A DNA stretch of 64,000 nucleotides, taken from NCBI RefSeq assembly GCF_002941025.1, contig NZ_PTJS01000001.1, forward strand, positions 496,001 to 560,000, in the 5' to 3' direction. The position numbers were made by a program, and so were the translations under genes. Below the pieces are notes generated by a model, which was not told the DNA's origin, did not search any database, and was given only the letters and a program-made list of their open reading frames with translations. The stretch's first letter is position 1; the number at the start of each line of letters is the position of its first letter. The DNA is from Streptomyces sp. QL37. Lineage in GTDB: Bacteria; Actinomycetota; Actinomycetes; Streptomycetales; Streptomycetaceae. Below are positions 1 through 64,000 of this stretch, piece after piece.

Positions 1-1
1 G

Positions 2-673
2 CACGAACTGCGAGAGCTCGCGCGGAGCCGCTACCACGACACCCATCCGTTCAACGTGAGGATGCACGAAGGCGGGCTCAGTCCCGCCGAACTCCGCGCC
101 TGGGTCGCCAACCGCTTCCACTACCAGCGCAGCATCCCCGTGAAGGACGCGCTGATCCTCGCGAAGCTCCCCGAGCCGTCGATGCGGCGGTCCTGGTTGC
201 GCAGGATCCAGGACCACGACGGTCCCGCGGAGGGCGAAGGCGGCATCGAGCGCTGGCTGCGGCTCGGCGAGGCGGTCGGCCTCGACCGCGCCCAGATGGA
301 ATCGGGCGAGTCCGTCCTCCCCGGCGTGCGGCTCGCGGTCGACGGCTACGTCAACTTCTGCCGACTGAGCCCCGCGTTGGAGGCTGTGGCGTCCTCACTC
401 ACGGAGCTGTGCGCGCCGAACATCATGCTGACCCGTCTGGAGACCTTTCCGATCCACTATCCGTGGATCGAGGAACCGGGGCTCGCCTACTTCCGGAGCC
501 GGGTCCCACAAGGACGCCGCGACGGCGTGGAAGCGCTGACCTGGGTCACCGACTGGGCGCGGACCCGCTCCGAACAGCTCGCCGCCCTGTCGGCCCTCTC
601 CTTCAAGTGTGACGTCCTGTGGTCGTTGCTGGATGCCGTGGAGCACGGGAGCCGACCGGTGAGCTCGCGATGA
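2..673 (+). CDS. pqqC: Pyrroloquinoline-quinone synthase PqqC (5' end cut by window edge)
   Basis: PqqC carries out the last step of PQQ biosynthesis, the ring closure and eight-electron oxidation of the intermediate AHQQ, as a cofactor-free oxidase. The reading frame is open from base 2. The upstream codons give the family motif RYHDTHPFNVRMHEGGLS, so the GTG at 56 is not the real start and the gene begins before the window. The following part (NRFHYQRSIPVKDALILAK, then LTELCAPNIM and FPIHYPWI) is typical of the all-helical PqqC/TenA-like fold. The stop overlaps the pqqD start by four bases (ATGA), so the two are translationally coupled. The pqqA and pqqB genes are presumably upstream, outside the window. 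Identification is based on recognised family sequence. Confidence 0.95.
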   Translation, partial: HELRELARSRYHDTHPFNVRMHEGGLSPAELRAWVANRFHYQRSIPVKDALILAKLPEPSMRRSWLRRIQDHDGPAEGEGGIERWLRLGEAVGLDRAQMESGESVLPGVRLAVDGYVNFCRLSPALEAVASSLTELCAPNIMLTRLETFPIHYPWIEEPGLAYFRSRVPQGRRDGVEALTWVTDWARTRSEQLAALSALSFKCDVLWSLLDAVEHGSRPVSSR

Positions 674-942
674 CCGCCCACGACCCCGGCCACTGGTGCC
701 CGCGACCCGCACCCGCCGTGGTCCTGCGACACGACCGGGCGCGCGACAACCACGTACTGCTGATGCCGGAACGCGTCGTCGTGCTGACGGGGAGCGCCCC
801 TCACGTGATGGAGCTCTGTGACGGCACACGCACGGTCGCACAGATCACCGATGAACTCCGGGAACGCTTCCCCGGAGCCCCTGTGGACGCAGAAGTGGCT
901 TCGTTCGTGGAACGGATACGCAAGGAAGGCTGGATCCGGTGA
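670..942 (+). CDS. pqqD: PQQ biosynthesis peptide chaperone PqqD
   Basis: PqqD is the RiPP recognition element that binds the PqqA precursor peptide and presents it to the radical SAM enzyme PqqE. The 90-residue product has the usual size and the characteristic core LLMPERVVVLTGSAPHVMEL followed by a helical region ending in an IRKEGWIR-type C terminus. I chose the ATG at 670, which overlaps the pqqC stop (ATGA), over a longer frame opening at 619, because the longer form would add a non-homologous tail overlapping pqqC. Its own stop overlaps the GTG of pqqE. The three-gene order C-D-E is the common one. Confidence 0.94.
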   Translation: MTAHDPGHWCPRPAPAVVLRHDRARDNHVLLMPERVVVLTGSAPHVMELCDGTRTVAQITDELRERFPGAPVDAEVASFVERIRKEGWIR

Positions 943-2045
943 GCACGATCGCACCCCCGTGGGGCCTCCTGGCGGAACTGACACACGCCTGCCCGCTGCA
1001 CTGCGGTTACTGTTCCAACCCGCTGGAACTGGCGCGCCGGTCCAGCGAGCTGACGGCCGCTGACTGGGTGGACGTCTTTCGTCAGGCGGCGGATCTCGGC
1101 GTCCTGCAGACTCATCTCTCCGGAGGCGAACCGCTGCTCCGCAAGGACCTCGAAACCATCGTGACCGGTGCGGAGGACGCCGGCGTCTACACCCAGCTGG
1201 TCACAAGCGGTTCAGGGCTCACCGAGAACCGACTGCGGTCCCTGACCGGCGCGGGACTGCGCAGCGTGCAGCTCTCGGTCCAGCACGCAGACCCCGCCGC
1301 CTCGGACCGCATCGCGGGCAGCCGGGCGTTCGCCGCCAAGGAGACCGCGGCCGAACTCGTCAAGAAGGCCGGACTGCCCCTGGGCGTCAATGCCGTACTG
1401 CACCGGCACAATCTGGACGCGGTGGACGGCCTCGTGGAGCTCGCGCTGCGCTGGGGAGCGGACCGGATCGAGCTGGCCAACACCCAGTTCTACGGATGGG
1501 GCCTCCTCAACCGGGAGGCCCTGATGCCCGGCCGGGACCAGCTCGCCCGCGCGGTGGAGTCCGTGAGCAGATGGCGGGAGCGGCTCGACGGGAGCCTGGA
1601 GATCGTCTGGGTGGCACCGGACTACTTCGACGGAGTGGCCAAAGCCTGCATGGGCGGCTGGGGAGCCGTCTCCCTCACCGTGGCCCCGGACGGCACTGTG
1701 CTGCCCTGCCCCGCGGCAGCCACCCTCCCCGGACTCGACCCGGTCGACGTCAGGGACCACACCCTGCGCTGGATATGGGAGGAGTCCAAGGCGTTCAACC
1801 TCTATCGGGGAACGGACTGGATGCCCTCTCCGTGCCGGTCCTGCGAGCGACGCGACCAGGACTTCGGAGGCTGCCGGTGCCAGGCCTTCGCACTGACCGG
1901 CGAAGCCACCCGCACCGACCCGGCCTGCTCCCTCTCACCCGATCACGCGACACTGACGACGCTCGCCCGGCCGGCCACGGGTGACGTGGGAGACCTGATT
2001 CCACGCCGCCCCACCGTCCGGCCGGGCGAGACGTCACACAGGTGA
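939..2045 (+). CDS. pqqE: PqqA peptide cyclase PqqE (radical SAM/SPASM)
   Basis: PqqE is the radical SAM enzyme that forms the carbon-carbon bond between a Glu and a Tyr of the PqqA peptide, the first committed step to PQQ. The 368-residue protein has the CX3CX2C cluster motif near residue 18 (CPLHCGYC), a GGEP motif at about residue 63, and a C-terminal cysteine-rich SPASM region (CRSCERRDQDFGGCRCQAF) for auxiliary Fe-S clusters. It starts at GTG 939 inside the pqqD stop codon. Length and domain order are normal. The next gene is on the opposite strand, so the PQQ operon ends here. Confidence 0.96.
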   Translation: MSTIAPPWGLLAELTHACPLHCGYCSNPLELARRSSELTAADWVDVFRQAADLGVLQTHLSGGEPLLRKDLETIVTGAEDAGVYTQLVTSGSGLTENRLRSLTGAGLRSVQLSVQHADPAASDRIAGSRAFAAKETAAELVKKAGLPLGVNAVLHRHNLDAVDGLVELALRWGADRIELANTQFYGWGLLNREALMPGRDQLARAVESVSRWRERLDGSLEIVWVAPDYFDGVAKACMGGWGAVSLTVAPDGTVLPCPAAATLPGLDPVDVRDHTLRWIWEESKAFNLYRGTDWMPSPCRSCERRDQDFGGCRCQAFALTGEATRTDPACSLSPDHATLTTLARPATGDVGDLIPRRPTVRPGETSHR

Positions 2046-2086
2046 CATCGACGTCGGCCACGGCCGGCGGGCACCGTGGCGGGGCA

Positions 2087-3208
2087 TCAACCGCCGGCGA
2101 GTACCGGCCAGATCTTCGGGTCCTCGAAGTTGAGCGCCCACAGGGCGGTGTTGGTCACGCCGTGCTTGCGCAGCACCGGCAGGTGGGCGGCGATCCCCCG
2201 TGCGTCCTGGTACCAGACCTCGCGGGACTCGCTGCCGTCGCGGTAGGTGAAGTACGGGGTGCCTGAGACCTCGTCGAACCGGTAGGGGGCACCCTGCCGG
2301 GCGCGCAGCGCTTCCGCCTCCTTCCAGGTGACGTGCTTGGTGGCGGCCGTGCTCGCACTGTCCGCGGGCCAGTCCCAGCCGTACGCGGGAAGGCCCATCT
2401 CCAGTTTCGCGGGCGGTACGAGTGCGGTGGCGCGGGTCAGGATGTCGTCGTACCAGCGGGTGTCCGCGAGCGGCCCGGGGTCACCGCCCGACCAGTGCAG
2501 GTTGTAGCCCATGATCCGGATACGGTCGGCGACACGCCCGAGGGCCGCGTAGTCCCAGATACGGCCGGTCGTGGCCGTCTTCGGGAAGACCGTCATCACG
2601 CACTGCTTGCCCAGGGTGTGCAGGCGTCGGCAGAGGTCGGTGGCCAGGGCGGTGAAGCCGTCGCGCACCGAGGCGTAGGTGGCGTCGCCGGTGGCGGCGA
2701 TGGATTCGTAGTCGAGGTCGAGGCCGTCGTAGTCGCGGGTGGCGACGGTGCGCATCAGCGCGTCGACGTGCTCTGTGCGCCGGGCGGGGCTGGTGAGGAT
2801 CGCCGCCAGGGCACCGGACTTCATGGTCTCCATGACCGTGGGGACGACCTTGGTCCCGGCCCGGTGCAGTCCGTCGATGATGCGGCTCTCGCCCGCACCC
2901 GGGTGCGGGTCGATCCGGCCGGCCGAGACTGCTTCGTACCAGAACGGGCTGACGGTGTGCAGCTGGCCGGCGTGGCGCAGGGCGTCCTGGTAGGCGCCCT
3001 CCTGGTCCCAGTAGGGCAGCCACGCCGACACGGTCCTCGGGGCGGGTGCGGAGGGGCGGACGGACGGACCTGACGCGGTGGCAGGTGCCGGGGGCGGGTC
3101 CGGGAGCGGGGCTGACGCCGCACCAGCGGCCGTGGGCAGCACCGTGGCTGCGAGGAGTCCGGCGACCGTGACGGCGCGGGTCAGCCGGACGGCGAAGGGG
3201 GTGATCAT
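2087..3208 (-). CDS. Secreted glycoside hydrolase family 18-like protein
   Basis: The 373-residue product has a signal peptide (residues about 1-32, ending near AAGAASA), a proline/alanine-rich linker, and a GH18-type TIM barrel. The catalytic-region motif DGLDLDYE lies at about residue 160 with the proton-donor Glu present. Related motifs such as MGYNLHW and the late ALWALNFED resemble spore-germination YaaH/chitinase-like proteins, so the substrate is likely a GlcNAc-containing polymer such as peptidoglycan or chitin. The ATG at 3208 is preferred over the upstream frame opening at 3247 because it places the signal peptide at the N terminus. It is divergent from the PemK-like gene. The substrate is not determined by sequence. 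Confidence 0.85.
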   Translation of the reverse strand: MITPFAVRLTRAVTVAGLLAATVLPTAAGAASAPLPDPPPAPATASGPSVRPSAPAPRTVSAWLPYWDQEGAYQDALRHAGQLHTVSPFWYEAVSAGRIDPHPGAGESRIIDGLHRAGTKVVPTVMETMKSGALAAILTSPARRTEHVDALMRTVATRDYDGLDLDYESIAATGDATYASVRDGFTALATDLCRRLHTLGKQCVMTVFPKTATTGRIWDYAALGRVADRIRIMGYNLHWSGGDPGPLADTRWYDDILTRATALVPPAKLEMGLPAYGWDWPADSASTAATKHVTWKEAEALRARQGAPYRFDEVSGTPYFTYRDGSESREVWYQDARGIAAHLPVLRKHGVTNTALWALNFEDPKIWPVLAGG

Positions 3209-3279
3209 GAGGTCGAGCCTGCGGCCCGTTTCGCCGACCCGCTCCACGGACTGGGCCGTACAGGTTCTACGGTGTTGCG

Positions 3280-3747
3280 ATGACGTTCCAGCACATCAAC
3301 CACAGCAGCGACAGCACGACCGACTTCCCCGGCCGCAGCGGCCCGGCCGCCACCACGGAGGCCGAGCCACGCGATGCGGGGCCGGTCCGCACGTCGTACG
3401 CCCCCGATCGCGACGGTGATCCCGACCCCGGCGAGATCGTCTGGACCTGGGTGCCGTTCGAGGAGAACGACGGGCGCGGCAAGGACCGGCCGGTTCTCGT
3501 CGTGGCCCGGGAGGAGCGGGGGACGCTTCTCGCCGTGCAGTTGTCCAGCAAGCAGCACGACGGGGACCACGAGTGGGTCTCCCTGGGAGCAGGGCCGTGG
3601 GACAGCTCGGGACGGGCCTCCTGGGTGGATCTGGACCGGGTCCTGCGGGTGCACGAGGACGGGATGCGGCGCGAGGCCTGTGAGCTGGACCGGGGAAGGT
3701 ACGACCTGGTGGTGGGGCGGCTGCGGGAGCGCTACGGCTGGAGCTGA
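3280..3747 (+). CDS. PemK/MazF-family protein without a visible antitoxin
   Basis: The C-terminal 110 residues of this 155-residue protein match the PemK/MazF fold: PGEIVWTWVPFEE, then KDRPVLVV, a core strand LLAVQLSSK, and WVDLDRVLRV. In the family this fold is a sequence-specific endoribonuclease. About 45 poorly conserved residues precede it. No small antitoxin gene lies next to it, so it may be a solitary domain protein rather than a working toxin-antitoxin pair. A TACGGT -10 element ends six bases before the ATG, which suggests a leaderless transcript. Its 3' end overlaps the convergent macrodomain gene by 16 bases. Confidence 0.75.
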   Translation: MTFQHINHSSDSTTDFPGRSGPAATTEAEPRDAGPVRTSYAPDRDGDPDPGEIVWTWVPFEENDGRGKDRPVLVVAREERGTLLAVQLSSKQHDGDHEWVSLGAGPWDSSGRASWVDLDRVLRVHEDGMRREACELDRGRYDLVVGRLRERYGWS

Positions 3748-4568
3748 CGGCCGAACGCGCGGGTGAAGGCCGCCCGGACGGCGGAGTCGGGGTCGCGGTC
3801 CGGGACGCCGAACACGATCTGCTCGAAGTGGCCGGCGAACCGCCCGCCGTCGGTGAGCAGGGCACGGAACGCCGCGGCCACCCCGGCCGGGTCGTTCATG
3901 AAGACGCCGCAGCCCCACGCCCCCAGGACCAGGCGTCGGTACCCGCGGACGGCGGCGACTTCGAGCACTCGTTCGGCACGACTCGCCAGCACCGCGGGGA
4001 TGCGAGGGACCTGGTCCGGTTCCCTGCTGCGGATCACTCCGGCGTTGGGCGCGGGCGAGGTGAGGAACCCGGCGGAGTACGGCGTGTCCAGCAGCCTTCC
4101 CCGGTCGTCACGGAAGACCGGTACGCCGGGTGAGTGAATGACCCGGTCGGTGTAGAAGGCGCTGCGTTCGGCGCGGTGGTGCGCGTAGAACTCAGGGGTC
4201 CGCAGCAGCGTGGCGTAGAGCGCGGAGCCCCGGCAGAGGGACTCCTCCTGGGCCTGCGCGCCGTTCAGATAGCCGCCGCCGGGGTTGCGGGCGGAGGCGT
4301 AGTTGAGCACCGCCACCTTGGCCGCCGCCTCGTCCGTCATCCGGCGTGCCGCCTGCAGGCTCGTCTCGGCGGTCACCTCGACGACCGGGCTGCGATCGGT
4401 GTCCAGGACGGCCACGTGGACCGGCTCGGGCCCGTAGAGCCTGGTGCCGGAGAGCGCGGCGGCCAGAGCACGCTCGATCGTCACCTCGCGCCCCTCGGGC
4501 GTGCGGTACCGACCCGCCAGGACGATGGACTCGGTCTCTCGCGCGATGCCGCGCAGTCGTGCGCTCAT
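3732..4568 (-). CDS. TIGR02452-family macrodomain-like protein (poly(ADP-ribose) glycohydrolase-like)
   Basis: The 278-residue product matches the microbial PARG-like/TIGR02452 family. The key stretch is at about residues 80-110: KVAVLNYASARNPGGGYLNG followed by AQEESLCR, where the GGG-x(6-8)-QEE pattern is the ADP-ribose-binding and catalytic signature. Later motifs LVLGAWGCGVFMNDP and the C-terminal VFGVPD fit the family. The predicted role is removal or binding of ADP-ribose; this is inferred from the family. The ATG at 4568 is chosen because the upstream extension to 4742 overlaps the egtA promoter and shows no homology. It is divergent from egtA by 147 bases. Confidence 0.85.
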   Translation of the reverse strand: MSARLRGIARETESIVLAGRYRTPEGREVTIERALAAALSGTRLYGPEPVHVAVLDTDRSPVVEVTAETSLQAARRMTDEAAAKVAVLNYASARNPGGGYLNGAQAQEESLCRGSALYATLLRTPEFYAHHRAERSAFYTDRVIHSPGVPVFRDDRGRLLDTPYSAGFLTSPAPNAGVIRSREPDQVPRIPAVLASRAERVLEVAAVRGYRRLVLGAWGCGVFMNDPAGVAAAFRALLTDGGRFAGHFEQIVFGVPDRDPDSAVRAAFTRAFGRQLQP

Positions 4569-4715
4569 GGGCGCGCCCCCGTGTGGTGCATACGGGGCAT
4601 GCTGGGTGCCGTGGCGGCATGGACGCAACCGGTTTTCCGCCCCAGAGGGGCACCCTTGTGCGAACTCCCGGTAAGGGTTTGGGTGGGAAGCAAGCACCCG
4701 AAGAGGAGGCCCAGC

Positions 4716-6014
4716 ATGCCCCCGGACACTCTCGGCCAGCACGGCCCGCCCGTCGGCGCGGCGCCGCTCGGCGAGGAAGAAGCGGAGGATCTACTCCGCG
4801 GCATATGTTTCAAGACGGGACCGCCCCGGACGGTCGGTGTGGAGCTGGAATGGCTCATTCACGACCGTGAACATCCCGAGGTCGCCGTCTCCCACGACCG
4901 CCTCCGCGCCGCGGCCGACGCCGTGCGCGCGACCCCGCTGGACGCTGCCCTGACCTTCGAACCCGGCGGTCAGCTGGAGCTCAGCTCCCAGCCGGCGGGC
5001 TCCCTGATGGCCTGCGTCGACGCCACGGCCGCCGATCTGGTCTCCGTGCGCGACACTCTCGGCCGAGCCGGGCTTACCTTGGCCGGCATGGGCGTGGACC
5101 CGTGGCACCCACCGCGCCGTCTGCTTCAGGAGCCGCGGTACGACGCCATGGAAACCGCGCTCGACCGGTCGGGGTCCGCGGGCCGCGCCATGATGTGCAC
5201 CTCCGCTTCCGTCCAGGTCTGCCTGGACGCCGGTGAGGAGGAGCCGGGCCCACTGGGCTACGGGCGGCGCTGGCAGCTCGGGAACCTGCTGGGGGCTGTG
5301 CTGGTCGCCGCCTTCGCCAATTCGCCGTTCCGGCAGGGCAGGCGCACCGGCTGGCAGTCGACCAGGCAGGCGCTGTGGGCCGGCCTCGATCCGGCCAGGA
5401 CGCTCGCGCCGCAGAGCCGGCTCGCGCCCAGGGAGGCCTGGGCCGAACATGTGCTCGCCACACCGGTGATGTGTGTCCGGAGCGACGACGGACCCTGGGC
5501 CGTGCCGCACGGACTGACGTTCCGGGACTGGATCCGCGGCGGTGGGCCGAGGCCGCCGGTGCGGGCCGATCTCGACTATCACCTCACCACGCTGTTCCCG
5601 CCGGTGCGCCCGCGCGGGCACCTGGAACTGCGCATGATCGACGCCCAGTCCGGCACCGACGGCTGGCTCGTACCCCTTGCCGTCACCACCGCTCTCTTCG
5701 ACGACCCGGAGGCAGCAGAGACCGTGTACCGCACCGTGAAACCTCTGGCCGAGACCGCGGGCCTGCCGGCCGCCCCCCGCAATCCGCTCTGGACCGCCGC
5801 CGCTCGCGAGGGGCTCGGGGATCCGGAGCTGGCGGTGGCGGCCGCGGCCTGCTTCGCGGCGGCGCTGGAGGCGCTGCCCAGGATCGGGGCGAGTGACCAC
5901 GTCCTCGGGACGGTCGCCGCCTTCCACGACCGCTATGTGGCCCGGGGCCGATGTCCGGCCGACGATTTTCCCGACCCGGCGCAGGCGCCGTACGGAAAGG
6001 GCTTGGTCCGATGA
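4716..6014 (+). CDS. egtA: Ergothioneine biosynthesis glutamate-cysteine ligase EgtA
   Basis: EgtA makes gamma-glutamylcysteine, the sulfur donor for ergothioneine in actinobacteria. The 432-residue protein has the GCS2-like signature TVGVELEWLI near residue 35 and later LDYHLTTLFPPVRPRGHLELRMIDAQ, typical of the EgtA branch of the glutamate-cysteine ligase family. The start is ATG 4716, preceded by a strong AAGAGGAGG ribosome binding site at 4701-4709; the open frame extends to 4134 but that part is the antisense of the macrodomain gene. The stop overlaps the egtB start (ATGA). It is the first gene of an egtABCD operon. Confidence 0.95.
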   Translation: MPPDTLGQHGPPVGAAPLGEEEAEDLLRGICFKTGPPRTVGVELEWLIHDREHPEVAVSHDRLRAAADAVRATPLDAALTFEPGGQLELSSQPAGSLMACVDATAADLVSVRDTLGRAGLTLAGMGVDPWHPPRRLLQEPRYDAMETALDRSGSAGRAMMCTSASVQVCLDAGEEEPGPLGYGRRWQLGNLLGAVLVAAFANSPFRQGRRTGWQSTRQALWAGLDPARTLAPQSRLAPREAWAEHVLATPVMCVRSDDGPWAVPHGLTFRDWIRGGGPRPPVRADLDYHLTTLFPPVRPRGHLELRMIDAQSGTDGWLVPLAVTTALFDDPEAAETVYRTVKPLAETAGLPAAPRNPLWTAAAREGLGDPELAVAAAACFAAALEALPRIGASDHVLGTVAAFHDRYVARGRCPADDFPDPAQAPYGKGLVR

Positions 6015-7351
6015 CCGACACCTCCGCTCCGCGCACCGGCCAGGAGTTCGACCCGGAGTCGCTGCGCGAGCGTGCCCTGGCGGCGCTCCTCGCCGCCCGC
6101 GAGCGCACCGCTCTCCTCACCGACAGCGTCGACGACCACGAGCTCACCGCTCAGCACTCCCCCCTGATGTCGCCGCTGGTCTGGGACCTGGCGCACATCG
6201 GCAACCAGGAGGAGCTGTGGCTGCTGCGGGCCGTCGGCGGCCGTGAGGCGATGCGCCCCGAGATCGACGGTCTGTACGACGCCTTCGAGCACTCCCGGGC
6301 CAGCAGGCCCTCCCTGCCCCTGCTGGCACCGGCGGAGGCACGGACGTACGCGGCGGATGTGCGGGGCAGGGCCCTGGACATCCTCGGCGGCGCTCCTCTG
6401 CACGCCGGGGGGCGCCCGCTGGAGCAGGCGGGATTCGCCTTCGGCATGGTCGCCCAGCACGAACAGCAGCACGACGAGACGATGCTGATCACCCATCAGC
6501 TCCGCTCGGGCCCGGCGGTGCTCGATGCTCCGGAGCCCCCGGAGCCCACCGGCGCCGTCACACTGCCGTCGGAGGTCCTGGTCCCTGGAGGCCCCTTCAC
6601 CATGGGGACCTCCACCGAGCCGTGGGCTCTGGACAACGAACGGCCCGCGCACCGGCGCGAGGTGGCGGCCTTCCACATCGACACCGCGCCGGTCACCTGC
6701 GGCGCGTACCGGCGCTTCATCGAGGACGGCGGCTACACCGACGAGCGCTGGTGGGCGCCCGAGGGCTGGGCGATGGTCCGCGAACACGGCCTGACCGCAC
6801 CTCTGTTCTGGCACCGGGACGCGGGCCAGTGGCTGCGCCGGCGCTTCGGGGTGACCGAGCCCGTGCAGGCGGACGAGCCGGTGCTCCATGTCAGCTGGTA
6901 CGAGGCGGACGCGTACGCCCGCTGGGCGGGCCGTCGCCTGCCGACCGAGCCGGAGTGGGAGAAGGCCGCCCGTCACGACCCCGCCTCGGGGCGTTCGCTG
7001 CGCTATCCCTGGGGCGACGAGGACCCGACACCCGAGCGGGCCAATCTGGGCCAGCGCCATCTCCGTCCTGCCGCGGCCGGTGCCTATGCGGCCGGCCGGG
7101 CCCCGTCGGGCGCGGGCCAGCTGATCGGGGACGTGTGGGAGTGGACGTCGAGCGACTTCCTGCCCTACCCCGGCTTCGTCGCGTTCCCGTACCGCGAGTA
7201 CTCGGAGGTGTTCTTCGGCCCCGGGCACAAGGTGCTGCGCGGCGGCTCGTTCGCCGTGGATCCGGTGGCGTGCCGGGGCACCTTCCGCAACTGGGACCTC
7301 CCCGTCCGGCGCCAGATCTTCTCCGGGTTCCGCACGGCGAGGGATGCCTGA
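6011..7351 (+). CDS. egtB: Ergothioneine sulfoxide synthase EgtB
   Basis: EgtB is a non-heme iron enzyme that joins hercynine and gamma-glutamylcysteine with oxygen to give the sulfoxide. The 446-residue protein has an N-terminal DinB-like domain with the iron ligands in HX3HXE (HEQQHDE, about residue 156) plus an earlier conserved His, then a C-terminal formylglycine-generating-enzyme-type domain (from the VLVPGGPFTMGT motif to the late KVLRGGSF motif and C-terminal SGFRTARDA). The start ATG 6011 overlaps the egtA stop, and its stop shares a base with the egtC ATG. Length is normal for actinobacterial EgtB. Confidence 0.96.
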   Translation: MTDTSAPRTGQEFDPESLRERALAALLAARERTALLTDSVDDHELTAQHSPLMSPLVWDLAHIGNQEELWLLRAVGGREAMRPEIDGLYDAFEHSRASRPSLPLLAPAEARTYAADVRGRALDILGGAPLHAGGRPLEQAGFAFGMVAQHEQQHDETMLITHQLRSGPAVLDAPEPPEPTGAVTLPSEVLVPGGPFTMGTSTEPWALDNERPAHRREVAAFHIDTAPVTCGAYRRFIEDGGYTDERWWAPEGWAMVREHGLTAPLFWHRDAGQWLRRRFGVTEPVQADEPVLHVSWYEADAYARWAGRRLPTEPEWEKAARHDPASGRSLRYPWGDEDPTPERANLGQRHLRPAAAGAYAAGRAPSGAGQLIGDVWEWTSSDFLPYPGFVAFPYREYSEVFFGPGHKVLRGGSFAVDPVACRGTFRNWDLPVRRQIFSGFRTARDA

Positions 7352-8106
7352 TGTGCCGTCATATCGCCTACCTGGGGCCGCCAGTGGCGCTGGGAGACGT
7401 GCTGGTCTCCCCCGCTCACGGGCTCGTGCGCCAGTCCTGGGAGCCACGACGTCAGCGCCACGGCACGGTCAACGCCGACGGGTTCGGGGTCGGCTGGTAC
7501 GCGGAGGGGGATCCCGTGCCCGGCCGCTACCGCCGCACCGGGCCCGTCTGGGGCGACGAGACCTTCGCCGATCTGGCCCGCGTGGTGCGCAGCACGGCGC
7601 TGCTCGCCGCGGTCCGTGACGCGACGTTCGCCGGGGCGGACGGCGAGGCCGCCGCCGCGCCCTTCGCCGAGGGTCGCCTGCTGTTCAGCCATAACGGCGC
7701 CGTACGGGGCTGGCCGGGCTCCCTGGCGGCGCTCGCCGGGGACCTGCCCCCCGAGAGGCTGCTCGCCCTCGCGGCGCGGAGCGACTCGGCGCTGATCTGG
7801 GCCCTGGTGCTCCACCGGGCGGCGCAGGGTGACGAGATAGCCCGGGCGGTCGCCGACACGGTCCGGGATGTCGGCGCGGCCGCCCCCGGTTCACGCCTCA
7901 ATCTGCTGCTCACCGACGGTTCCACCATCGTGGCGACCACCTGGGGCGACTCTCTCTGGTATCTCCACGAAGCGGGCCGCCGCACGGTGGTGGCCTCCGA
8001 GCCGTACGACGACGATCCGTACTGGCGCGAGGTCCCGGACCGCACCCTGCTGGCCGCCACGCGCACCGATGTCCTGCTGACCCCGCTCAAGGAGCCCACC
8101 GCGTGA
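7351..8106 (+). CDS. egtC: Ergothioneine biosynthesis amidohydrolase EgtC
   Basis: EgtC removes the gamma-glutamyl group from the EgtB product. The 251-residue protein begins MCRHIAYLGPP, so after Met removal the N-terminal Cys is the class II glutamine-amidotransferase nucleophile. The NADGFGVGWY and LLFSHNGAVRGW motifs are the expected N-terminal nucleophile hydrolase signatures. It starts at ATG 7351 (TGATG overlap with egtB) and ends in a GTGA overlap with egtD, so all four genes are coupled. An egtE (C-S lyase) gene is not present here. Confidence 0.95.
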   Translation: MCRHIAYLGPPVALGDVLVSPAHGLVRQSWEPRRQRHGTVNADGFGVGWYAEGDPVPGRYRRTGPVWGDETFADLARVVRSTALLAAVRDATFAGADGEAAAAPFAEGRLLFSHNGAVRGWPGSLAALAGDLPPERLLALAARSDSALIWALVLHRAAQGDEIARAVADTVRDVGAAAPGSRLNLLLTDGSTIVATTWGDSLWYLHEAGRRTVVASEPYDDDPYWREVPDRTLLAATRTDVLLTPLKEPTA

Positions 8107-9065
8107 GTCCCTTCCTGCTGACCCGCACCCTGCCTGCGGACGCGACGGACGCGGCGCTGCGCGCCGATGTGCTGAACGGTCTGACGCGGCAGCCGAAGAC
8201 GCTGCCGCCCAAGTGGTTCTACGACGCGCGCGGCAGTGACCTGTTCGAAGAGATCACCCGGCTGGACGAGTACTACCCGACGCGTGCGGAACGGGAGATC
8301 CTGATCGCCCGTGCCGGGGAGATCGCCGCGGCGTCCGGGGCGCGGACCCTGATCGAGCTGGGGTCGGGCTCCTCGGAGAAGACGAGGCACCTGCTCGACG
8401 CGCTGCCGGCGCTGCACACGTATGTGCCGGTCGATGTCAGTGAGAGCGCCCTCTCGGGCGCGGCCGAAGCCCTGCTGGCCGAACGTCCCGGGCTGTCCGT
8501 GCACGCGCTCGTCGCCGACTTCACACACGATCTGGAACTGCCGGAGAGCCCCGGCCCCCGGCTCGTGGTGTTCCTCGGCGGAACACTCGGCAATCTGCTC
8601 CCTGAGGAGCGCGCGGAGTTCCTCCGGTCCGTGCGTGCGCGGCTCGCTCCCGGGGACGGGCTGCTGCTCGGCACGGACCTGGTCAAGGACGAGGCGACCC
8701 TCGTCTCGGCGTACGACGACGCGGCCGGGGTGACGGCCGCGTTCAACAAGAATGTGCTGGCCGTGGTGAACCGTGAGCTGGGGGCGGACTTCCCGCCCGA
8801 CGACTTCACTCATGTGGCCCTCTGGGACCCGGACCACGAGTGGATCGAGATGCGGTTGCGCGCCCGCCGGGCGCTGACGGTCAAGATCCGGGAGCTGGAT
8901 CTCGTGGTGCAGTTCGAGGAGGGCGAGGAACTGCGCACCGAGATCTCGGCGAAGTTCCGTGAGGAGAAGGTGCGGGACGAGCTGGCCGCGGCGGGACTGC
9001 GGCTGGATCAGTGGTGGACGGACACCGCGGGCAGGTTCGCGCTGTCGCTGGCCACCGCGGACTGA
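8103..9065 (+). CDS. egtD: L-histidine N(alpha)-methyltransferase EgtD
   Basis: EgtD trimethylates histidine to hercynine, the first dedicated step of the pathway. The 320-residue protein has the family N terminus (KTLPPKWFYDARGSDLFEEI), the SAM-binding ELGSGSSEKTRHLLDAL motif at about residue 85, VPVDVSESAL, and the HVALWDPDHEWIEMRL region involved in histidine binding. It starts at GTG 8103 inside the egtC stop. The 3' end overlaps the convergent acyltransferase frame by 58 bases, which is long but both frames are otherwise well supported. Confidence 0.96.
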   Translation: MSPFLLTRTLPADATDAALRADVLNGLTRQPKTLPPKWFYDARGSDLFEEITRLDEYYPTRAEREILIARAGEIAAASGARTLIELGSGSSEKTRHLLDALPALHTYVPVDVSESALSGAAEALLAERPGLSVHALVADFTHDLELPESPGPRLVVFLGGTLGNLLPEERAEFLRSVRARLAPGDGLLLGTDLVKDEATLVSAYDDAAGVTAAFNKNVLAVVNRELGADFPPDDFTHVALWDPDHEWIEMRLRARRALTVKIRELDLVVQFEEGEELRTEISAKFREEKVRDELAAAGLRLDQWWTDTAGRFALSLATAD

Positions 9066-9847
9066 GCCGCTCGCGCCAGTGCCCGCCGGCCGGGTCCACC
9101 GTCCGTGCGGAGCGGCGGCAGGATCCGGATCTCGGCGGTGAGCCCCGCGGCCGTCACCACCCGCCACAGCGATGCGGCGAGCGGATCGTCCCCGACGAAC
9201 GCGGCGGCCCCCGCCGCGTTCGTCGTCGCCGTCCGGTAGCTGATGCGGACCGGGCGGACGGCGGAGCCCGCGTCGATCGCCGCCTGGAAGGCGGCGGGCC
9301 GGAACCGTCCGCCGCCGCTCCGGCCGCACCAGGTGCTGCCCTGCGGGAACACCGCGACCCGTGACCCCGAGGCCAGCGCCCCGGAGACGGCCCGCACCGC
9401 GTGCGGGAGGGCGCGCAGCCGGTCCCGCTCGATGAACAGGGTGCCGCCGAGCGCGGCGAGCGGCCCGAGCAGCGGCCAGCGCCTTATCTCGCTCTTGGCG
9501 ACCATCCGGGCGGGAAGCACCGCGGCCAGGAGCGGGATGTCCAGCCATGAGACGTGATTGGCGACCACGAGCTCGCCCGCCGGTGGCCGGGCCCGTCCCA
9601 CCGGGTGCCCGGTGACCCGTACGCGTACGCCGAAAGCCCGCACCACCGCGTAGGCCCACGGACGTATGAGCCGGTCACGGTGCGAGGGCCCCAGGAGCAG
9701 CACCGCCGGCACGCAGAGCACTCCCAGCAGGGTGAGGGCGCACCCTGCGATGAGCAGTGCGACGGCGCGCGGTGGCGGGCGCCTGGCGCCCTCGTGGTGC
9801 GCGCAGTCGCGCGGGGTGCAGGGTGCGACGGGCAGCCAGGCGCTCAT
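9008..9847 (-). CDS. olsA: PlsC-type lyso-ornithine-lipid O-acyltransferase (OlsA-like)
   Basis: The 279-residue protein has two N-terminal hydrophobic segments and the PlsC acyltransferase motifs NHVSWLDI (HX4D, about residue 90), FIERDR, and FPQGSTWCG (motif III). It follows an OlsB-like gene with a four-base overlap. OlsB makes lyso-ornithine lipid and OlsA adds the second, ester-linked fatty acid, so the pair probably makes ornithine lipids in the cytoplasmic membrane. I assign the symbol from this pairing; the PlsC family alone would not separate OlsA from a lysophosphatidate acyltransferase. The start is ATG 9847. The 3' end overlaps egtD by 58 bases tail to tail. Confidence 0.8.
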   Translation of the reverse strand: MSAWLPVAPCTPRDCAHHEGARRPPPRAVALLIAGCALTLLGVLCVPAVLLLGPSHRDRLIRPWAYAVVRAFGVRVRVTGHPVGRARPPAGELVVANHVSWLDIPLLAAVLPARMVAKSEIRRWPLLGPLAALGGTLFIERDRLRALPHAVRAVSGALASGSRVAVFPQGSTWCGRSGGGRFRPAAFQAAIDAGSAVRPVRISYRTATTNAAGAAAFVGDDPLAASLWRVVTAAGLTAEIRILPPLRTDGGPGRRALARAAQSAVASDSANLPAVSVHH

Positions 9848-10647
9848 CGCAGCGGGGCCAGCGAGAGGAAGTGGCGCAGGTAGCGCGGGTCGGTACGTCG
9901 CATCGAGAGCAGGACGTAGAGGTCCGCGACATCGAAGTCCGGGTCGTGGGCGGGGGCTCCGCAGACCCAGGCGCCGAGGCGCAGATAGCCGCGCAGCAGC
10001 GGAGGCAGTGCGGAGCGGCCGCCCACGCCGCCGCCGGGGTGGCCCGTGGTGTCCCAGAGGCGGTGGGGGGTGACCCAGTACTCCTCGGGAGCCAGGTGAC
10101 GGGTCCGTACGGTTTCCCAGCACCTGGCGGCCAGCGCTCCTCCGTCGGCGAGGGGCACGGAACAGCAGCCTGCCAGCCAGGTGTAGCCGGTGCGCTCCAT
10201 GTAGCGGGCGAGACCGGCCCAGATGAGGGCGATGACGGCACCGTCCCGGTGGGCCGGGTGGACGCAGGACCTCCCCACCTCGACGAGGTCGTCGCGGATC
10301 GGGCCGAGGCGGGCGAGGTCGAACTCCCCCTCCGCGTAGAGACCGCCCGCGAGCCTGGCACCCTCGGGCGGCAGCAGCCGGTAGGTGGCGACCACCTCTC
10401 CGGTGACCACCTCGCGCACCAGCAGGTGGTCGCAGTAGGCGTCGAAGGCGTCGCTGTCCAGGCCGGGTTCGGCGCTGTCGAGCCGGGCACCGAGCTCTCC
10501 GGCGAACACGAGGTGGCGCAGGCGCTGGGCGGCTCGTACGTCGTCCTGGCCGGTGGCCAGGGAGACCCGGTACCCCGAGGGAGCGCCGGCGGGGGTGGAG
10601 GGTGCGAGGGGTGTGGGGGCGGGGGAGGCGAGCGGCAGCACGGTCAT
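9844..10647 (-). CDS. olsB: L-ornithine N(alpha)-acyltransferase (OlsB-like)
   Basis: The 267-residue protein is of the OlsB/hemolysin-associated GNAT-like family: YRVSLATGQDDVRAAQRLRHLVF at the N terminus (residues about 26-48), a central VEVGRSCVHPAHR motif, and a late ALPPLLRGYLRLGAWVCG stretch. OlsB transfers a 3-hydroxyacyl group from acyl-ACP to the alpha-amino group of ornithine. It is the promoter-proximal gene of a two-gene operon with the OlsA-like gene (ATGA overlap). Ornithine lipids often replace phospholipids under phosphate limitation, but no PhoP box was recognised upstream. Confidence 0.82.
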   Translation of the reverse strand: MTVLPLASPAPTPLAPSTPAGAPSGYRVSLATGQDDVRAAQRLRHLVFAGELGARLDSAEPGLDSDAFDAYCDHLLVREVVTGEVVATYRLLPPEGARLAGGLYAEGEFDLARLGPIRDDLVEVGRSCVHPAHRDGAVIALIWAGLARYMERTGYTWLAGCCSVPLADGGALAARCWETVRTRHLAPEEYWVTPHRLWDTTGHPGGGVGGRSALPPLLRGYLRLGAWVCGAPAHDPDFDVADLYVLLSMRRTDPRYLRHFLSLAPLR

Positions 10648-10777
10648 GGCGGTCTCCGGGGACGGATCGGCTGGGCGGCCTGCGGCTGCCGCAGGAGTGC
10701 GACGGCCCGGCCCCCTACTTCTTCCGTGACCGGCTGGATTCGACGTGACCGCCGCGAAGCGAGGGGATGTGCGACGG

Positions 10778-10813
10778 CTGAATCCCCGGCTCGCGCGCGA
10801 GCCGGGGATTCAG
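10778..10813 (-). terminator. Perfect 36-nt palindromic hairpin after the sugar-binding lipoprotein gene
   Basis: Bases 10778-10795 and 10796-10813 are exact reverse complements (CTGAATCCCCGGCTCGCG and its complement), giving an 18-bp stem with essentially no loop. It sits eight bases beyond the stop of the minus-strand binding-protein gene and upstream of the ols pair, so it most likely ends that transcript. There is no U tract, as is common for Streptomyces terminators. Confidence 0.75.
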
Positions 10814-10820
10814 GGTCTCG

Positions 10821-12074
10821 TCAGCCGGTGATCAGCTTGGACGTGATGCTCTCGGACGCCTTCCTCGCCTCTTCCGCCGGGTCGCCGCCCTCCAGCACGG
10901 CCGTCATGTACGGCTTGATGGGGTTGTCCGCCTCGACGGCCGGCCAGTAGGGCGAATTGGGGGTGGCGCGGCCCTGAGTAGCGCCCTCCGCCATCGCGGA
11001 GGTTCCTTCCTGGCCTTCGACGACCCTCGCCAGGCCGGGCTTGTTGGGCACGTAACTCATGGCCCGGGCGAGCTCCGTCTGCCACTGCTCCCCCGCGAGG
11101 GCCTTGACGACCTCGATGCCCTCGCTCCGCTGGTCCGCGCCTTCGGGCACGATCAGGTCGGAGCCTCCGGTGAACACCGCGCCCGGCTTCTTCGCGCTCT
11201 TGCCGGGGATGGGGAAGTAGCCCAGCTTCCCCTTGAGTTCGGGGTTCCGCTGCTCGATGAGTGCGGCACTTCCGGGCACGGAGATGATCTGCGCGACGTC
11301 ACCCTCGGCGAACACATCGGTCTCCGGAGGCGTCTGTTCGTCGGCGTCCTTGGGTCCGTCGCCGAGCGCCTGAAGCGTCTTGTAGAAGTCCATGCCCCGC
11401 AGAGCGGCGGGTGAGTCGAGTGTGCCCTCCCAGTCGCCACCGCGGTCGTCCGCCAGTTCGCCGCCCTCGTCCCAGATGAAGCCGGCGAGTACGTACCAGT
11501 TCTGTCCGGCGAGGTAGATGCCCTGCCGGCCGCCCGTGTTCAGCCGCTCGCTGACGTCCACCCATTCCTCGCGGGTCCTGGGGAGTTCGGTGATACCCGC
11601 CTGCGCGAAGAGGTCCTTGTTGTAGATCACGACGCGGTTGGCCGCGTACCAGGGGATTCCGTACTGTCCGCCGTTGACCTTGCCCGGCTCCGCGAGTCCC
11701 GGCAGCCAGTCCTCGCCGCCGAGGTCGCGCATCGATTCCAGGGTGAGATCGCGCAGTTCGCCGCTCTCCGCGTACTGCGCGACCTGGGTGTTGCCGACCT
11801 CGATGACGTCCGGCGCGTCGTCGCCCTCGAGTGCCTTCAGAACCTTGGGGCCGATGCCGCCCCACTCCTGGAGGATGAACTCCAGTTCGACCGAGGGGTG
11901 CTCCGCCTCGTACGACTCCTTGAAGCTGTCCAGGAAGCTCTGGGAGGCACTGCCCTTCATCAGCCACACCGTCACGGTGCTGCTGTCGGTGCCCGTACCG
12001 GGAAGGTAGCCGCAGCCGCTCAGGGCGACGGAGGAAACGAGCGCGACGGCTCCGGCCAGTATGCGGATCTTCAC
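10821..12074 (-). CDS. DasA/NgcE-like sugar ABC transporter substrate-binding lipoprotein
   Basis: The 417-residue protein has a lipoprotein signal with lipobox LSGC at about residue 17, then the family 1 solute-binding pattern (TVTVWLMKGSASQSFLDSF, DAPDVIEVGNTQVAQY, YGIPWYAANRVVIYNK). These blocks resemble DasA-type chitobiose-binding proteins of Streptomyces. No permease or ATPase gene is adjacent, so it would have to use distant membrane components. The start is GTG 12074, with an AGAAGGTGA ribosome binding site just upstream; the frame is open to 12191 but the extension lacks homology. A DasR-like box lies about 92-105 bases upstream. Ligand assignment is inference. Confidence 0.85.
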   Translation of the reverse strand: MKIRILAGAVALVSSVALSGCGYLPGTGTDSSTVTVWLMKGSASQSFLDSFKESYEAEHPSVELEFILQEWGGIGPKVLKALEGDDAPDVIEVGNTQVAQYAESGELRDLTLESMRDLGGEDWLPGLAEPGKVNGGQYGIPWYAANRVVIYNKDLFAQAGITELPRTREEWVDVSERLNTGGRQGIYLAGQNWYVLAGFIWDEGGELADDRGGDWEGTLDSPAALRGMDFYKTLQALGDGPKDADEQTPPETDVFAEGDVAQIISVPGSAALIEQRNPELKGKLGYFPIPGKSAKKPGAVFTGGSDLIVPEGADQRSEGIEVVKALAGEQWQTELARAMSYVPNKPGLARVVEGQEGTSAMAEGATQGRATPNSPYWPAVEADNPIKPYMTAVLEGGDPAEEARKASESITSKLITG

Positions 12075-12165
12075 GGGGGTCACCTTCTGCGAAACGGCAC
12101 GACGAATGACAGGACCCGGGTGGGGGGACTGCGGGCGGCGCTCGCACGGGTGTATGGACCGGAGT

Positions 12166-12179
12166 TTGGTATGGACCAA
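12166..12179. promoter_or_regulatory. Putative DasR-responsive (dre-like) element
   Basis: TTGGTATGGACCAA is an inverted repeat with 5-bp arms (TTGGT/ACCAA). On the minus strand the core TGGTCCATACCA matches the DasR consensus TGGTCTAGACCA at 10 of 12 positions. It lies between the divergent binding-protein and dodecin genes. The half-site TATGGACC recurs at 12153-12160. Regulation by DasR is inference from the similarity and from the DasA-like gene it precedes. Confidence 0.5.
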
Positions 12180-12276
12180 TGGGCAGGTCAAGCCCCGTTC
12201 CGTCGCGGATCGCGGGCGGATACCTCGCGCTCCGACCCGGAGTGAGGCACCGTGGAACCACGAAAGGAGACATTAG

Positions 12277-12492
12277 ATGTCTAATCACACCTACCGGGTC
12301 ACCGAGATCGTAGGAACCTCCGAGGAGGGTCTCGACGCGGCGATCCGGAACGGCGTCGCAAGAGCCTCCGAAACGTTGCACAATCTCGACTGGTTCGAGA
12401 TGACGCAGGTCCGCGGCCATATCGAGGACGGCCGCATCGCCCACTACCAGGTGGGGCTCAAAGTCGGCTTCCGCCTCGACGAGAAGGCCTGA
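12277..12492 (+). CDS. Dodecin family protein
   Basis: The 71-residue product matches dodecins, small proteins that form hollow dodecamers binding flavins or CoA. It has the expected layout: beta strand YRVTEIVGTS, a helix EGLDAAIRNGVARAS, then LDWFEMTQVRGHIEDG, where the Trp is the flavin-stacking residue, and a final strand YQVGLKVGFRLD. It has a clear AAAGGAG ribosome binding site before ATG 12277. It is divergent from the sugar-binding lipoprotein and convergent with the HAD gene. Confidence 0.92.
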   Translation: MSNHTYRVTEIVGTSEEGLDAAIRNGVARASETLHNLDWFEMTQVRGHIEDGRIAHYQVGLKVGFRLDEKA

Positions 12493-12540
12493 CCCGGTTC
12501 GCACGCGGACCGGACCGGGCGTCACCGCGGCCGGTCGAGG

Positions 12541-13029
12541 TCAGGTGCGCCCCTGGCGCTCCTGCGCGTCCTTCATCGACGGCGGCGCAACGGCCCACCG
12601 GGCGCGTACGACCGTGAACCCGGCCCGCTCGGCGGCGTCGCACACCAACTCGTCGTCGTCGACGAGGACACGCACCTCGCGCTCCCGGCCGAGCCGCTCC
12701 AGGACCTCCAGCTTGGTACGGCGCGCCGGCCGCCGGTCGGCGTTGCGGCGCATGTGGACGCTGCCCTTCGGCAGCCCGTGCCGCTCCAGCCAGGCCAGAG
12801 TGTCCCTGCGGCATTTCTCGGGCCGGCCGGTCAGATAGACGATCTCGCACTCCTCGGCGGTCGTCAGGACCAGGCTCACACCCTCCTCCAGCGGGGGGTC
12901 GTGGGGTGCCGCCGAGAAGAACCCGTCCCAGTCGCGCCGCGAGCCCTCGAGGAAGTGCTGCCGGTGGGCGCTGTCGGCGAGCGTGCCGTCAAGGTCGAAT
13001 ACGGCCACCGGCCGGGTGTCGTCAGTCAC
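12541..13029 (-). CDS. HAD-superfamily phosphatase (polynucleotide kinase 3'-phosphatase-like)
   Basis: The 162-residue protein begins with the HAD motif I FDLDGTLADS, has motif II in IVYLTGRPEK and a late VLVDDDELVCDAAERAG motif IV. This pattern resembles the stand-alone phosphatase domain related to T4 polynucleotide kinase. The substrate cannot be told. Two in-frame GTG codons (13038 and 13029) are possible. I prefer 13029 because a TAGGGT -10 element ends seven bases before it, the same leaderless layout as in several other genes here. It is convergent with dodecin. Confidence 0.82.
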   Translation of the reverse strand: MTDDTRPVAVFDLDGTLADSAHRQHFLEGSRRDWDGFFSAAPHDPPLEEGVSLVLTTAEECEIVYLTGRPEKCRRDTLAWLERHGLPKGSVHMRRNADRRPARRTKLEVLERLGREREVRVLVDDDELVCDAAERAGFTVVRARWAVAPPSMKDAQERQGRT

Positions 13030-13093
13030 GACGCCCACCCTAGAAGCCGCCCGCGCGCGGGCGGCGTTCGCCCCGGGGAGGAGCGGCGGGCCC

Positions 13094-13420
13094 TCAGCGC
13101 CCCAGGGCCTTGCGCAGCTGCTCCTTGGTCATCGAGGAACGGCCCTCGACGTTGCGCTTCTTGGCCTCCTCGTACAGCTGGTCCTTCGTCGGCCCCTGCG
13201 CCCCGCTGTGGGAGCGCTGCCCACCGCGCTCGGAGGCGGATTTGGGGTCCCGGAGGGACGCCCGGCTCGCGGTCCTGGACTCCCCCGAGCGGGCGCGCTC
13301 CTTGTTGACCGTGCGCGCCGCGATCTCCTTGGCACGCTTCGTGGACGTGCCGCGCTCCTCGGCACCTTCCTTGATGTGCTCGTACTGACGTTCGCGCTTG
13401 GAGCTGGATCCTGCGGGCAT
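13094..13420 (-). CDS. Small basic protein with Rho N-terminal/SAP-like C terminus
   Basis: The 108-residue product is highly charged. The N-terminal half (SSKRERQYEHIKEGAEERG and KRAKEIAARTVNKERA) is a KGG/plasmid-stabilisation-like region common in actinobacteria. The C terminus PTKDQLYEEAKKRNVEGRS plus MTKEQLRKALGR fits a Rho termination factor N-terminal-like helical motif that binds nucleic acid. The start is ATG 13420 rather than the upstream opening at 13468 because conserved sequence begins there and AGGAGAGG precedes it. Its function is unknown; DNA or RNA binding is an inference. Confidence 0.75.
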   Translation of the reverse strand: MPAGSSSKRERQYEHIKEGAEERGTSTKRAKEIAARTVNKERARSGESRTASRASLRDPKSASERGGQRSHSGAQGPTKDQLYEEAKKRNVEGRSSMTKEQLRKALGR

Positions 13421-13626
13421 GGCACCTCTCCTCACTCTCGGACGACGGTGGTGACCCGCCGCACCCACTACCCCACACCGTGGCCCCCATGCCTGCCGGG
13501 CGAGAGGTCCGAACGGGGCACGGGGCCGGCCCGCGCGCGTGGCGGAGCGTGGCCGCTCGAGATGCAGGCGGGGCCGGGCGCTGCTTCGCTGGTGGGGTCC
13601 GCTCCCCCACAGATCCAGGAGTGATC

Positions 13627-13818
13627 ATGAGCGTTGCAGGTGAGTCCGGCGGCCGTGCCAAGCAGCTGCGTGCCAAGGCGCAGGAACTGAACGAGGCCGC
13701 GGAACGTGCCACCGACCCGGAGCAGCGGCAGCGGCTCCAGGACAAGGCCCGCCGCCTGCGGGAGCAGAGCGAGCAGGAGAGCTCGATGACGGACCGCGGC
13801 ATGGACCCGATGGTGTAG
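13627..13818 (+). CDS. Small coiled-coil protein (DUF6381-like)
   Basis: This 63-residue protein starts at ATG 13627. It is mostly one charged helix (RAKQLRAKAQELNEAAERAT, then PEQRQRLQDKARRLREQSEQ) and ends in a short acidic, Met-rich tail. It looks like the small Streptomyces family annotated as DUF6381; I recall this from similar sequences and have not checked it. No function is known. It is divergent from the basic protein at 13094-13420, separated by about 206 bases that hold the two promoters and nothing else I can recognise. Confidence 0.65.
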   Translation: MSVAGESGGRAKQLRAKAQELNEAAERATDPEQRQRLQDKARRLREQSEQESSMTDRGMDPMV

Positions 13819-13917
13819 GGGCCGGCACCCCGCGCTGCCGGTGGTCCGTCCGCGTGCGGGAGGATCACCGGCAGAAGCATGCCCACCCCACTGATCCCCC
13901 ACGGAGCCGCACCGCCG

Positions 13918-16344
13918 ATGTCCACCTCCCATGATCCGTACGTCCGGGTACGCGGCGCGCGTGAACACAACCTCCGCGACGTGGACGTCGACATCCCGCG
14001 CGACACCCTCGCGGTCTTCACCGGCGTCTCGGGCTCGGGCAAGTCCTCCCTGGCGTTCGGGACGATCTACGCGGAGGCCCAGCGCCGGTACTTCGAGTCC
14101 GTCGCCCCGTACGCCCGCCGGCTGATCCACCAGGTCGGGGCACCGGACGTGGGTGAGATCACCGGTCTGCCGCCGGCGGTGTCCCTGGAGCAGCGCCGTT
14201 CCGCACCCGGGTCTCGTTCCTCGGTGGGTACGGTCACCACGCTCTCCAACTCCCTGCGCATGCTCTTCTCACGTGCCGGTGACTATCCGCCCGGCGCCGA
14301 ACGGCTCGACTCGGACTCCTTCTCCCCCAACACGGCGGCCGGGGCGTGCCCCGAGTGCCACGGCCTGGGGCGCGTCCACCGCACCACGGAGGAACTGCTC
14401 GTCCCGGACCCTTCGTTGTCGATCCGCGACGGAGCGATCGCGGCGTGGCCCGGGGCCTGGCAGGGCAAGAATCTCCGTGATGTGCTGGACGCCCTCGGCT
14501 ACGACATCGGGCGCCCGTGGCGGGAGCTGGACCCGGCGGACCGCGAATGGATCCTGTTCACCGACGAGCAGCCGGTGGTGACGGTCCATCCGGTGCGCGA
14601 CGCGGGCCGCATCCAGCGCCCGTACCAGGGTACGTACATGAGCGCGCGCCGCTACGTGATGCACACGTTCGCGGATTCCAGGAGCCGGACGCTGCGGACT
14701 AAGGCGGAGCGCTTCCTGACGAGTGCGCCGTGCCCGGTGTGCGGGGGCAGCCGGCTGCGGCCGGAGGCCATGGCGGTCACGTTCGCCGGCCGTACGATCG
14801 CCGATCTCGTCGCACTGCCCCTGAACTCCCTCACCGAGGTACTGCTGGAGGCGGGCGGCGGGAGTGACACGGCGCGGGTGCTGACGGCCGATCTGCTGGC
14901 CAGGATCGGACCGGTCACCGAGCTGGGTCTCGGCTACCTCAGCCTCGACCGTACGGCCCCGACCCTGTCGTCGGGCGAACTGCAGCGGCTCAGGCTGGCC
15001 ACCCAGCTGCGCTCGGGACTCTTCGGCGTCGTCTATGTGCTGGACGAGCCGTCGGCGGGCCTCCATCCGGCCGACACGGAGGCGCTGCTCGGCGTGCTCG
15101 GCAGGCTCAGGCAGGCGGGGAACTCGGTGTTCGTGGTGGAACACCAGATGGATGTGGTGCGGCAGGCCGACTGGCTGGTGGACGTGGGGCCTCTGGCCGG
15201 CGAGCACGGAGGCCGGGTCCTGCACAGCGGTCCTCCGGCGGACCTCGCCGGGGTGGCCGCGTCCGCGACCCGGCGGTTCCTCTTCGACGAGGACCCGGCG
15301 CCGGAGCGCGAGCCGCGCACGCCCTCGGGGTGGATCACGCTGCGCGGGGTGGACCTGCACAACGTGCGCGGCGTCGACGCAGCGTTCCCGCTGGGTGTGC
15401 TGACGGCGGTCACCGGGGTGTCGGGGTCGGGCAAGTCGACCCTCGTCGGCCAGGTCCTGGCCGGGGCGCTGGCCGACCGGCGGCCGGCGGAGGCCCCGGA
15501 GGATCCTGCCGCACCGGTGGCGCGGGGCTGCGCGTCGGCGGAGGGCCTGGACGCGGTGGACCGGCTCGTGCAGGTGGACCAGCGGCCCATCGGCCGTACG
15601 CCGCGGTCCAACCTGGCCACGTACACAGGGCTGTTCGACGTCGTACGGAGGCTGTTCGCGGAGACGGAGACCGCGCGGGACCGGAAGTACCGGGCTGGCC
15701 GGTTCTCGTTCAATGTGGCGGGCGGGCGGTGCGAGACCTGTCAGGGCGAGGGGTTCGTCTCGGTCGAGCTGCTCTTCCTGCCCAGTACGTACGCTCCCTG
15801 CCCGGACTGTCACGGCGCGCGCTACAACCCGCAGACGCTGGAGGTGACTCTGCGCGGGCTCACGATCGCCGAGGTGCTGGACCTGACGGTGGAGGCGGCG
15901 GCGGAGTTCCTCGCCGGGACTCCGGCGGCCGAGCGCAGCCTGCGGGCGCTGCTCGACGTGGGGCTCGGCTATCTGCGTCTGGGCCAGCCGGCGACGGAGC
16001 TGTCGGGCGGTGAGGCTCAGCGGATCAAGCTCGCCACGGAGCTCCAACGTGCCCGTCGGGGGCACACCCTCTATCTGCTGGACGAGCCGACGACAGGGCT
16101 GCATCCGGCCGACGTCGAGGTGCTGATGCGGCAGTTGCACGGGCTCGTGGACGCGGGGAACTCCGTGGTGGTCGTGGAGCACGACATGGCGGTGGTGGCC
16201 GGCGCGGACCGGGTGATCGACCTGGGGCCCGGCGGCGGGGACCGGGGCGGCCGGATCGTCGCCACCGGCACACCGCGTGAGGTGGCCCGGGCGGCGGGGA
16301 GCCGTACGGCCGCTTACCTGGCCAGGGCGCTGCGGACGGGCTGA
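13918..16344 (+). CDS. Short UvrA-like ABC ATPase (UvrA2/drug-resistance type)
   Basis: The 808-residue protein has two ABC ATPase halves with Walker A motifs GVSGSGKSSLAFG (about residue 35) and GVSGSGKSTLVG (about 505), ABC signatures LSSGELQRL and LSGGEAQRIKLA, and Walker B VLDEPSAGLHP and LLDEPTTGLHP. Zinc-finger pairs CPECHGLG/CPVCGGS and CETCQGEG/CPDCHGAR are present. It is 130-150 residues shorter than housekeeping UvrA, fitting the class II UvrA paralogues thought to act in DNA damage or DNA-intercalator tolerance. The start could also be ATG 13879; 13918 is closer to the conserved region. It is convergent with sdhB. Confidence 0.88.
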   Translation: MSTSHDPYVRVRGAREHNLRDVDVDIPRDTLAVFTGVSGSGKSSLAFGTIYAEAQRRYFESVAPYARRLIHQVGAPDVGEITGLPPAVSLEQRRSAPGSRSSVGTVTTLSNSLRMLFSRAGDYPPGAERLDSDSFSPNTAAGACPECHGLGRVHRTTEELLVPDPSLSIRDGAIAAWPGAWQGKNLRDVLDALGYDIGRPWRELDPADREWILFTDEQPVVTVHPVRDAGRIQRPYQGTYMSARRYVMHTFADSRSRTLRTKAERFLTSAPCPVCGGSRLRPEAMAVTFAGRTIADLVALPLNSLTEVLLEAGGGSDTARVLTADLLARIGPVTELGLGYLSLDRTAPTLSSGELQRLRLATQLRSGLFGVVYVLDEPSAGLHPADTEALLGVLGRLRQAGNSVFVVEHQMDVVRQADWLVDVGPLAGEHGGRVLHSGPPADLAGVAASATRRFLFDEDPAPEREPRTPSGWITLRGVDLHNVRGVDAAFPLGVLTAVTGVSGSGKSTLVGQVLAGALADRRPAEAPEDPAAPVARGCASAEGLDAVDRLVQVDQRPIGRTPRSNLATYTGLFDVVRRLFAETETARDRKYRAGRFSFNVAGGRCETCQGEGFVSVELLFLPSTYAPCPDCHGARYNPQTLEVTLRGLTIAEVLDLTVEAAAEFLAGTPAAERSLRALLDVGLGYLRLGQPATELSGGEAQRIKLATELQRARRGHTLYLLDEPTTGLHPADVEVLMRQLHGLVDAGNSVVVVEHDMAVVAGADRVIDLGPGGGDRGGRIVATGTPREVARAAGSRTAAYLARALRTG

Positions 16345-16387
16345 CTCCCCGCATCGGACGGGCCGGCTCCTCACCGCGGGGGCGGGG

Positions 16388-17130
16388 TCAGCGGCGCACC
16401 TTGCGGTTGGCGCGCAGCCACTCCTTGTTCATCGCGGTGATCGACGGCAGTGGGATGCCCTTGGGGCAGGCGGTGGCGCACTCGCCGGTGAGGGTGCAGC
16501 CACCGAAGCCCTCGTCGTCCATGGTGGCGACCATGTCGAGCACCCGGGTCTCGCGCTCGGGCGCGCCCTGCGGGAGCACGTTGAGGTGGTTGACCTTGGC
16601 GGAGGTGAAGAGCATCGCCGAGCCGTTCGGGCAGGCCGCGACGCAGGCGCCGCAGCCGATGCACTCCGCGTGCTCGAAGGCCGAGTCGGCGTCCGGCTTG
16701 GGCACCGGAGTGGCGTGCGCGTCGGGCGCCGTGCCGGTGGGCGCCGAGATGTATCCGCCCGCCTGGATGATCCGGTCGAAGGACGAGCGGTCGACGACGA
16801 GGTCCTTGACGACCGGGAAGGCCGAGGCGCGCCACGGCTCGATGTCGATCGTGTCGCCGTCGTCGAAGGACCGCATGTGGAGCTGGCAGGTGGTGGTCCG
16901 CTCCGGGCCGTGGGCGTCGCCGTTGATGACGAGGCTGCACGCGCCGCAGATGCCTTCACGGCAGTCGTGGTCGAAGGCGACGGGCTCGTCCCCGCCGAGG
17001 ATGAGCTCCTCGTTGAGGGTGTCGAGCATCTCCAGGAACGACATGTCCCGTGAGATGCCGTCGACTTCGTAGGTGGCCATGGCGCCGGGCGCCTCGGCGT
17101 TCTGCTGGCGCCAGACGCGCAGGGTGAGCT

Positions 17131-17134
<4 letters not shown>
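16388..17134 (-). CDS. sdhB: Succinate dehydrogenase/fumarate reductase iron-sulfur subunit
   Basis: The 248-residue protein carries the three SdhB clusters: [2Fe-2S] ligands in CREGICGAC (about residue 58), [4Fe-4S] and [3Fe-4S] ligands in [14 protein letters not shown] (about 150) and [15 protein letters not shown] (about 213). It transfers electrons from SdhA to the membrane cytochrome. The ATG at 17134 overlaps the sdhA stop (ATGA). It is the last gene of sdhCAB. The single large cytochrome subunit and the sequence type place it with the type B enzymes that use menaquinone; Streptomyces also has a separate housekeeping SDH elsewhere. Confidence 0.95.
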
Positions 17135-19080
<1,946 letters not shown>

Positions 19081-19081
19081 G

Positions 19082-19789
19082 TCAGCTCACCACTCCGGTC
19101 ATCACGGCGACGGGCACGGAGACGAAGCCGGCCGTCAGCACCACTGCGAGGACATTGGCGAGAGTCTTCAGGACGCGGTCCCGGGTCGCGCTGCCCACGC
19201 CGAGGGTCTGCGCCGCACTCCAGAACCCGTGCTGCACGTGCAGGCCCAGCGCGAGCACGGCGACGATGTAGATGACGTTGCCGTACCAGGTCGAGAAGGT
19301 GTCGAGCACGTTCTGGTAGGGGTGCCCGGCCTGGAATCCGCCGGTGTGCACGGTGCCGGTCGTGAGGTCCAGGATGTGCCAGACGATGAACAGCGCGAGG
19401 ATGATGCCGCCGTAGCGCATGGTGCGCGTCGCGTAGCTCGCACGCGCCTTCCTGTGGACGTACGCCGTCGGGCGCGCCCTGAGGTCCCGTCGGCTCAGCT
19501 GGTAGGCGGAGACGGCGTGCAGGACGACGGCCGCGACGAGTACCACGCGGACGATCCACAGCGCCCACTCGTAGTGCAGGAAGGGCTCGCCGAGGGTCCG
19601 GAGCCAGTGCGCGTAGTGATTGAACTCGCCGGATCCGAAGAAGATCTTCAGGTTGCCCAGCATGTGGACCACCAGATAACCGAGCATGATCAGGCCGCTC
19701 ACAGCCATGATCGTCTTCTTGCCGACGGACGAGTCCCAGAGCGTACGCGTCATGGACGGCCGTCGGTCCGTCCGCGTTGCCAATGCCAT
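19082..19789 (-). CDS. sdhC: Succinate dehydrogenase cytochrome b subunit (type B)
   Basis: The 235-residue membrane protein has about five transmembrane segments with conserved heme-ligand histidines ([56 protein letters not shown]). This is the single-subunit, di-heme type B anchor that reacts with menaquinone. The start is ATG 19789; a longer frame to 19819 is possible but the conserved region starts later. It heads the sdhCAB operon and is divergent from a LysR regulator with a shared inverted-repeat operator. Confidence 0.93.
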
Positions 19790-19844
19790 GGACACGACGC
19801 TAGAGCCGGAAGCCATCATCAGTCCAAGACATGAAATGACTCAT

Positions 19845-19867
19845 CTCCATAGGCACAGACTATGGAG
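19845..19867. promoter_or_regulatory. LysR-type operator in the sdhC/LysR intergenic region
   Basis: CTCCATA and TATGGAG form a perfect 7-bp inverted repeat separated by nine bases, and the centre contains the T-N11-A signature of LysR-type binding sites. It lies in the 96-base gap between sdhC and the LysR gene, about six bases upstream of the likely TAGAGT -10 of the regulator, so it probably serves autoregulation and control of sdhCAB. Assignment is inference from position and symmetry. Confidence 0.65.
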
Positions 19868-19885
19868 TTCGCTAGAGTCGGCCAC

Positions 19886-20818
19886 ATGCACTTCCAGCAG
19901 CTCGCCTACTTCGTGGCCGTGGCCGAGGCCAGACACTTCACCCGGGCCGCCGAAGAGGTGCATGTGTCGCAGCCCTCCCTCTCCCAGCAGATCAAGGCCC
20001 TGGAGAACGAGCTGGGCGCCGAGCTGTTCAGCCGCGCGCGCGGCAACATCGCGCTGACCGACGCGGGCGAGGCGCTGCTGCCGCTCGCCCGCAGGATCCT
20101 GGCGGACGCGGACACCGCGCGGCACGAGGTGCAGGAGCTCGTGCAGCTGCGCCGGGGGCGGATCAGGCTCGGCGCCACCCCGAGCGTGTGCACGGGCCTG
20201 CTGCCCGACGTGCTGCGCGCCTTCCACGGTGCGCACCCGGGGATCCAGCTCATGATCGAGGAAGGCGGTTCCCACGACCTCGTACGGCAGCTGGCGCGGG
20301 GTGCCCTGGATCTCGCGCTGCTCGTGCTGCCCCTGCCCGCGGGGTCACCGGCGCTCACCACGGTGGAGCTGCTCCACGAGGACCTGGTGGTGGTGTCATC
20401 GGCGTCCCGGCCCGCACCCGGGCGGAAGGGGGCGGTGCACGTCGCCGATCTGGAGAACGAGCCTCTGGTGATGTTCCGGCACGGCTACGACCTGCGGGAG
20501 CTGACCGTCGCCGCGTGCCGGGCGGAGGGCTTCGAGCCCTCGTTCACGGTGGAGGGCGGCGAGATGGACGCCGTACTCGGCTTCGTACGGGCGGGACTCG
20601 GCGTCGCGGTCGTGCCCCGCATGGTCGCCGTGCGGGCGGGCCAGGACCTCCGGGCGACACCGCTGGCCTCGCCGGGACTGCGGCGCACGATCGCGCTGGC
20701 GCACCGCAGCGACGTCGAACCGCCGCGCGCGGCGCGGGAACTCCAGCGGATGCTCCTGGGGGCGGGGCCGCCCGCCGCGTCCTCAGCCGCCGGCGGGCCG
20801 GGCCCGGGCGGCGGCTGA
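19886..20818 (+). CDS. LysR family transcriptional regulator divergent from sdhCAB
   Basis: The 310-residue protein has the LysR winged helix at residues 1-60 (MHFQQLAYFVAVAEARHFTR and VSQPSLSQQIKALENELG) and a periplasmic-binding-like effector domain (VHVADLENEPLVMFRHGYDL). The ATG at 19886 is chosen because the family starts a few residues before HFQQLAYF. A TAGAGT -10 element ends seven bases upstream, suggesting a leaderless mRNA. Divergent position and the shared operator make control of sdhCAB likely. The C-terminal Ala/Gly/Pro tail is low complexity. Confidence 0.93.
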   Translation: MHFQQLAYFVAVAEARHFTRAAEEVHVSQPSLSQQIKALENELGAELFSRARGNIALTDAGEALLPLARRILADADTARHEVQELVQLRRGRIRLGATPSVCTGLLPDVLRAFHGAHPGIQLMIEEGGSHDLVRQLARGALDLALLVLPLPAGSPALTTVELLHEDLVVVSSASRPAPGRKGAVHVADLENEPLVMFRHGYDLRELTVAACRAEGFEPSFTVEGGEMDAVLGFVRAGLGVAVVPRMVAVRAGQDLRATPLASPGLRRTIALAHRSDVEPPRAARELQRMLLGAGPPAASSAAGGPGPGGG

Positions 20819-20828
20819 GGACGGACCG

Positions 20829-23003
20829 TCAGACCGCGTCCGCCAGCAGCAGGGCGTGGATCCGGTCCGGGGCACCGGGACGCGCGTAGTACCAGCCCTG
20901 GGCGGTGTCGCAGCCGAGCTGCCGCAACTGCTCGGCCTGGGCACCGGTCTCGACGCCCTCGACCGTGACCGCGAGGTCCAGGCTGTGGGCGAGCGAGACG
21001 ATGCCCTCGACGATCTTCAGGTCGACCGGGTCGGCCGGGTGGTGCTGCATGCCCTGGGTGAAGGAACGATCCAGCTTGAGGATGCTCACCGGGAGCCGGC
21101 GCAGGTTCGCCAGGTTCGAGTAACCCGTGCCGAAGTCGTCCAGGGCGATGTCGACGCCCATCTCCGCCAGCTGGCGCAGCGGCTTGAGCAGATCGTCGTC
21201 CGCGCCGATCAGCGCGGACTCGGTGACCTCCAGACAGAGGGCACCGGGCTCCAGGCCGGAGCGTTCCAGCACGTCGACGGTCTCGGCGACCAGGTTCGGG
21301 TGGTGCAGCTGGGTCGGCGAGAGGTTGACGTTGATCCGCAGGGGGCCGCCGTCGGTGTGACGCTCCTGCCAGAAGTTCGCCTGCCGGACCGACTCCTCCA
21401 GGACCCAGCGGCCGAGCGGCACGATCAGCCCGGTGTGCTCGGCGAGCGGGATGAACCGGTCCGGGCCGAGCACACCGTGCTGCGGATGACACCAGCGCAC
21501 CAGTGCCTCGGCGCCGTGCACGCTGCCGTCCCCGAGATGCACCAGCGGCTGGTACTCGATGAAGAACTCGCCGCGGTCCAGCGCCGCGGGCAGAGCCGTG
21601 GTGAGTCCGTGGCGGGTGATGGCGCGGGCGTCGGCCTCGGCGTCGGCGAGCGCGAAGCGGTTCCCGCCCGCCGCCTTGGCCCGGTACATCGTGATGTCGG
21701 CGCTGCGGAGCACCTCGGCGGCGGTGCGTTCGCCCGACGGCCCTTCGACGACGCCGATGGATCCCCGTACGGTCAGCTCCCGGCCGTCGAGGCGGATGGG
21801 CGTGGCGAGCGCGGAGAGGATGCGGCCGGCCAGCTCGTGGACCTCGTCCTGGGTGTGCGGCCCGGTGGTGAGGGCCACGAACTCGTCACCGCCGAGCCGC
21901 GCGACCATCTCGCCGGGGGCGGTCGCACAGCTCTGCAGCCGGTCGGCGACCTCGACCAGAAGCCGGTCCCCCGCCGCGTGACCCAGGCTGTCGTTGATCG
22001 CCTTGAAGCCGTCCAGGTCCAGATAGCAGAGCCCGAAGCGCATGCCTTCCCTGGGCGCGAGGGCCTTCTCCAGACGCTCGAAGAAGAGTGTCCGGTTCGG
22101 CAGGCCCGTGAGCGCGTCGTGGGTGGCCTCGTAGCGCAGCCGCAGATTGAGCAGCCGCCGCTCGGTGGTGTCCTCCATGAGCGCCAGCTGGTACTCCGGC
22201 CGCCCCTCGGAGTCCCGCAGCAGCGACACGGTGAGGTTGGTCCACAGGACGGTGCCGTCGTTGCGGTAGTACGGCTTCTCCACGCTGTAGTGCTCGCGCT
22301 CGCCACGCACCAGCTCGTCGTAGTACTTCCAGACGTACGGCGAGTCCTCGGGGTGCACCCACTCGTTCACCTTGTGGCTGCGGACGTGGTTCTCCAGGCC
22401 GCCGAACATCTTGGTGAGGGTGTCGTTGATCTCCAGGATGTTCCCGTCGAGATCGGCGATGCCGATCCCGATGGCGGCGTCCTTGAACACGGCACGGAAA
22501 CGCGCCTCGGTGGCGTGCAGCGCCTGTTCGGCGTCCGACCGCGCGGTCAGCGCCGAGCGGGCGATCGCCTCCTGCTCGGCGAGTGTCCGCTCGCGCAGCG
22601 CCTGGGTGAACCCGCCGGCCAGCGCGTGCTGGATCCGCGCGCACCGGGCCCGGCCGTCCTCGGTCGACAACTCCACCGGCCCGTTGCCACCGCAGTAGAG
22701 GACCAGGTAGGAGTCGACGACACCGAGGGTGGAGCTCAGGGCGTCCGGATCCGTGCAGTGCGCGGCGACCAGGGAGGCCCCGACGCCGTGCGCGGGTGTC
22801 GCGTCGAAGACCCGGGTGTGAAGGATCTCGCTCAGCTCCCGGGCGAGCGGCAGCAGATGCTCCTCGAACTCGGGACGGGACATGGATGTGGCGGTGGACG
22901 GGAAGATCGCCCGGCTCCAGATGGTGGCGAATCTCCGGAGCCGGCCCTCGGGGCCGTCGGGTTCGGCGTCGGGCGCGCCCGACGCCTGGGCGGGAATGCT
23001 CAC
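20829..23003 (-). CDS. rmdA: PAS-GGDEF-EAL cyclic-di-GMP protein (RmdA-like)
   Basis: The 724-residue protein has an N-terminal region of about 150 residues, a PAS/PAC segment (about 168-278), a GGDEF domain with intact RLGGDEF (about 371-375) and an EAL domain with intact EAL in GAEALVRW (about 498) and DDFGTGYSNL. The architecture and the neighbourhood match RmdA (SCO0928), described as a c-di-GMP phosphodiesterase that affects Streptomyces development. Both catalytic motifs look complete, so cyclase activity cannot be excluded. The GTG at 23003 overlaps the stop of the upstream methyltransferase (GTGA), so the two are coupled. The frame is open to 23084 but that overlaps the methyltransferase. 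Confidence 0.85.
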   Translation of the reverse strand: MSIPAQASGAPDAEPDGPEGRLRRFATIWSRAIFPSTATSMSRPEFEEHLLPLARELSEILHTRVFDATPAHGVGASLVAAHCTDPDALSSTLGVVDSYLVLYCGGNGPVELSTEDGRARCARIQHALAGGFTQALRERTLAEQEAIARSALTARSDAEQALHATEARFRAVFKDAAIGIGIADLDGNILEINDTLTKMFGGLENHVRSHKVNEWVHPEDSPYVWKYYDELVRGEREHYSVEKPYYRNDGTVLWTNLTVSLLRDSEGRPEYQLALMEDTTERRLLNLRLRYEATHDALTGLPNRTLFFERLEKALAPREGMRFGLCYLDLDGFKAINDSLGHAAGDRLLVEVADRLQSCATAPGEMVARLGGDEFVALTTGPHTQDEVHELAGRILSALATPIRLDGRELTVRGSIGVVEGPSGERTAAEVLRSADITMYRAKAAGGNRFALADAEADARAITRHGLTTALPAALDRGEFFIEYQPLVHLGDGSVHGAEALVRWCHPQHGVLGPDRFIPLAEHTGLIVPLGRWVLEESVRQANFWQERHTDGGPLRINVNLSPTQLHHPNLVAETVDVLERSGLEPGALCLEVTESALIGADDDLLKPLRQLAEMGVDIALDDFGTGYSNLANLRRLPVSILKLDRSFTQGMQHHPADPVDLKIVEGIVSLAHSLDLAVTVEGVETGAQAEQLRQLGCDTAQGWYYARPGAPDRIHALLLADAV

Positions 23004-23818
23004 GCCTTGCGTCCAACCCCGGCGAAGCCCGAGAAGGCGAACGGGTCTTCGTGCGCGAGCGTCTCCGGGGACTCGGGACGCCACTCGGGCATGGAGACGA
23101 GCCCGGGCTCGACCATCTCGTACCCCTCGAAGAACCGGCTGATCTCCGTGCGCGAACGCATGATCAGCGGATTGCGGATGGTGCGGTAGACGCCGACGGT
23201 CCCGCCCGCCTCCTCCTGGCTCAGCGGGATCCCCTCGTACGCGGCGTGGGTCAGGACCAGCAGGCTGCCCGGGGCCAGCGCGTCGCGCAGTTCGGCGACC
23301 GCCGCGTACGGATCGTCGGAGTCCTCGATGAAGTGGAGCACCGCCACGAGGAGCAGCGCCACCGGCTTGTCCAGGTCGAGGAGGCCGTTGATCTGCGGGT
23401 CCGCCAGGATCTCCCGGGGTTTACGCAGATCCGCGGCGGCGATCACGGCCCGCTCGTTGCCCTCGAGCACCGCCTGGCTGTGTGCGACCGCGACCGAGTC
23501 GTGGTCGACATAGGCGATCCGGGCCTCGGGATCGGCCGCCTGGGCCACTTCATGAACATTGCCGAAAGTCGGTATACCGGACCCTATGTCCAGGAACTGG
23601 TTGACGCCTGAAGCAGTGGCAAAGTGCACGGCCCGTCGCATAAAGGCACGATTGGCCTGCATGACCTTGGGCAGGCCCGGCATGAACTCCATGGCCTTCC
23701 GGGCCGCTTCCCTGTCCACCTCGAAATTGTGCGAACCGCCCAGATAGAAGTCGTACATGCGAGACACGCTCGGCACCGAGATGTCAATGCCTTGCGGTGC
23801 CCAGGCGGGACGCTCCAT
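23000..23818 (-). CDS. SAM-dependent methyltransferase (Methyltransf_19/DUF574 family)
   Basis: The 272-residue protein matches the large actinobacterial family with the N-terminal signature PSVSRMYDFYLGGSHNFEVD, the SAM-binding motif FLDIGSGIPTFGNVHEVA (about residue 75), and VAYVDHD-like motif II. Its substrate is unknown; the family is greatly expanded in Streptomyces. The start is ATG 23818 with GGAG eight bases upstream; the longer TTG form at 23833 is less likely. It is coupled by a GTGA overlap to the c-di-GMP gene, which is worth noting because the pairing could be functional. Confidence 0.9.
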   Translation of the reverse strand: MERPAWAPQGIDISVPSVSRMYDFYLGGSHNFEVDREAARKAMEFMPGLPKVMQANRAFMRRAVHFATASGVNQFLDIGSGIPTFGNVHEVAQAADPEARIAYVDHDSVAVAHSQAVLEGNERAVIAAADLRKPREILADPQINGLLDLDKPVALLLVAVLHFIEDSDDPYAAVAELRDALAPGSLLVLTHAAYEGIPLSQEEAGGTVGVYRTIRNPLIMRSRTEISRFFEGYEMVEPGLVSMPEWRPESPETLAHEDPFAFSGFAGVGRKA

Positions 23819-23851
23819 CGATGTCTCCAACAAGTCGCCACGGCGATCCGG

Positions 23852-23876
23852 CCATGTTCATGGTCAGTGTTGACCA
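23852..23876. promoter_or_regulatory. Overlapping palindromes upstream of the methyltransferase-rmdA operon
   Basis: CCATGTTCATGG (23852-23863) and TGGTCAGTGTTGACCA (23861-23876, perfect 6-bp arms) overlap by three bases, 34-58 bases upstream of the operon start codon. Their position near the expected promoter suggests one or two operators. I cannot name the regulator. Nothing else was recognised between the operon start at 23818 and the lipoprotein stop at 24023. Confidence 0.45.
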
Positions 23877-24022
23877 GAGGCTACTGATCGACCGCCAGGA
23901 GAGCGAGTGGAAACGGAAATTAGAGATCCGTTATTGGTCACACACCGCAGGCATGTGCGGCGGCCCGTCGCTGCGTGTGCGCATTCGGCGACGGACCGGC
24001 ACCACGGAGGGTCTTCTCGGCC

Positions 24023-24979
24023 TTACTTGGAGGCTCCGACCAGTTTCGCGTCGGGCGAGACCGCGTACCATGTGCCCCCGACTCCTTGGCCGTTGGTGTC
24101 TCCCGGCCGCACATCGCCGGAGAAGGTGTAGAGGGGCCAGCAGTCGAGCGACTGCTGCTTGACGCCGTCCGGACGGTCGAAGGTGGCGAATCCCTTCGTG
24201 GTGACGCCTTCGACGTCATTCTTCTCCACGGGACCGACGACCGGCCACTTCTTCAGGCACTCGCCCGTGCACGCGGACTTCATCGGCCACGCCGAGTCCT
24301 TCTTGAAGCGGTAAACCGTCATACCCCGTTTGTCCACGACGATGTTCCCGAGTTCCGGATCCTCGCGGACCGAAAGGCCGGCGAGGCCGGCCTGGGCACC
24401 GGTGGCCCCGTCGGTGTTCACCGCCGCTTTCTTTCCCTCCGGAGCGGCGGCGAACCAGGTCCCGCCGACGCCCTGTCCCTTTGCGTCACCGGGCCGGGTG
24501 TCCTGGGCATAGCGGTACATGGGCCACCCCGCCACGGTCAGCTGTCCGGTCCCGTCGGCCCTGGTCACCTCGCCGATCAGCGACGCCTCAACACCCGCGG
24601 CCGCTTCGGCGTTCCGGGCCGGCACCGCGGGCCACGCCTCGGCGCAGTCGCTCTCGCAATTCGACCGGGGCGGTTCGGCGGTGTCCTTGTCGAAGCGGTA
24701 GAGCGTGAAGCCCTCGCTGTCGGTCAGCACCTTGCCCAGCTTCTTGCTGTCCCACACCGCGAGTTGCCCGGCCTCCTTCGCCGTCCCACCCGTCGCCGCC
24801 CCGGAACCGTATCCGCCGTCCGAGCCGTAGCCGCCGTCCGCCGGCTGCTGTGCGGGCGCGGCGTTCCCCACCGCCTGGCCGTTCGGCGACGCGGTGTCCT
24901 TCTCCTGACCGCACGCCGTCGTCAGCGCCAGGAGGGCCGCCGCCGTCACCGCGAGCGAGGCGTTCCGCCAGGTATCCAT
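24023..24979 (-). CDS. SCO0930-family lipoprotein with repeated Cys-containing domains
   Basis: The 318-residue protein has a lipoprotein signal (lipobox LTTAC at about residue 23), a Gly/Ser/Tyr linker (GYGSDGGYGSG), and two repeats of the secreted-repeat/DUF305-like type. Each repeat has a strand pair TLYRFDKDT or TVYRFKKDS followed by cysteines and a PVV/PAV core, and a second half ending GQGVGGTWFAAAPEGK or GQGVGGTWYAVSP. The start is ATG 24979. Family members are annotated only as lipoproteins and have no known function; membrane-surface location is predicted. The first 113 bases of the gene and its whole upstream region are duplicated in inverted orientation downstream. Confidence 0.85.
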   Translation of the reverse strand: MDTWRNASLAVTAAALLALTTACGQEKDTASPNGQAVGNAAPAQQPADGGYGSDGGYGSGAATGGTAKEAGQLAVWDSKKLGKVLTDSEGFTLYRFDKDTAEPPRSNCESDCAEAWPAVPARNAEAAAGVEASLIGEVTRADGTGQLTVAGWPMYRYAQDTRPGDAKGQGVGGTWFAAAPEGKKAAVNTDGATGAQAGLAGLSVREDPELGNIVVDKRGMTVYRFKKDSAWPMKSACTGECLKKWPVVGPVEKNDVEGVTTKGFATFDRPDGVKQQSLDCWPLYTFSGDVRPGDTNGQGVGGTWYAVSPDAKLVGASK

Positions 24980-25924
24980 GTCGACTCCCGTCGTCCTTCT
25001 GCCGTCCGGGACGCGAGTCCGCGTCTTCCGTGGCCCTTGGTACGGGCGACTGGTGCTCCCGCGTTCAACGGAAGCCCGGACGAGTTCCGGCGGGCGTAAA
25101 CGCGAATCGCCGAATGTCCCCTCCATCAGGCGAATCGGCTCCGACCTCCGCGTGTTCGGCGGCTGAGGGGAACATGCTCCCCGGCGTGTACGGATCACGC
25201 ATATGGCGGCTGACAGCCGCCACCCTGCTCCTGGTGCTCGCCGTCCCGCTGCCGGCGGCCGGTGACGACTGCGCCGTCGCCTCCATCGGGCAGGGGGACG
25301 GCAGCTCGTCCGTCGCCGTGGCGGGCGAGGGACGGTGCGGGGCGGTCATCGCCGAGCCCGAACCCGAGCCCGAGCCCGAGCACGATCGCGTACACCACGC
25401 CGATCATCATCGTCATGTACTCGATGACGTCGGGCGTCTCGGACGGATCGTCGTCCTCGGCGAGGCGCCGGTTGCTCAGGACGGCGATGGTCAGCACGAC
25501 GGCGCAGTCGTCACCGGCCGCCGGCAGCGGGACGGCGAGCACCAGGAGCAGGGTGGCGGCTGTCAGCCGCCATATGCGTGATCCGTACACGCCGGGGAGC
25601 ATGTTCCCCTCAGCCGCCGAACACGCGGAGGTCGGAGCCGATTCGCCTGATGGAGGGGACATTCGGCGATTCGCGTTTACGCCCGCCGGAACTCGTCCGG
25701 GCTTCCGTTGAACGCGGGAGCACCAGTCGCCCGTACCAAGGGCCACGGAAGACGCGGACTCGCGTCCCGGACGGCAGAAGGACGACGGGAGTCGACATGG
25801 ATACCTGGCGGAACGCCTCGCTCGCGGTGACGGCGGCGGCCCTCCTGGCGCTGACGACGGCGTGCGGTCAGGAGAAGGACACCGCGTCGCCGAACGGCCA
25901 GGCGGTGGGGAACGCCGCGCCCGC
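24852..25924. repeat. Perfect 428-bp inverted repeat with 217-bp spacer
   Basis: Bases 24852-25279 and 25497-25924 are reverse complements of equal length with no mismatch that I could find; the proteins read through both arms are identical. The arm contains the start of the SCO0930-type lipoprotein gene, the divergent intergenic region and the start of the proline-rich secreted protein gene. The spacer is 25280-25496. Its second part, 25376-25506 (overlapping the arm by 10 bases), is an exact reverse-complement copy of 26361-26491 from the DUF4239 gene. The left arm is the native copy because it continues into the complete lipoprotein gene. Confidence 0.93.
25195..25602 (-). pseudogene. Chimeric minus-strand frame: secreted-protein signal fused in frame to DUF4239 fragment
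   Basis: The inverted right arm carries a second copy of the secreted-protein start (ATG 25602, same ribosome binding site). Its frame reads the signal peptide, then crosses at 25506/25497 in frame into the duplicated DUF4239 segment (LTIAVLSNRRLAEDDDP, then the membrane stretch MTMMIGVVYAIVLG), then runs through the antisense of the Glu-Pro repeat (GLGLGFGLG) to a stop at 25195. It would make a 135-residue, two-membrane-segment chimera. Whether it is expressed is unknown; it is a by-product of the rearrangement. Confidence 0.6.
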
Positions 25925-25976
25925 CGTTTTCGCCGTGGCGGGCGAGGGACGGTGCGGGGCGCACGGTGGCAGGTGA
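25797..25976 (+). pseudogene. Truncated second copy of the SCO0930-type lipoprotein gene
   Basis: ATG 25797 opens the inverted duplicate of the lipoprotein gene with its own upstream region. The first 42-43 residues (signal peptide, lipobox Cys and start of the mature part) match the full gene. At the end of the arm the frame crosses into a copy of the secreted-protein C-terminal region (VFAVA) and then GEGRCG, and stops at 25976 after 59 residues. It could encode a tiny secreted lipopeptide but is best seen as a duplication remnant. Confidence 0.65.
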
Positions 25977-26153
25977 GGGCGAGGGTTCCGGTTCGGGCGG
26001 CGCGGCCCAGGAATCGGTACGCCTGGAGGCGCAGGCACTGCACGAGGTGAGCAGTGCCTGCGCCTCCAGGCGTACCGATTCCTGGGCCGCGCCGCCCGAA
26101 CCGGAACCCGAACCGGAACCCTCGCCCTCACCTGCCACCGTGCGCCCCGCACC
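25951..26153. repeat. Second inverted repeat (91/103-bp arms, 9-nt loop)
   Basis: 25951-26041 pairs with 26051-26153 around the loop 26042-26050. The arms are the same except for one 12-bp unit of the Glu-Pro repeat (TTCCGGTTCGGG) that is missing from the left arm. The inner 37 base pairs come from the DUF4239 gene (26529-26565) and the outer part from the secreted-protein 3' region. A 203-nt near-perfect hairpin of this kind is expected to be unstable on replication. Confidence 0.9.
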
Positions 26154-26318
26154 TCCTCCCGCGCCCGTAGCGCTGCCCACCTACAGGAAGGCGACCCGCA
26201 AGACGCCCCGGACAGGGCCGTCGCTGGTGTCGCTCACCCTTCTCATCACCGCGCCCGCCGTTTTCGCCGTGGCCGTGCTGCGGCCCCGCTCGTCCCGCTG
26301 AACCGAAGAAGGGAACCC

Positions 26319-27086
26319 ATGTCGGAATGGCTTGTTCTGACCATTGCGATGGCCTCGGCATGCGCCGTCGTGCTGACCATCGCCGTCCTGAGCAACCGGC
26401 GCCTCGCCGAGGACGACGATCCGTCCGAGACGCCCGACGTCATCGAGTACATGACGATGATGATCGGCGTGGTGTACGCGATCGTGCTCGGCCTTGCCAT
26501 CGCGGGCGTCTGGGAGGGCCGCAGCGCCGCCCAGGAATCGGTACGCCTGGAGGCGCAGGCACTGCACGAGGTGAGCGCCCGGGCGGCGGTCTACCCGGTC
26601 GAGGTCCGCGACCGCATCCGGGCCGACGTCGACGCGTATGTGGCACATGTCGTCGGCGCCGAATGGAAGTCGATGACGGACCACGCGAGTCTCACCGAGG
26701 AGGGCACCAGACTTCTCGACCGGGTGCGGGCCGACGTGACGGAGTACGAGCCGCGGACGGACCACGAAGGGCAGGCGTACCAGCCGCTGGTGGACCAGGT
26801 GGCCGCCGTCGACGACGCACGGGGGGCCCGGGGGCAGAACGCGGGCGCGACCATGCCGGGAGTCGTCTGGTTCGGTCTGATCACCGGGGCCGTGGTCACG
26901 GTCGGGTTGATCTTCACGCTCCAGATCCGCAGAACCTTCCGTGAATTGCTGCTGGCGGGCCTCTTCAGCGTTCTGATCGCCTTCCTGCTCTTCCTCATCT
27001 GGGACTTCGACGCCCCCTTCGGGCGGGGGATCTCGGCGACCACGGCCCCGTTCGTCGATCTGTTCCCGCACGCCACGGGCGGATAG
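26319..27086 (+). CDS. DUF4239 (bestrophin-like) membrane protein
   Basis: The 255-residue protein has an N-terminal transmembrane segment (VLTIAMASACAVVLTIAVL), a second at about residues 45-63 (MTMMIGVVYAIVLGLAIAG), a soluble middle domain with the family pattern SAAQESVRLEAQALHEV, and two further segments near the C terminus. This is the DUF4239 layout; a channel role has been suggested only by distant likeness to bestrophins. The ATG 26319 follows GAAGAAGGGA. Two parts of this gene (26361-26491 and 26529-26576) have been copied into the rearranged region upstream, but the gene itself is intact. Confidence 0.85.
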   Translation: MSEWLVLTIAMASACAVVLTIAVLSNRRLAEDDDPSETPDVIEYMTMMIGVVYAIVLGLAIAGVWEGRSAAQESVRLEAQALHEVSARAAVYPVEVRDRIRADVDAYVAHVVGAEWKSMTDHASLTEEGTRLLDRVRADVTEYEPRTDHEGQAYQPLVDQVAAVDDARGARGQNAGATMPGVVWFGLITGAVVTVGLIFTLQIRRTFRELLLAGLFSVLIAFLLFLIWDFDAPFGRGISATTAPFVDLFPHATGG

Positions 27087-27128
27087 GAGCGCACGCCTCG
27101 CGACCCTCACCCCTCGGCCGGCGAGCAG

Positions 27129-27180
27129 GCCGGTCCCCCGGGCCGGTCCCCCGGGCCGGTCCCCCGGGCCGGTCCGCCGG
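27129..27180. repeat. Four tandem copies of a 13-bp GC-rich unit
   Basis: The unit GCCGGTCCCCCGG starts at 27129, 27142, 27155 and 27168; the fourth copy has one change. It lies in the 237-base gap between the DUF4239 gene and the next secreted protein. Each unit can pair with its neighbour, so the block may work as a terminator. Nothing else was recognised in the gap. Confidence 0.7.
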
Positions 27181-27323
27181 CCGGGGGACAAGGCTGCCCC
27201 ATTCGCCTGACACCGATCGCGGGTGATATGTGGCACTCCTACCGTTTCGGTCATCGAGGTGCATTTCTCATGCCTCGCGGAAATCCGTTCCGCGGCTGCT
27301 CCTCGGGACCCGGAGGATTCACC

Positions 27324-27872
27324 ATGCGCGCGATACGTGTCGCACCCGTCGCCCTGCTGGGCGCCGCCGCCTGCTTTCTGATGGCACCTGCCGCATCGGC
27401 CGATGTACTGAACGGCGGCACGTCCACCTCGTTCACGCCGACCATCACCCCGTCGACGGTCGCTCCGGGGGGCCAGGTGACTCTCGGCGCCATGGGATGC
27501 ACCAGCAATGCGACCGCCTTCTCCGGCGTGTTCGACACGGTCACCATCCCGAGCGGGAGGTCGGCCACGGCCACGGTCGACTGGGACGCCAGGCGGGGCG
27601 CGGTCTACGAGGTGACCTTCCGCTGCGGCTCGACCACACGGTCCGCCAACCTGACGATCACGAGCGGTGCCACCAGTTCCCCCACGACCAGCCCCACCAC
27701 GGCCCCCACGACCAGCTCCACCGCCTCTCCGAGCGGCGTGCTGGGTGGACTCGGCGGCAGTGTCGACACGATGGACCCCGCGGAGATCGCCGCCGGTTCC
27801 GCACTGGTGGCGGCCGCTTCGGCCGGCGCCTTCTACGTCCTGCGCAGGCGTCGTACCGCCCGCCAGCACTGA
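27324..27872 (+). CDS. Secreted, C-terminally anchored surface protein (sortase-linked paralogue 1)
   Basis: The 182-residue protein has a signal peptide (residues 1-26, ending APAASA), an Ig-like domain of about 85 residues with two cysteines (GAMGCTSN and TFRCGST), a Thr/Ser/Pro linker, the motif GGLGGS, and a C-terminal transmembrane helix (SALVAAASAGAFYVL) with a RRRRTAR tail. That end is laid out like a cell-wall sorting signal but lacks LPXTG. It has a CGGAGG ribosome binding site before ATG 27324. A paralogue lies convergently downstream and a class F-like sortase beyond it, so wall attachment by that sortase is plausible but unproven. Confidence 0.8.
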   Translation: MRAIRVAPVALLGAAACFLMAPAASADVLNGGTSTSFTPTITPSTVAPGGQVTLGAMGCTSNATAFSGVFDTVTIPSGRSATATVDWDARRGAVYEVTFRCGSTTRSANLTITSGATSSPTTSPTTAPTTSSTASPSGVLGGLGGSVDTMDPAEIAAGSALVAAASAGAFYVLRRRRTARQH

Positions 27873-27897
27873 CCGCCACGCATACAGGCACACGACA

Positions 27898-27932
27898 GTC
27901 GCCCCGGGTCCTGATCCAGGACTCGGGGCGAC
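27898..27932. terminator. Bidirectional hairpin terminator between the convergent surface-protein genes
   Basis: GTCGCCCCG-G-GTCCTG, loop ATC, then CAGGAC-T-CGGGGCGAC: a 16-bp stem with a single G-T mismatch and a 3-nt loop, in the 93-base gap between the two convergent genes. Its symmetry lets it end transcripts from both sides. Confidence 0.85.
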
Positions 27933-27965
27933 GGGCGTATCGGGCCGGGCAGGAGGTTCGACGCG

Positions 27966-28628
27966 TCAGATCGCCGCATTGTTCATCCGACGACGGACGA
28001 CGAAGACCGCTCCGCCGACGGCAGCCGCCGCGACGAGGCCGCCGCCCACCTGCATCTCGACGGAGCTGGGACCCATCGAGCCGCCGAGGCCGCCCTGCGC
28101 ACCCCGCGAGTGCAGCACGGTGAAGCGGGCCGTAGCGACCGGGTCGCCGTTACCACCCTGACCACCGTTGCCACCCTGACCACCGTTACCACCCTGGCCG
28201 CCGTTGCCTCCGTTGCCGCCCTGGCCGCGCTCGTCCCCGTTGCCGCCCTGGCCGCCGTTACCGCCCTGGCCGCCGTTGCCACCGTTGCCGCCGAAGTTGT
28301 TCTGGCTGTCGTTGCACCTGACGGACAGGCTGTACTGACCCGGCGTCGCGTTGTTCCGGATGTGCGCCGTGGCGTAGCCGACCCGGCCCGGCGAGAGGTT
28401 CACCGTCGGGAAGGCGTTCGACCACACCTTGCCGCCGGAGCGGCCGCAGCCCTCCGCGCTGACCTGCATCGTGGCGCCCTGGTGGACCGAGGACGGGTCG
28501 ACGGTGACATTGGTCGGGAAGTTGCTCGGGTTGCTGCCCGGGCCGCCGCCGGCGGCGGCCAGCGGGGCAGCGAGCCCGACCGCCGCGAATGCGGTCGCGG
28601 TCACCGCGAGAGTGCGTGAAGCACGCAT
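27966..28628 (-). CDS. Gly/Asn/Gln-repeat surface protein with C-terminal anchor (sortase-linked paralogue 2)
   Basis: The 220-residue protein starts at ATG 28628 with a signal peptide (ending PLAAA), an Ig-like domain with two cysteines (AEGCGRSG and SVRCNDS), a repeat region of GGN/GGQ triplets at about residues 113-160, the motif GGLGGS, and a transmembrane helix (LVAAAAVGGAVFVV) with a RRRMN tail. Its order matches the convergent neighbour: TPTITPSTVAPGGQVTL there and NVTVDPSSVHQGATMQV here. The two are diverged paralogues. The gap to the sortase gene (28629-28948) is a divergent promoter region with a CCGGGG-CCCCGG hairpin near 28650; nothing else was identified there. Confidence 0.8.
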   Translation of the reverse strand: MRASRTLAVTATAFAAVGLAAPLAAAGGGPGSNPSNFPTNVTVDPSSVHQGATMQVSAEGCGRSGGKVWSNAFPTVNLSPGRVGYATAHIRNNATPGQYSLSVRCNDSQNNFGGNGGNGGQGGNGGQGGNGDERGQGGNGGNGGQGGNGGQGGNGGQGGNGDPVATARFTVLHSRGAQGGLGGSMGPSSVEMQVGGGLVAAAAVGGAVFVVRRRMNNAAI

Positions 28629-28948
28629 CTTTGAACCTCCAGCGGGAAGCGCCCCGGGGTCTTGATCCCCGGGAGTCGACGAGAACGCGTCCCATGACGA
28701 ACCCTCACCAAATACCGCAGGTGTCGCACTTCGGCACTGCTCCACCCTGGTGAGCCGACACGCCGTCGGCCGGGTCGGTGATCTGACGGAGCCGCAGGTC
28801 ACGAACCGTCAGAATTTTTATCCGCTCATTACTCCGAAGAGCAGACTCCGAGGACGGCGCCCGGTCCGCCGCCACCCGTTCGCCCTTCCCTGATCGCCGC
28901 CTTGCGCACCCGGGCCTAGCGTGACGGTGTCGCGACGAAGGGAGAACC

Positions 28949-29611
28949 ATGGGCCGGGACCAGTGGGGCGCCGAGCGGAGCAGACGCACACCGTGGGGCG
29001 CCATCGCCCTGGTGATGCTCACGGGGCTCGCTCTCATGCGCAACGGCGTGGAGACGTCACCCGGACCGCCGCAGCCCGCCGCTGCGGCTTCGGTGGCCGG
29101 CCCCCGGGACACCACGGTGTCCGCCCCGGCCGACGGCGAGTCCGTGCAGCCGCTCCCGTACGCCCCTGCCGAGCGCATCCAGATCCCGTCGATCGAGGTA
29201 GACGCACCCGTGGTGGATGTGAACCTGGACCCGGCCGGCTGGATCGAGGCGCCGCCGGCCCAGGATCCGAACCTCGCCGGCTGGTACCAGAACGGCATCG
29301 CCCCCGGCCAGCGTGGGACCTCCGTGATGGTCGGACACGTCGACAACCTCGCCGGCCCGGCCGTCTTCTACGGACTGGGCTCCCTCGGCAAGGGACAGCA
29401 GATCGAGGTGTCCCGCTACGACAACAGCGTCGCGGTGTTCGAGATCTATGGTGTCGAGGTCTTCTCCAAGCACGACTTCCCCGGCCCCCGGGTGTACGGA
29501 GACACCGGCTACGCCGAACTCCGGGTCATCACCTGCGGCGGGGGGTACTCGAAGGCCGACGGCTACGACGGGAACGTGGTGGTCTTCGCCCGGCTCGTCG
29601 AGACGCGGTAG
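28949..29611 (+). CDS. Class F-like sortase
   Basis: The 220-residue protein has an N-terminal membrane anchor (TPWGAIALVMLTGLALM), a Pro/Ala linker and the sortase barrel (RIQIPSIEVDAPVVDV). The catalytic residues are visible: His in VMVGHVDN (about residue 130), Cys in LRVITCGG (about 195), and Arg in VVFARLVE near the end. The short length, no C-terminal helix, and position beside non-LPXTG surface proteins fit actinobacterial class F. It joins or trims surface proteins outside the membrane. It has a GGGAGAA ribosome binding site. The natural candidate substrates are the two paralogues at 27.3-28.6 kb. Confidence 0.9.
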   Translation: MGRDQWGAERSRRTPWGAIALVMLTGLALMRNGVETSPGPPQPAAAASVAGPRDTTVSAPADGESVQPLPYAPAERIQIPSIEVDAPVVDVNLDPAGWIEAPPAQDPNLAGWYQNGIAPGQRGTSVMVGHVDNLAGPAVFYGLGSLGKGQQIEVSRYDNSVAVFEIYGVEVFSKHDFPGPRVYGDTGYAELRVITCGGGYSKADGYDGNVVVFARLVETR

Positions 29612-29637
29612 CCGGTCCGGCCACCCCGGCGCCCCCG

Positions 29638-30483
29638 TCAGCTGCGGTGCGGGACGGTGGGGCGGTACCCCCTCTCGATGAGCGCCGGCAGGTACCGGCG
29701 GAGGGCGGCCACGCTCTGGGAGCGGTTTCCGCCCGCGTCGTGCGACAGCACCACGACGCCGGGCGCCACACCCTTCTCGACCCGGCGGACGATGGCGTCG
29801 GTGCCCGGCGTGGTCCAGTCCAGCGTGTCGACGGTCCAGGCCATCGGTTCCATGCCCATCGCGGCGCCGATCTCGAAGGAATTGCGGTTCCAGGCTCCGT
29901 AGGGGGCCCGGTACCAGAGCGGCGGGGCACCCAGGGCCTTCTCGATCACCTCGCTCGTGCTGCCCAGTTCGTCCCGGATCGCACCTCGGGAGAGCTTCGG
30001 GATGAGAGGGTGCGACCAGGAGTGGTTGCCCACGACATGTCCGTCGTCCGCCATCTCGCGGAGCAGGTCGGGGTTGCCTGCGGCCATCTCGCCGCAGACG
30101 AAGAACATCGCCCGGACTCCGTATCTTCGCAGCGTGGCCAGGATCTCCGGGGTGTACCGGGGGTCGGGGCCGTCATCGAAGCTCAGCACCATGGCGTCGC
30201 CCCCCAGTTCGGGAAGCTCCTCGAAGGGCCGGGTGCGGACGGGCGGCGCGGCGGGCCGGAAGCGGGGCGGCGTGGTCGAGGTCATGGGCCTCAGCCGGTA
30301 GGCACCTGGGGCGGTCCGGGCGCCGGCCGGAGGCCCGGCGGCCGGCGCCGGTGGCTCTCCACCGGGGCGCGCGGGTGTCCCGGCCGGATCCGCTGCGACG
30401 GTGTGTACGGCGATGGCCGCCCCCAGCGTGAGGGCGAGGCGCAGGAAGGTACGGCGTTCCGCTGGAATCTGATCATGCTTCAT
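29638..30483 (-). CDS. Tat-exported polysaccharide deacetylase
   Basis: The 281-residue protein has a twin-arginine signal (ERRTFLRLALTLGAAIAV, RR at about residue 10), a Pro-rich linker, and a NodB domain with SFDDGPDPRYTPEIL (motif 1, about residue 95), VGNHSWSHPLIPKLS (motif 2 with the metal His pair) and the late VVVLSHDAG. Likely substrates are peptidoglycan or other N-acetylated glycans; this is a family-level inference. The start is ATG 30483. It is convergent with the sortase gene. Confidence 0.9.
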   Translation of the reverse strand: MKHDQIPAERRTFLRLALTLGAAIAVHTVAADPAGTPARPGGEPPAPAAGPPAGARTAPGAYRLRPMTSTTPPRFRPAAPPVRTRPFEELPELGGDAMVLSFDDGPDPRYTPEILATLRRYGVRAMFFVCGEMAAGNPDLLREMADDGHVVGNHSWSHPLIPKLSRGAIRDELGSTSEVIEKALGAPPLWYRAPYGAWNRNSFEIGAAMGMEPMAWTVDTLDWTTPGTDAIVRRVEKGVAPGVVVLSHDAGGNRSQSVAALRRYLPALIERGYRPTVPHRS

Positions 30484-30646
30484 GACCAACTGCTCGCACG
30501 GAGTGACGTCCGCGCCCGCTGCCGACACCTGAGATGTGGTGTTTTGCACCCGATGGATGGAGTGCCTCGGTGGAAACCGGAGGGAGGATTCCGGGTTCCG
30601 CCGCCCGCCCGGGGGGCGCGGGACCCGAGCGGCTACCCTCAGGCGC

Positions 30647-31108
30647 GTGACTGACCAGCAACACCACCGCTTCGAGCGCGGCACGGACGGCCCCAAGGTG
30701 ATCGTCGCGGGCATCGACGGCTCCGAGTCCTCGATGCGGGCCGCGGCGTACGCGGCGGGCCTCGCCCGCCGGCAGAACGCGATGCTCGCTCTCGTCTACG
30801 TCCAGCCGGTGATGTCGGCCGGTGCCGCCCTGGGCGCCCCGGTCGCCGACGCGACCGGCGAGGTCGCCGAGGGGCTGGTGAGCGAGATCAGGACGGCGAC
30901 CGAGCGGCTCAAGGACATATGGAATGTCCGTTGGGAGTTCCATACGTTCCACGGGGACCCGTACAACGGGCTCGTGACGGCCGCCGACGAGCTGAAGGCG
31001 GACGCCGTGATCGTGGGCGCGTCGGAGTCCGCCGGGCACCGCTTCATCGGCTCGGTGGCGGTCCGGCTCGTGAAGGCCGGACGCTGGCCGGTCACGGTCG
31101 TGCCGTGA
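30647..31108 (+). CDS. Universal stress protein (UspA family)
   Basis: The 153-residue protein has the UspA fold: VIVAGIDGSESSMRAAAYAA at the N terminus, central ALVYVQPV, and the C-terminal nucleotide-binding pattern IVGASESAGHRFIGSVAVRL with VTVVP, a variant of G-2X-G-9X-G(S/T). GTG 30647 is the start: a TACCCT -10 ends seven bases upstream, so the mRNA is probably leaderless. The frame is open upstream to 30536 but that part is not conserved. It is divergent from the deacetylase. Confidence 0.88.
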   Translation: MTDQQHHRFERGTDGPKVIVAGIDGSESSMRAAAYAAGLARRQNAMLALVYVQPVMSAGAALGAPVADATGEVAEGLVSEIRTATERLKDIWNVRWEFHTFHGDPYNGLVTAADELKADAVIVGASESAGHRFIGSVAVRLVKAGRWPVTVVP

Positions 31109-31167
31109 CCCCCCGCAGACGCCCGCCGGTCACCGCCAGGCCATGAACGCCCCCCGAGTGGCGGACG

Positions 31168-32391
31168 TCACCTGCCGGCCACGAGACCGTCCTGGGCCGC
31201 GCCACGACTCAGGACGACGGCCTGGATCCGGTCGCGGATCTCCCGCAGCCGGCCGCCGGTCTCCCCCGCCGGGTCGGCGGCCTCGGGGCCCAGGCCCACC
31301 ACGCGCCCGGCCTCGGGGTCGAACCACTGAGGGATGAATTCGGCCTTCCTGACGGCCCATCGCTGCCCCGCTTTCGCGGGCGGCTCGAAGGTGAAGCGGG
31401 CCATCGAGCTCTCGTTGGCGCGCGGGTCCTGGACTCCTTCGTGGTTGACCATGGCACCGGCGACCTGGTCGCCCATGCCGTAGACGATCCAGGTCCCGTT
31501 GACCTTCTCGTACGCCTGCGGGACATGGGCGTGCGTGCCGAGGATCAGGTCGATGTCGGGGCGCTCCCCGGTGCCGGACGCCGTGAGTTCGCGGCCGAGT
31601 CCGAGCTGGACGTCGTCGGGGGCGTCCTGCCATTCGGTGCCCCAGTGCAGGGAGACGACGACCACGTCGGCACCCGCCTTGCGGGCCGCCCGGGCGTCCG
31701 CGACGATCCGGTCCTTCTCGATCAGGTCGACCGCCCAGGGCTGCCCGGCGGGCAGCGGGATGTCGTTGGTGCCGTAGGTGTACGCGAGGTGGGCGACCTT
31801 CGCCGCGTTCTTGCCCTTGCCCGCCCTGAGCAGGGTGGGGCGGGACGCCTCCTCGGCCGAGCGTGCGGATCCGGCGTGGGCGACCTTCGCGCGGTCCAGC
31901 GCGTCGAGCGTCCGTCCGATCCCCTGGGCGCCGTCGTCCAGGCTGTGGTTGGAGGCGGTCGAGCAGGAGTCGAAGCCGGTGGCGCGCAGAGCGGTCGCCA
32001 CCTCGGGCGGCGATTTGAAGGACGGATAGCCGGTGTAGGGGCCGCCGTCCTGGCCGTACACCGTCTCCATGTGACAGATGGCCAGATCCGCCGCCGAGAC
32101 GGCCGGGGCGGCGCCCTTGAGCATCGGGCGGAAGTCGTAGCCCCTGCCGCCCGCGTCGGCCGCGGCCCGGTCGATGATCGAGGAGTGCGGCAGGACGTCG
32201 CCCGAGGCCAGCAGCGTGAAGGCGCGCGAACCCTCCCCTCCCCCGGCTCCCGCGCCGTTCACGCCCTGCTCGCCGGAGAGGTGCCGCCCGGCGAAACCCG
32301 GGGGCGACGACTGCTGGCCGGTACAGGCCGTTGCGGTGGCGAGGAGGCCGGCGACGGCGATCACCGCGCCCTGTCGGATGCGCTTCGTCAT
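31168..32391 (-). CDS. CapA-family lipoprotein (calcineurin-like poly-gamma-glutamate type)
   Basis: The 407-residue protein has a lipoprotein signal (cysteine in TATACTGQ near residue 23) and a CapA metallophosphatase-like domain: LLASGDVLPHSSII (about residue 58), a GYDFRPML motif, the late DLILGTHAHVPQAYEKV and IVYGMGDQVAG. CapA proteins take part in poly-gamma-glutamate export or in cell-envelope hydrolysis; no capBC is near, so the exact role is open. ATG 32391 is chosen because it places the signal at the N terminus. It is divergent from the ECF sigma gene. Confidence 0.87.
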   Translation of the reverse strand: MTKRIRQGAVIAVAGLLATATACTGQQSSPPGFAGRHLSGEQGVNGAGAGGGEGSRAFTLLASGDVLPHSSIIDRAAADAGGRGYDFRPMLKGAAPAVSAADLAICHMETVYGQDGGPYTGYPSFKSPPEVATALRATGFDSCSTASNHSLDDGAQGIGRTLDALDRAKVAHAGSARSAEEASRPTLLRAGKGKNAAKVAHLAYTYGTNDIPLPAGQPWAVDLIEKDRIVADARAARKAGADVVVVSLHWGTEWQDAPDDVQLGLGRELTASGTGERPDIDLILGTHAHVPQAYEKVNGTWIVYGMGDQVAGAMVNHEGVQDPRANESSMARFTFEPPAKAGQRWAVRKAEFIPQWFDPEAGRVVGLGPEAADPAGETGGRLREIRDRIQAVVLSRGAAQDGLVAGR

Positions 32392-32408
32392 CTGCACGAC
32401 TCCCAGTT

Positions 32409-32443
32409 CGGATGATTTCAGCCATCCGAATACACATATATTC
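32409..32443. promoter_or_regulatory. Two adjacent inverted repeats in the AT-rich capA promoter
   Basis: CGGATG/CATCCG (32409-32428) and GAATA-N6-TATTC (32428-32443) sit 18-52 bases upstream of the CapA-like start in one of the few AT-rich stretches of the window. They could be operators, with the second overlapping a -10 region. No regulator can be named. The rest of the 32392-32648 gap shows only the ribosome binding site of the sigma gene. Confidence 0.4.
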
Positions 32444-32648
32444 ATACCGGTGAGTCAAGAACAAAGCTGCCAAAGTACCTGAATCGGCCGTATCGGCGCC
32501 CGGCGACCGTTCACCGCACCACTCGCCGCTCCGAGCGACCGCTCGGCGCACGCCTCGGTGCACCGCCTGTTCCCCCACCCGCCGATGCGTTCGTATACGC
32601 CAGGCGGGAGCGAGGCGTCAGGGGCCTCTTCGGGAAAGGACGTTCACG

Positions 32649-33218
32649 ATGACCACTGCGACGACCGATGAGCGGGACCTCGCCCAGCTGCAGCGGGAAC
32701 ACGGACCGGCGCTGTTCCACTTCCTGCTGGGCCTGACGTTCGGCGACCGGCAGCGGGCGGAGGACCTGCTGCAGGAGACGCTGGTACGCGCCTGGCAGCA
32801 CCCGGAGGCGTTCGACGCCCCCTACGACTCGATGCGCCCGTGGCTCTTCACCGTCGCGCGGCGGCTCGCCATCGACGCCCGCAGGTCCCGCCAGGCCCGT
32901 CCGACGGAGGTCGGCGACGCGGTCCTGGAGAGCGCCCCCGCCCAGGACGACACCGCGGACTCCACGGTCCACGCCCTCGATGTGCGCGAGGCCGTGAGCA
33001 CGCTCAGCCCCGAGCACCGGGCCGTGCTGGTGCAGATCTACTTCCGGGGACTCAGCGTGGGCGAGACCGCGCAGGCCCTGGGGATACCCGCGGGCACCGT
33101 CAAGTCCCGCTCGTACTACGCGCTGCGGCTGCTCAGCCGCAATCTGCCCGGCTACTCCAGCAGGTCCTCCACGTTGAGCAGCGCGAGCAGGGACACCGCC
33201 TCCGCCACCTCCACGTAG
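32649..33218 (+). CDS. ECF-type RNA polymerase sigma factor
   Basis: The 189-residue protein has region 2 (HFLLGLTFGDRQRAEDLLQE and the region 2.4-like RPWLFTVARRLAIDARR) and region 4 (LSPEHRAVLVQIYFRGLSVG with the helix-turn-helix AQALGIPAGTVKSRSYYALR). Region 4 ends near residue 165. The last 25 residues (Ser/Thr rich) are read from sequence that, on the other strand, codes for the end of a zinc-finger protein. Start ATG 32649 follows GGAAAGGA. No anti-sigma gene lies in the usual downstream, same-strand position. Confidence 0.9.
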   Translation: MTTATTDERDLAQLQREHGPALFHFLLGLTFGDRQRAEDLLQETLVRAWQHPEAFDAPYDSMRPWLFTVARRLAIDARRSRQARPTEVGDAVLESAPAQDDTADSTVHALDVREAVSTLSPEHRAVLVQIYFRGLSVGETAQALGIPAGTVKSRSYYALRLLSRNLPGYSSRSSTLSSASRDTASATST

Positions 33219-33349
33219 GCCGCCGCGCATGGAGCGCACCGCTGCAGATGCCGGGCGACCTCTCGGCTCTCGTCCGCTTCCAGGGCGTCGAGCACATAGG
33301 CGCCCAGCAGCTGCCGCACATGCGGGCCGTCACCGCGGTCGGCGGTCAT
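33152..33349 (-). CDS. Small zinc-finger (zf-HC2) anti-sigma-like protein, antisense to the ECF gene end
   Basis: The 65-residue protein begins at ATG 33349 and has the zf-HC2 pattern: ALEADESREVARHLQRCAPC, with H-X3-C-X2-C (about residues 34-41), followed by a helix (VEVAEAVSLLALLNVEDLLE). This is the anti-sigma domain that binds ECF factors, here without the membrane part. It overlaps the 3' end of the ECF gene by 67 bases tail to tail. GAGGTGCG before the start is a weak ribosome binding site. A longer frame to 34018 is antisense of the neighbouring gene and is rejected. Confidence 0.72.
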   Translation of the reverse strand: MTADRGDGPHVRQLLGAYVLDALEADESREVARHLQRCAPCAAAYVEVAEAVSLLALLNVEDLLE

Positions 33350-33460
33350 CGCACCTCGAATCTCCCGACGGATCCTGCCCTTCTGCCCACGCGGGGCGCG
33401 TGCCCCCGGTTCAATGCTGCGTGTAGCCCGGTACAGAGTCGACGAAAGAGGCGAGACGGG

Positions 33461-33982
33461 ATGCGTCCCGAACAGCACGAGGGAACCGGCGGGGGCGGGC
33501 TGCTGGTCCCGATGGCCTGGATGTACTCCGAGTACATCGCTGACGAGGTCCTGACGACCGGCGACCTGATGGAGCCGACGACCCTGGAGTACCGTGCGGG
33601 GCGCGACGCGCTCGCCCTGACGATCTACCTCTCCGACGGGGCGGGCGCCGACGAGCTCCCCGCGGCGCGGGTGGACGAACTGCGGCTGCTCACGGCGTAC
33701 GGCGCCTCCTGGAGACGCTGGGTCTGCGCGCGCCTGGAGGCACTGGAGCGGCCGACCGCCCCGGCCGGGGTCGCGGGTCCCGACCTCGCGCTGGCACGGG
33801 CCGCCTGGCGGTGGCTGGAGGAGACCGAGCTGCTGGCGGCCGACCTCGACGCGATCGGCCCGCCCCCGTGGGACCCGGTGGACGCCGACGGTGAGGAGGA
33901 CGAGGACGTCGAGACCCAGGTGTGGACGCCGGCCTGGCAGCTGGGGCTGCCCCTGGGCCATCTGGCGGTCCACCTGTACTGA
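33461..33982 (+). CDS. Hypothetical protein next to the ECF/zinc-finger pair
   Basis: I do not recognise this 173-residue protein. It starts at ATG 33461 after GAAAGAGGCGAGA. Visible features are an aromatic N terminus (LLVPMAWMYSEYIADEVL), a central helix-rich part (LRLLTAYGASWRRWVCARLE and LALARAAWRWLEETELLAADL), and an acidic stretch (DADGEEDEDVE) before a short C-terminal helix. It has no signal peptide. It is divergent from the small zinc-finger gene, 111 bases away. Codon use fits a real gene. Confidence 0.7.
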   Translation: MRPEQHEGTGGGGLLVPMAWMYSEYIADEVLTTGDLMEPTTLEYRAGRDALALTIYLSDGAGADELPAARVDELRLLTAYGASWRRWVCARLEALERPTAPAGVAGPDLALARAAWRWLEETELLAADLDAIGPPPWDPVDADGEEDEDVETQVWTPAWQLGLPLGHLAVHLY

Positions 33983-34003
33983 CCGGCGGACAGGCGGCCG
34001 GTC
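33981..34003. terminator. Short hairpin between convergent genes
   Basis: GACCGGC and GCCGGTC (33981-33987 and 33997-34003) form a 7-bp stem with a 9-nt loop in the 19-base gap between the hypothetical gene and the LytS-type kinase, overlapping both stop codons. Confidence 0.5.
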
Positions 34004-35228
34004 ATGAACCGTGGACACCCGCCCGGTACTTGGGCAGTCTCAGGGTGATCTTCATGCCCGCTCCGACCCCCGTCTCGATGACGAGGCCGTAGTCGTCCCC
34101 GTACACCTGGCGCAGCCGTTCGTCCACGTTGAGCAGTCCGATGCCGGTGGAGGTGCCGCCCTCACCGCGCAGGATCTGCCGGAGACGATCCGGCTCCATC
34201 CCGGCGCCGTCGTCCTCGATGACGACCTCCGCCTCTGCTCCGGCGTCCAGCGCGCTGATGGTGATGCGGATGGGAGCGTCGCGCGAGCGGACGGCGTCGA
34301 GGGGCCGGGACGGAGTGACGGCACCCTCCAGGCCGTGCTTCACGGCGTTCTCGACCAGGGGCTGGAGACAGAGGAACGGCAGCGAGACGGGAAGCACCTC
34401 CGGGGCGACCTGGAGGGTCACCGAGAGCCGTTCACCGAAGCGCGCGCGCACCAGCGCCAAATACTGGTCGATGGAGTGGAGCTCGTCGGCCAGGGTGGTG
34501 AACTCACCATGTCTGCGGAACGAGTAGCGGGTGAAGTCGGCGAATTCCAAAAGCAGTTCACGCGCACGCTCGGGATCCGTCCGGACGAACGAGGCGATCG
34601 CGGCCAGTGAGTTGAAGATGAAGTGCGGGGAGATCTGGGCCCGCAGCGCCTTGATCTCGGCCTCGATGAGCTGCGTACGGGAGCGGTCGAGCTCGGCGAG
34701 CTCCAGCTGTACGCAGACCCAGCGGGCCACCTCCCCCGCGGCTCTGGCCAGGACCGCCGATTCGCGGGGGGCGTAGGCGACGAGGGTTCCGAGCACCCGG
34801 TGGTCGACCGTCAGCGGGACGGCGACGGCCCAGCGCAGCGGGCAGTCGAGGTCGCCGCAGTCGCTGTGGAAGGCGGTGTCCCTGCCGCTGGCCAGGAGCC
34901 CTTCGACCTGGTGCATCACGTCCTTGCCGTGGTGGTCCCCGTCGCCGTCCCACACCAGCACCCGGTCGCGGTCGGTGAGGCACAGGGCGTCGGTGCCGAG
35001 CAGCGAGCGCAGTCCGCGCGCCGACCTGCGCGCGCTCTCCTCGGTGAGACCCGCGCGCAGGGGCGGCGCGGCGAGGGACGCCGTGTGCAGGGTCTCGAAG
35101 GTGGCGTGCTCGACGGGGGTGCCCACGTCGCTGGTGCGCACGGGACGGGCGGTGCGCCCCAGTAGGAAGCCCGTGGAGAACAGCAGCAGGACGAGCACGG
35201 CGATGACGGCGATCCCGGCCCCGGTCAT
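34002..35228 (-). CDS. LytS/YehU-type sensor histidine kinase
   Basis: The 408-residue protein has one N-terminal transmembrane helix (IAVIAVLVLLLFSTGFLLG), a GAF-like middle domain (residues about 75-180), the LytS signature IKALRAQISPHFIFNSLAAI with the phospho-accepting His in SPHF, then NAVKHGLE (N box), DDGAGM and GTSTGIGLLNVDERL (G boxes). It is the last gene of a four-gene operon: LytTR regulator, DUF485 protein, acetate-type symporter, kinase. The start ATG 35228 overlaps the symporter stop (ATGA). The operon makes control of solute uptake by this pair likely. Confidence 0.92.
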   Translation of the reverse strand: MTGAGIAVIAVLVLLLFSTGFLLGRTARPVRTSDVGTPVEHATFETLHTASLAAPPLRAGLTEESARRSARGLRSLLGTDALCLTDRDRVLVWDGDGDHHGKDVMHQVEGLLASGRDTAFHSDCGDLDCPLRWAVAVPLTVDHRVLGTLVAYAPRESAVLARAAGEVARWVCVQLELAELDRSRTQLIEAEIKALRAQISPHFIFNSLAAIASFVRTDPERARELLLEFADFTRYSFRRHGEFTTLADELHSIDQYLALVRARFGERLSVTLQVAPEVLPVSLPFLCLQPLVENAVKHGLEGAVTPSRPLDAVRSRDAPIRITISALDAGAEAEVVIEDDGAGMEPDRLRQILRGEGGTSTGIGLLNVDERLRQVYGDDYGLVIETGVGAGMKITLRLPKYRAGVHGS

Positions 35229-36715
35229 CGCATCTTCCCCGAGGTCAGCGCCTCCGGCAGGTGGAAGCGGGTCATGGCGGCGTTGGTGCCCGGCGGTATC
35301 CGTCCCGGGGTGGCCAGGGAGACCAGGACCATCGCGAGGAAGCCGACCGGCACGGACCAGACCGCCGGCCAGGCCAGCAGGGCGTGCGGCCAGCCCGGCG
35401 GGCGCACCGCGCCGCTGACGGTGATGGCCACGGACAGCAGCGCCGAGCCGCCGCCGAGCAGCAGCCCGGCGATCGCGCCGGGCGGGGTGAGCCGCCGCCA
35501 CCAGATGCCGAGGACGAGCAGCGGGCAGAAGGACGACGCGGAGACCGCGAAGGCCATGCCGACGGCGTCGGCCACCGGCACCCTGCTGACCACCAGCGAA
35601 CCGGCCAGGGGCACGGCGATGGCCAGGACGGTGGCCAGCCGGAAGTGCCGTACGCCCCGCGAGGGCAGGACGTCCTGGGTGATCACTCCGGCGACGGCCA
35701 TGGTGAGCCCGGACGCCGTGGAGAGGAAGGCGGCGAACGCACCGCCCGCGAGGAGCGCGCCGAGCAGATCGCCGCCGAGGCCGCCGATCACCCGGGCGGG
35801 CAGCAGCAGGACGGCCGCGTCGGCGTCACCGCCATGCATGAGCTCGGGCGCGTACAGGCGGCCCAAGGCCCCGTACACCGGCGGCAGCAGATAGAACAGG
35901 CCTACCAGGGCGAGCACGGCGACCGTTGTCCGGCGGGCGTCGCGGCCGTTGGGACTGGTGTAGAAGCGGACCACCACATGGGGCAGGCCCATGGTGCCGA
36001 GGAAGGTCGCCACGATCAGTCCGTACGTCGCGTAGAGCGGATGGTCGGCGCGGAAGACGGAGATCTGCTCGTCGAAGCTGACCCGGGGGCGGCCGTCGCC
36101 CTGCCAGGCCAGCACCAGGAAGATCGCGGGCACCAGCAGCGCCGTGAGCTTCAGCCAGTACTGGAAGACCTGCACGAAGGTGATCGAGCGCATCCCGCCC
36201 GCCGCGACGGCGACCACCACGACCGAGGCGACGAGCACGTCGCCGAGCCAGCCGGGCGCACCGGTGAGTATCTTCAGGGTGAGACCGGCGCCCTGGAGCT
36301 GCGGCACGAGATAGACCCAGCCGGCGCCGACGACGAACACACTGACCAGTCGGCGCACCTGCCGTGATTCGAGCCGTCCCTCGGCGAAGTCGGGCAGCGT
36401 GTACGCCCCCGAGCGGCGCAGCGGCGCGGCGACGAACACCAGCAGCACGAGGTATCCGGCGGTGTAGCCGACCGGGTACCAGAGCATGTCGGGGCCGTGC
36501 ACCAGCACCAGCCCGGCGATTCCGAGGAAGGACGCGGCGGACAGGTACTCGCCGCTGATCGCCGCGGCGTTGAGCCTCGGCCGTACGGTGCGCGACGCGA
36601 CGTAGAAGTCGGAGGTGGTACGGGAGATCCGCAGCCCGAAACCGCCGACGAGGACGGTGGCCAGGACGACGAGGGCGACCGCCACCACCGCTGCCGGGTG
36701 GCCGGGTGCGCTCAC
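35225..36715 (-). CDS. Sodium:solute symporter of the cation/acetate (ActP-like) group
   Basis: The 496-residue protein has about 13 transmembrane segments and SSS-family motifs: GLRISRTTSDFYVASRTVRP with AISGEYLSAASFLGIAG (about residues 25-70), ATFLGTMGLPHVVVRFYTSP, and AAFLSTASGLTMAVAGVITQ. These fit the ActP/MctC branch that imports short-chain carboxylates such as acetate, pyruvate or propionate. The GTG at 36715 overlaps the stop of the DUF485 gene (GTGA); the frame is open to 37096 but that overlaps DUF485. Substrate is inferred from the branch and the DUF485 partner. Confidence 0.9.
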   Translation of the reverse strand: MSAPGHPAAVVAVALVVLATVLVGGFGLRISRTTSDFYVASRTVRPRLNAAAISGEYLSAASFLGIAGLVLVHGPDMLWYPVGYTAGYLVLLVFVAAPLRRSGAYTLPDFAEGRLESRQVRRLVSVFVVGAGWVYLVPQLQGAGLTLKILTGAPGWLGDVLVASVVVVAVAAGGMRSITFVQVFQYWLKLTALLVPAIFLVLAWQGDGRPRVSFDEQISVFRADHPLYATYGLIVATFLGTMGLPHVVVRFYTSPNGRDARRTTVAVLALVGLFYLLPPVYGALGRLYAPELMHGGDADAAVLLLPARVIGGLGGDLLGALLAGGAFAAFLSTASGLTMAVAGVITQDVLPSRGVRHFRLATVLAIAVPLAGSLVVSRVPVADAVGMAFAVSASSFCPLLVLGIWWRRLTPPGAIAGLLLGGGSALLSVAITVSGAVRPPGWPHALLAWPAVWSVPVGFLAMVLVSLATPGRIPPGTNAAMTRFHLPEALTSGKMR

Positions 36716-37074
36716 GGTGCGGGGAGGCCTTCCACGAGTCTGGCGAAGTCGCGTTCGTTGCGCTCGGCCCTGCGCACGTACCACCAGGCGGCCAGCGTGA
36801 GCGGCGGATAGGTGGCGAAGCCGAGCACCGCCCAGACGAGGGCGTTGCTGTGCAGCGCCTCGAAGACCAGGGGCAGGGTTCCGGCGACGAGGGCGAGGAC
36901 CGCGAAGGCCGTGAGTCCGGCACGGAGCTGGCTGCGCATCAGCGAGCGGACGTAGGCGCCCCCGAGCGCGGTCTGCTCGTCGATCTCCGACTGGGCACGG
37001 TAGCGGGGCAGTGGACGCACCCGCCGGGGCTCTCCCATGACCACTTCGCGACGGGGCGTGCTCTCTGCGGACAT
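36712..37074 (-). CDS. DUF485 membrane protein (YjcH-like symporter partner)
   Basis: The 120-residue protein has a charged N terminus and two transmembrane segments (LTAFAVLALVAGTLPLVFEA and ALVWAVLGFATYPPLTLAAW) followed by RRAERNERDFARL, the DUF485 layout. DUF485 genes are regularly found before acetate-type symporters and are thought to be their accessory subunits. ATG 37074 is used; an internal Met at 37038 is a possible alternative. It ends in a GTGA overlap with the symporter. Confidence 0.88.
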   Translation of the reverse strand: MSAESTPRREVVMGEPRRVRPLPRYRAQSEIDEQTALGGAYVRSLMRSQLRAGLTAFAVLALVAGTLPLVFEALHSNALVWAVLGFATYPPLTLAAWWYVRRAERNERDFARLVEGLPAP

Positions 37075-37137
37075 GGGGCCGGAGTGTAGGCGGCACAGGG
37101 CCCGGCTGGGAAGGGCCGCTCTCCCGGTCGATCCAGG

Positions 37138-37890
37138 TCAGCGACCGGTCTGCCGCATCAGGAGGTCTCGGAGGGCACGGGTGTGACGCCGGCTGACCGC
37201 GAGCTCGGCGCCGCCGATGCGGACGCTCATGCTGCCGGCGTCGAGCCGGAGTTCGTCGATCCGGTTCAGCGCCACGAGATGGCGGCGGTGAATGCGTACG
37301 AACCCCCGGGAGCGCCAGCGCTCCTCCAGGGTCGTGAGCGGTATCCGGACGAGATGGCTGCCGGTGGCGGTGTGCAGCCTGGCGTAGTCGCCCTGCGCCT
37401 CGGCGTACGCGATGTCGTCGACGGGCACGAACCGGATGACCCCGCCCAGTTCCACCGCGACCTGGTCGGCGGCCGCGTCGTGGACGGACGCGGAGCGCTC
37501 ACCGACCTGCTCGGCCACGCGGCGGACTGCCTCGGCCAGCCGCTCCCGGCGGACGGGCTTGAGCACGTAGTCGACGGCCTTGAGGTCGAAGGCGTGTACG
37601 GCGAAGCCCTCGTGGGCGGTGACGAAGACGATGAGCGGCGGCGCGGCGAAACCGGCGAGGAGCTGGGCGACGTCGAGCCCGGTGAGCCCCGCCATGTGGA
37701 TGTCCAGGAACACGACGTCGATCGCCGAGGGGTCCTCGGGCCCGGCGTCGACGGCGCCGCCGATACGGCGCAGCGCCTCGGTGGCACCCGTGGCGCCCTC
37801 GGCGCTCCGGATGCGGGGATCGGCGCGCAGGAGGTAGAGGAGTTCCTCCAGGGCGGGTTCTTCGTCGTCGACGGCGAGTACGCGCAGCAT
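37138..37890 (-). CDS. LytTR-family response regulator
   Basis: The 250-residue protein has a receiver domain (VLAVDDEEPALEELLYLL, phospho-acceptor Asp in VVFLDIHMAGLTG at about residue 63, Lys in VDYVLKPVRRERL) and a C-terminal LytTR DNA-binding domain (VDDIAYAEAQGDYARLHT and FVRIHRRHLVALNRIDEL). It heads the operon that contains the symporter and the LytS kinase. A TAAACT element ends eight bases before the ATG, so the transcript may have almost no leader. Confidence 0.93.
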   Translation of the reverse strand: MLRVLAVDDEEPALEELLYLLRADPRIRSAEGATGATEALRRIGGAVDAGPEDPSAIDVVFLDIHMAGLTGLDVAQLLAGFAAPPLIVFVTAHEGFAVHAFDLKAVDYVLKPVRRERLAEAVRRVAEQVGERSASVHDAAADQVAVELGGVIRFVPVDDIAYAEAQGDYARLHTATGSHLVRIPLTTLEERWRSRGFVRIHRRHLVALNRIDELRLDAGSMSVRIGGAELAVSRRHTRALRDLLMRQTGR

Positions 37891-37962
37891 GAGGCCGGAG
37901 TTTAGGTGCTTCAGGGGTGTGATGGCGTGAGTGATTCACGGGTTCGTCACGTACCTGATGAC

Positions 37963-38184
37963 ATGCGCGCCATCGATCTCCACCGCGACGCCGGAGCCTA
38001 CGCGCTCGGGGTGCTCGGGACTGCCGGCACCTGCCGCTTCGAGGAGCATCTCGCGGGGTGTTCCGTGTGCGTGGTCCAGGTACGCGAGTTCGGCGTGGTG
38101 GTGGGCCACTTGGCGGCGTATGCGCGCCGGCTCGCCCCCGGTGCCGCTCCCCGGTCCGGTGACGGTGACCGGGCCGCTATTTGA
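37963..38184 (+). CDS. Small zf-HC2-like zinc-finger protein
   Basis: The 73-residue product (ATG 37963) reads RAIDLHRDAGAYALGVLG then FEEHLAGCSVCVVQVREFG, with an H-X3-C-X2-C zinc motif at about residues 28-35 and a short helix after it, as in anti-sigma zf-HC2 domains. There is no membrane segment. No sigma factor gene is adjacent; the neighbours are the LytTR operon (divergent) and an Fpg-type glycosylase (convergent, 8-base overlap). The partner is unknown. Confidence 0.65.
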   Translation: MRAIDLHRDAGAYALGVLGTAGTCRFEEHLAGCSVCVVQVREFGVVVGHLAAYARRLAPGAAPRSGDGDRAAI

Positions 38185-39037
38185 GGAGGCGGGACAGCCG
38201 CCGGTCGGCCAGGGGCTTGCCCCCGGTCTGGCAGGTGGGGCAGTACTGCAGCGACGAGTCGCTGAACGACACCTCCAGCACGGTGTCGCCGCAGACGGGA
38301 CAGGGCTGCCCGGCGCGGCCGTGGACGCGCATACTGCTCTTCTTCTCCGCCTTGAGCCGGCCCGCCGCGACGCCCCGGGAGCGCTCGACCGCGTCCTGGA
38401 GCGTGGTGCGCATCGCGTTGTACAGATGGGTGATGTCGTTGTCGCCGAGGGCGGTGGTGAGCTTGAACGGTGACATCTTCGCGACGTGCAGGATCTCGTC
38501 GCTGTAGGCGTTGCCGATGCCCGCGATCAGTGACTGGTCGCGCAGGGCCCCCTTGATCTGCCGGCGTGCCCCGCCGAGCACCGTCGCGAACGCTTCCCGG
38601 TCGAAGGAGTCGGCCAGCGGGTCGGGCCCGAGGCGTGCCACCCCGGGCACGTCCGACGGGTCGCGCACCAGGTGGACGGCGAGGCGCTTGGTGGTGCCCA
38701 TCTCGGTCAGGTCGAAGCCGTCGCCGCCGGTGAGGACGGTCCGAAGGGCGAGCGGGCCCTTGCCGGGCCGTGGCGGGGCCGCGGGGAAGCTGTCCTTCCA
38801 CCGCAGCCAGCCGGCCCGCGCGAGGTGGATGAGCAGATGGAGCTCTCCGGCCGTGATGTCGAGGAATTTGCCGTGCCGGGCCACGGACGTCACGGTGGCG
38901 CCTTCGAGGGCGGTGGGCGGCGGGTCGTACGTCTTCAGGACGCTGATCGCCAGCGGCAGGACTCGGGCGATCTCCTTGCCGACCAGATGGTCGCCGAGGA
39001 AGTCCCGCAGGGCTTCGACTTCCGGCAGTTCGGGCAT
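38177..39037 (-). CDS. Fpg/Nei-family DNA glycosylase
   Basis: The 286-residue protein begins MPELPEVEALRDFLGDHLVG, where Pro2 and Glu3 are the catalytic residues, so the ATG at 39037 is required as the start. Other signatures are HGKFLDITAGELHLLIHLA, SLIAGIGNAYSDEILH (about residue 175) and a C-terminal zinc finger (CPVCGDTVLEVSF and CPTCQ). It removes oxidised bases and cuts abasic sites in DNA base excision repair. It is one of several Fpg/Nei-like proteins usual in Streptomyces; the exact lesion preference is not readable. Confidence 0.92.
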   Translation of the reverse strand: MPELPEVEALRDFLGDHLVGKEIARVLPLAISVLKTYDPPPTALEGATVTSVARHGKFLDITAGELHLLIHLARAGWLRWKDSFPAAPPRPGKGPLALRTVLTGGDGFDLTEMGTTKRLAVHLVRDPSDVPGVARLGPDPLADSFDREAFATVLGGARRQIKGALRDQSLIAGIGNAYSDEILHVAKMSPFKLTTALGDNDITHLYNAMRTTLQDAVERSRGVAAGRLKAEKKSSMRVHGRAGQPCPVCGDTVLEVSFSDSSLQYCPTCQTGGKPLADRRLSRLLK

Positions 39038-39089
39038 GACTCCAGCCTGCCGCAAAGGCCCGGCGAATGCCCGGCGGGTACGCGCGGTG

Positions 39090-39956
39090 TCAGGCTGCGG
39101 GCATTCGCAGCCCGTAGACGCGCTGTGCCGTGTCCCAGAGGACGGACCGCTGCCCGTCCTCCCCGAGCAGGCGGGTCAGCTCGCGCGTCACGTCCAGGAC
39201 CTCGGTGTACCCGGCGGCGAGCCGGCACACGGGCCAGTCGGAGCCGAACATCAGCCGGCCGGGCCCGAAGGCATCGATGACGGTGTCCGCGTAGGGGCGC
39301 AGGTCCTCCACCGTCCAGGTCCGTGGGTCCGCCTCGGTGACCAGGCCGGAGAGCTTGCAGACGGTGTTGGGCAGCGCGGCCAGCGCCCGCAGGTCACCGG
39401 CCCAGGGGTGCGTCGTGCGCCGGGCCACAGGAGGTTTGCCCGCGTGGTCGAGTACGAGGGTGAGCTCCGGCAGAAGGGCGGCCGCACGGGCGGCGGCGGG
39501 CAGTTGGTGGGGCCGCACGATCAGGTCGTAGGCGAGTCCGGCGGCTGCGACGGCCCGCAGTCCGCGCAGGACGTCGGGGCGCAGCAGCCACTCGGGGTCG
39601 GGTTCGCCCTGGACCTGGTGGCGGATTCCGACGAGCCGGTCGCCGCCGGGCAGGGCGCGCAGTCCGGCGAGGGTCTCGGCGATGTCGGGCGCTGTGAGGT
39701 CGGTCCAGCCGACGACGCCCGCGACGAGCGTGCTGCCGTCGGCGAGCGCGAGGAATTCGGGGGTCTCCTCGGCGACGGTGACCGTCTGGACGAGTACGGT
39801 GGCGGCCACCCCGGCGGCCCGTGCCTCGGGCTCCAGGTCGGCGAGGGTGAAGGTGCGGCGGATGGGGGCGAGTTCCTCGCCGGTGATCCAGTCCTGGTCG
39901 CGCACCGCGAGGTCCCACACGTGGTGGTGGGCGTCGATGACGGGAAGGGGCGTCAT
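39090..39956 (-). CDS. Amidohydrolase-2 family lactonase (L-fuconolactonase-like)
   Basis: The 288-residue TIM-barrel protein starts VIDAHHHVWDL (metal-binding HxH near residue 9), then GVVGWTDLTAP, LVGIRHQVQGEPDPEWLL, LVLDHAGKPPV and LMFGSDWPVC, all typical of the fuconolactonase group. It lies one base after the stop of an aldo/keto reductase of the fucose/threo-aldose dehydrogenase type, so the pair would oxidise L-fucose to its lactone and then open it. The start is ATG 39956; the open frame upstream overlaps the reductase. Confidence 0.85.
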   Translation of the reverse strand: MTPLPVIDAHHHVWDLAVRDQDWITGEELAPIRRTFTLADLEPEARAAGVAATVLVQTVTVAEETPEFLALADGSTLVAGVVGWTDLTAPDIAETLAGLRALPGGDRLVGIRHQVQGEPDPEWLLRPDVLRGLRAVAAAGLAYDLIVRPHQLPAAARAAALLPELTLVLDHAGKPPVARRTTHPWAGDLRALAALPNTVCKLSGLVTEADPRTWTVEDLRPYADTVIDAFGPGRLMFGSDWPVCRLAAGYTEVLDVTRELTRLLGEDGQRSVLWDTAQRVYGLRMPAA

Positions 39957-39957
39957 G

Positions 39958-40926
39958 TCACAGCAGCCCTTCCGCGCGCAGGTCGTCCCAGAGCGCTTCC
40001 GGTACCGGCGTGCGAAGCCGTGCGGCGGCGTCCCTCGCCTCGTCCGGGGAACGCATGCCGACGAGCGCCCCCGCGACGGCCGGGTGCCCCAGCGAGTAGT
40101 GGAGGGCGGCGGCACGCAGCGGGACACCGTGCGCCTCGGTGACGGCGCGGATGCGTACGGCGCGTTCGAGGAAGGGCTCGGAGGCCGCCGCGTAGTCGTA
40201 CATCGCTCCGGGGCGCGGGTCGACGAGCAGCCCGGAGTTGAACACACCTCCGACGACGACGCTGCGCCCCCGTGCGGCCGCCTCCGGAAGCAGGGCGTCG
40301 AGGGCACTGTGATCGAGGAGGGTGAAGCGGCCGGCGCAGAGGACGGCGTCGACGTCGGTCTCGCGCAGGAAGCGGGTGAGCATCGCGGTCTGGTTCATGC
40401 CGGCCCCGATGGCGCCGACCATGCCCTCGTCGCGCAGCTTCTCCAGCGCCGGGTATCCCTCGCGGAAGGCCGCTTCCCCGTGGTCGTCGGGGTCGTGCAG
40501 ATAGACGATGTCGACCCGGTCGAGACCGAGGCGCCCGAGGCTGTCCTCGATGCTGCGGCGGACGCCGTCGGCGTTGAAGTCCCAGCGTCGCCGGTGGGTG
40601 TGCGGTACGGCGTATCCGTCGGACAGCCCGCGGTGGGTCGCCGTCACGTCGGCGGGCAGCGGGTCGAGCAGGCGGCCCGCCTTCGTGGACACCGCGTACG
40701 CGTCCCGGGGCCGGTCGCGCAGAGCCTCACCCAGACGGCGTTCGGAGAGTCCGAGGCCGTAGTGCGGCGCTGTGTCGAAGTAGCGGATGCCCTCGTCCCA
40801 CGCCGCGTCGACGGCGGCGGCCGCCTGCCCGGGGTCGACCTCCGTGAAGAGGTTGCCGATGGCCGCCGCCCCGAAGGCGAGCTCGGTGATCTCGACCGCA
40901 CTGCGTCCGAGTCTGATGCGCCGCAT
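39958..40926 (-). CDS. Aldo/keto reductase (L-fucose/D-threo-aldose 1-dehydrogenase-like)
   Basis: The 322-residue protein has AKR motifs LAFGAAAIGNLF, YFDTAPHYGLGLSERRLGEA (Asp and Tyr of the active site near residues 50-56), STKAGRLL (Lys), and RLGLDRVDIVYLHDPDDH (His), and resembles fucose dehydrogenases. It is the first gene of a two-gene operon with the lactonase. Short inverted repeats in the leader suggest control by a sugar-responsive repressor not encoded here. Confidence 0.87.
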   Translation of the reverse strand: MRRIRLGRSAVEITELAFGAAAIGNLFTEVDPGQAAAAVDAAWDEGIRYFDTAPHYGLGLSERRLGEALRDRPRDAYAVSTKAGRLLDPLPADVTATHRGLSDGYAVPHTHRRRWDFNADGVRRSIEDSLGRLGLDRVDIVYLHDPDDHGEAAFREGYPALEKLRDEGMVGAIGAGMNQTAMLTRFLRETDVDAVLCAGRFTLLDHSALDALLPEAAARGRSVVVGGVFNSGLLVDPRPGAMYDYAAASEPFLERAVRIRAVTEAHGVPLRAAALHYSLGHPAVAGALVGMRSPDEARDAAARLRTPVPEALWDDLRAEGLL

Positions 40927-40968
40927 GGCCCTGCCGCCCCCGCCGGTGATCCCTGATGGTCCGTAGAG

Positions 40969-40989
40969 GAATATTCATCGGATCAATCC
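40969..40989. promoter_or_regulatory. AT-rich palindromes upstream of the fucose-oxidation pair
   Basis: GAATATTC (40969-40976) and GGATCAATCC (40980-40989) are short perfect or near-perfect palindromes 43-63 bases before the reductase start codon. They are the likely -10/operator region. No regulator gene is nearby. Confidence 0.35.
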
Positions 40990-41020
40990 GCCGCGTCAAC
41001 AGGGCCTGCCGGATCGGCCG

Positions 41021-42379
41021 TCAGGCCGGTGCGGGGACCGTGGGCACGAGTGAGTGCAGGTCGTGCAGCTCCTCGCGGACCGCGCGGGCGAGCCTGTCGA
41101 TATCGGGCAGCGCCTTCCCGTCGGCGACCAGTCCGACCTGCACGCCTCCGCCGTACGTGGTCAGGGCGACGGCCAGCGACTGCCCGCGGGCCAGGGGCGC
41201 CATGGGGTAGAGGGCGCGCAGCGGGCAGCCGCCGAGGGAGAGCGCCGAGCGGGGCAGGGGCACGCTGGTGACCAGGACGTCGAAGAGCATCCGGGCCGCG
41301 TTCCCCGCCAGCGGGGCTCCGAACCGGTGGGCCAGCGCGGGCAACTGGTCGGCCAGCACGGCGACGGCGCCCGCGCCGCGCAGCGGCCCGGCCGCCTTGT
41401 TGCGGTTCATGTCCGTGCGTACGAGGCGCAGCCGTTCCCGGGCGTCGGGCTCGCCGACGGGCAGCCCGAGGAGGTAGGCGGACAGTCTGTTGCCGGTGGC
41501 CGCTCCGCCGGGCCGGCGCCGGGAGACGGGTACCAGGGCACGCGGGTCGGCGCCGGGGAGCGGCTCGCCCCGGTCGAGCATCCAGCGGCGCAGCGCACCG
41601 GCGACGACCGCGAGCAGGACGTCGTTGGCCGTACCACCCTCGGTACGGCGGATCCGCTGCACCGTCTCGGCGTCGAGGTCGGCGGTGGCCAGCCGGCGCG
41701 TGCCGCTGGAACGCGCGGTCAGAGCCGTGCCGGCGCGGAGGTCGAGGCGGCTGGCGCGTACGACGGAGGCACCGACCCCCAGTGCCCGGCGCACGTCGCC
41801 GAGCCGGTCCATCGCCATGCCCGCGGCCTCGTACGGGCCGGGCAGCCAGGAGCGGGGCGGTACGGGTGTGCGGCGGCGTACCGCGCCACGGCCCGCGCCG
41901 GCGGAGGCGATCTGGTCGAAGATGCCGGCGCCGATGGCGACGGCCCGCATGCCGTCGGCCAGCGCGTGGTGCAGCTTCACGAGTACGGCGAACGGGCCGT
42001 CACCCGGGCTGTCCAGGAGATACATCTGCCAGGGCGGCAGGCCCCGTCCGAGCGGCCGCTCCATGAGTTCACCGGCGAGCCGGGTCGCCTCCACCATGAA
42101 GTCGCCCTCGGGGAGCACGACCCGCCTGACGTGCCGTTCCACGTCGAAGTCCTTGTCGGTGAACCAGGCCGCGCCGCCGACGGGCAGCAGGACGTCGCGT
42201 ACGCGCATCCGCAGCCTGGGAATCGCCGCGGCGCGGGCTCCGAGCAGCTCGAGCAGGTCCTGCGGGGCGACGCCGGGCACGGGGTCGAAGACGGCGAGCG
42301 CGCCGAGGTGCATCGGGTGGGCATCGGTTTCGAGGTGCCAGAAAGCCAGATCAAGAGGTGCCAGAAGCTCGGTACTCAA
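41021..42379 (-). CDS. Wax ester synthase/diacylglycerol acyltransferase (WS/DGAT)
   Basis: The 452-residue protein has the condensing-domain motif KLHHALADGM (HHXXXDG, catalytic His at about residue 137), an early LAPLDLAFWHLETDAHPMHL, and late TSVPLPRSALSLGG and LTTYGGGVQVGLVAD. It transfers a fatty acyl group to diacylglycerol or an alcohol and so makes storage lipid. It matches the S. coelicolor gene SCO0958 in family and position. The start is probably TTG 42379 because similarity begins at STELLAPLDLAFW; the frame is open to 42448. Regularly spaced GTTAC repeats lie upstream. Confidence 0.88.
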   Translation of the reverse strand: MSTELLAPLDLAFWHLETDAHPMHLGALAVFDPVPGVAPQDLLELLGARAAAIPRLRMRVRDVLLPVGGAAWFTDKDFDVERHVRRVVLPEGDFMVEATRLAGELMERPLGRGLPPWQMYLLDSPGDGPFAVLVKLHHALADGMRAVAIGAGIFDQIASAGAGRGAVRRRTPVPPRSWLPGPYEAAGMAMDRLGDVRRALGVGASVVRASRLDLRAGTALTARSSGTRRLATADLDAETVQRIRRTEGGTANDVLLAVVAGALRRWMLDRGEPLPGADPRALVPVSRRRPGGAATGNRLSAYLLGLPVGEPDARERLRLVRTDMNRNKAAGPLRGAGAVAVLADQLPALAHRFGAPLAGNAARMLFDVLVTSVPLPRSALSLGGCPLRALYPMAPLARGQSLAVALTTYGGGVQVGLVADGKALPDIDRLARAVREELHDLHSLVPTVPAPA

Positions 42380-42437
42380 CGGGGCCTCGCGTCTTCGACA
42401 GCGGAACGGCGGGATCGCAGTCAATCCCGCACAGTCG

Positions 42438-42473
42438 GTTACGGTCAAGTATGGACATGTTACGTACTGTTAC
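42438..42473. repeat. Helically phased GTTAC direct repeats upstream of the WS/DGAT gene
   Basis: GTTAC occurs at 42438-42442, 42459-42463 and 42469-42473, spaced 21 and 10 bases apart, or two turns and one turn of DNA. The last two form TGTTAC-GTAC-TGTTAC. They lie 59-94 bases upstream of the proposed start, where a regulator would bind. The whole 42380-42499 gap otherwise shows no gene. Confidence 0.4.
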
Positions 42474-42499
42474 AGTCTTGCGCCGCCGCGGCGGCCGCG

Positions 42500-44566
42500 C
42501 TAGCGGTGGTCCGGGATGAAGAACTCGCACCACACGCACTTGCCGTTGCCCCGGGACTCCACACCCCAGATGTCGGCCAAGCGGTCGACGAGCATGAGTC
42601 CGCGGCCCGAGACGCCGGACTCCCCCGCGTCCCGGCGGCGCGGCAGCGCGCTGGAGCGGTCCTCGACGTCGACCCGAAGGCGGCGCTCGGGTCCGGTGAG
42701 CATCCGGATGGTGACGATGGCACCGCCGTCGGTGTGCATCAGGGCGTTGGTGATCAGCTCGTCGGCCGCGAGCTCCACCTCGTCCGCCCGGCCCTTCGCC
42801 CCCCAGGCGCGCACGGCGGCCCGGATCATGTGGCGGGCGGACGTCAGCGCCTCCGGGTCGTTCTGCGCCACGTGCTGCTGGAGCCGGCCACCCGGGTGGG
42901 GCGCGTGGGCCGCGTCGCGGCGCAGCAGCAGCACCGCCATGTCGTCCTCACCGCCGCGCTCGTCGACGACCTCGCAGAGCCGGTCCGCCAGCTTCTGGAG
43001 GTCCTGCGGGCCGTCGCGGACCGTCGCGGCCAGCAGTCGCATGCCTTCGTCGAGATCGGTTCCGGGCAGTTCCACCATTCCGTCGGTGTAGAGGATCATC
43101 GTCTGGCCCGGGTCCAGGTCGACGGTGCTGACCGGGTATTCGAGCTGTCCGAACTCCGCGGAGAGGCCCAGCGGCATGCCCCCGTCGACCGGCAGCCTGC
43201 GGCAGCTCCCGTCGAGGTCCCGCAGGGCCGGATCGACGTGCCCGGCCCTGACCAGCTGCACCACTCCGGTGGTCAGATCGGCCTCGGCATAGGTGCAGGT
43301 CGCGAAGCGGTCGGTGTCGAGTTCATGGAGGAAGACGGAGGCGCGCGCCATGACCGTGGCCGGACTGTGCCCCTCGGCCGCGTAGGCGCGCAGCACGATC
43401 CGGAGCTGCCCCATGACGGCCGCCGCGTGTGTGTCGTGCCCCTGTACGTCACCGATGACGGCGCCGACCCGGCCGCCGGGCAGCGAGATGATGTCGTACC
43501 AGTCGCCGCCGATGTCCCTGCCCAGCCGCGCCGAGCGGTAGCGCACGGCGACCTGGGCCCCCCGTACCTCGGGGATCCGGCGCGGCAGCATGGCCTGCTG
43601 GAGCCCTTCGGCGAGGTCGTGCTCCTGTTCGTAGAGCATCGCCCGCTGGAGGCTCTGGGCGATCGAACTGCCGAGAGCCACCAGGAGGTTACGCTCGTCG
43701 CTCGTGAAGCCGGCCTTGTTGCCGTAGAGGAGCCCGAGTGCGCCGATCGGGCGGGCCTGGGCGATGAGCGGCATGTAGGCGGCGGCGGTGATGCCGAGAT
43801 GGCTGATGTGCGGCCACAGGATGGGGTACGAGGTCGCGAAGTCCTCGGGTGTCTCGATGAAACGCGGTGTGAGCGTGCGGATCACCTCGCTCATAGGATA
43901 GGGCTCGTCGGTGCGTGTGTACCGGGTGCCCTGCACGAACGCCCCCTCGGGGCCGTCCGCCACGAGATGGATACGCCCTGACTCGAGCAGCCCCATGACG
44001 AGGCTGGTGGCGCCGAGGTTGGCCAGGCCGCGGGAGCTCTTCAGGACGTCGGTGACGTCCTTGACCGTCCGGGCGTGCGCCAGGGCCGCCGTGGTGCCCT
44101 CGACCAGGCTCGTACGGCGCCGGCGCTCCTCGTCGACGGTCCGGCGGGCGGTGGACTCGGCGAGTTCCTGGGTGGCGTCACGGATGATCCCGATGATGCG
44201 GCGGGGCCGCCCGGTGCCGTCACGGCGGATGAACCCCTGGGTGTGGGTCCAGCACAGGGTGCCGTCCCGCTGGGTCCTGCGGAAGTACGCGCCGTAGTTG
44301 CTGCGTCCGCTCTTGAGCGCCTGCGAGACCATCCCGTCGAGCCGGATCGCCTCGTCGGCGGGGACGCGATGCGCGAGCCCCGAAGGACGGCCGTCGTACT
44401 CGTCGGGGCGCAGGTCGAACACATCGAGGGCGGGCTCGTCCATGTGCATGAGGCCGCTGTCCAGATCCCAGTCGAAGCTGCCCATTCGGTTCAGGGCGAG
44501 GCTGAGGTCCGGGTGGGCGGGCCAGTCGTCCGGGAGTGACAGGGCACCCGCTACCCGATCATCCAT
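42500..44566 (-). CDS. PAS-GAF-PP2C (SpoIIE-type) phosphatase with HATPase domain
   Basis: The 688-residue protein has a PAS domain (residues about 20-140), a GAF domain (about 165-330; IAQARPIGALGLLYGNKAGF), a PP2C/SpoIIE phosphatase domain (GRDIGGDWYDIISLPGGRVG, VIGDVQGHD, LYTDGMVELP, GGEDDMAVLLLR) and a C-terminal HATPase with ADELITNALMHTDG and SGRGLMLVDRLAD. Such proteins act on anti-sigma or anti-anti-sigma partners, with the HATPase end able to act as an anti-sigma kinase. The start is ATG 44566. It is divergent from the YndJ operon. Confidence 0.92.
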   Translation of the reverse strand: MDDRVAGALSLPDDWPAHPDLSLALNRMGSFDWDLDSGLMHMDEPALDVFDLRPDEYDGRPSGLAHRVPADEAIRLDGMVSQALKSGRSNYGAYFRRTQRDGTLCWTHTQGFIRRDGTGRPRRIIGIIRDATQELAESTARRTVDEERRRRTSLVEGTTAALAHARTVKDVTDVLKSSRGLANLGATSLVMGLLESGRIHLVADGPEGAFVQGTRYTRTDEPYPMSEVIRTLTPRFIETPEDFATSYPILWPHISHLGITAAAYMPLIAQARPIGALGLLYGNKAGFTSDERNLLVALGSSIAQSLQRAMLYEQEHDLAEGLQQAMLPRRIPEVRGAQVAVRYRSARLGRDIGGDWYDIISLPGGRVGAVIGDVQGHDTHAAAVMGQLRIVLRAYAAEGHSPATVMARASVFLHELDTDRFATCTYAEADLTTGVVQLVRAGHVDPALRDLDGSCRRLPVDGGMPLGLSAEFGQLEYPVSTVDLDPGQTMILYTDGMVELPGTDLDEGMRLLAATVRDGPQDLQKLADRLCEVVDERGGEDDMAVLLLRRDAAHAPHPGGRLQQHVAQNDPEALTSARHMIRAAVRAWGAKGRADEVELAADELITNALMHTDGGAIVTIRMLTGPERRLRVDVEDRSSALPRRRDAGESGVSGRGLMLVDRLADIWGVESRGNGKCVWCEFFIPDHR

Positions 44567-44615
44567 GTGCGCCACTCTGCCATTATTTGTCCGATTCCTC
44601 GACCGAACCGTCGCC

Positions 44616-44629
44616 TTGAACACGTTCAG
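44616..44629. promoter_or_regulatory. TetR-type operator copy 1
   Basis: TTGAACACGTTCAG is a near-perfect palindrome with the same core as copy 2, 43 bases away centre to centre. It lies between the divergent PP2C and YndJ genes, 50 bases upstream of the PP2C start. TGAACACGTTCA-type palindromes are typical TetR-family sites; no TetR gene is in the window. Confidence 0.55.
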
Positions 44630-44656
44630 TTTGATGCCTATGCTCGGCGTGACAGG

Positions 44657-44674
44657 AATTGAACACGTTCAATT
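44657..44674. promoter_or_regulatory. TetR-type operator copy 2
   Basis: AATTGAACACGTTCAATT has perfect 8-bp arms around a 2-bp centre. It lies 35 bases upstream of the proposed YndJ start, where it would overlap the promoter. Together with copy 1 it probably controls one or both divergent transcripts. Confidence 0.6.
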
Positions 44675-44708
44675 CTCACTGTTCGTACGCGTGGACGGGG
44701 TGGGCGCG

Positions 44709-45545
44709 ATGTCCGTACTGGTCGGGCTGATCGTGATGTTGGGCATGCTGGTGATCGTTCCGTTGGGCCTGGGGCTCGTCGGCGACCCCGCGCTCCACCG
44801 GATACGGCGTCTCTGGCCGCTCTTCGCGGTGCCCGGTGCGGTGGCCCTGTGGCTGCCGCGCGGTGGCGCCGCCACCGCGCTCGCCCTCTGCTACGCGCTG
44901 GGGACGCTGCTTCTCGCCGCCCACGCGCCCCTGCGACTCGCGCGCACACGCAGCCTGCGTCCGGTGGAGGCCGCCCTGCTCACCGCGCTGGTCGCCCCGT
45001 CGGTCGCGGCGCTGGCCCTCGTCGCCGAGCGCTCCGGCCACGAACTGTTCGGCTTCGGGCTCGGCATCCTGGCACTGACCGTGCCCCACTTCCACTTCGC
45101 CGGTTTCGCCGCCGCCCTCGTCGCCGGCCTCGTCTGCCGGGCGGAGGACGGCGCGGCGGGCCGGTTCGCCGCTCTGAGCGTGCCGCTGGGGACCCTCCTC
45201 GTCCTCGTGGGCTACTTCACCGGGGACGGGACCGAGCTGGCCGGGGCCGTCGTGCTCACCGCCGGGATGTGGACGGTCGCCCTCCTGACCTGGCGCACGG
45301 CCCCCGCCGCGGGACGGGACCGTGTCACCCGCGCGCTCCTGGCCGTGTCGGCAGGCGTACTCGCAATCACCATGGTGCTGGCGCTGACCTGGGCGCTCGG
45401 CGAGGCCACCGGGCTGCCGCACCCCACTCTCACCTGGATGGCGGCCACGCACGGCCTCGGCAACGCACTGGGCTTCGCGCTCTGTGCGCTGCTGGCCCGG
45501 CGCCGGCTCCAGGACCTCACCCACCCGGAAGGCAGGACCGCATGA
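44709..45545 (+). CDS. YndJ-family membrane protein
   Basis: The 278-residue protein has about eight transmembrane segments (for example VGLIVMLGMLVIVPLGLGL at the start and FGLGILALTVPHFHFAGFAA in the middle). The PHFHFAGF motif and ATHGLGNALGFAL near the C terminus are typical of YndJ-like proteins, whose role is unknown. I take ATG 44709, after the palindromes and GACGGGGTGGG; longer starts would overlap the second operator. It overlaps the DUF1990 gene by four bases, forming the first gene of a three-gene operon. Confidence 0.8.
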   Translation: MSVLVGLIVMLGMLVIVPLGLGLVGDPALHRIRRLWPLFAVPGAVALWLPRGGAATALALCYALGTLLLAAHAPLRLARTRSLRPVEAALLTALVAPSVAALALVAERSGHELFGFGLGILALTVPHFHFAGFAAALVAGLVCRAEDGAAGRFAALSVPLGTLLVLVGYFTGDGTELAGAVVLTAGMWTVALLTWRTAPAAGRDRVTRALLAVSAGVLAITMVLALTWALGEATGLPHPTLTWMAATHGLGNALGFALCALLARRRLQDLTHPEGRTA

Positions 45546-46054
45546 GCACGCTCACGTATCCCGAGGTAGGAGCGACCCGTATCGGACCGCTCCCGGACGG
45601 GTACAACCATCTGCACCACCGCGCGGCTATCGGCAGGGGCCGTACGGCCTTCGAGACCGCGGGCACCGCGGTCACCGAGTGGCGCGCTCACCGAGGCGCC
45701 GGAGCCGGGCTGGACGCCTCCGCGGCACGCGCCGCCGCGGGGGTCACCGTCGAGGTCTCGGCGGGTATCGGGCCGCTCCGCGTCGCCGCGCCCTGCGAGA
45801 TCGTCTGGACCGCGTACGAGAAGGACCGCACCGGCTTCGGGTACGGAACCCTGAGAGGGCATCCGGAGTGCGGGGAGGAGAGCTTCGTCGTGGAGCTGGC
45901 CGACGACGGGACGGTGTGGTTCACCGTCACGGCGTTCTCCCGGCCCGCCTGCTGGTACACCCGGCTGGCGGGTCCGCTCGTCCCCGTGGCCCAGCGGTGG
46001 TACGCCCGGCGGCTCACCGCCGTACTGCGCCGGGCCGCCGTGTCGGCCGCCTGA
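45542..46054 (+). CDS. DUF1990 family protein
   Basis: The 170-residue protein has the DUF1990 pattern: TYPEVGATRIGPLPDGYNHL at the N terminus, a middle RVAAPCEIVWTAYEKDRTGF, GFGYGTLRGHPECGEESFVV and a final FSRPACWYTRLAGPLVPVAQ. The domain is found in actinobacteria and eukaryotes with unknown function; the fold is probably a lipid- or ligand-binding barrel. It is coupled to the YndJ gene by ATGA and followed after 29 bases by a lipase maturation factor gene. Confidence 0.85.
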   Translation: MSTLTYPEVGATRIGPLPDGYNHLHHRAAIGRGRTAFETAGTAVTEWRAHRGAGAGLDASAARAAAGVTVEVSAGIGPLRVAAPCEIVWTAYEKDRTGFGYGTLRGHPECGEESFVVELADDGTVWFTVTAFSRPACWYTRLAGPLVPVAQRWYARRLTAVLRRAAVSAA

Positions 46055-46083
46055 CGGGCAGGGCACGCCGGATACTGGAGGGG

Positions 46084-47526
46084 ATGGAATGGTTCACCGC
46101 AGACGGCTACTGGCTGAGCCGGCTGGTCTTCCAGCGGGCGCTCGCCGTCGTCTACCTCGTCGCCTTCGTCACCGCGGCGCTCCAGTTCCGGGCTCTGATC
46201 GGATCCCGCGGCATGCTCCCGGTGCCCGACCTCCTGCGGCGCACCTCGTGGCGGGCCGCACCCGGCCTCTTCCGGCTGCACTACTCCGACCGCTTCTTCG
46301 CGCTGGTCGCCTGGACGGGCGCCGCGGTGTCGCTCGCGCTCCTGGCCGGCCTGGACGCGTACCTCCCGCTGGGCGCGGCGATGGCCCTGTGGGCCGTGCC
46401 GTGGGTGCTGTACCTGTCCATCGTCCAGGTGGGCCAGGTCTGGTACGGCTTCGGATGGGAGTCGCTCCTGCTGGAGACGGGCTTCCTCGCCGTGTTCCTC
46501 GGCAACGACTCCACGGCTGCCCCGGTGCTGGTTCTGTGGCTGCTGCGCTGGCTGCTCTTCCGGGTGGAGTTCGGCGCCGGCCTCATCAAGATCCGGGGGG
46601 ACGAGTGCTGGCGGCGCCTGACCTGTCTGGACTTCCACCATGAGACCCAGCCGATGCCCGGGCCGCTGAGCTGGTTCTTCCACCATCTCCCGAAGCCCGC
46701 GCACCGGGTGGAGACCGCGGCCAACCATGTCACCCAGCTCGTGGTGCCCTTCCTGCTCTTCACCCCCCAGCCGGTGGCGAGCGCCGCGGCGGGGCTGATG
46801 GTGGTGACCCAGCTGTGGCTGGTGCTGTCGGGGAACTTCGCCTGGCTGAACTGGCTGACGATCGTCCTCGCGCTCGCGGCGGTCGACTGGTCGCCGGTCG
46901 CCGGTCCGCCGCCCGCACAGCCGGGGTCGCCCCTCTGGTACGAGGTGGTGGTGGTCGTCGTCACCGCCCTCGTCCTGGTCCTCAGCTACCGTCCGGCGCG
47001 GAATCTGCTCTCCCGCCGGCAGGCCATGAACCGCTCCTACGACCCGCTGCACCTGGTCAACACCTACGGAGCCTTCGGGAGCATCAGCAGGATGCGCCTC
47101 GAAGTGGTGGTCGAGGGCACCGACGAGGCGGTCCTCCACGAGGGGACGCGCTGGCTGGAGTACGGCTTCCGGGGCAAGCCGGGCGATCCGCGCCGGCTGC
47201 CGCGCCAGTTCGCTCCGTACCACCTGCGGCTGGACTGGATGATGTGGTTCGCCGCGCTCTCCCCCGCCTACGCGCGCTCCTGGTTCGGCCCGTTCGTCGA
47301 ACGCCTGCTGCGGGGCGACCGGGACACCCTGCGGCTGCTGGGCCACAACCCGTTCCCGGACGGCCCGCCGGCCCACATCCGGGCCAGGGTCTTCCACTAC
47401 CGCTTCACGGACCGGCAGGAGCTGCGGGCCACCGGATGCTGGTGGGACCGGACCTTCGTACGGGACTTCATGCGACCGGTGGCGCGGCCCGTTCCGCTCA
47501 GGCCGGGCCCCGACCGCCGCCGGTGA
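46084..47526 (+). CDS. Lipase maturation factor family membrane protein
   Basis: The 480-residue protein matches the LMF family: first helix RALAVVYLVAFVTAALQF, then GSRGMLPVPDLL, VLYLSIVQVGQVWYGFGWES, GLIKIRGDECWRRLTCLDFH and HETQPMPGPLSWFFHHLP, several helices, and a soluble C-terminal part (NTYGAFGSISRMRLEVVVEG). The eukaryotic member helps fold lipoprotein lipase; bacterial roles are unknown. ATG 46084 follows CTGGAGGGG. It is the last gene of the YndJ-DUF1990-LMF operon and ends before a strong hairpin. Confidence 0.9.
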   Translation: MEWFTADGYWLSRLVFQRALAVVYLVAFVTAALQFRALIGSRGMLPVPDLLRRTSWRAAPGLFRLHYSDRFFALVAWTGAAVSLALLAGLDAYLPLGAAMALWAVPWVLYLSIVQVGQVWYGFGWESLLLETGFLAVFLGNDSTAAPVLVLWLLRWLLFRVEFGAGLIKIRGDECWRRLTCLDFHHETQPMPGPLSWFFHHLPKPAHRVETAANHVTQLVVPFLLFTPQPVASAAAGLMVVTQLWLVLSGNFAWLNWLTIVLALAAVDWSPVAGPPPAQPGSPLWYEVVVVVVTALVLVLSYRPARNLLSRRQAMNRSYDPLHLVNTYGAFGSISRMRLEVVVEGTDEAVLHEGTRWLEYGFRGKPGDPRRLPRQFAPYHLRLDWMMWFAALSPAYARSWFGPFVERLLRGDRDTLRLLGHNPFPDGPPAHIRARVFHYRFTDRQELRATGCWWDRTFVRDFMRPVARPVPLRPGPDRRR

Positions 47527-47539
47527 CAGCGGTGTTCAT

Positions 47540-47572
47540 GCCTGTGCCCCCGCCGGGGACGGGGGCACAGGC
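47540..47572 (+). terminator. Hairpin terminator after the lipase maturation factor gene
   Basis: GCCTGTGCCCCC (47540-47551) pairs perfectly with GGGGGCACAGGC (47561-47572) around a 9-nt loop, 13 bases beyond the stop codon. It also lies downstream of the convergent small peptide gene and may serve both. Confidence 0.8.
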
Positions 47573-47605
47573 TCGAGGCGCCGCTCGAAGAGGGCCGGAC
47601 GCGGA

Positions 47606-47779
47606 TCAGTCGATGCCGGGCAGGATGTGCGGCTCGGCCAGATCGTCCTCGTAGCCGGCCAGCCTGATCGGTGCCGACCTCGCCCAGACCTCGATGTTCC
47701 GGAGCTTCTCGGGCCGGCGGGCCCGCTCTCCGGTCAGTTCGGCCGGGCGCGTCTCGGTCTTCGTCATGTCAGGTGTCAC
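47606..47779 (-). CDS. 57-residue conserved-looking peptide, possible RiPP-type precursor
   Basis: A short frame starts at GTG 47779, six bases after a full AAGGAG ribosome binding site, and ends at 47606. The product is charged and Arg/Glu-rich in the first half (KTETRPAELTGERARRPEKL), then RNIEVWARSAPIRLAGYEDD and LAEPHILPGID at the end. An alternative start is ATG 47767. The leader/core-like split and the hydrophobic C terminus resemble ribosomally made, modified peptides, but no modifying enzyme of a known class is adjacent; the upstream gene on the same strand is an unusual SDR protein. I cannot assign a family. Confidence 0.6.
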   Translation of the reverse strand: MTPDMTKTETRPAELTGERARRPEKLRNIEVWARSAPIRLAGYEDDLAEPHILPGID

Positions 47780-48155
47780 CGCGGACTCCTTATGTGTCGC
47801 GTAACCCCGGGCGGTGGCGACGCTGCGGCTGTGAGAACCGTGTCGACCGCCCTCTGCGGGGCAGGGGCAGAAACAGTTCGGTCGCGGTGGCGCCGGTACG
47901 GGGTGGGACGACGGGCTGCTTACAGACCTGTCCCAGGACGGCCGAGGAAGCTTCGTGGATCCCTTGGTGGCGTCCGTTCACCTCAGACTAACCAAATGAG
48001 CGCCGTCACGCTCGACAGAACGTGTGGCCTGGGTCACTTTCAGCCAACAGAGCGGCGGCGGTCCCGCTGTCCGCAGGGCCGCCGCCGTGCCACCTGTCAT
48101 CGCAGGTGGCGGAAGGTACTGGAGAGACCGGCGGTACGGAGCCGGCTGAAGGAGG
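47780..48155. other. Gap between the SDR-like gene and the peptide gene
   Basis: This 376-base stretch contains the two terminator-like hairpins at 48053-48110 and the leader of the 57-residue peptide gene, including GGGTTACG about 25 bases before its start, which could be part of a promoter. I see no coding frame on either strand with Streptomyces codon bias. Confidence 0.6.
48053..48110 (-). terminator. Pair of hairpins after the SDR-like gene
   Basis: 48053-48087 forms a long GC stem (GCGGCGGCGG... paired with ...CCGCCGCCG) and 48089-48110 a perfect 8-bp stem (GCCACCTG/CAGGTGGC, 6-nt loop). They lie 46-103 bases beyond the stop of the minus-strand SDR-like gene, so they probably end its transcript and separate it from the peptide gene. 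Confidence 0.65.
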
Positions 48156-49646
48156 TCACCAGCCCGCAGGGGCGTAGTCCTTCAGGAAGCAGCCGTACAG
48201 CTCCTCGCCCTCCTCGCCACGCACGATCGGGTCGTAGACCCGCGCGGCGCCGTCGACGAGGTCCAGAGGGGCGTGGAAACCCTCCTCCGCGAGGCGGATC
48301 TTGTCGGGGTGCGGCCGCTCGTCCGTGATCCAGCCGGTGTCGACGGCCGTCATCAGGATGTGGTCCTTCTCGAACATCTCCTGGGCGCTGGTGCGGGTCA
48401 GCATGTTCAGCGCGGCCTTCGCCATGTTGGTGTGCGGATGCCCCGCGCCCTTGTAGCCGCGGCCGAAAACGCCCTCCATCGCGGAGACGTTGACCACGTA
48501 GGCGCGCTTCGCCTCGGTCCTGGCCATCGCCGGACGGAGCCTGCTGATCAGGATGAAGGGCGCCGTGGAGTTGCAGAGCTGGACCTCGAGGAGCTCGATC
48601 GGCTCGACCTCCTCGACGGTCTGGATCCAGCTGTTCGTGTCGTGCAGGTCCGGGACCAGACCGCCCGCGTCGATCGCGGTGCCCGCGGCGATGCGGGCCG
48701 GCGAGGCGGATCCGGTGACCAGCGCCAGGTCGGTGACGTCCTGGGCGCTGAGCCCCTGGCCCTCCTTGCGGGCGGCCGGCAGCGCGGCCACGCGGTCGAC
48801 GGTGCCGCTGCCGAAGGTCCCGATGACCTCGGCGGCCGGCAGTTCGCCCGCGGGCAACGGCGCGGATTCCGCGCTCAGCAGCTCGCTGTAGGCCTGCGGG
48901 GAGCGGCGGACCGTCTGCGCGGCGTTGTTGATCAGGATGTCGAGCGGACCCTCGGCGGCGACCGAGTCGGCGAGCGCGACCACCTGGGCCGGGTCACGCA
49001 GGTCGATGCCGACGATCTTCAGACGGTGGATCCACTCGTCGCTGTCCGGCATCGCCTTGAAGCGGCGGATGGCGTCGTTGGGGAAGCGGGTGGTGATGGT
49101 GGTGTGCGCGCCGTCGCGCAGGAGCCGCAGCGCGATGTACATGCCGATCTTGGCACGGCCACCGGTGAGCAGGGCACGGCGTCCCGTGAGGTCGGTGCGG
49201 GCGTCGCGCCGGCTGCGGTTCTCCTTCGCGCACTGCTGGCAGAGCTGGTGGTAGAAGGCGTCGACCTCTACGTACCGGGTCTTGCAGATGTAGCAGGACC
49301 TGGGGCGCTGGAGTATGCCCGCGATCTCGGCGGTGGCCGAGGAGGAGGGGAGGACGCCCTGGGTCTCGTCGTCGATGCGCTCGGCCGAGCCGGTCGCCGT
49401 GGCTTCGGTGACGGCCTTGTCGTGCGCGGTCTTGGCGGCGCGGCGCTCCTGGCGGCGGCGCTGCTTCACGGTGCGGTAGATGCCCGCGGTGGCCCGGCGC
49501 ACGGCGATGGCGTCGGGGTGGTCGACCTCGATGGTGTTCAGCTCGTCGAGCACGCTCAGGCAGACGGCCAGCCGCTCCGGGTCGATACCGGGACCGAACT
49601 CCTCGATACCGGGAGCGAACTCCTGGCTGTCCTCTGTCACCGTCAT
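48156..49646 (-). CDS. SDR-family protein with N-terminal zinc-ribbon-like domain and altered active site
   Basis: The 496-residue protein has an unusual N-terminal half: a helical region (PERLAVCLSVLDELNTIEV, VKQRRRQERRAAK) and a CYICKTRY...CQQC zinc-ribbon-like pair at about residues 118-140. The SDR fold follows (RRALLTGGRAKIGMYIALRL, then DILINNAAQT). The usual YxxxK active site reads TNMAK in HPHTNMAKAALNML, so the catalytic Tyr is replaced by Thr. An acidic/Ala segment separates strands 4 and 5 and makes the domain longer than normal. It may be a binding or sensing protein rather than an oxidoreductase. Start ATG 49646 follows AGAGGAA. Confidence 0.85.
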   Translation of the reverse strand: MTVTEDSQEFAPGIEEFGPGIDPERLAVCLSVLDELNTIEVDHPDAIAVRRATAGIYRTVKQRRRQERRAAKTAHDKAVTEATATGSAERIDDETQGVLPSSSATAEIAGILQRPRSCYICKTRYVEVDAFYHQLCQQCAKENRSRRDARTDLTGRRALLTGGRAKIGMYIALRLLRDGAHTTITTRFPNDAIRRFKAMPDSDEWIHRLKIVGIDLRDPAQVVALADSVAAEGPLDILINNAAQTVRRSPQAYSELLSAESAPLPAGELPAAEVIGTFGSGTVDRVAALPAARKEGQGLSAQDVTDLALVTGSASPARIAAGTAIDAGGLVPDLHDTNSWIQTVEEVEPIELLEVQLCNSTAPFILISRLRPAMARTEAKRAYVVNVSAMEGVFGRGYKGAGHPHTNMAKAALNMLTRTSAQEMFEKDHILMTAVDTGWITDERPHPDKIRLAEEGFHAPLDLVDGAARVYDPIVRGEEGEELYGCFLKDYAPAGW

Positions 49647-49778
49647 TGCCGTTCCTCTGTCACTCGTCACTCATGCCGTTGTCGGGCTTCGGTGGGGAGT
49701 GATCCGGCCGGGAGCCGGCGAGGGCAGGCGCGCACGGGCGGAATGCCCCGGTCAAGTCTGCCATGAGTCGGGCGTTGC

Positions 49779-51254
49779 TCAGTTCGGTCCGGTGCCCTGC
49801 CCGGCTTCGGCGGAGAGCGGGGTGGCGATGGACTCGAGGGACTTCTGCTCGGCCGCCACCGCGAAGAAGTACGCGACCACACCCGCGGCCACCATCAGGG
49901 CGGCTCCGATGCAGAACGCCAGGACGGTATCGCCGACCACGCCGCTCGCCGTCAGGTCCGCGAAGACCAGTGGGCCTGTGATGCCTCCTGCGGCGGTACC
50001 AACGGCGTAGAAGAACGCGATCGCCATCGCCCGGGTCTCCATCGGGAAGATCTCGCTGACCGTCAGATAGGCGGAGCTGGCGCCGGCGGAGGCGACGAAG
50101 AGGACGAGACACCAGCAGCCGGTCATGGTGACGGCTGTCAGCGCCCCCGCGCCGAACAGCCACGCGGTACCGAAGAGCAGCAGGCCGGAGAGGATGTACG
50201 TCCCCGCGATCATCGGCCTCCGCCCCACGGTGTCGAAGAGACGGCCGAGGAGGAGCGGTCCCAGGAAGTTGCAGAAGGCGATGACGGCGAAGTAGTACCC
50301 GGTGACACCGCTGGAGACGTCGAAGAACTTCACGAGGATCGAGCCGAAGCCGAAGGTGATGGCGTTGTAGAGGAACGCCTGTCCGATGAAGAGCGCGAGC
50401 CCGAGAACGGCCCGTTTGGGATACGAGCGGAAGACCGTCCGGGCGATCAGTCCGAATCCGATGCTCTTGCGCTGCCGCACGGTGATGGGCGGCTCGGCGG
50501 GCGGCAGAGAGCTCCCGGTCTCCGCCTCCACCTCGCGTTCCACCCCGTCGACCAGCCGCTCCGCCTCGTCGTCCCGTCCGTGGATGAACATCCAGCGCGG
50601 GCTCTCCGGCACATGACGGCGCACCAGCAGGATGACCAGCCCGAGGACCACGCCCAGCGCGAAGGTGAGCCGCCAGCCGATGTCCTTGGGGAAGATGTCG
50701 GTGTTCAGCGCGAGCACGGAGAGCAGGGAGCCTGCGACGGCCCCGAGCCAGAAGCTGCCGTTGATGATGAGGTCGACGCGGCCCCTGTACTTGCTGGGGA
50801 TCAGCTCGTCGATGGCCGAGTTGATCGCCGCGTACTCGCCGCCGATTCCGAAGCCCGTCAGGAAGCGGAAGAGGAAGAACCACCACGCCGAGAAGGAGAT
50901 CGCGGTGAGCGCGGTGGCCGCCAGGTAGACGGCGAGAGTGATCAGGAAGAGTTTCTTGCGCCCGTAGCGGTCGGTGAGCCACCCGAAGACCAGCGCGCCG
51001 AAGCAGGCGCCCGCCACGTACAGCGCGGCGGCGATGCCGGTCACCTGGGCGTCAGTGATGGCCAGTCCGCTGCCGTCCTCGGACAGCCGGCTGGCGATGT
51101 TGCCGACGACCGTGACCTCGAGTCCGTCCAGGATCCAGACCGTGCCCAGGCCGATCACGATCATCCAGTGCCAACGCGACCAGGGCAGCCGGTCGAGCCG
51201 CGCCGGGATCCGTGTCGTGACGGTGGGTCCGCCTGCCGTACCGGTGTCGCTCAT
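49779..51254 (-). CDS. MFS transporter (sugar porter/aromatic acid-like)
   Basis: The 491-residue protein has 12 predicted membrane segments and MFS signatures: [17 protein letters not shown] (loop 2-3, about residue 90), [20 protein letters not shown] (segment 4, about 130), [20 protein letters not shown] in the central loop, and [12 protein letters not shown] (loop 8-9). This resembles the SP/metabolite:H+ symporter branch. The substrate is unknown. The start is ATG 51254. It is divergent from the sigma factor gene; the 228-base gap between them holds their promoters but no motif I could name with confidence. Confidence 0.9.
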
Positions 51255-51482
51255 GAGACCTCCTCAGCTTCCGGAACCACAGGTGCCCGGAACGAGGCGT
51301 GACTCACACCTCAGCTGCGAACGCGAACGAAAAGCACCCGTGCGATCACGGATCGTTACATCTGGCGACTCCGTCCGCCCCGTTCACATCTTTCCGGGAA
51401 AATCTTCGGTACTCGGTGGCATTAATTCCGGATCGCGGGGCATGCGCCCGTCACTGCACCGGACACCAGGGAGGGCGACACC

Positions 51483-52379
51483 ATGACGGCCATGTCAGTG
51501 CGAACCACCGAAGCGGTCGGCAGCGCGGCCACGCGATGCGACGAGACGGGGTCGGTTTCCGACGCGGCTGCGCTTCCGTGGATCGAGGACGCCGGCAAGG
51601 TGGCTCCGCAGGACGCCCGGGCCATGTCGAAGCTCTTCTTCGACCGGCTCCAGGTCCTCGAGGAGGGGACCCACGAGTACCAGTACGCCCGCAACACCCT
51701 GATCGAGATGAATCTCTCCCTGGTGCGCTTCGCCGCCTCGCGGTTCCGGAACCGGGGCGGTGACGACACCGAGGACATCATCCAGGTGGGGACGATCGGC
51801 CTGATCAAGGCGATCGACCGGTTCGACCTGTCCCGCGAGGTCGAGTTCGCGACCTTCGCGGTGCCTTACATCGTCGGTGAGATCAAGCGGTTCTTCCGCG
51901 ACACGACCTGGTCCGTGCATGTGCCGCGACGGCTTCAGGAGCTGCGGGTCGAGCTGGCCAAGGCCAAGGAGCAGCTGTCGGCGAAGCTCGACCGCGACCC
52001 GACGGTCGCGGAGCTCGCCGCGCATCTCGATCTCCCCGAGGAGGAGATCATCGAGGGTCTGGTCGCCGCCAACGGCTACTCGGCGGGCTCCCTGGACACC
52101 CCGAACGCCGACAGCGAGTCGGGCGGCGACCAGCGTGCCTACGCCGACCTCCTGGGCGACGACGACCCGGGGATGGAAAGCGTCGAGAATCTGCACACCC
52201 TGGCTCCGCTGCTGCGGCAGCTGGACGACCGGGAGCGCAAGATCGTCCGCATGCGCTTCGGCCAGGAGATGACGCAGGCGCAGATCGGTGCGGAACTCGG
52301 CGTCTCCCAGATGCATGTGTCCCGCCTGCTCAGCAGGATCGTCCAGCGCCTGCGCGCGGGCATGTGCGTCGAGGTCTGA
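51483..52379 (+). CDS. SigB/SigF-family stress or sporulation sigma factor
   Basis: The 298-residue protein has the SigB/F/G layout: region 2 (LIEMNLSLVRFAASRFRNRG, DIIQVGTIGLIKAIDRFDLS, FATFAVPYIVGEIKRFFRDT with VHVPRRLQEL), region 3 (DPTVAELAAHLDLPEEEIIE) and region 4 (DDRERKIVRMRFGQEMTQAQ, GVSQMHVSRLLSRIVQRLR). It is one of about nine such factors in Streptomyces that are controlled by partner-switching anti-sigma proteins. Genes for a PP2C phosphatase, kinases and a HATPase follow downstream, fitting such a network. An ATG at 51492 could be an alternative start. Confidence 0.93.
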   Translation: MTAMSVRTTEAVGSAATRCDETGSVSDAAALPWIEDAGKVAPQDARAMSKLFFDRLQVLEEGTHEYQYARNTLIEMNLSLVRFAASRFRNRGGDDTEDIIQVGTIGLIKAIDRFDLSREVEFATFAVPYIVGEIKRFFRDTTWSVHVPRRLQELRVELAKAKEQLSAKLDRDPTVAELAAHLDLPEEEIIEGLVAANGYSAGSLDTPNADSESGGDQRAYADLLGDDDPGMESVENLHTLAPLLRQLDDRERKIVRMRFGQEMTQAQIGAELGVSQMHVSRLLSRIVQRLRAGMCVEV

Positions 52380-52400
52380 TCCACGGCACGCACTGAACGA

Positions 52401-52429
52401 CGGAGGCCCGGCCGAGTGCCGGGCCTCCG
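52401..52429 (+). terminator. Hairpin terminator after the sigma factor gene
   Basis: CGGAGGCCCGG (52401-52411) pairs perfectly with CCGGGCCTCCG (52419-52429) around a 7-nt loop, 21 bases after the stop. It separates the sigma gene from the downstream signalling operon. Confidence 0.85.
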
Positions 52430-52493
52430 TCACATATGCTTCACGCCGATAGGGCCGTGGATCTCGCGTGCCGTCCGTCGGAGGGGGTGGAGT

Positions 52494-53753
52494 GTGACCG
52501 AGTCACCGCTGGACACCTCTACACGTGTGCAGCAGCTCAGTGGAATTCCGGAACAGCAGAGGGGCCCGACCGCCACCGACACGTCCGTCTGGGACGTCGA
52601 CGCGGTCCTGCTCCTGGTGGAGGACGACTCCGGCGACGCGCTCCTGGTCGAGGAGATGCTCGCCGACAGCGAGCTCGACGCCCCGCTCACGTGGTGCAAG
52701 ACGCTGGCCGAGGCGCGGCGGTTCCTGCTGGAGTGCGAGACGTCCGTCTGTGTCCTGCTGGATCTGCACCTGCCCGATGTGAACGGCCTCGACGCGGTCC
52801 GTCAGCTCGTCGAGTCCGCCCCTGACACGGCCGTCATCGTGTTGACGGGTCTGGCCGAGTCGGAGACCGGTCTGTCCGCGGTCGCGCAGGGCGCCCAGGA
52901 CTACCTCGTCAAGGGCCGGATCGAACCCGAGATGCTGGGCCGTGCGATCCGCTACGCCCTCCAGCGAAAGCACGCCGAGCGGTCGGCGTCCGCCATGCGG
53001 ACCAGTCGGCTGATCGCTCAGGAGAACGCCCGTCTGGAGCGTGCGCTGCTGCCGATCCCGCTGCTGCTGGACGACAGCTTCCAGGTGGCCGCGCGCTACG
53101 AGGCCGGGCGGGCCCACGGGCTCCTGAGCGGCGACTTCTACGACGTGGTCCAGACTGCCGACGGTGCGGTGCACGCGGTGATCGGCGATGTGTCGGGGCA
53201 CGGCGCCGCGGAGGCCGCCCTGGGTGTCTGTCTGCGGGTCGCCTGGCGCACGGCCGTACTGACCGGTGTCCCGCAGCTGGAGAAGACCGGTCTACTGGAA
53301 GGCATACTCGTCGCCGAGCGGTCGGATCCCCATGTGTTCGCCACCGTGACCACGCTCGTCTTCCCGCCGAGCCGGGACAGGGTGCTCGTCGCACGGGCCG
53401 GGCACCCCGGGCTGCTGATGCGGCGTGGCACGGACGTCGGATGGGTGGAGCCCGACCCGGGCATGGCGCTCGGGCTGCTGCCCGGTACCGGCCGCTGGAC
53501 GATCACGGAGCTGGAGCTCTTCCCCGACAGCGAACTCGTCCTGTTCACCGACGGCCTGTTCGAGGGGCGCACGGGGCCCAAGTCGCGGCTGGGCGAGGAA
53601 GGTCTGCTGGCCATGGCCGGTGCGTACGGCTCGCTCGAACCCCGTGCGTTCGTCGACGCGCTGGTCGCCGAAGCCACCGAGAGCGCCTCTCCGTACGGTG
53701 GACTGGCCGATGACGTCGCCGTGCTGCACCTCGGCTGGAAGGCGGGCTCATGA
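52494..53753 (+). CDS. Receiver-PP2C (RsbU/SpoIIE-like) response regulator phosphatase
   Basis: The 419-residue protein has a receiver domain (LLLVEDDSGDALLVEEML, Asp in VCVLLDLHLPDVNGLD at about residue 92, Lys in QDYLVKGRIE), a coiled linker (MRTSRLIAQENARLERALL) and a PP2C domain (GLLSGDFYDVVQTADGAVHA, VIGDVSGHG, LVLFTDGLFEGR, GLADDVAVLHLGW). Phosphorylation of the receiver would switch the phosphatase that acts on an anti-anti-sigma factor. The start is GTG 52494 after GGAGGGGGTGGA. It heads an operon with a CHASE3 kinase and a second receiver. Confidence 0.92.
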   Translation: MTESPLDTSTRVQQLSGIPEQQRGPTATDTSVWDVDAVLLLVEDDSGDALLVEEMLADSELDAPLTWCKTLAEARRFLLECETSVCVLLDLHLPDVNGLDAVRQLVESAPDTAVIVLTGLAESETGLSAVAQGAQDYLVKGRIEPEMLGRAIRYALQRKHAERSASAMRTSRLIAQENARLERALLPIPLLLDDSFQVAARYEAGRAHGLLSGDFYDVVQTADGAVHAVIGDVSGHGAAEAALGVCLRVAWRTAVLTGVPQLEKTGLLEGILVAERSDPHVFATVTTLVFPPSRDRVLVARAGHPGLLMRRGTDVGWVEPDPGMALGLLPGTGRWTITELELFPDSELVLFTDGLFEGRTGPKSRLGEEGLLAMAGAYGSLEPRAFVDALVAEATESASPYGGLADDVAVLHLGWKAGS

Positions 53754-53799
53754 GCACGGAGAAGCAGTGGAGGGCGGGCTCATGAGCGCGGAGAAGCAG
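53741..53799 (+). repeat. Duplicated translation-coupling junction creating an 11-codon mini-ORF
   Basis: A 27-base segment containing GGCTCATGAGC is present at 53741-53767 and again at 53773-53799, 32 bases apart, with one difference. The first copy makes an ATGA overlap with the phosphatase stop and opens [11 protein letters not shown] (53750-53785), whose own stop overlaps, again as ATGA, the true kinase start at 53782. The kinase is therefore coupled to the phosphatase through a tiny extra frame. Confidence 0.85.
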
Positions 53800-55407
53800 A
53801 AGGCGGGACGGACCGGCCTGATATCCCGGCTGTCGGTGCAGAACTGGGTCCACCTGATCCTGGCCGGCTTCGTGCTGGTGGTCTGCGGATGCCTCGTCGT
53901 CGGAGGGCTCGTCCTCTCCCGCATCTCCGACCGGACCACGGATCTGGTGGACCGCATCCAGCCCGCCCGCTCCGCCTCGTTCCAGCTGCAGAACTCGCTC
54001 GTGGACCAGGAGACCGGGGTGCGCGGCTTCGCCCTCACCGGTGACCCGTCGTTCCTGGAGCCCTACGAGTCGGGCATGCGTGCCGAGCGGGAGCGGCTGG
54101 CCCGGGTGCGCTCGCTGATCGGCGACAAGCAGCCTTACGTCGACGATCTGCGGGAGATCGAGAAGGCCTCCCAGCGGTGGCGGACCCTGCGCGCCGAGCC
54201 GCTGATCGCCACGGTGCGGGCGAGCGGACCCAGGGGGGCGTCCTCGGCCCCGATCCTGCAGAGCAAGGAGGACTTCGACGCGCTGCGCGTGACGTACACC
54301 GCGCAGCAGAGCCATCTGGACGAGGCGCGGGACCAGGCCCGCGCGGAGCTCGATGACGCGCGCACCACGCGTGACCGCGTGCTCATCGCCCTCCTGATCG
54401 GCTTCGTGCTGGCCGTCGTGTCGCTCAGTCTGCTGCTGCAGCGCATGGTGGGGCGGCCGCTGAACGCGCTGACCGCCGCGTCCGACAGGGTGAGGGAAGG
54501 GGCCTTCACCAGCAGGATCGAGGTCCGGGGCCCGTCGGACGTCCGGGCGGTGGCCGCGGCGGCCGAGGACATGCGACGGCGTCTGGTCACGGAGCTGGCC
54601 GAGTCCCAGGACCGGGAGACGCTGCTGGCCGAGCAGACCACGGAGCTCCGCCGGTCCAACTCCGAACTGGAACAGTTCGCCTACGTGGCCTCGCACGACC
54701 TCCAGGAGCCGCTGCGGAAGGTGGCCTCCTTCTGCCAGCTGCTGGACAAGCGGTACGGTTCGGAGCTGGACGAACGCGGCCGGCAGTACATCGACTTCGC
54801 GGTCGACGGCGCCAAGCGGATGCAGGTGCTCATCAACGACCTGCTGACCTTCTCCCGGGTGGGCCGGGTGCAGCAGAGCTGGAAGCCCGTGGACCTGGAC
54901 GCGTCCCTGGACCGGGCCCTGTCCAATCTCACCCTGGCCATCGAGGAGTCCGGAGCCGTCCTCGAACGCGAGGATCCGCTGCCGGAGCTGCTCGGTGACC
55001 CGACGTCGCTCACCATGGTGTGGCAGAACCTCGTCGGGAACGCGGTCAAGTTCCGCCGGCGTGACGTGCCGTGCCGGATCACCGTCACGTGCGTCCAGGA
55101 GGGCGACGACTGGCATCTGACGGTCGCCGACAACGGCATCGGGATCCCGCCGGAATTCGCGGACAAGGTGTTCGTCATCTTCCAGCGCCTGCACGCCCGC
55201 GACGAGTACGAGGGAACCGGGATCGGGCTCTCCCTCTGCCGCAAGATCATCGAATTCCACGGTGGCCGGATCTGGCTGGACCCGGAGCCGGCCGAGGGCA
55301 CACTGATTCACTTCACCCTGCCCGTCCTGCCTGAGGCACCCACGCACACCACGGCGGAGCTCCTCGCCCCCGCCCCGCTCACCCCCCGGTCGGGAGACCC
55401 GCTGTGA
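53782..55407 (+). CDS. CHASE3-HAMP sensor histidine kinase
   Basis: The 541-residue protein has a transmembrane segment ([20 protein letters not shown], about residues 22-42), a CHASE3 sensor ([36 protein letters not shown]), a second membrane segment ([20 protein letters not shown], about 205-225), HAMP, coiled coil, HisKA with the His in [14 protein letters not shown] (about 310) and HATPase with [21 protein letters not shown] and [19 protein letters not shown]. This is the phytochrome/NtrY-like kinase type that often works with single-domain receivers. The start ATG 53782 was chosen over ATG 53750, which is out of frame. Confidence 0.92.
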
Positions 55408-55847
55408 ATGACGCCGTCAAGCCCATCGAAGTACTGCTCGTCGAGGACGACCCCGGCGACGAGCTGATGACCCGTGAGGCGTTCGAGGACAACAAGATCC
55501 GCAACACCCTCCATGTGGTCCGTGACGGGCAGGAGGCACTGGATTTCCTGTACCGCCAGGGTGAGTACGCCGACGCGCCCCGCCCGGACCTGGTTCTTCT
55601 CGACCTGAACCTGCCGAAGTACGACGGCCGCCAAGTGCTCGAGCGGATCAAGACCGACCCGGAACTGGCGCTGATCCCGGTCGTCGTCCTCACCACGTCC
55701 TCGGCCGAGGAGGACATCCTCCGCAGCTACAAGCTGCACGCCAACGCCTATGTCACCAAGCCGGTCGACCTGGAGCAGTTCATCGGGGCGGTGCGCCAGA
55801 TCGACGACTTCTTCGTCAGCGTGGTCCGGCTGCCCCGGCGCGCGTAA
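55404..55847 (+). CDS. Single-domain response regulator (Rcp1/CheY-like)
   Basis: The 147-residue protein is one receiver domain: [20 protein letters not shown] at the N terminus, phospho-acceptor Asp in [18 protein letters not shown] (about residue 68), Thr in [13 protein letters not shown], and Lys in [13 protein letters not shown]. There is no output domain. It is the Rcp1 type seen next to CHASE3 or phytochrome kinases. The GTG 55404 overlaps the kinase stop (GTGA). It probably shuttles phosphate, perhaps onto the receiver-PP2C protein of the same operon. Confidence 0.92.
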
Positions 55848-55945
55848 GATCTGCAGGGATCTCCCGGAGTGGGATCTCTCGACTCGGGTAGACGAACGGC
55901 GAGAAGAGGTCCACGACCTCCCCTGCGGCGCCCTGGCTGGAGCAC

Positions 55946-56401
55946 ATGAACGAACAGGCCACCTCACGGCCGGACGATCCCTTCCAGGGGGCACCGTCCA
56001 CGGAGGTTCTGCTCGCCGCCGAGGTGTTCGACGGCGAGCCCGGCTGCATCGCGCAGGCCCGGGCGCTCGCCGACCGTTTCCTGGCACGCCTCGTGGCGGA
56101 GTGGCTCGCGGTCCTCGGTGAGCACACCCGCAGTGATCTGATGCTGGCGGTGAGCGAGCTCGTCACCAACGCGGACCGCTACAGCCATGGCCCGTATCTT
56201 CTGGAGCTGGAGGGCGACGCCCGGCGCATCAGCGTCACGGTGTACGACAGCAGCACGGCGCTCCCGGTGCTGTACTCCCCCGACCCGGCCCGTCTCGGCG
56301 GTCACGGCATGGAGATCGTGGTCGCGCTCTGCGACCGGGTCACGGCGGAGCGGGTGCCGGTCGGCAAGCGCATCCGCGCCGAGTTCATGCTCAGCACCTG
56401 A
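55946..56401 (+). CDS. HATPase_c_2 anti-sigma-type regulatory kinase (RsbW/SpoIIAB-like)
   Basis: The 151-residue protein has the ATP-binding fold of anti-sigma kinases: CIAQARALADRFLARLVAEW, N box in MLAVSELVTNADRYSHGP (about residue 75), DSSTALPVL and GGHGMEIVVALCDRV (G box). It lacks other domains. Given the SigB/F-type sigma factor and PP2C proteins nearby, it likely binds a sigma factor or phosphorylates its antagonist. The start is ATG 55946, 98 bases after the receiver gene, so it may belong to the same transcript. Confidence 0.88.
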   Translation: MNEQATSRPDDPFQGAPSTEVLLAAEVFDGEPGCIAQARALADRFLARLVAEWLAVLGEHTRSDLMLAVSELVTNADRYSHGPYLLELEGDARRISVTVYDSSTALPVLYSPDPARLGGHGMEIVVALCDRVTAERVPVGKRIRAEFMLST

Positions 56402-56638
56402 GCGGCCTCACCGACGGCACGGCCCGTCCCGGAGCGGCGATTCGGTGCGTTCCGGACACGTGGTGCGGTGGCGCGACAGCGTGGCGTCACCTCCCCGGTG
56501 AACTTCTGAGCCCTTGGGCAAGGAGGACTACCGTCGGGAGGAGGACCCTGGAGGGATGGACGTACTACCGGAGCAGTATGCCGAATCGCCGCCTCAGGGA
56601 CGACGACGCGGCGGCTCCGACGGGACATCGTGGTGTAC

Positions 56639-59085
<2,447 letters not shown>

Positions 59086-59112
59086 CTACAGTAGGACACG
59101 TCGCAAGCGGCC

Positions 59113-59142
59113 AACTTATGGGCATACAAAGGGTGGTGACAA
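59113..59142 (-). promoter_or_regulatory. Probable promoter of the Rpf-LysM-M23 gene
   Basis: On the minus strand TTGTCA (59142-59137) and TAAGTT (59118-59113) are separated by 18 bases, fitting a housekeeping-type promoter. The predicted leader is only about 36 nt, too short for the c-di-AMP (ydaO-type) riboswitch that controls some other rpf genes. Confidence 0.5.
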
Positions 59143-59235
59143 GTGAACAGTTTTCGTACGCCGCGCGTGCGCCCCGGCGTACCACCCCGGGGGCCGCGTT
59201 CGCGCCTGCCGTCCGACCTCTCCGGCCACCATGGG

Positions 59236-59271
59236 AGAGCGCTCTATCCCGCCCTCTTCTAATGCTATAAA
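59236..59271 (+). promoter_or_regulatory. LacI-type operator and leaderless promoter of the LacI gene
   Basis: AGAGCGCTCT (59236-59245) is a perfect 10-bp palindrome like the GAGCGCTC core of CebR-type LacI operators. TATAAA (59266-59271) ends seven bases before the ATG at 59279, so transcription should start at or next to the start codon. The operator lies about -34 to -43, ideal for autoregulation. Confidence 0.6.
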
Positions 59272-59278
59272 GACCCTC

Positions 59279-60349
59279 ATGACGGATGCTCTGCGACCGA
59301 CCGGTGCGGCGCCCACCCTCGAGGACGTGGCGCGGGCGGCCGGCGTCTCGCGCGCGACGGTCTCGCGTGTCGTCAACGGGGTGCGCAACGTCGATCCGGC
59401 GATCCAGGAGGCCGTCCGGCGGGCGGTCTCGGTCACCGGCTACACACCCAACCGCGCGGCCCGCTCCCTGGTGACCCGGCGCACGGGGGCCGTCGCGCTG
59501 GTGGTGTCGGGCGCGGGGACCGAGCCGGAGGGTGAGGAACCCGCCGAGGAAGGGGCCTTCACCGCCCAGGTCTTCGCCGACCCGTTCTTCGGCCGGGTGG
59601 TGACGGGAATCGTCAACTACCTGCGGCCGCGCGGGATGCACCCGGTGCTGATGTTCGCCGAGACCTCGCGGGCCCGGGACGAGGTGGTGGCGTATCTGCG
59701 GCAGGGCAGCGCCGACGGTGCGCTGATCGTGTCGACCCACGCGCAGGACCCGCTGCCCGGTCTGATCACCGATGCGGGGCTGTCCGCCGTCCTGTTCGCG
59801 CGCCCTGCCCGGCCGGTACGGATCAGCTATGTCGACCTGGCCCACCGGGACGGCGCCCGACTGGCCGCCGAGCATCTGCTCGCCCGCGGCTGCCGACGGA
59901 TCGCCACCATCAGCGGGCCGCTGAACGTCCCCGCGGGGCAGGAGAGACTCGCGGGTTTCCGGGACGCGATGGCGCGGCACGGGCATGTCGATGTCCCGGT
60001 GGCCGAGGGGCAGTTCACCCAGGAGAGCGGCGAGGCCGCGATGGAGCGGCTACTGTCCGAACACCCCGCCCTGGACGGGGTGTTCGCCGGAAACGACCTG
60101 ATGGCGACGGGGGCGTGCCATGTGCTGCGGGAGCGCGGCAGGCGGGTGCCCGAGGACGTCGCCGTGATCGGCTTCGACGACAGCAGCGCCGCCTCGGCCT
60201 GCCGCCCGCCGCTCACGACGGTGCGGCAGCCCGTGGAGGACATGGCGGCGGAGATGGCCAGTCTGCTGCTGGACCGACTGGAGGCGCCGGACCGGCCGAC
60301 GACGTCGGTCATCTTCGAACCGGTGCTGGTGCTGAGGGACTCCGCCTGA
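59279..60349 (+). CDS. LacI family transcriptional regulator
   Basis: The 356-residue protein has the LacI helix-turn-helix and hinge at residues 12-65 (TLEDVARAAGVSRATVSRVV, NRAARSLVTRRTGAVALVVS) and a sugar-binding-protein-like domain (ADPFFGRVVTGIVNYLRPRG, ISYVDLAHRDGARLAAEHLL, GVFAGNDLMATGACHVLRER, DVAVIGFDDSSAAS). The sugar ligand is unknown. ATG 59279 is supported by the leaderless promoter; a GTG/ATG further upstream at 59231 would lie inside the operator. No transporter or catabolic operon is adjacent, so targets other than itself are distant. Confidence 0.93.
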   Translation: MTDALRPTGAAPTLEDVARAAGVSRATVSRVVNGVRNVDPAIQEAVRRAVSVTGYTPNRAARSLVTRRTGAVALVVSGAGTEPEGEEPAEEGAFTAQVFADPFFGRVVTGIVNYLRPRGMHPVLMFAETSRARDEVVAYLRQGSADGALIVSTHAQDPLPGLITDAGLSAVLFARPARPVRISYVDLAHRDGARLAAEHLLARGCRRIATISGPLNVPAGQERLAGFRDAMARHGHVDVPVAEGQFTQESGEAAMERLLSEHPALDGVFAGNDLMATGACHVLRERGRRVPEDVAVIGFDDSSAASACRPPLTTVRQPVEDMAAEMASLLLDRLEAPDRPTTSVIFEPVLVLRDSA

Positions 60350-60480
60350 GGGGCCCCGCCTGCTGGCGGGGACGTGTCCTGAGCAGTCCCAACCGGTACG
60401 GGGGCGCGTCAGGCGCAGGTTGCACCCCAACGTCCAGGGACGGCGCCGCACCCCCTCTACCGGGGCGCCCGCACCGTCCG

Positions 60481-60565
60481 CGGCGGCACTCGGCCGCCGC
60501 CCGGCGGTCATGGCGGTGGAGTCCGCCCGTGCGTTGAACCTCCGGGCGGCGGCCGAGTGCCGCCG
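60481..60565. repeat. 24-bp perfect inverted repeat at the 3' end of the ROK gene
   Basis: 60481-60504 and 60542-60565 are exact reverse complements with a 37-nt loop. The right arm lies inside the end of the ROK coding region. It may act as a bidirectional terminator between the convergent LacI and ROK genes. The rest of the 158-base gap holds no gene. Confidence 0.8.
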
Positions 60566-61803
60566 CGTGCCAGGAAGTCGGACAGGGGCAGGGTCGCCGC
60601 GCCCACCGTGACCGCGTCGGGGCCCAGGTGCCCCAGGTCGATCGTGGTGCGGGCGACAGCGTGTTCGAGGGCGTACTCCTGGGCGTACCGGCGGATCTCC
60701 GGGAGCAGGTGAGGGCCGATGAGCAGGCCTGCCCAGCCTCCGAGCAGGATGCGTTCGGGCAGGAAGAGGTTGACCAGGTCGGCCAGGGCCGCGCCGAGGC
60801 ACTCGGCCGTCTCGTCCAGGATCGAGACCGCCACCGGATCCGGGGCAGCGCCGCCGCGTCCCGGGTAGGCGGCCGCGAGCAGTGCGGCGAGAGCGGTCTC
60901 GTCGTCGGCGTCCGCGGGCAGCGGGCCGCCCGCCTCCTGCCAGCGCTCCCGCATGGCCTCCGCACCTGCGTACGCCTCCAGGCAGCCCATGGAGCCGCAG
61001 CGGCAGCGGCGGCCCCGTAGCTGCACGGTGGTGTGGCCCCATTCCAGGGCCGCGTTCGAGAGGTCCTCGTCGAGGATGTCGCCCCGGTTGACGCTCGCTC
61101 CGACCCCGGAGCCGATCAGGGCGACGGCGGCCGCGCCGGCTCCCCTGCCGCCGCCGAACCACATCTCCGCCTGCCCCAGGGTCTTCGCGCCGTTGTCGAT
61201 GAAGAACGGCACCTCGGGCGGCACGTCCACGGCTTCGCGGAGCAGTCGCTCGAAGGGGACGGCGCTCCAACCGATGGTCTGACCGTGCACGACCGCACCC
61301 GGGCCGCCCGCGGCCTCCGGGGCGTCGCGCTCGATGATCCCGGGCACCCCGATGCCGATGCCGAGCAGCATGCGGGGGTCGGCGCCCGCGTCGCGCAGGA
61401 CGTCGGCCACGCCCGACCGGACGTGGCCGACGATGCGCTCGACGTCGTAACCGTGCTGCGCCAGCAGGCGGTCGGTGCGGGCGAGTTCCGTCAGCGCGAG
61501 GTCGAAGAGCTCGACGCGCACTCGGGTCTCCCCGATGTCGATGCCCACGAAGAGTCCCCCGCCCGGGGCGGTCCGCAGCAGGGTGCGGGGGCGGCCGCCG
61601 TCGGAGTCGACGACGCCCGCCTCCTCCAAGAGCCCCTCGGAGGCCAGCTCGGCGACCACGTTGCTGATGGATCCCGAACTGAGCCCGGTCGCGGGTCCCA
61701 GCTCCTGACGGCTCAGCGGGCCGTCGAAATACAACCGTTGCAATACCCGCGCCCGATTGCCCCTTCGCAGGTCACGCACGGTCCGTCTGCTGCGCTCAGC
61801 CAT
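60508..61803 (-). CDS. ROK family transcriptional regulator
   Basis: The 431-residue protein has an N-terminal winged helix (LRRGNRARVLQRLYFDGPLS, TGLSSGSISNVVAELASEGL), then the ROK sugar-kinase-like domain (FVGIDIGETRVRVELFDL, EWGHTTV with GRRCRCGSMGCLEAYAG, the CxCGxxGCxE zinc motif at about residue 285). Such regulators respond to sugars such as xylose or GlcNAc. The start is ATG 61803 with GAAGGGAG. The last 19 residues (Gly/Pro/Thr rich) come from the inverted repeat and look like a non-conserved extension. It is divergent from a truncated sugar-binding protein start. Confidence 0.92.
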   Translation of the reverse strand: MAERSRRTVRDLRRGNRARVLQRLYFDGPLSRQELGPATGLSSGSISNVVAELASEGLLEEAGVVDSDGGRPRTLLRTAPGGGLFVGIDIGETRVRVELFDLALTELARTDRLLAQHGYDVERIVGHVRSGVADVLRDAGADPRMLLGIGIGVPGIIERDAPEAAGGPGAVVHGQTIGWSAVPFERLLREAVDVPPEVPFFIDNGAKTLGQAEMWFGGGRGAGAAAVALIGSGVGASVNRGDILDEDLSNAALEWGHTTVQLRGRRCRCGSMGCLEAYAGAEAMRERWQEAGGPLPADADDETALAALLAAAYPGRGGAAPDPVAVSILDETAECLGAALADLVNLFLPERILLGGWAGLLIGPHLLPEIRRYAQEYALEHAVARTTIDLGHLGPDAVTVGAATLPLSDFLARGGTRPPPGGSTHGRTPPP

Positions 61804-61878
61804 GTTGCTCCCTTCGCCCCGGCAACATACCCCGGCCCCGGCTCTTGACGCGCACTTTCTTCACTACTTAACGCATAT

Positions 61879-61889
61879 CTTAAATTAAG
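61879..61889. promoter_or_regulatory. ROK-type operator
   Basis: CTTAAATTAAG is a perfect 5+1+5 palindrome in an AT-rich stretch between the ROK gene and the truncated binding-protein start; a further TTAA half-site occurs at 61869. TTAA-rich palindromes of this type are known targets of ROK/XylR-like repressors. Confidence 0.6.
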
Positions 61890-61946
61890 AGCGGAAGGGT
61901 TGTTCGGATCCCGGACCGGACCCTCACCGGAAAGGGGCCACCCTTC

Positions 61947-62075
61947 ATGCGTCACCTCAGAGCCGCAGCAGCCGCCACCCTCGCCGTATCCGTCGCAGTC
62001 GGAGGGCGATCGGAGGTGAGAGGTCAGGCGCATATGCTCACCGTATGGAGCAGAGTGAAGTTCTCAAGCGAGTGA
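61947..62075 (+). pseudogene. 5' remnant of a sugar ABC transporter binding-protein gene
   Basis: ATG 61947, after AAAGGGG, opens MRHLRAAAAATLAVSVAVGG, an N-terminal secretion signal of the kind found on sugar-binding lipoproteins, positioned exactly where such a gene normally lies opposite a ROK regulator. After about 19 codons the sequence loses signal-peptide character and the frame runs into the next gene, stopping at 62075. The lipobox Cys and all later parts are missing. This is best read as a deletion that removed the ABC operon but left its promoter, operator and first codons. Confidence 0.6.
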
Positions 62076-62425
62076 TCGGCATCCTCACGGAGGCGGGCGA
62101 GATGCAGCGCCACGCCGAGGAGGAGACGGGCGGCGGCGACCCGGCCGCCGGCGAGAACATGGTGACGACCCTTCTCAACGAGACGATGCCCCACATCGCC
62201 ATCCCCTCCGACGCCACCGTCGAGGAGATGGCCGCCCTGGTGGGACGCGAAGTCGGCGGCGCCGTCGAACAGCTGGTCGGAGCCTTCACACTTGCCTTCA
62301 TCGCGCTCGCCCAGATCCACGACTCCGGGCAGGAGGACGTGACCTCCGCCGACGTGCTGCAGGATCTGGCCCTGCGTGCCGAGGAACTGAGCTCGGGCGA
62401 CGAGGGCCCCGAGGGGTCTCCCTGA
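62045..62425 (+). CDS. Hypothetical acidic protein of 126 residues
   Basis: I do not recognise a family. The protein is soluble, acidic and mostly helical: EQSEVLKRVIGILTEAGEMQ at the N terminus, an acidic Gly-rich turn, then VEEMAALVGREVGGAVEQLV and AFTLAFIALAQIHDSGQEDV with a DE-rich tail. ATG 62045 has a TATGCT -10 element ending six bases upstream, so a leaderless transcript is likely. The start lies just beyond the deletion junction of the binding-protein remnant. Confidence 0.7.
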   Translation: MEQSEVLKRVIGILTEAGEMQRHAEEETGGGDPAAGENMVTTLLNETMPHIAIPSDATVEEMAALVGREVGGAVEQLVGAFTLAFIALAQIHDSGQEDVTSADVLQDLALRAEELSSGDEGPEGSP

Positions 62426-62521
62426 GGCGAGGGTGCGCGACGGGCCGATGTGACCGTCACACGATCGGCTCGTTTTCCGGGGTGACGGTTCTCTGCCCAC
62501 GGCTCGGAAGGCCCCCACCCC

Positions 62522-64000
62522 ATGCCGCTTCATCCCCCGCCTCCTCGCATCCCCGGTACCGGCGCGCGCCTCGGTGTGAAGGAGGCCGAGGCGGCGCTCG
62601 TCGAGCACTACCCGCGCCTCGTGCGTCTGGCCTACCTCACGCTGCCGCCGGGCCTCGGCCGCCACCGCAGGGTGCTCGCGGCGCACGCCGCGGTGCAACG
62701 CGCCCTGCACGGCAAGGCGTTGCCCGCCCCGGATCCGGGCACGGCAGGGGTCCCCGCCCCGCGCTCGGCCGGCCGCACGGGCGACGGCCCGCACACGCCC
62801 GCCTACGCGGGAGTCCGCCTCCGGGTGGTGCGTTCCGCGCTCGCGTACGGGCGAAGGCCCCGCTGGTGGCCGGACCGGGTGCCCGCACCGGCGGCACTCC
62901 GGCCCTCGGCGCCGGTCGTACGGGGACTCCGGCTCTTCCCGCGCGCCGGCGGGACGGACGAATTCGCCCTGGACCGCGCGCTGGCGGATGTTCCGGCGCC
63001 GGTCCGGGCCGCATTGGGCCTGCGCCTGCTGGAGTCGGTGTCCGGAGAAGGCACCGAGGCACTGCTCGCCGAGGCGGGCGTGACCGATCCGGCCGGCTCC
63101 GTGCGCGCCGCCGCAAACCTCGCCGGGAGCGACCACGAGCGGGTCCGGCGCATGCTGCTCTCGGACGAGTTCGATCCGTGCACGGTGCAGACGCGCCCCG
63201 GCGACCTGCTGCGGCGCCGGCACCGGGTGCGCGCGGGGGCAGCGGCTCTGGCGCTCGTCGCGGTGGCGGGGGGCCTGGCGCTCGAGGCCGGGTCCGAAGG
63301 GGATGATGCCCGGTCCCGGGCCTCCGCCCTGCGGGGGACGGTTTCGGGTGGGGCGCTCGATCCCGCCGGTCTGGTGCGGACACCGCCGGGGCAGTGGGCG
63401 GACACCTCACGCGTGGACTTCAGCGCCTGGCCGCCCCGGGGCAGCCGCGTCCGGGACCGTGAGCTCCTGGAACGGGCCCTGGGCAGCTGGGCCGGTCCCC
63501 CGGCCGGTGTCACTGTCACCGCCGCTCCCGGCACCGCTGTCGTGCCTCCGGTCCAGCCACCTCAACTGCTCTTCGCGGGCGATCTGGGCGGCGAGGCCGT
63601 GGTGCTGTTCCACGACGGCGGCGTGCGTGCCGTCCGGTACGCCGAACCGCTCTCCGGTGCGGGGGCCGCCGCCCTGGACTTCGCCCGGGTCGACGATGCG
63701 GATGTCACCACTGCCGCGGCCGTCGCCGTCAGCCGCAGCGGCACATCGGCGAGGTATCTGCTGGCACCGTGGGTGGCGGAGTCGGCGACGCGGGACCTCC
63801 TCGCGCCCGGCACACCGGCACGGACGCTGGACGTGAACGGGGACGGAGTGACGGCGGCGGTGTCACGCCCGGCGGAGGGTGGCCCATGCCTCTCCTGGCC
63901 CGTGATGCAGCTGCGGTCGTCGGAGAAGATCGTGGAGAAGCACGCGTTCCTCGTCACGGATCTCGGAGACCTCGCTCCGGTGCACCTCACCCACACCCCC
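62522..64000 (+). CDS. Membrane protein with sigma-factor-like N terminus (3' end outside window)
   Basis: The frame is open from ATG 62522 to the window end (493 codons), so it is partial. The N-terminal 100 residues (EAEAALVEHYPRLVRLAYLT, LGRHRRVLAAHAAVQRALHG) look like a diverged ECF sigma region 2, and later helices (ALDRALADVPAPVRAALGLR, LLESVSGEGTEALLAEAGVT) keep some region-4 character. A transmembrane segment follows at about residues 242-260 (AGAAALALVAVAGGLALEAG), then an extracytoplasmic domain with a beta-rich part (LLFAGDLGGEAVVLFHDGGV). It may be a sigma-derived membrane sensor. I cannot assign a known family. Confidence 0.75.
   Translation, partial: MPLHPPPPRIPGTGARLGVKEAEAALVEHYPRLVRLAYLTLPPGLGRHRRVLAAHAAVQRALHGKALPAPDPGTAGVPAPRSAGRTGDGPHTPAYAGVRLRVVRSALAYGRRPRWWPDRVPAPAALRPSAPVVRGLRLFPRAGGTDEFALDRALADVPAPVRAALGLRLLESVSGEGTEALLAEAGVTDPAGSVRAAANLAGSDHERVRRMLLSDEFDPCTVQTRPGDLLRRRHRVRAGAAALALVAVAGGLALEAGSEGDDARSRASALRGTVSGGALDPAGLVRTPPGQWADTSRVDFSAWPPRGSRVRDRELLERALGSWAGPPAGVTVTAAPGTAVVPPVQPPQLLFAGDLGGEAVVLFHDGGVRAVRYAEPLSGAGAAALDFARVDDADVTTAAAVAVSRSGTSARYLLAPWVAESATRDLLAPGTPARTLDVNGDGVTAAVSRPAEGGPCLSWPVMQLRSSEKIVEKHAFLVTDLGDLAPVHLTHTP

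Follow-up and report, generated by a model that had tools for sequence, protein, structure and literature searches.

MMBIR and FoSTeS are single events in which serial template switches at microhomology join inverted and direct pieces taken from nearby. Strand-switched copies of one locus are also found in chimeric sequencing reads, where they have an in vitro origin without biological rearrangement: in the portions of two reports consulted here, inverted-repeat chimeric reads are traced to library preparation under the PDSM model, with chimeras joined at natural inverted repeats (PMC10908179), and fold-back artefacts in long reads are placed by their authors in library preparation as well (PMC12870357). 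Errors in Illumina assemblies have been described for S. leeuwenhoekii, a high-GC Streptomyces, and are blamed, in the consulted part of that report, on short reads and on two repetitive biosynthetic gene clusters (PMC4487206). A survey of inverted repeats in 118,019 genomes cautions, in the text drawn on here, that misassemblies could introduce errors into the repeats detected (PMC13155455).

The locus described here lies in a stretch of 64,000 nucleotides (the window) of Streptomyces sp. QL37 (genome label G000), whose assembly is apparently near-complete, with a main contig of 8.77 Mb and a completeness of 100. It resembles MMBIR/FoSTeS products in its serial switches, microhomology and local inverted and direct pieces; unlike those single events, it belongs to clusters that recur in one assembly at intervals of about 70 kb and carry errors in G/C runs. 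With the chimeric reads it shares strand-switched copies of the same locus, but whereas those reads, as the excerpts describe them, mimic variants against a reference (PMC10908179, PMC12870357), the chimeras in QL37 apparently became the assembly consensus. Like the S. leeuwenhoekii drafts, QL37 has assembly errors in a high-GC Streptomyces; unlike the errors treated in the consulted part of that report (PMC4487206), those in QL37 affect short G/C-rich tracts. We conclude, with a probability of about 0.94, that the block is a sequencing and assembly artefact, composed of fold-back chimeras accepted across a coverage gap, and not a real biological feature.

The initial annotation assigned the patchwork to 24852-26153, an interval that also takes in intact native sequence; the block proper is 708 bp long (about 25379-26086). 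To its left lie a native lipoprotein gene on the reverse strand (24023-24979; Pfam PF03640, Lipoprotein_15, E 2.9e-60) and the native first part of a small secreted-protein gene on the forward strand (25174-25378), with a signal-like start and an EPEPEP end, delimited by the colinearity and the intact proteins of relatives. To its right follow, both on the forward strand, the native last part of the small gene, from EPEPEP to RPRSSR and the stop codon (26087-26301), and an intact DUF4239-type gene (26319-27086; PF14023, E 5.8e-58), a family whose current Pfam name is Bestrophin-like. A tandem 13-bp repeat, GGCCGGTCCCCCG, stands after the bestrophin-like gene at 27128-27179.

The inverted and direct matches listed in the initial annotation are all exact. 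Piece A (25376-25506, reverse strand) is the reverse complement of 26361-26491 in the bestrophin-like gene (131 bp), and piece B (25497-25924, reverse strand), which overlaps A by 10 bp, is that of 24852-25279 (428 bp), a donor composed of the start of the lipoprotein gene, intergenic DNA and the start of the small gene. Two short direct copies follow on the forward strand: piece C (25915-25939) from 26249-26273 (25 bp; 10-bp overlap with B) and piece D (25930-25961) from 25313-25344 (32 bp; 10-bp overlap with C). Piece E (25951-26004, reverse strand; 11-bp overlap with D) is the reverse complement of the right native flank, running leftwards from 26153; its positions 25951-25997 match 26107-26153 over 47 bp, and the letters place its end at 26004 and make it one 12-bp repeat unit shorter than the flank. 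Piece F (26005-26052, forward strand) is a direct copy of 26529-26576 in the bestrophin-like gene (48 bp), and piece G (26051-26086, reverse strand) folds F back into the right native flank: 26051-26087 is the reverse complement of 26529-26565 (37 bp), and 25983-26041 and 26051-26109 form perfect mutual inverted copies with arms of 59 bp and a spacer of 9 nt. The overlap at this fold-back is 2 bp; the four joints in the middle of the block have overlaps of 10, 10, 10 and 11 bp. Apart from the repeat unit lost in E, the pieces are free of base errors, and exact copies of such length cannot have arisen by chance. An exact inverted-repeat scan of the window found no other cluster of local inverted copies.

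The small secreted-protein gene is split by the block, as the initial annotation had stated; the intact proteins of relatives bear this out. Its upstream open frame runs out in foreign sequence, and in the downstream frame part of the bestrophin-like gene is joined to the native end of the small gene. In relatives, the corresponding protein begins with a signal-like segment, continues with EP repeats and a long proline run, and closes with a hydrophobic tail whose last residues are RPRSSR; its gene adjoins a bestrophin-like gene. When proteins were searched for a close homologue that is intact, only three came up: a 79-aa entry from Streptomyces sp. 7G that its source labels partial and that ends shortly after the poly-proline stretch, a longer relative aligned over 24% of the query at 76% identity, and a third that, from its sequence, looks like an antisense frame of a bestrophin-like gene.

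Three relatives are colinear with QL37 on both sides and have an intact poly-proline gene between. G029 aligns with 24024-25378 and 26087-27133, G076, a two-contig genome, with 23801-25381 and 26089-27300, and G096 with 23801-25376 and 26095-27299, so that the breakpoints agree within 8 bp. Between the colinear blocks these genomes carry a (CCN)n tract of 99, 92 and 121 bp, respectively, which codes in frame for a long proline run; the ends of the encoded protein match the two halves in the window. Thus, the block occupies the place of the poly-proline tract, and the true gene of QL37 very probably holds such a C-rich/G-rich (CCN)n tract for its proline run. The G029 and G096 stretches contain, over the 2 kb compared, the letters of loci L043 (Streptomyces sp. 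HB132) and L044 ([Kitasatospora] papulosa), and each pair is therefore a single record and not two independent ones.

The same place is difficult in other assemblies. Among the best 80 of 561 relatives' loci, 22 have a contig that ends 159-454 bp upstream of the DUF4239 gene, as compared with two (L110 and L114) that end within 450 bp downstream, and two more loci have upstream N gaps (148 N in L089, 100 N in L094). A (CCN)8 run is present in 52 of these 80 loci. Where the full upstream sequence is available (58 loci), it is present in 46 and absent in 12, so the tract is common and not universal; L087, L089 and L094 are three of the 12 without it, and the tract is present in all three relatives that define the breakpoints. 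L087, from Streptomyces sp. ms191, shows a different patchwork in the same gene (3498-3850), in which inverted arms of 41 bp are followed by a 235-bp copy of a source 4.3 kb downstream. Its fold-back was found by the exact-match scan and missed by the blast scan at 90% identity, probably through that filter.

The initial annotation had offered two readings, a single MMBIR-like event that would be a rare and fresh record of the mechanism, and an amplification or assembly chimera that would give rise to false genes. Support for the chimera is strong; the MMBIR-like event lacks it, as became apparent when the rest of the assembly was sampled. We took 54 stretches of 20 kb (1.08 Mb) from the QL37 genome at round positions, chosen blind to content, and scanned them for exact inverted repeats of at least 40 bp within 4 kb; contigs C2-C5, the 2-kb stretch L131 and L150, itself a part of the window, were left out of the cluster count. 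As controls, 40 stretches (0.80 Mb) of three other Streptomyces were scanned alike (20 from G005, nine from one contig of G029 and 11 from G013). The QL37 stretches hold 15 clusters (about one per 70 kb), ten with several arm pairs and five single fold-backs, with arms of up to 789 bp, whereas the controls yielded three matches, each of them a lone perfect palindrome 40-60 bp long. In a blast search for local inverted matches of at least 80 bp, with self-palindromes included in the counts, the QL37 stretches gave 24 at 85% identity or more and six below, as against none and six in the controls. Extrapolated to the 8.77-Mb main contig, 15 clusters per 1.08 Mb correspond to about 120. With clusters recurring at this density, the claims that the block is one event and that it is rare both fail.

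The 15 clusters fall in 12 of the 54 stretches, at L133:6764-8215, L138:19324-20000, L143:18562-19262, L153:5610-7021, L161:11451-12779, L163:11689-12034 and 13318-14075, L170:4334-4670, L173:9474-10263 and 11529-12465, L174:3568-3990 and 4253-4936, L175:13870-14569, L179:18802-19969 and L186:1-2476. They have a plan in common, in which the left flank is followed by inverted copies of one or both flanks and then by the right flank, with frequent hairpin turns around short loops. Where new pieces meet, they are separated by a small gap or share up to 13 bp; the longer overlaps in the joint list come from copies of copies overlapping. Contig C2 (L125, 8943 bp) is packed with nested inverted repeats and may be another artefact.

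The clusters compared sit mostly on tracts rich in G/C runs. For the window and nine more clusters that have a G029 ortholog, the G029 tract was compared with 2000 random stretches of equal length from one G029 contig, and its G/C-run strength lay in the top 3% of this background at eight of the ten sites. The fraction of background stretches that are as strong or stronger is 0.0005 for the window, 0.0105 and 0.0025 for L173, 0 and 0.003 for L163, 0.013 for L153, 0.028 for L175 and 0.0075 for L170; the tracts of L161 (0.27) and L147 (0.39) are unremarkable. At the first L163 site and at L161 the flanking alignments overlap in G029 with nothing missing, and it was this overlap that was tested; some bases of padding were added at both ends of the first L163 tract and of the L147 tract. 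Four clusters (the two in L174, and those in L179 and L186) were left out of this comparison. A search of four genomes found no colinear ortholog for L145 or L146, and a search of G076 by position found one flank of L145 and did not find L153. Strong DNA hairpins were considered as a common cause and rejected: predicted folding is extreme at one of six sites, the first of L163, where 2% of the background is as stable, and the window tract folds very weakly. G/C-run strength fits the sites better than predicted hairpin folding does.

What look like read errors accompany the clusters. The 1.08 Mb sampled contain 20 G/C runs of at least 8, and 13 of these fall inside a cluster or at most 100 bp away from one, although the clusters cover 14.2 of the 1,080 kb; the 0.80 Mb of controls contain four; the window itself has no run of 8 or more. 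At L146:3210-4478, a locus that looks like an ABC-transporter type, inverted copies lie between ATPase-like and permease-like frames, and one copy is degraded to nearly only G+C. At L145 both extra copies have a C run in place of a short stretch.

Could the block nevertheless record a single, recent MMBIR/FoSTeS-like event, in which a fork stalled at the G-rich tract, switched templates serially at microhomology and finally snapped back? The path can be drawn as such a series, with joints of 2-11 bp homology and donors within about 1.7 kb; the tract at the break is, in G029, a strong G/C-run tract of the G-quadruplex type, and the fold-back at 26051 would restore orientation. Microhomology and serial local switches are, however, equally expected of an in vitro chimera, and an isolated, rare event in its genome is not what we see: 15 more clusters occur in 1.08 Mb of the same assembly (the 0.80 Mb of controls gave only three hairpins, all short and simple), errors in G/C runs concentrate in the clusters, and other assemblies break at the same tract. 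We therefore regard a single event as very improbable. The number of clusters and their link to G/C-rich tracts would be explained by a real, genome-wide burst of fold-back template switching at G-rich or G-quadruplex-forming tracts, following the loss of a safeguard such as a replication or G4-resolving function; if true, this strain would carry over a hundred fresh fold-back rearrangements. Such a burst, however, needs about 120 events in one lineage, recent enough for the copies to be exact; moreover, the degraded, nearly G/C-only copies resemble read errors, ms191 has an independent patchwork at the same gene, and the contigs of many relatives end there. We give this scenario as little credence as the single event, even though stalling at G-rich sites could also provoke real template switching.

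Recurrence, errors in G/C runs and contig ends elsewhere together point to an artefact. Strand-switched copies of the immediate flanks are joined at short homology, the pattern recurs at unrelated loci of this assembly and not in the assemblies scanned alike, and it is placed on hard-to-sequence tracts (eight of ten tracts extreme and two not, and contig ends in 22 of 80 loci). Against an artefact speak the pieces in the window, which are free of base errors but for the lost repeat unit, the lack of G/C runs of 8 or more in the window, the ordinary tracts of L161 and L147, and the loci of relatives in which the (CCN)8 run is absent. We propose that true reads across the (CCN)n tract were missing or unusable, probably through read dropout, and that molecules or reads entering the tract from either side would fold back, or anneal to a nearby complementary stretch via short homology. 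The products would be chimeras of the flanking sequence, which presumably arose in the library or in base-calling, beyond software alone. True reads normally outnumber chimeras; where they fail, chimeras could become the consensus, because no true read outvotes them, and the gap would then be closed with false sequence from both flanks. A variant of the artefact reading, which shares its verdict, is purely computational: a gap filler or graph assembler would have joined real, non-chimeric reads by short overlaps. The window's middle joints, at 10, 10, 10 and 11 bp, resemble the product of a minimum-overlap rule, for which a SPAdes setting is a possible source, and all donors are local. At other clusters, however, the joints vary between small gaps and overlaps of 13 bp, so that no fixed overlap rule applies across the clusters, and a strict assembler minimum-overlap rule is rejected as a full account; furthermore, the short-loop hairpin turns resemble physical fold-back. 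A computational origin without chimeric reads thus seems possible to us, and on balance doubtful.

An 80-bp query over the A/B joint matched end to end in G000 only, among the matches listed, best first, for 392 genomes, and partially in 189 of the 392; within the same best-first matches, the full joint was not seen in any of the 391 other genomes, one per species. A 26-base pattern over the joint occurs in nine of 275 loci, all of them G000 stretches round the window site. A literature search, mostly short of full text, found no report of such a pattern in a Streptomyces assembly.

A Streptomyces assembly that looks near-complete can hide false inverted duplications at unreadable tracts, and these create false genes and mimic the scars of replication repair. 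Such artefacts are easily flagged by scanning for exact inverted copies of at least 40 bp within 4 kb, and a screen of this kind should precede any work on template switching, inverted repeats or small genes in high-GC genomes. The block described here is thus useful as a quality warning, and not as a record of DNA repair in this strain.
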